A stretch of DNA of 26,217 nt, taken from a virus. The stretch is from positions 1 through 26,217 of IMG/VR virus record IMGVR_UViG_3300020457_000083, one strand, 5' to 3'. Position numbers and translations under genes: made by a program. Positions 1 through 26,217 of this stretch are shown piece after piece. Each line of letters opens with the position of its first letter. The stretch's first letter is position 1. A model generated the notes under the pieces. The model did not search any database. It saw only the letters and a list, made by a program, of their open reading frames with translations, and was not told the DNA's origin.

Positions 1-189
1 GAAATACATATACATACTACCAGCAATCGTTCTACCGGTTCTTTCTAAAGCATCATCTTTTAATAATGACCTACGGTTAACGGTTAATCCCTTAACTTTA
101 TCCTGAAACCATTTTTGTGATTCTTTAGTTCTGCTTTGTACACCAGCTCTGAATGCTTGTGCTTGTAATGTATCGAATAAACTTGCCAT
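1..189 (-). CDS. Conserved T4-like phage protein, N-terminal part (cut by window edge)
   Basis: Leftward reading frame that starts at ATG 189-187 and stays open to position 1; 63 codons are visible. The protein begins MASLFDTLQAQAFRAGVQS and continues with a basic stretch (TKESQKWFQDKVKGL) and a segment ending in SMYMYF. This opening resembles a conserved small protein of marine T4-like phages, but I cannot give it a reliable name. In T4 the gene beside gp4 is gp2 (DNA end protector), which is only a positional suggestion here. It lies 16 bases downstream of the gp4 stop codon on the same strand, so the two are probably co-transcribed. A perfect late promoter box (202-195) sits so close that its expected start site is the A of the ATG. 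No Shine-Dalgarno sequence is visible. Start choice: first ATG after the gp4 stop, with MASLF as a plausible phage N-terminus. Confidence 0.75.
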   Translation of the reverse strand, partial: MASLFDTLQAQAFRAGVQSRTKESQKWFQDKVKGLTVNRRSLLKDDALERTGRTIAGSMYMYF

Positions 190-194
190 ATATC

Positions 195-202
195 TATTTA
201 TA
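195..202 (-). promoter_or_regulatory. T4-type late promoter box TATAAATA (leftward)
   Basis: On the minus strand this reads TATAAATA, the consensus -10 element of T4 late promoters recognised by the gp55 sigma factor. It is followed by GATAT and then the ATG of the leftward gene at 189. In T4 the box occupies about -13 to -6, so transcription would start at about position 189, the A of the start codon. It lies entirely in the short gap between the gp4 stop and the next start. The same 20-base promoter-plus-start sequence occurs on the other strand at 4468-4487. Confidence 0.6.
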
Positions 203-205
203 TAA

Positions 206-646
206 CTAAGTGATTAGTTTGATGCCTAGATTTTTTAAAGTTTCTTCTGTCCATACCTGAAACTTCCAACCTTTTTGTTTAGCAAAGGCATCTGCTGCTT
301 CCCACTTATCGTTATTTTTGGTAAAAGTTAATACTTCATTGAGATATTTCTTTGTTTTCTTTCTTACCTTAGGTGGTATAGTTTGAGATTTTGGTTTAAT
401 CTCTACTAAAAGTGTTTCTTTATTATCAATCTGCACTAATAAATCAACGAAATATCTGTGAAGCTTCTTATCAACAGAACACTTATATGGTATAACCACT
501 TCTTCGCTATTCCATAGTGTTACTTTTGGATTGTTTTCGCACCATTTAAATGCTTGTCTTTCCCACAACGAACGATAAACTATCTTGTGTGGATTACCAG
601 CATATTTTTCTGGTTTCTTTAATTTGTATTTCCCTCTGTAAGCCAT
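206..646 (-). CDS. 4: Head completion protein gp4
   Basis: 146-residue protein, close to the 150 residues of T4 gp4, which finishes the DNA-filled head before tail joining. The characteristic core is present: YRSLWERQAFKWCENNP (24-40), an IPY segment (52-54), YFVDLL (65-70) and VEIKP (81-85). The family has a TnsA-like nuclease fold, and the matching acidic/lysine set is visible here as Glu29, Asp68, Glu82 and Lys84. Whether it cuts DNA is not known from sequence. The start ATG (646-644) is preceded by a weak AGG about 10 bases upstream. The gene is divergent from gp48. A leftward late promoter box at 684-677 gives an expected leader of about 25 bases. The downstream leftward gene follows after 16 bases. 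Confidence 0.9.
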   Translation of the reverse strand: MAYRGKYKLKKPEKYAGNPHKIVYRSLWERQAFKWCENNPKVTLWNSEEVVIPYKCSVDKKLHRYFVDLLVQIDNKETLLVEIKPKSQTIPPKVRKKTKKYLNEVLTFTKNNDKWEAADAFAKQKGWKFQVWTEETLKNLGIKLIT

Positions 647-654
647 TATAAATA
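647..654 (+). promoter_or_regulatory. T4-type late promoter box TATAAATA (rightward, for gp48 and the baseplate genes)
   Basis: Perfect TATAAATA directly next to the gp4 start codon. The expected transcription start is near 660, leaving a leader of about 35 bases before the gp48 ATG at 695. An AAGGT at 684-688 could serve as the ribosome binding site. It faces the leftward box at 677-684, so the two transcripts would overlap at their 5' ends for roughly 12 bases. Confidence 0.7.
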
Positions 655-676
655 AACCTATATATATTTAAATTAT

Positions 677-684
677 TATTTATA
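677..684 (-). promoter_or_regulatory. T4-type late promoter box TATAAATA (leftward, for gp4)
   Basis: The plus strand reads TATTTATA, so the minus strand carries a perfect TATAAATA. The expected start is near 671, giving a leader of about 25 bases to the gp4 ATG at 646. It lies on the gp48 side of the gap, crossing over the rightward promoter at 647-654. Confidence 0.65.
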
Positions 685-694
685 AGGTAAAAGT

Positions 695-1522
695 ATGGCA
701 GATAAAACAATTATTTTTCCAGATGCATTGGAAGAAAAAATGGATAATGATGATACAGGTGGATATCCAAATATAAGATTTTCAGCAGGAAGTGGTTTAG
801 AGTTTGAGGCAGTGCATTTATATCTACCTCAAGGTTTACAGTTTAGTGATGGTGCAAATTATAATGGAGTTGATTTAGGTGTTATCAATGCGGCATCGAG
901 TGCATTATCAGGTATAACTGCAGATAATGCTTCAGAAACAATGTCCTCTGAGGCAACAACAGATGAAGTTTTTGTTGGTTTACTTGGTATGATGGATAAA
1001 TTTGGAATAGATGGTGGTACAGCTGCAAAGATAGGAATCGATAGAGGGGTTGCATTTAATCCACAAACTGCTCTTGCATTTGATAGAGTAAATATGCGTC
1101 AATTTAATTTTGGTTTTGTTCTTGTACCTGAATCATTAAAGGAACAAGAAAAGGCAAGACAGATAGAAAACTTTTTTAGGAAATACTTATATCCAGAAGT
1201 AACCGGTTTTGTTTCTAAATTTCCACCTAAATTTAAAATACAATTTATGGATGGTGCACAAGAAAATCCATATATGCCTATGATACACGAGTCGTTCTTG
1301 ACTGGAGTAGAGGTAACAATTAATCCAGAAGGTAATAGTTTTCATATTGGAGAAGGAACATATTACGCACCAACATCTGTAGGATTAAATCTATCATTTA
1401 GTGAAGCAAGAATGTTATCACGACACGATTTATATACTAAGAGTACTGATGCCGGTTTAAGAATGTATGATTATTCTAGGCCAAATAGTTCACAACCAGA
1501 CCCAGGTACATCAGGAGATTAA
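695..1522 (+). CDS. 48: Baseplate tail-tube cap protein gp48
   Basis: 275 residues, shorter than T4 gp48 (364). In T4, gp48 sits on the baseplate hub and, with gp54, starts tail-tube polymerisation. Recognition rests on the middle and C-terminal segments typical of marine T4-like gp48: FVLVPESLKEQEKAR followed by IENFFRKYLYPEVT (about 141-171), and LNLSFSEARMLSRHDL (about 231-246), where the LxFSExxxLxRxDL pattern also occurs in gp54. A gp54 assignment is the main alternative; the position next to gp53 favours gp48. The N-terminal ~80 residues and the short Pro/Ser/Gly-rich end are variable. The start is supported by AAGGT at 684-688. It is the first gene of the rightward late cluster, and gp53 follows after 2 bases. 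Confidence 0.75.
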   Translation: MADKTIIFPDALEEKMDNDDTGGYPNIRFSAGSGLEFEAVHLYLPQGLQFSDGANYNGVDLGVINAASSALSGITADNASETMSSEATTDEVFVGLLGMMDKFGIDGGTAAKIGIDRGVAFNPQTALAFDRVNMRQFNFGFVLVPESLKEQEKARQIENFFRKYLYPEVTGFVSKFPPKFKIQFMDGAQENPYMPMIHESFLTGVEVTINPEGNSFHIGEGTYYAPTSVGLNLSFSEARMLSRHDLYTKSTDAGLRMYDYSRPNSSQPDPGTSGD

Positions 1523-1524
1523 TC

Positions 1525-2337
1525 ATGGCATTTTTTAAACAGTTTCCAAAAATAGAATATGATTTCAATCGTGATGGTACAATACAGAATATGGTTGACA
1601 TATACCGTAGCGTTAGGCCTCTTTCTGCGTTCTTAGACAACTTCTCAGCGTATAAGTTTTATGAGGTTAAAAACGGCGAAAGGCCTGATATAGTATCACA
1701 AAGGCTATATGGTACCCCTGATTTTTATTGGACATTTTTTGTGGTCAATGAATTTTTACATGATGGATATAGAGCATGGCCTTTAAGTGAAGAAAATCTT
1801 TTTGATTATATTCAAAAGGAATATGAAGGGTTTGTAATTACTACATCTCCAGATATAGTACGAACAGGAGATGGTTTAATTATTAATGCAGATAATCCGA
1901 CTGGAGAAGGTTTCAGGAATTCTTTATCTGCTAGATTTACAATAGGGGAAACAATAACAGGTTCAACAAGTGGAGCTACAGGCACACTTGTAAAAAAAGA
2001 TGCTGACAAACAACAACTAGTGATTCAAAATGTTACCGGTGCATTCATAGCTCCAGAGGAAATAAAAGGACAAACCAGTGATGATACTGTTTCATCAAAT
2101 CAAGTATTTAAATATGCAGAGGCTCCTTTTTATTATTTTAAAACTGGAGACGCAAAGAAAAGACCTATTACAATAGATACACATGTACAAGGTGGTGTTC
2201 CAGAAAATGAATCTTCCTTTGTATCATATAGGTCACAAATAATAGAAGAAAATGATACAAGAGCACAAATACGATATGTAAATCCAGAAGCTATTGGACA
2301 GTTTGTAGATAAATTTGAAGAATTATTAAATGGCTAA
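1525..2337 (+). CDS. 53: Baseplate wedge protein gp53, with an inserted beta module
   Basis: 270 residues, against 196 in T4. gp53 completes the wedge and helps link wedges around the hub. The N-terminal ~100 residues carry the family signature: MAFFKQFPKIEYDF, then FYEVKNGERPDIVSQRLYG (46-63) and FYWTFFVVNEFLHDG (67-81). The C-terminal part (about 195-270, from VFKYAEAPFYYF to EELLNG) also fits the family. Between them, at about residues 135-188, lies an extra Gly/Thr-rich segment containing IGETITGSTSGATG. This roughly explains the added length and resembles segments in the gp8-like and DUF4815 proteins of this window. AGGAGA at 1513-1518 supports the ATG. The last 8 bases overlap the start of the hub gene. 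Confidence 0.88.
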   Translation: MAFFKQFPKIEYDFNRDGTIQNMVDIYRSVRPLSAFLDNFSAYKFYEVKNGERPDIVSQRLYGTPDFYWTFFVVNEFLHDGYRAWPLSEENLFDYIQKEYEGFVITTSPDIVRTGDGLIINADNPTGEGFRNSLSARFTIGETITGSTSGATGTLVKKDADKQQLVIQNVTGAFIAPEEIKGQTSDDTVSSNQVFKYAEAPFYYFKTGDAKKRPITIDTHVQGGVPENESSFVSYRSQIIEENDTRAQIRYVNPEAIGQFVDKFEELLNG

Positions 2338-3667
2338 ATCAGGAACAAAAGGAACATCTAGGTTACTATCACAGTCGAGTGAATCTCTAACTCCATCGAG
2401 TTATACTTTACACGAGGCATTGATTAAACCGAATAAACCTGTTAATGGTAATGAAACCTTAGATATTACCGGTATTATAACAAAGTTTAATATCATTGAG
2501 GATTTAAATAATCCTTTTATAGAGGCTGTGTTTACAATTATAGACGCAAATAATTTAATTGAAACATTACAGTTAATTGGTAACGAAGAAATTAAAATAT
2601 TATTAAAAAGGTCACCTAAAAAAGAAAGTTCACAAGATGATGCAAAGTGGGAATTAAATTTAAAGATTGCTGAAATATTTGGATATGTAAGACATACTGC
2701 GTCTAAACAATTTTATAAAATTCGTTGTGCTTCTACACACATATATAGTAACCAGGGTAAGGTATTACAAAGACCATTTAAAAATACTATAGGAACTTTA
2801 GTAGAAGATATTGTAAAAAAAGATTTAGCAATAGAAAAACATGATATTGATTCATCATCAAAAGGAATAATAAAAGGAATATACCCTACACTTAAACCAC
2901 TTGCAGCAATATCATGGTTATTAAGAAATGCCTCAGAAGATGGTTCACATTTTTATTTTTATGAAAATATTGTAGATGGAATAAAATTAAAATCATATAA
3001 AAAGCTTTTAGAAGAAGAAGTGTATGATACATATGAATTTAAACCGACATTTAAATTTGAATTAGGCACACCAGAATCATATGATGAGGTTCGAAGAAGA
3101 ATAAGAAAGCTTGTAGGCAATGATGGAGTTAGTAAATTAACTCAAATATCAAAGGGTGTATATGCGTCTTCTTTATTTACAATAGATACGGCCGAAAAGA
3201 AATTTGAAAAGTTTATATTTAATTATGATAATAAAGAGTTACAAAAGGTAAATAAATTTAAACCCTTTAGTGATGAAGATAAAATATTAGGCCAAAAATA
3301 TAGTGATTTAAAAAATGCAAAACATCACCATGTAAATTTAAACAGTGGTTCATTCCCAGGGTTTGATAATTATCATCAACCACTACAACCAACACTCTTA
3401 AAACAGATTGCCCAGTTTGAAGGTTTAGAGGAACAAGAAATACAAATACAAATTCCAGGTGACTTTGAATTATGTGTAGGTAAAGTAATTCAACTAGATG
3501 TAGTTAAGGCTGGAGATACTGAAGAATTAGAAGAAGCGACAATGATTGATAAAAATCTTTCGGGTAAATATATAATATGCAGAATAGATAATAGATTTAG
3601 TAATGAGTTTGTGCAAGCGCTCACAATAAAAAGAGATTCAATGGGAGTAGATATTAATGCTGGATAG
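2330..3667 (+). CDS. Baseplate hub protein, gp27-like
   Basis: 445 residues (T4 gp27 is 391). It has the layout of the hub family shared by T4 gp27, gpD of phage P2 and the N-terminal half of VgrG. The N-terminal barrel starts around LDITGIITKFNIIEDL (43-58). A middle part contains ISWLLRNASEDGSHFYFYEN, the typical tail-hub segment that reads out as 'all at once' folding elements. The C-terminal barrel contains QIPGDFELCVGKVIQLDV (about 373-390) and LSGKYIICRIDNRF. Assignment is by this pattern and by position between gp53 and the gp5-like spike, with which gp27 forms the (gp27)3-(gp5)3 complex in T4. It overlaps gp53 by 8 bases and the spike gene by 11 bases, which suggests translational coupling. 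It is rich in Lys and Glu, unlike the Gly/Thr-rich fibre genes. Confidence 0.75.
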   Translation: MAKSGTKGTSRLLSQSSESLTPSSYTLHEALIKPNKPVNGNETLDITGIITKFNIIEDLNNPFIEAVFTIIDANNLIETLQLIGNEEIKILLKRSPKKESSQDDAKWELNLKIAEIFGYVRHTASKQFYKIRCASTHIYSNQGKVLQRPFKNTIGTLVEDIVKKDLAIEKHDIDSSSKGIIKGIYPTLKPLAAISWLLRNASEDGSHFYFYENIVDGIKLKSYKKLLEEEVYDTYEFKPTFKFELGTPESYDEVRRRIRKLVGNDGVSKLTQISKGVYASSLFTIDTAEKKFEKFIFNYDNKELQKVNKFKPFSDEDKILGQKYSDLKNAKHHHVNLNSGSFPGFDNYHQPLQPTLLKQIAQFEGLEEQEIQIQIPGDFELCVGKVIQLDVVKAGDTEELEEATMIDKNLSGKYIICRIDNRFSNEFVQALTIKRDSMGVDINAG

Positions 3668-4463
3668 TTTTGTAGAAGGACAGTTTACATGGTTTATAGG
3701 AACCGTAGAAGATGTAAATGACCCAGAGTTTTTAAATAGAGTTAAGGTTAGATGTTATGGTTATCATACTGACCAAATTGAAATTTTAAAAACTGAGGAT
3801 TTACCCTTTGCTACTGTGATGATGCCTAATACTACGGCTTCATTTAAAGGTACTGGCGGCAATCATGAATTAATGGTTGGTTCATGGGTGATTGGTTTCT
3901 TTAAAGATGGACCATCTGCACAGGACCCAGTTATTATGGGAACCTTTGCGTCTAAAACAGAAGGTATAATAGATACCCCAGTAGAAGCACAATTAAATCC
4001 ACCAACAAATAAAGTACATAAAACAGAAGCAGGACATTTAATTGAGCTAGATAATACACTAGATGCTGAAAGAATTAATATAAAACATGGTAAAAATACA
4101 TCTACCTTAAACATAGATAAAGATGGAATCACCATACTCCAAAGCACAGGAGTTGTAACAGAGGAAGAAGAAGCTAAGACTCATACACTAACTCTAAATC
4201 CTAAAGAAAATACAATTAATTTATTACACAGTTCAGGCACAACTATTAATATATCAACTGAAGGTAGTGTTACAATAAATGCATTTGATGATATTGTAAA
4301 CATAGATGGCAATACAACTATTACTGGGACACTTCATGTTACTGAGGCCCAGACAAATGATAAAACAATAACAGCACAAGAAAGTATAACCGGTAAGGGT
4401 ATTGTACTAGATACTCATACTCATACAGGAGATAGTGGTGGAACTACAGGAACTCCTAACTAA
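3657..4463 (+). CDS. 5: gp5-like tail spike: OB fold plus beta-helix, no lysozyme, HxH tip
   Basis: 268 residues, about half of T4 gp5 (575). Residues 1-100 match the gp5 N-terminal OB domain: FTWFIGTVEDVNDPEFLNRV, KVRCYGYHTDQIEI, and GSWVIGFFKDGPSAQDPVIMGTF. In T4 a lysozyme domain follows; here it is absent and the chain goes straight to short alternating beta repeats (about 115-240, e.g. RINIKHGKN, TLNIDKDGITIL, TINLLHSSGTTINIS). This suggests a trimeric beta-helix needle. The end reads THTHTGDSGGTTGTPN, with His254 and His256 forming the HxH motif known from the iron-binding apex of P2 gpV-type spikes. The start overlaps the hub gene by 11 bases; GGGAG at 3643-3647 is a good ribosome binding site. 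The missing lysozyme may be supplied by another gene outside the window. Confidence 0.88.
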   Translation: MLDSFVEGQFTWFIGTVEDVNDPEFLNRVKVRCYGYHTDQIEILKTEDLPFATVMMPNTTASFKGTGGNHELMVGSWVIGFFKDGPSAQDPVIMGTFASKTEGIIDTPVEAQLNPPTNKVHKTEAGHLIELDNTLDAERINIKHGKNTSTLNIDKDGITILQSTGVVTEEEEAKTHTLTLNPKENTINLLHSSGTTINISTEGSVTINAFDDIVNIDGNTTITGTLHVTEAQTNDKTITAQESITGKGIVLDTHTHTGDSGGTTGTPN

Positions 4464-4467
4464 AAGG

Positions 4468-4475
4468 TATAAATA
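4468..4475 (+). promoter_or_regulatory. T4-type late promoter box TATAAATA upstream of gp25
   Basis: Perfect box in the 17-base gap between the spike stop and the gp25 ATG at 4481. It is followed by GATAT and the ATG, so the expected start (six bases past the box) is the A of the ATG itself, predicting a leaderless mRNA. The 20 bases from the box into codon 3 are identical to the minus-strand sequence at 202-183. AAAAGG just upstream of the box could serve as a ribosome binding site only on transcripts coming from further upstream. Confidence 0.6.
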
Positions 4476-4480
4476 GATAT

Positions 4481-4924
4481 ATGGCAATATTAAGTGACAA
4501 AAGTATAAGTGGAGACCTACTCAAAGCTAGGGTTGTATCTCGTAAGAAACAACATAAAGACTTAGATTTATCTTTAAAAATACACCCTATTCGTAAGGAT
4601 ATAATTCCACTAAAAGATGATAATGCAATAAAGAATGCAGTTAGGAATTTATTAGTTTCTAATTTCTTTGAAAGGCCTTTTCAGCCCTCACTAGGAGCTA
4701 ATTTACGAGGTTTGTTATTTGAGCCCATGGGTGGTATAACAAAGATGAACCTTAAAGAAAACATTCAAAGAGTGTTAGTCAGGCATGAGAAAAGAATAGA
4801 GGTTTTAAATATTGCTATTAAGGAAGATATAGAAGGTAATTCATATCATGCAACAGTGGAATTTAGAATAAAAGAAACAGATACTGTCAATGATGTAGAG
4901 ATAGTACTAAGAAGGTTAAGATAA
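4481..4924 (+). CDS. 25: Baseplate wedge protein gp25
   Basis: 147 residues (T4 gp25: 132), of the gp25/GPW family found in contractile tails and type VI secretion baseplates. It helps hold the wedge core together and nucleates the sheath. Visible family features are DLDLSLKIHPIRKDI (29-43), AIKNAVRNLLVSNFFERPFQPSLGANL split around residues 50-77, then LLFEPMG, and a C-terminal strand region (YHATVEFRIKETDTVNDVEI). The FFERPFQPxxG core is the most conserved stretch of the family. gp6 starts one base after the stop codon, consistent with the wedge gene order. A late promoter box lies immediately upstream. Confidence 0.93.
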   Translation: MAILSDKSISGDLLKARVVSRKKQHKDLDLSLKIHPIRKDIIPLKDDNAIKNAVRNLLVSNFFERPFQPSLGANLRGLLFEPMGGITKMNLKENIQRVLVRHEKRIEVLNIAIKEDIEGNSYHATVEFRIKETDTVNDVEIVLRRLR

Positions 4925-4925
4925 T

Positions 4926-6770
4926 ATGGCTACAAATTTAAATGTTACGGAATTAGATTTCGACCAAATCAAACAAAATTTAAAGAATTTTTTAAAACAG
5001 CAAACAGAGTTTAATGATTATGATTTCGATGGCTCAGGTTTATCTGTATTATTAGATGTTCTTGCATATAATACTCATTATAATGCTTTAAATGCTCATT
5101 ACTCGTTAAATGAAGCATTCTTGGACTCTGCTCAAATTAGAGGTAATGTTGTAACAAGGGCAAAAATGCTTGGATATGTTCCAAGGTCCAGATTAGCTTC
5201 AAGAGCAACTGTAAATATAGTTGTAAACATTGCTGGTGAAAGTGGTACGATACCAACTACACTATCTTTGCCAAGAGGAGCAAAATTATCCTCAGTGGTA
5301 AGTGGAGAAGAGTTTCAGTTTATTGTTTTAGAAACTCAACAAGCAACTTTAGTCGGAACAACTTATACATTTAATAATGTTTCAATAGCAGAAGGCACAT
5401 TAAGAGAATTAAAATATCGTGTTGATAATGATATAGAAAATCAAAAATTCCAATTATCGGATACTGATACAGATACATCATCACTTAGAGTAAGGGTACA
5501 ACAAAACGAAGAAAGCACTGCCTTTGATATTTACACAAAATTTGAAACATTAAAAGGTATTGATTCAACATCTAAAGTTTATTATCTACAAGAAAACGCA
5601 AGTGGGTTTTATGAAATATATTTTGGCGATGGTGTAACCGGATTTAAACCAACAAATAATAATATTGTTACAGTAGATTATGTTGTAACAGATGGTAAAG
5701 ATTCAAATGGTGCAAACAGTTTTACTATGGTAGATAATATTGGTGGATTTGCCGGCATAACAGTTACTAATGTATCTGCCGCTGCTGGTGGTGCTGATGC
5801 AGAAACTGCAGAATCAATTCGATTTAATGCACCTTTAACATTTGCGGCACAAAATAGAGCCGTAACATCTGATGATTATGCAGCTATTATAAAAAGAGAA
5901 TTTAGTAATATTGATTCTATATCCACATGGGGTGGAGAAGATAATGACCCACCAGATTTTGGTAGTGTTTATGTAGCAGTAAAACCATTACTTGCTGATA
6001 AATTAACAGAGGCTGAAAAAACAGAAATTACCGGTACAATATTAAAAGGTAAAAATGTTGTTTCTATTACTCCAGAAATAGTTGACCCTAATTTTACAAG
6101 GCTAGAATTAGATGTATTCTTTAAATATAATCCTAATTTAACAGATAGAAGTTCGGTTGAATTACAATCGGTCGTAAGAGATACTATCACAGATTACAAT
6201 TTTAACAACTTAAATAAATTTGATGGAGTGTTTAGGCATTCAGAATTAACTCGTGCAATTGATAATAGTGACCCTGCTATATTAAACACAATCGTGCGTC
6301 CAAGAATGTTCCAAAATATTACACCTAGTAATAATTCGGATAATAATTTCTCACTTACATTTGCAGCACCTTTTCATCAAACAGGTTCTTCAACTAAATT
6401 TATATTATCATCTACAGCATTTAAAATAAATAACGAAGACTGCTTCTTTGGAGATATACCAATTGAAGGTTCTACGAATAGAAAAATTATTGTTTTCAAA
6501 GTAGTATCACAACAAAATATTACTGTAATAAATGATGCTGGTTTAATGGACACAGAGAAGGGTACATTAACATTAAATAATTTTAGGCCAGATACAACAT
6601 CGGCTATAAAAATTACAATTGTACCTGATAGTTTAGACATTGCACCTAAAAGAGACCAATTATTATCCATTGAAAATGATAGTGTAATAATAACACCAGA
6701 GATTGATTCGATTGCAGTATCAGGTTCATCTGGTTCAATCACATATACAACTACATCTAGAATAAAGTAA
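4926..6770 (+). CDS. 6: Baseplate wedge protein gp6 (baseplate J-like)
   Basis: 614 residues (T4 gp6: 660). gp6 dimers form the continuous inner ring of the baseplate and drive its conformational change. The N-terminus carries the typical opening FDQIKQNLKNFLKQQTEFNDYDFDGS split at residues 12-37, then LLDVLAYNTHYNALNAHYSLNEAFLDSAQIRGNV (about 42-75), and AKMLGYVPRSRLASRA (about 80-95). The central J-like segment contains SIRFNAPLTFAAQNRAVTSDDY (about 297-318), followed by SISTWGGEDNDPPDFGSVYVAVKP (about 333-356). The C-terminal third is beta-rich. Only a weak AAGG lies upstream (around 4912); translation may be coupled to gp25, whose stop is one base away. The next gene follows after one base. 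Confidence 0.93.
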   Translation: MATNLNVTELDFDQIKQNLKNFLKQQTEFNDYDFDGSGLSVLLDVLAYNTHYNALNAHYSLNEAFLDSAQIRGNVVTRAKMLGYVPRSRLASRATVNIVVNIAGESGTIPTTLSLPRGAKLSSVVSGEEFQFIVLETQQATLVGTTYTFNNVSIAEGTLRELKYRVDNDIENQKFQLSDTDTDTSSLRVRVQQNEESTAFDIYTKFETLKGIDSTSKVYYLQENASGFYEIYFGDGVTGFKPTNNNIVTVDYVVTDGKDSNGANSFTMVDNIGGFAGITVTNVSAAAGGADAETAESIRFNAPLTFAAQNRAVTSDDYAAIIKREFSNIDSISTWGGEDNDPPDFGSVYVAVKPLLADKLTEAEKTEITGTILKGKNVVSITPEIVDPNFTRLELDVFFKYNPNLTDRSSVELQSVVRDTITDYNFNNLNKFDGVFRHSELTRAIDNSDPAILNTIVRPRMFQNITPSNNSDNNFSLTFAAPFHQTGSSTKFILSSTAFKINNEDCFFGDIPIEGSTNRKIIVFKVVSQQNITVINDAGLMDTEKGTLTLNNFRPDTTSAIKITIVPDSLDIAPKRDQLLSIENDSVIITPEIDSIAVSGSSGSITYTTTSRIK

Positions 6771-6771
6771 C

Positions 6772-9522
6772 ATGAAAAAAAGTTATTCACCAGGAGTAAT
6801 ACAGCAAAAATCTAGTAGTCTTCATGACACTAAAGAAAATATTAGAATTGAGCAACTCATTCCTTCTGAAATATTAGAGGACCAAGGTCAATTACAAAAA
6901 TTTTTAGAAGCATATTATACGTTCATGAATATGGACGAATTTATATACCAAGAAAATGAAACCTTTACAGGAGTTGTATTAGAAGAAAAGGTTACATTTC
7001 GTATACCTGACCCAGAAAATAAAAATAATAAATTCTTTACAGATGAAACTGGTGCAGACTCTAGTTTAGTTGTTACATCTCCTGCGGGGGTTGATACCAC
7101 TATTTCACTTGATGCTATTAATGTTGCAATTACAAATGGTAACGAATTACCAGGTACTCTTGCGAACTTAACATCGGAAGTCGGTAAAACATTTACAGTA
7201 TCCGGTTTAAGTTCAAGTAATAATTTTACGGCCAAATTAATTACACCAGTTAAAAATTGGGTAGGTCCTGGGCCTTCTTTTGTTATGAATACAATTGAAG
7301 AGGCAATGAATATAGATGAAAATGCTTCTAATTATTTAGAGCTAATGCAAAAAGAAATTGCAGCAGCAATACCTAGAAATGTTACTGTAAATAAAAGAAC
7401 ACTTTATAAACAAATATTAGATTTTTACAAACTGCGTGGTAGTTCAGATAGTATAGAAATATTTTTCCAAATATTATTTAATGATGATGTAGAAGTTGCA
7501 TTTCCATTTGATGAAACACTTATACCATCAAGTGGTAATTGGTCACAGCCACCAGCTGTTACATCAGTTGTAAATGGTGCTGTTTCTAATTCTACAGCTA
7601 TCACAGTACAAACTGCAGATGTAAATATAAAATTAGGTTCCGTCTTTATTGGTGGAACAGTAAAAAGAGTAGATAATGTAACTGTCGCTGCAGTAAACGG
7701 CACATCTGTTACTCTTGATACTGCAGTATCCTTATCAAATGGTGCATCTATTACCTTTGAGCCTAGAGGAACATACCTTGACAACAAAGGGTTTTTGAGT
7801 TATAATATTAAAATACAGGATAGTTTAAGGTTTCAAAAATTTAGTTATTTAATTAAAACTGGTAAAAATTTATCAGATTGGGAAGGTGTCTTTGATAGAC
7901 TTGTTCACCCTGCTGGATTTATTTACTTTGCAGAAATATTACTGTTCTTACAATTAACAGATAATGTATTAACTGCAGCAAAAAACAAAGCATCGTTACC
8001 TGGTACACAACCAGGAGTTATAGGTGTTGAAGATATTCCATTACTTGTTGAAATGTTTGCTTCTGAGTTTCTACCAGGGGTTGAGGCCAAGATTGCAAAA
8101 AATGGATTACTCTCTATTGATTTAAAAGATGGTATTATAAATGTTATTAATATGACAAATGGTGGTAGTGGTTATACAAGCGTACCAACAATAACAACAG
8201 CTGATGGTGCAGCTGCATCGGGATTTACCGCGGCATCTCTTACACCTGTATTAACGGCCGGTTCAGTCAGTTCGGTTACCATTGTAAATGGTGGTAAGGA
8301 TTATGGTATACCACAGGTTACTTTTGCAGCACCAGCCGATATTACTTTTAACGGAAGTAGTTCAAGTATAGTAAATGTTGGAAATAATACCATTCAATTA
8401 ACAGGTGCTCAACAGGCAGCATTTCCTGTAGGTGCAACACTTACATATTCAACAACAGGTGGTGCAATTGGAGGATTAACTTCTGGAGCTCAATTTAGAG
8501 TACACACATCTGGTTCCAATTTAATTAAATTAAAACCTCTTGCTAATCAAGCAAATCCAGAAGTAGAAATTAATATTACCAGTGTAGGAACCGGCACAAC
8601 TCATAAATTTACTGGTGTTACGGCCACGGCCACAGCAACTTCTTTAAATGGTGCATTAGAAAAAATAACTATATCAGATGTAGGTTTTGGCTATGCGGCA
8701 AATGCAACATTAAGTGTATCATTTAATGGTCAAGGTTCTGGTTCAACACAAGATCCTGTTGCAACAATAGGTACAACTGCAGATGGTATACTCGATGTGG
8801 ATAATATTAATATTACAGGAGAAGGTTTTGGATTTGACCAATTATTTGGTTCCGTTGGAACTCCTGCTGTAGCTATAGGTAAAGTTGCAGCTGTTACATT
8901 TAATGGTCGTGCAAATAAACAATATAAAACTGCACCAGTTATTGTATTTCCAGAACCACAATCAAAAGATTCGCAAGGTAATTTATTAGTTAGTAATGTT
9001 ACTGCTGCAGCAGAATTTACAATTCAGGCAGAAGATGATTTATCTGACCCAAATAATCAGAAATATAAGGGCGAAATAACAGGGGTAAATATAACTAATG
9101 CAGGTAACGGATATATTGATGACCCTAAAGTCACAATAAGTAGTTCTGTACAAAATGAGGAAAGAGTTGCTGAAATGTTACATACCAGACCGGTAGAATG
9201 TAACCATGTAACTCTTGCAGATGGAGAACAATTAATTACAACTCAAATAAATCCAAGACAAGCGACTGGTTCAATTATGACTAGCACTGGAACAGCAGTT
9301 AAATTTTTACCAGAACATACAGTAAATATTGTAAATGCAAGTTATGGAATTATAGAAAATAATGGGTATAGACAGAGGAGAGGTCCTAGTAATTTCTTTA
9401 ATACACCTAGGCTTTTTAACAGTAATCAAACAATTGAATTTTTAGGTTCAAATCAAATACAAAACCTTGATTCAACTGATATAAATAAGTATAACACAAA
9501 CAGTTTTGTGGATATTGAATAG
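6772..9522 (+). CDS. Large baseplate protein in the gp7 position
   Basis: 916 residues; T4 gp7 is 1032. It lies between gp6 and gp8, exactly where gp7 lies in T4, and is probably a wedge protein, but similarity to T4 gp7 is not something I can see directly. The conserved-looking core is split: EQLIPSEILEDQGQLQKFLEAYY (near residue 25), IPRNVTVNKRTLYKQILDFYKLRGSSDSIEIFFQILF (about 200-236), and GTYLDNKGFLSYNIKIQDS, FQKFSYLIKTG, LVHPAGFIYFAEILLFL (about 338-400). Between and after these are beta-rich insertions: a module at about 260-335, Gly/Tyr repeats of the form NGGSGYTSVPTI (from about 457), and an IGGLTSGAQFRV module (about 560-575). A late promoter box for the next gene lies inside its last codons. 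No clear Shine-Dalgarno sequence precedes the ATG; the gp6 stop is one base upstream. Confidence 0.65.
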   Translation: MKKSYSPGVIQQKSSSLHDTKENIRIEQLIPSEILEDQGQLQKFLEAYYTFMNMDEFIYQENETFTGVVLEEKVTFRIPDPENKNNKFFTDETGADSSLVVTSPAGVDTTISLDAINVAITNGNELPGTLANLTSEVGKTFTVSGLSSSNNFTAKLITPVKNWVGPGPSFVMNTIEEAMNIDENASNYLELMQKEIAAAIPRNVTVNKRTLYKQILDFYKLRGSSDSIEIFFQILFNDDVEVAFPFDETLIPSSGNWSQPPAVTSVVNGAVSNSTAITVQTADVNIKLGSVFIGGTVKRVDNVTVAAVNGTSVTLDTAVSLSNGASITFEPRGTYLDNKGFLSYNIKIQDSLRFQKFSYLIKTGKNLSDWEGVFDRLVHPAGFIYFAEILLFLQLTDNVLTAAKNKASLPGTQPGVIGVEDIPLLVEMFASEFLPGVEAKIAKNGLLSIDLKDGIINVINMTNGGSGYTSVPTITTADGAAASGFTAASLTPVLTAGSVSSVTIVNGGKDYGIPQVTFAAPADITFNGSSSSIVNVGNNTIQLTGAQQAAFPVGATLTYSTTGGAIGGLTSGAQFRVHTSGSNLIKLKPLANQANPEVEINITSVGTGTTHKFTGVTATATATSLNGALEKITISDVGFGYAANATLSVSFNGQGSGSTQDPVATIGTTADGILDVDNINITGEGFGFDQLFGSVGTPAVAIGKVAAVTFNGRANKQYKTAPVIVFPEPQSKDSQGNLLVSNVTAAAEFTIQAEDDLSDPNNQKYKGEITGVNITNAGNGYIDDPKVTISSSVQNEERVAEMLHTRPVECNHVTLADGEQLITTQINPRQATGSIMTSTGTAVKFLPEHTVNIVNASYGIIENNGYRQRRGPSNFFNTPRLFNSNQTIEFLGSNQIQNLDSTDINKYNTNSFVDIE
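9480..9487 (+). promoter_or_regulatory. T4-type late promoter box TATAAATA upstream of gp8
   Basis: Perfect box inside the last codons of the 916-residue gene (it spans Asp-Ile-Asn-Lys). The expected start near 9493 gives a leader of about 40 bases to the gp8-like ATG at 9535, containing a strong ribosome binding site (AGAAGGGA). Because an 8-base AT motif occurs by chance several times in DNA this AT-rich, its placement is the main support. Confidence 0.5.
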
Positions 9523-9534
9523 AAGGGAACAATT

Positions 9535-11124
9535 ATGGCAGCAATTGTAAGTAACAATTTTAGAGTGCTTAACGCACAAAATTTTAAAGAGGATATCGCC
9601 GGTTCGAGTGTATATGTCTCAATAGGAAAATCCGATGTATGGTCATTGACGACATCAGATACAACGGATACTACACCGTTTACTCCAGACGACCATTTGG
9701 ACGAAATAGGAGAAGCAAGATTTAACATGATTGGCATGAAGAAAATTAATTCAGCCGATATTGCTCATGTAGTACCAAGACATACTTGGGCTTCAGGAAG
9801 AAGTTATGTTGAATGGGATTCAAACGATGCTGATATTTTTGATAAAGCTTTTTATGTAGTAACATCAGAATTTAAAGTATATAAGTGTATAAAAGCAGGT
9901 GGTGGTGCTTCAAGTATCCAACCAACTCAAACACTTACTGACCCAACTGCAGAGTCAGATGGTTATACATGGAAATATATGTATACAATCTCTGTTGCAG
10001 ATTCAGAAAAGTTTCTTACAAACTCATTTATGCCTACTAAAACAATACCTTTGGAAACAGTTTCAACAACTGCAGCTGCCACTTCATCAAGTACAAAGAT
10101 TATTTTATCAGCAGTAAATGATAATATATTAGTAGGACAAACAATATATACTGGTGGAACCGGTGGTTCTGCATTATCAACTGTAGCCTCAATAGAAGGA
10201 AGTCAGATTACAGCAGCTGGTAATGTTACAGTCGCTAATAATACTCAATTAACATTTGCATTCTTAAATAATGCTGCTGCAGAAGCTAATTTATCTGAGT
10301 CAGATTATGCTCAATATTTAAACCAGACAGCTTCTAAGGCATCTGCTACTGCACAAGGTATTGAAAGAATAGAAGTAACAAATAACGGGACTGCAAACTA
10401 TTCAAGTGCACCTACTGTAACTATTACAGGAGACGGAACAGGTGCAACTGCAACTGCAGTTATGTCAGGCTCAGGTTCAACACAACAAGTTGCAAGTATA
10501 ACTGTAAATAATAAAGGAACAGATTACACAGTTGCAGATATTACTTTTTCATCTGGAGATGCAGCTGCAAGAGCAGTGCTAGCGCCAAAAGATGGTCATG
10601 GAGTAAATCCTAAAGAAGAGCTTGGTGCATTCTTTATAGCAGTTAATTCACAATTAATAGGTAACGATGGAAGTGATTTAACAGTCGGTAATGATTTTAG
10701 GCAAATCATGTTAATTAAAGACCCATTCGATGAAGGCACTTCTACAATATCAACTGCAGCAACTCTTAATGCATTGAAAACACTAGACTTTGCCTCTGGT
10801 ACTATTACAAATTATCAAGTAGATGAATTACTTGTAGGTGGTACTTCAGGAGCTCAAGGATATGTCGTAGAAATTGATGGTAGTGGTAGTAATAGAAAAA
10901 TTAAATATCATCAAAACGATAAAACAGGTTACACTCCTTTCACAAATGGTGAAACTGTAACAGGTCAAACTTCTACTACGGCACTTGCCCTTAAATCTTC
11001 TAATGCAACTATTGCACCAGAGGTTGATAGGTCAAGCGGTGAAGTTTTATTTTTAGAAAATAGAACGCCAATAAACAGAACAACAACACAAATTGAAGAT
11101 ATTAAAGTTATTATAGAATTCTAA
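9535..11124 (+). CDS. 8: Baseplate wedge protein gp8-like, enlarged by beta modules
   Basis: 529 residues against 334 in T4 gp8, which forms a dimer in the outer wedge. The N-terminal third is typical: VYVSIGKSDVW (27-37), then FYVVTSEFKVYKCIKAGGGASS (about 104-125), DGYTWKYMYTISVADSEKF. The end is also typical: GEVLFLENRTPINRTTTQ followed by EDIKVIIEF. LGAFFIAVNSQLIGNDG and DFRQIMLIKDP (about 363-400) are family-like. Inserted in between are a Gly-rich module with NYSSAPTVTITGDGTGATAT (about 285-305, repeated in weaker form as GTDYTVADITFSSGD) and a GGTSGAQGY module (about 434). The same module types occur in neighbouring genes. Start supported by AGAAGGGA at 9521-9528. The next gene follows after 21 bases. 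Confidence 0.85.
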   Translation: MAAIVSNNFRVLNAQNFKEDIAGSSVYVSIGKSDVWSLTTSDTTDTTPFTPDDHLDEIGEARFNMIGMKKINSADIAHVVPRHTWASGRSYVEWDSNDADIFDKAFYVVTSEFKVYKCIKAGGGASSIQPTQTLTDPTAESDGYTWKYMYTISVADSEKFLTNSFMPTKTIPLETVSTTAAATSSSTKIILSAVNDNILVGQTIYTGGTGGSALSTVASIEGSQITAAGNVTVANNTQLTFAFLNNAAAEANLSESDYAQYLNQTASKASATAQGIERIEVTNNGTANYSSAPTVTITGDGTGATATAVMSGSGSTQQVASITVNNKGTDYTVADITFSSGDAAARAVLAPKDGHGVNPKEELGAFFIAVNSQLIGNDGSDLTVGNDFRQIMLIKDPFDEGTSTISTAATLNALKTLDFASGTITNYQVDELLVGGTSGAQGYVVEIDGSGSNRKIKYHQNDKTGYTPFTNGETVTGQTSTTALALKSSNATIAPEVDRSSGEVLFLENRTPINRTTTQIEDIKVIIEF

Positions 11125-11145
11125 TATTGATTAGGAAATAAATTT

Positions 11146-14100
11146 ATGGCAACAACAGTAGTTAAAACATATAGCATAGCACCTTATTACGACGATTTTG
11201 ATGAAACAAAGAATTTTCACAGAGTCCTTTTTAGGCCTGGGTTTGCTGTCCAAGCAAGAGAATTAACCCAGTTACAAACTGCATTACAAGCACAGATTGA
11301 CAGATATGGACAGTTTGCTTTTAAAGATGGTTCAAGGGTTATAGATGGTAAGGTTACATTAAATGTAGAATATGATTTTGTAAAAATAGAATCATCTTTT
11401 ACTCATTCAACTGCCGGTTCATTAAATACAGATAATTATTTAAGTGAATTTGTAGGTACAACTATTACAGGAGCAACATCAGGTGTAACTGCAGAGGTTC
11501 AAGAAGTTGTTGCAGCTGTATCAGGCGGAGACCCTAACACATTATATGTTAAGTATACTAACTCTGGTACAAATAATACCACATCAGTATTTGCAGCAGG
11601 CGAAGAATTTTCATCTAACGGCACACCTGTCAGACATGGTAAAGTTGGTGGTGGTTCCGGTTCATCTATATCAAATCAAACAGGACAAGGTTCCTCAATT
11701 AATATTGAAGAAGGTGTTTACTTTATATCTGGTACATTTATTTTTGTTCCAGGTGGTTCACTTATATTAGACAAATATACAAATACTCCTAATTACATTG
11801 TTGGATTAACAGTTGCAGAAGAAGAAATTACATCTGCTACAGATACAAGTTTATTGGATAATGCTCAAGGTGTTCCAAATAGTTCTGCACCAGGCGCGAA
11901 CAGATATAGAATATCAACAACACTAATTAAAGAGCCTCTTGATATAGCAAGTAGAACAGAGAATAGATATATTACTCTAGTCCGTATCGAAGATGGTAAA
12001 ACTGCTGTTGATAAAACAGATAAAAATACAGACACAGAATTAACTGAAAGATTAGCAAGAAGAACATTTGAGGAATCAGGTGATTATGTTGTTGAACCAT
12101 TTCAATTAAATATCCGAGAATACCTAAATGATGGTACAAATTTCGGATTTAAAACCACTGCACAAATTATAGCAGATGGCGATGCGGCAAATACTACTGC
12201 AGCAACTACATTTGGTAAAGATAGATTGGCCATAGGTGTTGAACCATCAGTTGCATATGTAAAAGGTTTCCGTGTACAAAATAATACTACAAAATATGTT
12301 ACAGTAGAAAAGCCAAGAGGTACAGATGCAACTAATAATGTTAATCTGGCCACAACATCTGCACAAGTAGGTAACTATGTTAAATTAACTGCTTCAACAG
12401 TTAAGGGAATACCAGATGTTAATGATTTTACAAACATAGATTTACATAGTGTTACAATTGCAGGTACACAATCAAATAGTAATAAAGTTGGAACAGCAAG
12501 AGCCAAAGCATTAGAAATAGTAGGTAGTGAACTAAGATTATATCTATTTGATATAAACATGACAAGTGGTTCATTTAGTGCTGTTAAATCATTTGCAGGT
12601 ACCGGTTCAATAACACCATTTATTGGTGACATTGCAGGTTCAACTGCTCAATTATTTGATGTTGGTAAGAGTACATCTATATTTAAATTACCATATAGTG
12701 CTGTAAAAACTTTATTTGAATTAGATGGAAGTGGTAACCCTACATCTAATGTAGATACTATCTATCAAGTTAAACAAAGATTTACAACTACATCTGGTAG
12801 TAATAGTATTAGTATTGCTTCTGGTCAAGGTACATTTGTAAATGATGGCCAAACAATTATAGGTTTAGGTGCTAATGTAATTGATACATCACCTACAATC
12901 AGTATCAGTGGTAATGGATTAACCATGACTATTTCTGATGTTGGTGGTACTACCAGTTTCTCTGGCCAACAAATGACAATTATTACAACTGTTCAAAAAG
13001 GTTTACAACATAAAAGTAAAACAAGAACAACAGTATCTACAAGTGCTGGTGCATTATCCAGTGGAGAAAAATCATTATTAAAAGCTGATATTATTAAAAT
13101 TAATTCAGTAACAGACGCAAATAATGTAGATATTACAGACCAATTTACATTGGATAACGGACAAAGAGATAATTTCTATGATATTGGTAAGGTAATATTA
13201 AAATCAGGCTTTACTGTTACAGGTAATATTGTAGTTAATTTTGATTATTACGAACATGGGTCTGGTGATTATTTTTCAGTAGATTCATATCCAGCTGCAG
13301 ACTATGATACCATAGGCTCATTTGCAAGTATACAAGGTGTATTATCATTAAGAGATTGTATTGATTTTAGACCAAGAAAAGAAAATGCAGCAGACGGCGG
13401 AGATAATGATTTTACAGGTACGGGTGCAAGTAATCCACAACCACCAAGGCCTGGCTCTCTAATTACAGCTGAAGTAACACACTTTATGCCAAGGATTGAT
13501 AAATTATATATTACAAGGCGTGGTGAGTTTAAAACTCAAGCAGGTGTACCTGACCTCAATCCAAGACCACCAGAAACTCCTAGTGATTCAATGGCCATTT
13601 ATAATTTAAATGCAAGGCCATTTATTTACAAGAAAGAAGATTTAAAACCAGAGATTATTGATAACCGTAGATATACAATGCGCGATATCGGTAGTATAGA
13701 TAAACGATTAAAGAATGTTGAATACTATACATCTCTATCTTTACTAGAACAGTCAGCGGCTGATGTTGATTTATTTGATGGTAATAACTTTACAAGGTTA
13801 AAGAATGGATTTATTGTAGATGGTTTCAGAGGCCATAGTGTTGGTGACCCAACAAATCCAGATTATAAAGCATCAATAGATAGAGCTGCTGGAGAATTAA
13901 GACCTATGTTTGATGAAAGAAATACAAACTTAGTTCGAAAGTCTGCAGATAGTGGAGCCAATGTAGTATTAAATGCTGGAATAGCAACATTACCATTTAC
14001 CGAAACAAATTATATTAATCAACCTTATGCATCATTTGCATCTAATGTAAACCCATACAATGTATTTACTTGGGCAGGAACTGTAGAATTATCTCCAGAT

Positions 14101-16434
14101 TCTGATGAATGGAAAGAAACTGATGTCAGACCAAATGTTATAATTAATGACTCAGGTTCCTTTGACCAATTTAGACAAATGGCAGAAGAAACAGGTATTT
14201 TAGGTACAGTATGGAACGAATGGGAAACAAACTGGGCTGGTGTAGAAGTAGAACAAACAACAACTTCATCATTAGGTAATCCAGGGTTTGATTTCTTTGA
14301 CTTTGAACCTGAATTAAGAATTGCTAGAGATAGAGGAAGAACAGGTGGTGCTGGAAATGTAACAAATACAACTATTACAACTACTACTGCAAACCAAAGT
14401 AGGTCAGGTTTAAGAACAGAACTTGCATTTGATACTGTTCAAAGAAGTGATGGACAGAGAGTTGTAGAAGTTAATTTTGTACCATTTATTAGGTCAAGAA
14501 AGATTTCATTTAAGGCACAATTATTAAAACCAAATACAAAATTCTTCCCATTCTTTGATGGTACAGATGTATCTGCTTTTGCAAGAGAAGAAACCTTCGC
14601 ACAATTTTCATCATCAACCGATGTTGATACATTTGAAGGAGAAACTGCTCACCCATCTGGTTCATCTGCATTAATATCAAATGCAGCTGGAGTTATTGAA
14701 GGCTCATTTGTAATACCTAGAAATAGTGCATTACAATTCCAAACAGGAATCAGAGAGTTTAGGTTATCAGATGATTCATCTAATAATAAAGATAATGAAA
14801 CATCTTATGCAGAGGCACAATATCATGCACAAGGTTTAAGAGAAGCAGTAGAAAGTAGAATTGTATCTACAAGAGTGCCAAGATTAGTTCAGTCAGAATT
14901 AAATGATGACAGAACAATAGTTGATACACAAGTTGCAGAAACAACTACATGGGTTGACCCAGTTGCAGAAACTATTCTTATAGATAGAGCTGGTGGTATA
15001 TTTGCCAAGTCAGTTGATTTATTCTTTAAAACAAAAGATGCTTCGATACCAGTTAGGGTTACAATTAGAACAACACAAAATGGTATACCAACACAAAGAA
15101 TAGTACCAGGTGCGGATAAAATTTTATATCCATCATCTATTAATACATCTGCAAATGCGGCAACTGCAACAAACTTTGCATTTGATTTTCCAATTTATTT
15201 AGCACAAGACACAGAATATGCAATCGTAATTACTTCACAATCAGATAATTATGAAGTGTATGTTGCAGAGATGGGCGGATTTGATTTAACAAATACAGAT
15301 TTCAGAATATCAAAACAACCATACAATGGTGTATTCTTCAGTTCACAGAATGCTTCAACATGGACTCCAGAACAAAGTAAGGACCTTAAATTTAAATTAA
15401 ATAGATGTTCTTTCTCAGGTTCAGGTGCACATATGAACTTAGTAAATGATACTATACCTGTAAGAAAATTAAAAGATAATCCATTTACAACAACTAGTAG
15501 TTCTGGTGTTGTTACTGTAACACACCCAAATCATGGTATGTATGATACTGCATCTAGGGTAGTAATTGCAGGTGCTGTGGATACAAATGGTATTGCAGCT
15601 GCAAACTTAAATGGTACACATCAAATTACAAATATAACTCACGACAGTTATAAATTTACAGCTGGTGGTAGTGATACTGCTAGTGGGTCTGGTGCTGGTG
15701 GAGGCACTGCAGTTACAGCTCAAGAAAATAGGCATATGGACCTTATATATCCTGTTATTGAAAATATACAACTACCTGGTACAAGTTTAAAACTAGACGC
15801 AACTACCACAAGTGCAAAAAGTGTAAATGGTTCAGAAACTGCATATCAAAGTCAGACTGCATTAGAAATATTACCAAACAGAAACTTTAAATTTAATGCA
15901 CCAAAGCTTATTGCATCACCTATAAATGAAACACAACATTTAGGTGGGGCCAAATCATTTAATTTAAAATGTACATTTACAACAACTGATGAAGGATTAT
16001 CTCCTGTAATTGATTTAAATAGATGTTCAATACATACTATACAAAATATTATAGGTCAAAGTTCAAGTGTCGTTGAAACTGCCTCTAAAGGTGGTACAGA
16101 ACTTGCAAGATATATTACTAAGAAAGTTGAACTTGCTGAAGAAGCTGATGTTGCAACAATATTTATGAATGTTAATAGACCAGGTGGTTCAAATGTAAGG
16201 TTATTCCATAGAACACTTCCTGGTGGTTCATCTGGTAATTTAGAAGATACAGCATTTGTAGAAGCAACTCCTGTTGAACCAATACCAACAAATGATACTG
16301 CCTTTGCAGAAGTCAGATATGACATCGACCCTGCAGGTTCATTTGGTTCTATACAATTTAAAATAGTAATGACCTCAACAATCTCATCTACTCCACCGAG
16401 GGTAAGAGATTTCAGAGCAATATGTGCGACATAG
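11146..16434 (+). CDS. Giant DUF4815-type virion structural protein
   Basis: 1762 residues. The N-terminus YSIAPYYDDFDETKNFHRVL, followed by FRPGFAVQARELTQLQTALQ and FKDGSRVIDG (to about 68), is the DUF4815 signature seen in large baseplate/fibre-connector proteins of marine T4-like phages. An inserted TTITGATSG module follows (about 100-160). The middle carries YLNDGTNFGFKTTAQI and a conserved block around IDFRPRKENA. Late segments also fit the family: VDPVAETILIDRAGGIF, SVDLFFKTKDASIPV (about 1265-1300), and a C-terminal part with ARYITKKVELAEEADV and RVRDFRAICAT. At about 1446-1525 lies a module with VTHPNHGMYD and LNGTHQITNITHDSYKFTA that resembles the FCCH fold of E1 enzymes, a type often found inserted in phage tail proteins. 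It occupies the gp9/gp10 position of T4. AGGA at 11133-11136 supports the start. Confidence 0.75.
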   Translation: MATTVVKTYSIAPYYDDFDETKNFHRVLFRPGFAVQARELTQLQTALQAQIDRYGQFAFKDGSRVIDGKVTLNVEYDFVKIESSFTHSTAGSLNTDNYLSEFVGTTITGATSGVTAEVQEVVAAVSGGDPNTLYVKYTNSGTNNTTSVFAAGEEFSSNGTPVRHGKVGGGSGSSISNQTGQGSSINIEEGVYFISGTFIFVPGGSLILDKYTNTPNYIVGLTVAEEEITSATDTSLLDNAQGVPNSSAPGANRYRISTTLIKEPLDIASRTENRYITLVRIEDGKTAVDKTDKNTDTELTERLARRTFEESGDYVVEPFQLNIREYLNDGTNFGFKTTAQIIADGDAANTTAATTFGKDRLAIGVEPSVAYVKGFRVQNNTTKYVTVEKPRGTDATNNVNLATTSAQVGNYVKLTASTVKGIPDVNDFTNIDLHSVTIAGTQSNSNKVGTARAKALEIVGSELRLYLFDINMTSGSFSAVKSFAGTGSITPFIGDIAGSTAQLFDVGKSTSIFKLPYSAVKTLFELDGSGNPTSNVDTIYQVKQRFTTTSGSNSISIASGQGTFVNDGQTIIGLGANVIDTSPTISISGNGLTMTISDVGGTTSFSGQQMTIITTVQKGLQHKSKTRTTVSTSAGALSSGEKSLLKADIIKINSVTDANNVDITDQFTLDNGQRDNFYDIGKVILKSGFTVTGNIVVNFDYYEHGSGDYFSVDSYPAADYDTIGSFASIQGVLSLRDCIDFRPRKENAADGGDNDFTGTGASNPQPPRPGSLITAEVTHFMPRIDKLYITRRGEFKTQAGVPDLNPRPPETPSDSMAIYNLNARPFIYKKEDLKPEIIDNRRYTMRDIGSIDKRLKNVEYYTSLSLLEQSAADVDLFDGNNFTRLKNGFIVDGFRGHSVGDPTNPDYKASIDRAAGELRPMFDERNTNLVRKSADSGANVVLNAGIATLPFTETNYINQPYASFASNVNPYNVFTWAGTVELSPDSDEWKETDVRPNVIINDSGSFDQFRQMAEETGILGTVWNEWETNWAGVEVEQTTTSSLGNPGFDFFDFEPELRIARDRGRTGGAGNVTNTTITTTTANQSRSGLRTELAFDTVQRSDGQRVVEVNFVPFIRSRKISFKAQLLKPNTKFFPFFDGTDVSAFAREETFAQFSSSTDVDTFEGETAHPSGSSALISNAAGVIEGSFVIPRNSALQFQTGIREFRLSDDSSNNKDNETSYAEAQYHAQGLREAVESRIVSTRVPRLVQSELNDDRTIVDTQVAETTTWVDPVAETILIDRAGGIFAKSVDLFFKTKDASIPVRVTIRTTQNGIPTQRIVPGADKILYPSSINTSANAATATNFAFDFPIYLAQDTEYAIVITSQSDNYEVYVAEMGGFDLTNTDFRISKQPYNGVFFSSQNASTWTPEQSKDLKFKLNRCSFSGSGAHMNLVNDTIPVRKLKDNPFTTTSSSGVVTVTHPNHGMYDTASRVVIAGAVDTNGIAAANLNGTHQITNITHDSYKFTAGGSDTASGSGAGGGTAVTAQENRHMDLIYPVIENIQLPGTSLKLDATTTSAKSVNGSETAYQSQTALEILPNRNFKFNAPKLIASPINETQHLGGAKSFNLKCTFTTTDEGLSPVIDLNRCSIHTIQNIIGQSSSVVETASKGGTELARYITKKVELAEEADVATIFMNVNRPGGSNVRLFHRTLPGGSSGNLEDTAFVEATPVEPIPTNDTAFAEVRYDIDPAGSFGSIQFKIVMTSTISSTPPRVRDFRAICAT

Positions 16435-16442
16435 GATAAATT

Positions 16443-16646
16443 ATGGCAAAGAAAAAGAAAATAGATAGTATGCCTGATTTTGAGAAGATTGAATCCTCTC
16501 AAGCAGTTATAAATACTAATACTAATGCCTTTGCAAATCGTAGGGAACAACTGCGAAGAGTCAAAGACGACCAGAAAGAGCTACAGCAAATGAAACAAGA
16601 TATTGCTGAAATAAAAAATTTATTAAAAGGTTTGAGTAAAAAATAA
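16443..16646 (+). CDS. Small basic coiled-coil protein
   Basis: 67 residues, function unknown. The N-terminus is lysine-rich (MAKKKKIDSM). From about residue 33 to the end runs a charged helix with heptad-like spacing (REQLRRVKDDQKELQQMKQD, then IAEIKNLLKGLSKK), consistent with a coiled coil that oligomerises. AGGA (16433-16436), overlapping the upstream stop codon, is a good ribosome binding site. Its stop TAA shares its last A with the ATG of the long fibre gene (TAATG), so the two are very likely translationally coupled. From its position between the DUF4815 protein and the long fibre, a small adaptor or chaperone for fibre attachment is possible; that is inference only. Confidence 0.75.
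   Translation: MAKKKKIDSMPDFEKIESSQAVINTNTNAFANRREQLRRVKDDQKELQQMKQDIAEIKNLLKGLSKK
16508..16515 (+). promoter_or_regulatory. Possible T4-type late promoter box inside the 67-residue gene
   Basis: Perfect TATAAATA within the coding sequence of the small coiled-coil gene, with an expected start near 16521, about 125 bases before the long fibre ATG. It could give the fibre its own late transcript, but the long leader and the expected chance rate of this motif in AT-rich DNA make it uncertain. Confidence 0.25.
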
Positions 16647-19600
16647 TGGCACAGAGAAACGAAACTAGAATATTAAAAACTAATACACTTGAAGAATTCA
16701 GACAGAAGGCCAATGAGGTTTCACTACACCTTGGGCCACAAGATGAGTTAGACGCTCGTATATTAGATAAAACTAAATCAATAAATGCAAGTGCAGGGCA
16801 AATACACTTTGAAGATAGTTATAGGTTTGAAATAAAACCTGCAGAAACATTAGATAATACTGCTGGATATATTATATTAAATGATGTATCGTCCTTAACA
16901 GGCTTTGCGGCTGGTGGTACAGTTACACAATCTGGTGGATTTAGTGCTACTATTGTTTCTTCGTCCATAACAAAAATATTAATTAAAAATTCTAGTGGTG
17001 TATATAATTCAGCTCAAAATTTAAGTGATGGAACAAATACTATACTTGCAGCAAATCATGATAGAGTTGTAACAGAGTCATATCGTGTAGGTGTTTTAGA
17101 TGTATTTAAAAATGGTACAAAACTTTCACAGGATTTAACTGCTGCAGGATTTCATATACCAAACTATGCAGGTAATGTAACAATTTCTAACTCACCAGAT
17201 GTAAGTGAAGTTACAGAGGGCACAGTTTTAAATCAGAGTACTGGTTTTACAGGAACAGTATTATCTTGTTCACAAACATTATTAAGGTTTAAAACAGCTA
17301 CAGGTACTTTTTCTGCAACAGCAAATTTAAGATTTTCGGATAATTCAACTGCCATAACTGCAGCAAATCATGGAGCATTAAATGCTGTAGAAATTACAGA
17401 AGGTTCTTTGATAGAATTAAATAGTGGAGCAAGTGGGTCCGATGTTATAAAGATTGTATCTGGTAATGTTATAGAGGCCATTAATGAAGTACAAGATGAT
17501 ATTGGAGATATAACTGCAATTGCATCTGGTATCCCTAGTCCAAAAGGTGATATTGTAAATGCCATCAATTCATTTAAAGGGGAAGTCGGAAACGCAAGTG
17601 CATTAAATACAACTGCTACTACCGTAGTAACTGCAGTTAATGAACATGAATCAGATATCGGTAATATGAGTTTAACTACTTCTGCAAGTAACCTTACTGC
17701 AGCAATAAACGAACATGATGCCGAACTAGGTACAATCACAGCAGGGGCAATGGGAACAACTGCCTCGACAGTATCTACTGCAATTGCAGAATTACATACT
17801 GATGTTGATGCTAGATTAAAATTAACATCTGGGTCAGAACAAACACTTAATTCAAATATACAATTTACAAATGGAAATACTTTAGAATTTCCTACAGGTA
17901 CTACACTAGATATTAGATTTGGATTACTAAGAACTGGAACAGGTGGATTATCTGTTAATACAGGGTTTGTTGATTTTGATGGTAATATAGCTCAAAGAGG
18001 TCTTGCTTTTGAAAGAAGTAATTTTGGATTAGGTCCAGATACTCAATTAATATTTGACCAATCTGTAGTTGCATCTAAACCAGCTAGAGCATTTCGTGTT
18101 GTAGGTTTAAATGACGGTTCAACTACAGAAACAGCAGACTTAGTAACATTCTATAATGCTAAAGAATTAATATCAAATAATTCAGAAACAGGTATTGATG
18201 TAACATGGGACTCAACAAATCAAAACTTTGATTTTGCATTATCAGCTGACCCAACAATTACATTGGCAGGTGATTTAACAGGTAATGCAACATTAACTAA
18301 TTTAACTAGTGCCACATTAACAGCAACTATTGCTGCTGGTTCAGTAGAAAATTCTATGTTGGCCGGTTCAATCGCTGCTTCTAAATTAGCAGGAAGTATC
18401 GGTAACAGTAAATTATCAAATTCATCTATCACTGTAAGTGATGGTTCCAATACAAGTCCAGTTGCATTAGGTGGAACATTAACATTCTCTGGTACCTCTG
18501 GAGAGGTTGAAGTTGCAGAAAATGCTGGAACAGTTACAGTAGGATTACCTAGTAATGTAACTATAGGAAATAATTTAATTGTAACAGGTGATTTAACTGT
18601 TCAAGGTACTAATACAATATTAAATACTACAACACTTGAAGTAGAAGATACATTAATACTTACTGGTACTACAGGTACCGAACCAACAACTGGTGGATTT
18701 GGTATTGAAACAAGATTATTTACTGGAACATCTACACCTTCAGGTTCAGCATCAAATGTTACTGGTACACATTCACTTGTATATAACTTTGCAACGGACC
18801 AATGGGAAGCGGATGGAGTCCAATTACTAGATACTGTTAACAGTCTAGTTACTCCACAAATAAAAACAAATAATGGAGCTTCTGGTCATTTGGCTCCTAC
18901 CGATTTATCTGGAACTAGAGATTTAGATTTCATAGAAGGAGCTGGTATTGATATTGCAGGTGCCTTATCTGGTACTGATATTAATATTACAATTACAAAC
19001 ACAGATAAAGGTTCAGACCAATTTATATTTAGAAATATATCAGTAGCAGGTCAGTCAACTATTGTTGCTGATTCAAATGATGGTCATTTAAATATTGTAG
19101 GTGCTAATGGTATAACTCCTACCACAAATGCTGGTACAGATACACTTACACTTACTCTGTCAAATTCTGGTGTAACTGCAAACACTTATGGTTCACAATT
19201 TGTTGTTCCAAGATTTACAGTAAATGCTCAGGGAAGAATTACAAGTGTAACTAACCAAACAGCAATAAGCTTATCAGCTCTTGGATATTCCGGAGCATCA
19301 GATGCAGATAACTATGGTTCATTTGATATCGCCGGAGATAGTGGAACTGCAAATGCGATTGGTTCTGGTGAGACATTAACTGTATCTGGTGGAACTGCAT
19401 TAGATGCTATTGTCTCTACCAATGCAGTAACGATTAATCATAATAACCAAGCAGCAAATACTGGTGCCTTTGGTAGCCAATTTGTTGTACCACAAGTTAC
19501 TGTTGATGCTCAAGGTCACGTTTCTGCAATATCAAATTCAACTGCAATTACATTATCTGCTCTAGGCTTCTCAGGCTCATCATCTGCAGATAATTATAGT

Positions 19601-20371
19601 AGTTGGTCATTTACAACAGATACATCTGGTGATATTACAGTTACAAGTGGAGATTTAGTTACAATCCAAGGTGGTACTGGAATTGATGTAACACATGCTG
19701 ATGATATTATTACAGTTACTAACGGTATTAATAACACAAACCAATTAACAAATGGCGCTGGCTTTATTACTTCTTCTGATAATATTTCTGGTAATGCTGC
19801 AACTGCAACAACAGCTGCTTCATGTTCAGGTAATTCTGCCACAGCAACAACATTAGAAACCGCAAGAACTATTGGTGGTGTATCATTTAATGGTAGTGCA
19901 AATATTAATTTACCTGGTGTTAATACAGCGGGTAACCAAAATACCTCAGGCCAAGCTGGTTCAATATCGGGTCAAGCTAACTCGGCCACAATTACATCAT
20001 CAGCTAGTGCAACTGCTAACACTATTATAACTAGAGATGTTAATGCACATGCATTTGCTGTGGACTTTATTGCATCATCAGATGACAGATTAAAAACAAA
20101 ATTTGGTAATATTGAAAATGCCACTGAAAAAGTTTGCTCACTAAATGGATTTATATACACATGGAATGAAAACTCAGATATGGAATCTGATGTAAAACAA
20201 GTAGGTGTAAGTGCACAAGAAGTAGAACACGTTTTACCAGAGGCAGTAGTTGAACAAGAAAACGGATATTTAGGTGTTAAATACGATAAACTGGTACCAT
20301 TATTAATAGAATCAATTAAAGAATTAAAGGCTGAAATTGAGGAATTAAAAGGTATAAATAAAGAGGTATAG
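16646..20371 (+). CDS. Long tail fibre with C-terminal S74 self-cleaving chaperone
   Basis: 1241 residues. The start region (MAQRNETRILKTNTLEEFRQ) is probably the attachment end. Residues about 70-210 hold two related beta modules (FAAGGTVTQSGGFSATIVSS and VTEGTVLNQSTGFTGTVLSC), each ending in TAANH or LAANH. Residues about 274-391 are five tandem ~25-residue repeats of the form AINEHxxxIG. Later come a two-copy 94-residue repeat (nt 19187-19750), one copy of an AVSGQ-type repeat, and the common fibre motif ARTIGGVSFNGSANINLPG. The last ~96 residues are a Peptidase_S74 / intramolecular chaperone domain: SSDDRLK with the expected self-cleavage between Ser1145 and Asp1146, then FIYTWNE, VGVSAQEVEHVLPEAV, LGVKYDKLVPLLIESIKEL and a terminal coiled coil. 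In known members this domain drives trimerisation and is then released. The ATG overlaps the preceding stop codon by one base. Confidence 0.88.
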   Translation: MAQRNETRILKTNTLEEFRQKANEVSLHLGPQDELDARILDKTKSINASAGQIHFEDSYRFEIKPAETLDNTAGYIILNDVSSLTGFAAGGTVTQSGGFSATIVSSSITKILIKNSSGVYNSAQNLSDGTNTILAANHDRVVTESYRVGVLDVFKNGTKLSQDLTAAGFHIPNYAGNVTISNSPDVSEVTEGTVLNQSTGFTGTVLSCSQTLLRFKTATGTFSATANLRFSDNSTAITAANHGALNAVEITEGSLIELNSGASGSDVIKIVSGNVIEAINEVQDDIGDITAIASGIPSPKGDIVNAINSFKGEVGNASALNTTATTVVTAVNEHESDIGNMSLTTSASNLTAAINEHDAELGTITAGAMGTTASTVSTAIAELHTDVDARLKLTSGSEQTLNSNIQFTNGNTLEFPTGTTLDIRFGLLRTGTGGLSVNTGFVDFDGNIAQRGLAFERSNFGLGPDTQLIFDQSVVASKPARAFRVVGLNDGSTTETADLVTFYNAKELISNNSETGIDVTWDSTNQNFDFALSADPTITLAGDLTGNATLTNLTSATLTATIAAGSVENSMLAGSIAASKLAGSIGNSKLSNSSITVSDGSNTSPVALGGTLTFSGTSGEVEVAENAGTVTVGLPSNVTIGNNLIVTGDLTVQGTNTILNTTTLEVEDTLILTGTTGTEPTTGGFGIETRLFTGTSTPSGSASNVTGTHSLVYNFATDQWEADGVQLLDTVNSLVTPQIKTNNGASGHLAPTDLSGTRDLDFIEGAGIDIAGALSGTDINITITNTDKGSDQFIFRNISVAGQSTIVADSNDGHLNIVGANGITPTTNAGTDTLTLTLSNSGVTANTYGSQFVVPRFTVNAQGRITSVTNQTAISLSALGYSGASDADNYGSFDIAGDSGTANAIGSGETLTVSGGTALDAIVSTNAVTINHNNQAANTGAFGSQFVVPQVTVDAQGHVSAISNSTAITLSALGFSGSSSADNYSSWSFTTDTSGDITVTSGDLVTIQGGTGIDVTHADDIITVTNGINNTNQLTNGAGFITSSDNISGNAATATTAASCSGNSATATTLETARTIGGVSFNGSANINLPGVNTAGNQNTSGQAGSISGQANSATITSSASATANTIITRDVNAHAFAVDFIASSDDRLKTKFGNIENATEKVCSLNGFIYTWNENSDMESDVKQVGVSAQEVEHVLPEAVVEQENGYLGVKYDKLVPLLIESIKELKAEIEELKGINKEV
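17465..17818 (+). repeat. Five tandem ~25-residue repeats in the long fibre
   Basis: Units with the pattern (V/L)xxAINEHxxxIGxx, seen as VIEAINEVQDDIGDI, IVNAINSFKGEVGNA, VVTAVNEHESDIGNM, LTAAINEHDAELGTI and VSTAIAELHTDVDARL. Each is a short amphipathic helix followed by a Thr/Ser-rich loop, a layout that fits a trimeric shaft. DNA identity between units is low, so this is an old duplication. Confidence 0.75.
19187..19750 (+). repeat. Two-copy ~94-residue repeat in the long fibre
   Basis: Copies begin at 19187 (YGSQFVVPRFTVNAQGRITS) and 19469 (FGSQFVVPQVTVDAQGHVSA), 282 bases apart. The first 46 residues of each align well, including ITLSALGFSGSSSADNY against ISLSALGYSGASDADNY. The second halves (GETLTVSGGTALD against GDLVTIQGGTGID) align more loosely. 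Confidence 0.75.
20081..20368 (+). other. S74 intramolecular chaperone domain released from the long fibre
   Basis: Segment encoding residues 1146-1241. The Ser-Asp junction of SSDDRLK sits at base 20080/20081. In the endosialidase family, cleavage occurs at this Ser-Asp bond after the trimer folds. The domain ends in a heptad-like helix (IESIKELKAEIEELK). Confidence 0.75.
20353..20360 (+). promoter_or_regulatory. T4-type late promoter box TATAAATA upstream of the BppU-like gene
   Basis: Perfect box in the last codons of the long fibre gene, 18 bases before the ATG at 20379. The expected start is at about 20366, which leaves a very short leader; AGAGG at 20362-20366 would be mostly lost from such a transcript. 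Confidence 0.5.
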
Positions 20372-20378
20372 ATTTAAA

Positions 20379-20714
20379 ATGGCAGTATATTCTAATCTAA
20401 CAATTGACCAAGGAACAGATTTTAGTTTTGCGGTAGATGTAACGGATACTGATGGAAATGCTTTGAATTTAACTGGGTTTACAGCCGCTGGACAAATAAG
20501 AAAATCATATAGTTCTAGCACTAAAGTAGACTTTGTTTGTTCAGTTAGGTCCCCGGCTACTGCAGGTATATTGGATATATCCCTTACTAATACACAGACC
20601 AATGCTATGAAAGCTGGAAGGTATGTGTATGATGTAGAAATAACATCTGGCGCGGGATTAAAAGACAGAGTAATAGAAGGACAATTAGAAGTTATGCCAG
20701 GGGTAACACAATAA
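20379..20714 (+). CDS. BppU-like Ig-fold baseplate/fibre accessory protein
   Basis: 111 residues. The pattern TIDQGTDFSFAVDVTD, then LNLTGFTAAGQIRKSYSS, SPATAGILDISLTNTQTNAM, KAGRYVYDVEI and VIEGQLEVMPGVTQ matches a small beta-sandwich found in many phages and resembling the N-terminal domain of the lactococcal baseplate protein BppU. In such phages it links receptor-binding proteins to the baseplate. Here it lies between two fibre genes, which fits a linker role. AGAGG lies 12 bases upstream of the ATG. The next gene starts one base after the TAA. The exact structural role in this phage is inferred. Confidence 0.65.
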   Translation: MAVYSNLTIDQGTDFSFAVDVTDTDGNALNLTGFTAAGQIRKSYSSSTKVDFVCSVRSPATAGILDISLTNTQTNAMKAGRYVYDVEITSGAGLKDRVIEGQLEVMPGVTQ

Positions 20715-20715
20715 G

Positions 20716-20931
20716 ATGGCAAACATAAAGGCTAAAGTTAGAAGAAATACCAATAGAGTTGTTGCACAAACACTAAAGGTTGGTAATATTTCATTAGCAG
20801 ATTTAACAGATGTAAATTCTGCAGGTCAAGCAGATGGTGCCGTTCTCGTGTTTAATGGAACAACTTCAAAATTTGATATAACACCTTTAATAGGTAATAG
20901 TAATACTAATATAACAGGAGGCACATACTAG
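20716..20931 (+). CDS. Small fibre-like protein ending in GGTY
   Basis: 71 residues, function unknown. The N-terminus (MANIKAKVRRNTNRV) resembles the opening of the two following fibre proteins (short beta strand plus RR/RxT). The middle LADLTDVNSAGQADGAVLVF followed by NGTTSKFD is a motif common in phage fibre proteins. The protein ends NITGGTY, matching the IIDGGTY end of the 494-residue fibre. The codons for GGTY include AGGAGG (20916-20921), the strongest ribosome binding site seen in the window, used by the next gene. It could be a short fibre tip, an adaptor, or a remnant of a longer fibre; the sequence does not decide. Confidence 0.75.
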   Translation: MANIKAKVRRNTNRVVAQTLKVGNISLADLTDVNSAGQADGAVLVFNGTTSKFDITPLIGNSNTNITGGTY

Positions 20932-22415
20932 TGGCTAATTTAACAAGAATTAAGATTTTAACTACGGGCTCAACCACCGCAGCCCCAAGTAATCTAAAAA
21001 CCGGAGAGTTTGCATACTCGTATGTTGCTGGAACTCAAGCAAATAATGGAGATAGATTATATATCGGTACAGGAACAGAGACAGGTGGTGTCGCTGCTTC
21101 AGTTGATTTAATCGGTGGTAAATATTTTACTTCATTACTTGACCATGTACATGGTACAACTACAGCATCAAGTGCATTAATTGTAGATGCAAATAAACAT
21201 ATATCAGAATTAAATATTGGAAGTTTGGCCTTAGAAAGCTCAGGTGGCTCGGGTCAAGTTGTTACAAGTGTAGAAACTTCAATGGCAGGTTCGCCTACAG
21301 ATGCCCAGTTATTAACAGCTCAAGGTATTAAGGAATATGTTGATTCCGAAGTTACTGCTCAAGATTTAGATATTCAAGGCGATTCAGGTGGTGCATTATC
21401 CATCGACTTGGATTCAGAAACACTTACAATTGCTGGAACAGCAAATGAAATAGAAACATCAGGTTCCGGTAATACTATAACAGTAGGTTTACCAAATAAT
21501 GTAACCATTACTGGTGAATTAGATGTGGCAACTTTAGATGTTGCGACATCAGCTGCCCTTGCTTCTGCCACAGTAGAAGATTTAACAAACAATAGAGTTG
21601 TTATTGCAGGAACTGGTGGTGAACTAGAAGATGACGCTAACTTTGTTTTTGATGGTACAAGTTTAAATGTTGGTGCTGGTAACTTTACAGTTGCACAGGC
21701 CACTGGTAACACAGTCGTAGGTGGAACATTAAATGTAAACGGTAATGTGGTATTAGGTAATGCTTCATCAGATACCGTTGAAACACAAGGTAATTTAACA
21801 GTTGGCGGAAACCTGACAGTTTCTGGAACAACTACAACAGTTAATTCAACACAAACAACATTAACTGACCCAATGATTGAATTGGCAAAAGATACTTCTT
21901 CTGCTGATGGTCTAGATAGAGGGGTTAGGTTTAAGTATCATAATGGCTCGGCAGTAAAAGATGGTTTCTTTGGACTTGATATACAAACAGAAAGATTTAT
22001 ATTTACCAAAGACGAAGACTTCTCAGGCGGAGAAAATGCTTCTACTCCATTCCATGATGCACAGTTTGGTGGATTATTTGCAGGTAATGTCCAAGTAGGT
22101 ATTACAGGTGATAACGAGATTGATACCACATCGGGTAATTTAACAATTGACTCGGCTGGTGGTACAACTACTATTGATGATATATTATCCGTAACAGGTG
22201 CAGCATCAGCAGCTAGTTTATCATTAACCACAGACCTTGCAGTTGCACATGGTGGTACTGGTTTATCATCATTTACAGGTAAAGGTGTATTTACATCTAA
22301 TGCTGGTGGAACAGCAATCAGTTTTGTTACAAGTTCGGATACTGGAGCAATCATGCAGTTTAACTCGTCTGGTGTTCCTATTGCTTCTGTAATAATTGAC
22401 GGCGGTACTTACTAA
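20931..22415 (+). CDS. Tail fibre protein, GTG start
   Basis: 494 residues, very rich in Gly, Thr, Ser and Ala with regular short beta repeats. The N-terminal part (MANLTRIKILTTGSTTAAPS, LKTGEFAYSYV, GDRLYIGTGTETGG) matches the N-terminal domain type of the next fibre gene (RSATAGAIPTTSNL, LGELALNTYDGKLYM). The middle has LLTAQGIKEYVDSEV, a trimer-shaft motif, and GNLTVGGNLTVSGTTTTVNS, a fibre module also found in the next gene. Near the end is LAVAHGGTGLSSFTGKGVF, a widespread fibre motif, and the last residues are IIDGGTY. No S74 domain is present. The GTG at 20931 overlaps the upstream TAG by one base and is preceded by AGGAGG at 9-base spacing, which fixes the start. Confidence 0.85.
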   Translation: MANLTRIKILTTGSTTAAPSNLKTGEFAYSYVAGTQANNGDRLYIGTGTETGGVAASVDLIGGKYFTSLLDHVHGTTTASSALIVDANKHISELNIGSLALESSGGSGQVVTSVETSMAGSPTDAQLLTAQGIKEYVDSEVTAQDLDIQGDSGGALSIDLDSETLTIAGTANEIETSGSGNTITVGLPNNVTITGELDVATLDVATSAALASATVEDLTNNRVVIAGTGGELEDDANFVFDGTSLNVGAGNFTVAQATGNTVVGGTLNVNGNVVLGNASSDTVETQGNLTVGGNLTVSGTTTTVNSTQTTLTDPMIELAKDTSSADGLDRGVRFKYHNGSAVKDGFFGLDIQTERFIFTKDEDFSGGENASTPFHDAQFGGLFAGNVQVGITGDNEIDTTSGNLTIDSAGGTTTIDDILSVTGAASAASLSLTTDLAVAHGGTGLSSFTGKGVFTSNAGGTAISFVTSSDTGAIMQFNSSGVPIASVIIDGGTY

Positions 22416-22487
22416 ATAATAACTGTTATATAACAGATTAAAATTTTATAAACCCTATATAGGGATTGAACAAGATAGGAGCCAAAA
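22416..22487 (+). promoter_or_regulatory. 72-base gap with three perfect palindromes
   Basis: Largest gap in the rightward cluster. It contains CTGTTATATAACAG (22423-22436), TAAAATTTTA (22439-22448) and CCCTATATAGGG (22453-22464), all perfectly self-complementary. The first and third could form hairpins with an ATAT loop; neither is followed by a clean T-run. A degenerate late-promoter-like TATAAACC (22447-22454 region) overlaps the last one. AGGAG at 22477-22481 is the ribosome binding site of the next gene. Role unknown: weak terminator, operator or RNA structure are all possible. Confidence 0.5.
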
Positions 22488-25400
22488 TTGGCAAGACAAA
22501 CTAATATTAAATTAAGGCGTTCAGCTACGGCTGGAGCTATTCCAACTACAAGTAATTTAGATCTAGGTGAGCTAGCGCTCAATACCTACGACGGTAAACT
22601 CTATATGAAAACTACCGAGGGTAGTTTGGATAGTGTTATTCAAGTCGGCTCCTCAACAGATTCATATTTTAAAATTCGTAAAAGTTTAACCTTATCATTC
22701 GAAGTAAAGGTTGTAGCCAAAACTGCAGACCACAAATATTATAATCAGGGTTCTAGTTTAGGTTATCATATTGACGGTATAGAATCACCACACTTAATGT
22801 TGGTGCCTGGAAATACCTATAAGTTTGACCAATCAGACAGTTCAAACTCAGGCCATCCTTTAAGATTTTATTACGAAGCAGATAAAACTACTGCTTATAC
22901 TACAGGCGTAACAACAAGCGGAACTCCTGGTTCTTCAGGCGCATATACACAAATTGTACCAACTGGTGATACACCAATGTGTCTATATTACCAATGTTCA
23001 GCTCATGGATATATGGGTAATAAAGCCAGTTTTCTAACTCGTAATTTAACAGGATTTGATACCGGGGATTTAACTGAAGGAAGTAATTTATATTTTACAA
23101 ATGCTAGAGTAGATGCAAGATTAGAGGCCACTGACCATACAATAGATGGTAACGGTTCATCGGGCGGTGTTACAATATCAGATGGTAATGTACAAATTAA
23201 AACAGGAACCGGTTCAGTTGCTTCAGTAGATTTTTATTGTGAATCAAATAATGCTCACAGAGTCAGGTTAAAAGCTCCAGCACATTCAAACTTTAGTGGC
23301 AACCCTGATGTAATATTACCTAATTCATCTGGTACATTAGCACTATTAAGTGATATTAGTGTAACAGATGCTGGCGGCGATGGTTCTTTATCATATAATA
23401 ATAGCACAGGTGTAATTACATACACAGGTCCAAGTGCTGCAGAAGTAAGAGCTCATTTCTCTGCAGGTACTGGTGTAGCAATATCTAGTGGACAAATATC
23501 TATCGGACAGGCAGTTGCAACATCTTCAAATGTTACTTTTAATAATGTTACAGTAGATGGAACATTAACATCAGATGATATAACATCTACAAATATTAGT
23601 GTTGCAGGAAATGCTACAATCACAGGAAATTTAACAGTAAGTGGAACGACTACTACGGTTAATAGTTCTACATTAGATGTTGCAGATAAAAATATAACAA
23701 TTAATAAAGGTTCAGGAGATACATCTGGAACAGCAGATGGTGCTGGTATTACAATACAAGATGCAGTAAGTGCTTCAACAGACGCAACATTACTTTGGGA
23801 CGCAACAAACGATAGGTTTGATTTCTCTCACCCAGTTACAATAGTTAATAATGATACAGATGATACTTTATTATTAACATCAACTGAAGCTTCAAGCACA
23901 GCAGCTCCAGTATTAACATTAAAAAGAAATTCAGGTTCACCGGCTGATGCAGATTATTTAGGACAAGTTAAGTTTAAAGGTGAAAACGATGCTGACCAAG
24001 AAGTTGTATTTGCAAAAGTTACAGGTAAAATACAAGATGCTTCTGATGGTTCAGAAGATGGTATATTAGAATTTGCAAATATAAAAGCTGGTTCACAAAC
24101 AATTACAGCAAGATTAAGGTCTGATTCATTTCAACTTTTAAATAATACAAACCTAATAGTTAGAGGTTTAACTTACCCGACAAGTGACGGTTCAAATGGA
24201 CAAGCATTAGTAACCGATGGTTCTGGTAATTTATCATTCAGTAGTATATCTGCTGGTGGTAATGCTTTTGGTACAATTGCAGTATCAGGACAAAGTGATG
24301 TTGTTGCAGACTCTAATAGTGATACACTTACATTAGTTGCTGGTTCAAATATAACACTTACAACTAATGCTGGTGGCGACTCTGTAACAATTGCTGCTAG
24401 TGGTGGTGGTTCTTCAATTACAGTACAAGATGAAGGCAGTGCCTTATCTACTGCATTGGGTACATTAAATTTTGTAGGTGCTGGAGTTACAGCAAGTGGT
24501 ACTGGTGCTACAAAAACAATTACAATTCCAGGCACGGGTACAGTAAGTGAAGCATTTAAAACTATTGCAGTTTCAGGCTCATCAGATATAGTTGCTGATT
24601 CAGCTACAGATACACTAACACTTGTAGCTGGTAGTAATATGACTATCACACAAAATGCAAGTAGTGATACAATTACTTTTGCATCTTCAGGCGGTAGTAG
24701 TACATCTGCTGCAGATATAAGAAAGAAATTTGTTTATACAACATCAGGAAGTACAACTGCTTTCAGTGGCTCAGATGATAATTCACAAACACTTAGTTAT
24801 ACAACAGGAGCTGTTGATGTATTCCTAAATGGTGTATTACAAAAATTAACAACTGACTATGCTGAAACAAATAGTTCTACAATTACTTTTGTAAATGCTA
24901 TTCCTAGTGGAAACGTTGTAGAAATAGTTGCGTATTATAGAACAATAGGAACAGGTAATTCTGTCGTTGACCAATTTACAGGTAATGGTTCAACAACGGC
25001 ATTCACTGTTACAACTGCCCCGGCAGATGAAAAGAATTTAATGGTTTACATTGATGGTGTGTATCAACAGAAAACTGATTATACTGTAAGTGGTACAACA
25101 TTAACATTTGATACTGCACCGGCAAGTGGTGCAACGATAGAAACTGTTTCCATGGTTGGTGCGATTACAACACAAGGAGCATTAACATTAACAGGTGCAC
25201 TTACCGGTACATCTGGTGATTTTTCTAGTGATTTTAGTATAGCAGGTAATTTATTACTAGACGGAGATAATAAAGAATTAAGATTCTATGAAGGTTCTAA
25301 CTTTGTAGGATTTGAGGCCCCTGCATTATCTGGTGACCAAATATGGGTATTACCAGACGCGGATGGTTCGAGTGGCCATGCATTAAAAACTGATGGTTCC

Positions 25401-26217
25401 GGTAATTTAAGCTGGGGAACAGCAGGTGGTAATGCATTTGATAAAGTCGCAGTAAGTGGACAATCAAATATAGTTGCTGACTCTACTACTGACACATTAA
25501 CTTTTGCCGCTGGTACAGGTATCACATTAACAACTACACCAGGAACAGATACACTTACAATTACAAACTCAGCAACTGGTGCAAATGCATTTGGAACAAT
25601 TGCAGTTAGTGGCCAAACAAGCGTGGCGGCCGACTCAACAGGAGATACATTAACTTTAGAAGCTGGTGCAGGTATTACACTAACAACAGATGCTTCTACT
25701 GATAAAGTTACAATAGCTGGTGGAAGTGGTTCCGTATTTACTACTGATTTATTTACTGCATCAGGTTCTGGTTCAGCATTACTATCATATACATTATCAA
25801 CAACACCTAGCTCAGAAAATGAATTAATTTGTTTTATTGAGGGTGTTTATCAGAATAAAAATTCATATAGTTTAAGTGGAACAACATTAACATTTGATTC
25901 TGGTATAGTTTCAGGCCAAGAGATTGTGGTTCATCATGTTGGTGCAGGAGTAGTAGGTGTATCTCCAACTATTGATACATTTACAGGAGATGGCTCAACA
26001 ACAGGTTATACTTTATCTTTAGCTCCACCAAATGAAAATTACTTATCAGTATTTTGGGACGGTGTGTATCAACATCATAGCGAATATTCAGTTAGTGGTA
26101 CAACACTAACATTTACAGCAGCGGCACCAAATTCAACAGCAATAGAAGTTCATATACCTTCAGTAAATGGAATAGGAACACCAAGTGATGGAACAGTCAC
26201 ACCAGCTAAATTAAGTA
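22488..26217 (+). CDS. Giant tail fibre with cupredoxin-like domain, TTG start (cut by window edge)
   Basis: Open from a TTG at 22488 to the window end, 1243 codons visible. The TTG is fixed by AGGAG at 22477-22481 (6-base spacing), by an in-frame TAG at 22476 just upstream, and by the fibre-type N-terminus ARQTNIKLRRSATAGAIPTT. After this (residues 1-60) comes a cupredoxin-like domain at about 67-182 with PGNTYKFDQSDSSNSGHPLR (about 106-125) and YYQCSAHGYMG, giving His123, Cys170, His173 and Met176. Then follow FTNARVDARLEA and the fibre module GNLTVSGTTTTVNSS (about 380-395). The rest is built from repeats: four copies of a 45-residue AVSGQ unit and four copies of a ~65-residue DGVYQ unit. 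The C-terminus is not seen. The protein is probably a host-binding fibre or baseplate-attached appendage. Confidence 0.85.
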   Translation, partial: MARQTNIKLRRSATAGAIPTTSNLDLGELALNTYDGKLYMKTTEGSLDSVIQVGSSTDSYFKIRKSLTLSFEVKVVAKTADHKYYNQGSSLGYHIDGIESPHLMLVPGNTYKFDQSDSSNSGHPLRFYYEADKTTAYTTGVTTSGTPGSSGAYTQIVPTGDTPMCLYYQCSAHGYMGNKASFLTRNLTGFDTGDLTEGSNLYFTNARVDARLEATDHTIDGNGSSGGVTISDGNVQIKTGTGSVASVDFYCESNNAHRVRLKAPAHSNFSGNPDVILPNSSGTLALLSDISVTDAGGDGSLSYNNSTGVITYTGPSAAEVRAHFSAGTGVAISSGQISIGQAVATSSNVTFNNVTVDGTLTSDDITSTNISVAGNATITGNLTVSGTTTTVNSSTLDVADKNITINKGSGDTSGTADGAGITIQDAVSASTDATLLWDATNDRFDFSHPVTIVNNDTDDTLLLTSTEASSTAAPVLTLKRNSGSPADADYLGQVKFKGENDADQEVVFAKVTGKIQDASDGSEDGILEFANIKAGSQTITARLRSDSFQLLNNTNLIVRGLTYPTSDGSNGQALVTDGSGNLSFSSISAGGNAFGTIAVSGQSDVVADSNSDTLTLVAGSNITLTTNAGGDSVTIAASGGGSSITVQDEGSALSTALGTLNFVGAGVTASGTGATKTITIPGTGTVSEAFKTIAVSGSSDIVADSATDTLTLVAGSNMTITQNASSDTITFASSGGSSTSAADIRKKFVYTTSGSTTAFSGSDDNSQTLSYTTGAVDVFLNGVLQKLTTDYAETNSSTITFVNAIPSGNVVEIVAYYRTIGTGNSVVDQFTGNGSTTAFTVTTAPADEKNLMVYIDGVYQQKTDYTVSGTTLTFDTAPASGATIETVSMVGAITTQGALTLTGALTGTSGDFSSDFSIAGNLLLDGDNKELRFYEGSNFVGFEAPALSGDQIWVLPDADGSSGHALKTDGSGNLSWGTAGGNAFDKVAVSGQSNIVADSTTDTLTFAAGTGITLTTTPGTDTLTITNSATGANAFGTIAVSGQTSVAADSTGDTLTLEAGAGITLTTDASTDKVTIAGGSGSVFTTDLFTASGSGSALLSYTLSTTPSSENELICFIEGVYQNKNSYSLSGTTLTFDSGIVSGQEIVVHHVGAGVVGVSPTIDTFTGDGSTTGYTLSLAPPNENYLSVFWDGVYQHHSEYSVSGTTLTFTAAAPNSTAIEVHIPSVNGIGTPSDGTVTPAKLS
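22686..23035 (+). other. Cupredoxin-like domain with complete type-1 copper ligand pattern
   Basis: Encodes residues about 67-182 of the TTG-start fibre. It opens with LTLSFEVKVVAKT, has YHIDGIESPHLMLVPGNTYK and FDQSDSSNSGHPLRF, a YTTGVTTSGTPGSSGAYTQI stretch, and ends LYYQCSAHGYMG. The ligand set would be His123 ... Cys170-x2-His173-x2-Met176. The Cys-x2-His-x2-Met loop has the same spacing as amicyanin (Cys-Thr-Pro-His-Pro-Phe-Met). Copper binding is inferred, not shown. Confidence 0.65.
24261..25718 (+). repeat. Four copies of a 45-residue fibre repeat
   Basis: Copies at 24261-24395, 24549-24683, 25431-25565 and 25584-25718. Consensus begins NAFGTIAVSGQSxIVADS and continues DTLTLxAGxxITLTTxAxxD. 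A more distant copy lies in the long fibre gene at about 19019-19156 (RNISVAGQSTIVADSN). The copies are spaced irregularly (288, 882 and 153 bases between starts). Confidence 0.8.
24726..26159 (+). repeat. Four copies of a ~65-residue DGVYQ fibre repeat
   Basis: Copies at 24726-24938, 24969-25154, 25746-25940 and 25974-26159. Shared pattern: FTGxGSTTAFT, then a strand ending in (D/E/N)GVYQ, then DYxxSGTTLTF, then xAPxSGxxIEV. The first copy is the most diverged (DVFLNGVLQKLTTDY). Each looks like a small beta-sandwich unit. The copies interleave with the 45-residue repeats, suggesting that the fibre grew by block duplication. Confidence 0.8.

Follow-up and report, generated by a model that had tools for sequence, protein, structure and literature searches.

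We analysed a virus record of 26 kb (26,217 nucleotides in full; hereafter the window) whose genes are of T4-like baseplate and fibre types, namely gp25-like, gp6-like, hub/lysozyme, wedge and S74-type fibre genes. Its gp6 is closest, with some 40% identity, to those of Methylophilales phage Melnitz and of two pelagiphages, Mosig and HTVC008M. The window ends within a tail fibre gene, which both its profile score and its location in the tail-fibre cluster place in PHROG 30742, and which carries the predicted cupredoxin domain described here. Its TTG start and the preceding AGGAG are both kept in relatives. The features are as follows, A2 being an alignment of 42 diverse members of the domain family.

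22477–22481, plus strand: AGGAG ribosome-binding site ahead of the TTG start, read from the sequence; GGAGCC..TTGGC is kept upstream in relatives
22488–26217, plus strand: tail fibre gene, TTG start, open to the window end, 1243 amino acids seen; PHROG 30742 (tail fiber), E = 2.5e-61
22488–22670, plus strand: N-terminal module, residues 1–61, resembling the N-terminal ends of distal subunits from T4-like long tail fibres
22683–23054, plus strand: predicted cupredoxin domain, about residues 66–189 (AlphaFold2 pLDDT 92.6; Foldseek matches in the PDB; A2 profile match at 22698–23054)
22854–22856, plus strand: codon of His123, putative first copper ligand, invariant in 69 relatives and in A2
22995–22997, plus strand: codon of Cys170, putative second copper ligand (thiolate), invariant in 69 relatives and in A2
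23004–23006, plus strand: codon of His173, putative third copper ligand, invariant in close relatives where covered and in A2
23013–23015, plus strand: codon of Met176, putative axial ligand, invariant in close relatives where covered and at least 90% conserved in A2, with Gln in one cellular copy

Directly before the gene, at 22447–22464, TATAAA precedes a perfect palindrome of 12 bases, CCCTATATAGGG; together they form a possible late promoter or operator. Residues 1–54 of the fibre share 42–44% identity with T4-like distal long-fibre subunits (tblastn, E 1e-3 to 1e-4). The cupredoxin domain follows just after this N-terminal attachment module and is not at the fibre tip; because the module is common to T4-like distal long-fibre subunits, the domain probably lies near the proximal joint.

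The initial annotation had proposed a cupredoxin-like domain at 22686–23035 on the basis of two motifs, SSNSGHPLRF and LYYQCSAHGYMG. Both were found in the fibre translation, and these bounds are compatible with those of the profile match (about 22698–23054). His123, Cys170, His173 and Met176 all lie at the positions it gave, their codons were located, and its C-x2-H-x2-M spacing, that of amicyanin, was confirmed in the fibre. The four residues follow the cupredoxin order and topology of His ... Cys-xn-His-xn-Met, and a profile search detected only this one copy in the window. Close relatives also share, without exception, a further His at residue 82 (22731–22733; position 23 of the domain). 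It was dropped as a candidate extra ligand, since it falls outside the most conserved columns of the wide family.

Following the initial annotation's proposal to check whether homologues vary the ligands, we compared 69 distinct close relatives on viral contigs, whose identity to the window copy, where determined, was 62–87%. All of them keep the first His and the Cys, and they keep the second His and the Met wherever covered, one relative ending before the second His. The codons varied synonymously, with CAT/CAC ratios of 47/22 and 61/7 at the His positions and a TGT/TGC ratio of 56/13 at the Cys. Because the ligands stay invariant in the 69 relatives while the His and Cys codons change synonymously, a chance motif was ruled out.

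The wide family was pooled from related-locus matches, tblastn matches in named phages and whole-record profile matches in 17 phages, and was reduced to 70 representatives mutually less than 70% identical. All four ligands are kept in 61 of these (59 in register and two with the Met one residue later), a count in which conservation appears inflated to the extent that the first relative sets were gathered by patterns partly including the Cys-His motif; that motif was not required in the whole-record profile searches or the tblastn sets. One representative, a SAR86 surface protein, has Gln for the Met, and the Cys/His/Met loop is degenerate in the remaining eight. At this level of divergence the four ligands take four of the seven top places in column conservation, and only five columns are invariant across the 42 members of A2 (Phe, His, Tyr, Cys and His), three of them ligands. 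The first His and C-x2-H-x2-M were also kept in ten of ten further phage copies, eight of which are C-termini of gp9/gp10-like proteins. A few copies have a longer His-Met spacing, as in plastocyanin. Far from varying freely, the ligands are thus invariant in close relatives and retained in most diverse ones.

The degenerate copies bear on a different reading, in which the domain is an ordinary Ig-like filler: the beta-sandwich would be what matters, the conserved His, Cys, His and Met would be structural or inherited, and the virion would hold no metal. Ig-like decorations are frequent in phage tails, and the cupredoxin fold is itself an Ig-like sandwich. Ligand-poor copies do occur in gp7 and in large cyanophage structural proteins, and with eight of 70 representatives degenerate in the loop, copper is therefore, as judged from sequence, not essential to every copy of the domain. 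These copies mostly adjoin intact ones within the same large proteins, and they tend to lose the loop ligands jointly. A Fisher test of this joint loss was given no weight, the sequences not being independent of one another and one copy (L198) keeping a Cys together with a more distant His. Such joint loss speaks against a mere filler, as do the rank of the four ligands within the seven top columns, the three ligands among five invariant A2 positions, and the resemblance of the Met-to-Gln exchange and the loop-length changes to known copper sites. Hence we consider the filler reading improbable. Intact and ligand-poor copies are found together in the large structural proteins of L236 (gp7 of P-HM2), L242 (wedge protein of MED4-213), L193, L198, L200 and L201.

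The fold was then predicted with AlphaFold2 for the 128-residue window domain, using an alignment of 52 relatives (A1). The model is a beta-sandwich with a mean pLDDT of 92.6. Its best PDB match by Foldseek was rusticyanin (E 1.5e-4), and nearly all other listed matches were multicopper oxidases or laccases, nitrite reductase and pseudoazurin, among them a pseudoazurin with an engineered amicyanin loop; SO1698, which is not described as a copper protein, ranked 22nd. The top matches are Greek-key beta-sandwich cupredoxins, with a probability of 1.00 and TM-scores of 0.43–0.50. A second model, of a diverse relative and built from A2, reached a pLDDT of 88.8 and matched rusticyanin, plastocyanin, nitrite reductase, AcoP, amicyanin and pseudoazurin, with TM-scores up to 0.60; over both models the scores are moderate, mostly 0.4–0.6. 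In each model the first His lies just ahead of a strand, the Cys is the last residue of its strand, and the second His and the Met occupy the loop leading to the last strand. Blue copper proteins place these residues in the same way. The fold search proposed in the initial annotation therefore returned the rusticyanin, pseudoazurin, nitrite reductase and laccase folds, not an unrelated one. A search of the PDB with the wide profile did not find a solved phage structure containing a cupredoxin domain. The model is also matched, with TM-scores of about 0.74 and 22–28% identity, by three BFVD entries (A0A481Z6J5, A0A481Z7Q7 and A0A481YY19); these small 'beta-sandwich' proteins, from giant viruses resembling Pithovirus and Marseillevirus, are possible cupredoxins.

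Sequence links to known cupredoxins run through intermediate copies. The window domain matched no Pfam or NCBIfam model, so that direct assignment was ruled out; as a single sequence it gave only noise against PDB sequences, and the close-relative profile gave only a short, weak alignment to plastocyanin. The window-family profile does align with copies bearing an HPF motif (hhalign 98.8%, E 9e-17), and these HPF-type copies align with cyanophage plastocyanins (85%, E 6e-6) with His, Cys and second His in register. A P-SSM2 copy scored 2.8e-4 against Cupredoxin_1, 1.9e-4 against rusticyanin (a weak match to model TIGR03095) and 2.8e-4 against amicyanin. Compared with the PDB, the wide profile found copper nitrite reductase (E 2.2e-4), with a multicopper oxidase and pseudoazurin ranking next. 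Membership of the cupredoxin superfamily is thus indicated by profiles indirectly, through relatives. Relatives fall below the curated cut-offs of PF00127 (Copper-bind) and PF13473 (Cupredoxin_1), this P-SSM2 copy just below them, and a relative reaches 21.2 bits against the 110.2 of the amicyanin equivalog TIGR02657. Taken together, sequence and model support the view that residues of about 66–185 of the fibre form a cupredoxin domain with a complete, amicyanin-spaced type-1 ligand set.

It is likely, in our estimate, that this site is occupied by copper. Apo type-1 sites accept Zn, Ni or Hg in vitro, and zinc or another metal could sit in the virion site instead. We regard this as very unlikely, as the ligand set and its spacing are the classic copper ones and thiolate/His/Met sites favour copper.

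The initial annotation was correct on the domain and its site and had underrated the spread of the module, which is no one-off and is common among marine T4-like phages. Its carriers include tail fibre proteins from Melnitz, Bellamy, Mosig, P-SSM2 and P-TIM68, gp7 of P-HM2 and its baseplate wedge counterpart in MED4-213, phage subtilase-like proteins and, in many cyanophages, a gp9/gp10-like wedge and fibre-connector protein of which it forms the C-terminus. The N-terminus of this connector matches T4 gp10, and the gp9/gp10-like query type matched 352 phage records. The connectors at L199:2056-3231 and in L277-L284, which join a T4 gp10-like N-terminus to a C-terminal cupredoxin, carry no annotation beyond baseplate wedge tail fiber connector. 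In L106, the cupredoxin domain is inserted in a subtilase-like phage protein (5494-7905), after which comes a haem-oxygenase-like ORF (7936-8469). Automatic cupredoxin labels for some of the carrier proteins may already exist in InterPro/CATH-type databases. No description of cupredoxin or copper domains in virions was found in the open-access literature searched, and we have here a known fold in a location for which that literature yielded no report.

The module also occurs in cellular proteins of surface type: a giant repeat protein of Prochlorococcus MIT 9201, a SAR86 repeat protein and a collagen-like protein of Bacteroidetes. In Prochlorococcus marinus MIT 9201 (L103:1665-10265) the domain is inserted within one of many near-identical repeats, which suggests exchange between phage and host surface proteins; a TolC-like gene (L103, 1-1662) adjoins the gene. 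In the SAR86 giant surface protein (L105:2445-2780) the axial Met is replaced by Gln (CQAHANQ), as in stellacyanin, where Gln takes the place of the axial Met.

This distribution bears on what the domain does. Since its carrier proteins are so varied, a general function as a folded, metal-locked knob is argued for over recognition of one receptor. We consider it likely that the domain is a cupredoxin serving mainly as a copper-stabilised knob, with adhesion as a likely further use in terminal copies. The domain would be made without copper in the host cytoplasm, and each chain would take up one copper, making three in a trimeric fibre, during lysis or from sea water. The metal would lock the Cys-His-Met loop onto the beta-sandwich, giving a rigid, protease-resistant knob beside the proximal end of the fibre. 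Its main role would then be stabilisation of an exposed accessory domain, and surface adhesion would be a likely further use where copies sit at the ends of virion proteins. Adhesion is left as a candidate role by the virion proteins that end in the module at their C-terminus (L099, L100, L101, L106, L107 and L199) and by the presence of the same domain in host surface proteins.

These same terminal copies and host giant surface proteins (L103, L105) favour a stronger reading, that adhesion is itself copper-dependent. In this 'copper Trojan horse', modelled on the hypothesis about iron in phage tail fibres, the copper-loaded domain would be recognised by a host copper-uptake receptor or by a thiol- or copper-rich surface component. 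Iron is bound by HxH motifs in T4 gp37, has been proposed in marine phage fibres and is linked to the use of siderophore receptors (PMC11705849). Against it, the window domain adjoins the N-terminal attachment module, away from the distal tip; the module is also present in gp7 and in subtilase-like proteins, which are unlikely receptors; and evidence for a receptor was looked for and not found. On balance we hold copper-dependent recognition to be unlikely.

A redox role can be weighed on the same distribution. Type-1 sites cycle between Cu(I) and Cu(II), and with its ligand set complete the domain might act as a redox-active or copper-sensing switch, in which reduction or loss of copper on cell contact would trigger a change in the fibre. 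Neither an electron partner nor a docking patch came to light, many unrelated virion proteins contain the module, and the same phages carry true plastocyanin genes apart from the domain (9 of the 21 phage records searched). Such a switch therefore appears extremely improbable.

If the site is loaded as the stabilised-knob reading supposes, phage particles in the ocean are copper proteins, with three coppers in each trimeric window fibre and more in cyanophages with several copies of the domain, which would bear on fibre stability, host attachment and how sea water holds copper. A broader proposal is that marine T4-like phages find and grip their hosts by copper-loaded fibre and baseplate domains, the hosts displaying the same domain on giant surface proteins, in a repertoire both shared and contested; we think this improbable, and if it were true, virions would also hold a share of the ocean's copper in particulate form. 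In any case, the analysis puts a name to a domain that hundreds of records at present list as 'tail fiber', 'hypothetical' or 'baseplate connector'.

In comparison with known systems, the window domain shares with amicyanin, pseudoazurin and plastocyanin the predicted fold, with the Cys at a strand end and His and Met in the next loop, and with amicyanin the spacing of His and Cys-x2-His-x2-Met. It differs from all three in lying inside a phage fibre without a signal peptide, in having HP for HN at the first ligand, and in its long loop from this ligand to the Cys. Rusticyanin, its best fold match in the PDB, spaces its Cys, His and Met more widely and carries electrons as a free protein of the periplasm. 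PHROG 30742 covers the same domain and is labelled only 'tail fiber', with no copper annotation. The plastocyanin PetE of cyanophages, an auxiliary metabolic gene product, is likewise a cupredoxin carried by marine phages; however, it is a stand-alone secreted electron carrier above the Pfam cut-off, whereas the fibre domain belongs to the virion and scores below it. The fibres of T4 (gp37) and Alteromonas phage R22Y also hold a metal site in a tail fibre, where iron occupies octahedral HxH sites (PMC11705849), in contrast to the predicted single-chain type-1 copper site of the window fibre; iron in these HxH sites is the closest precedent, though different in kind.
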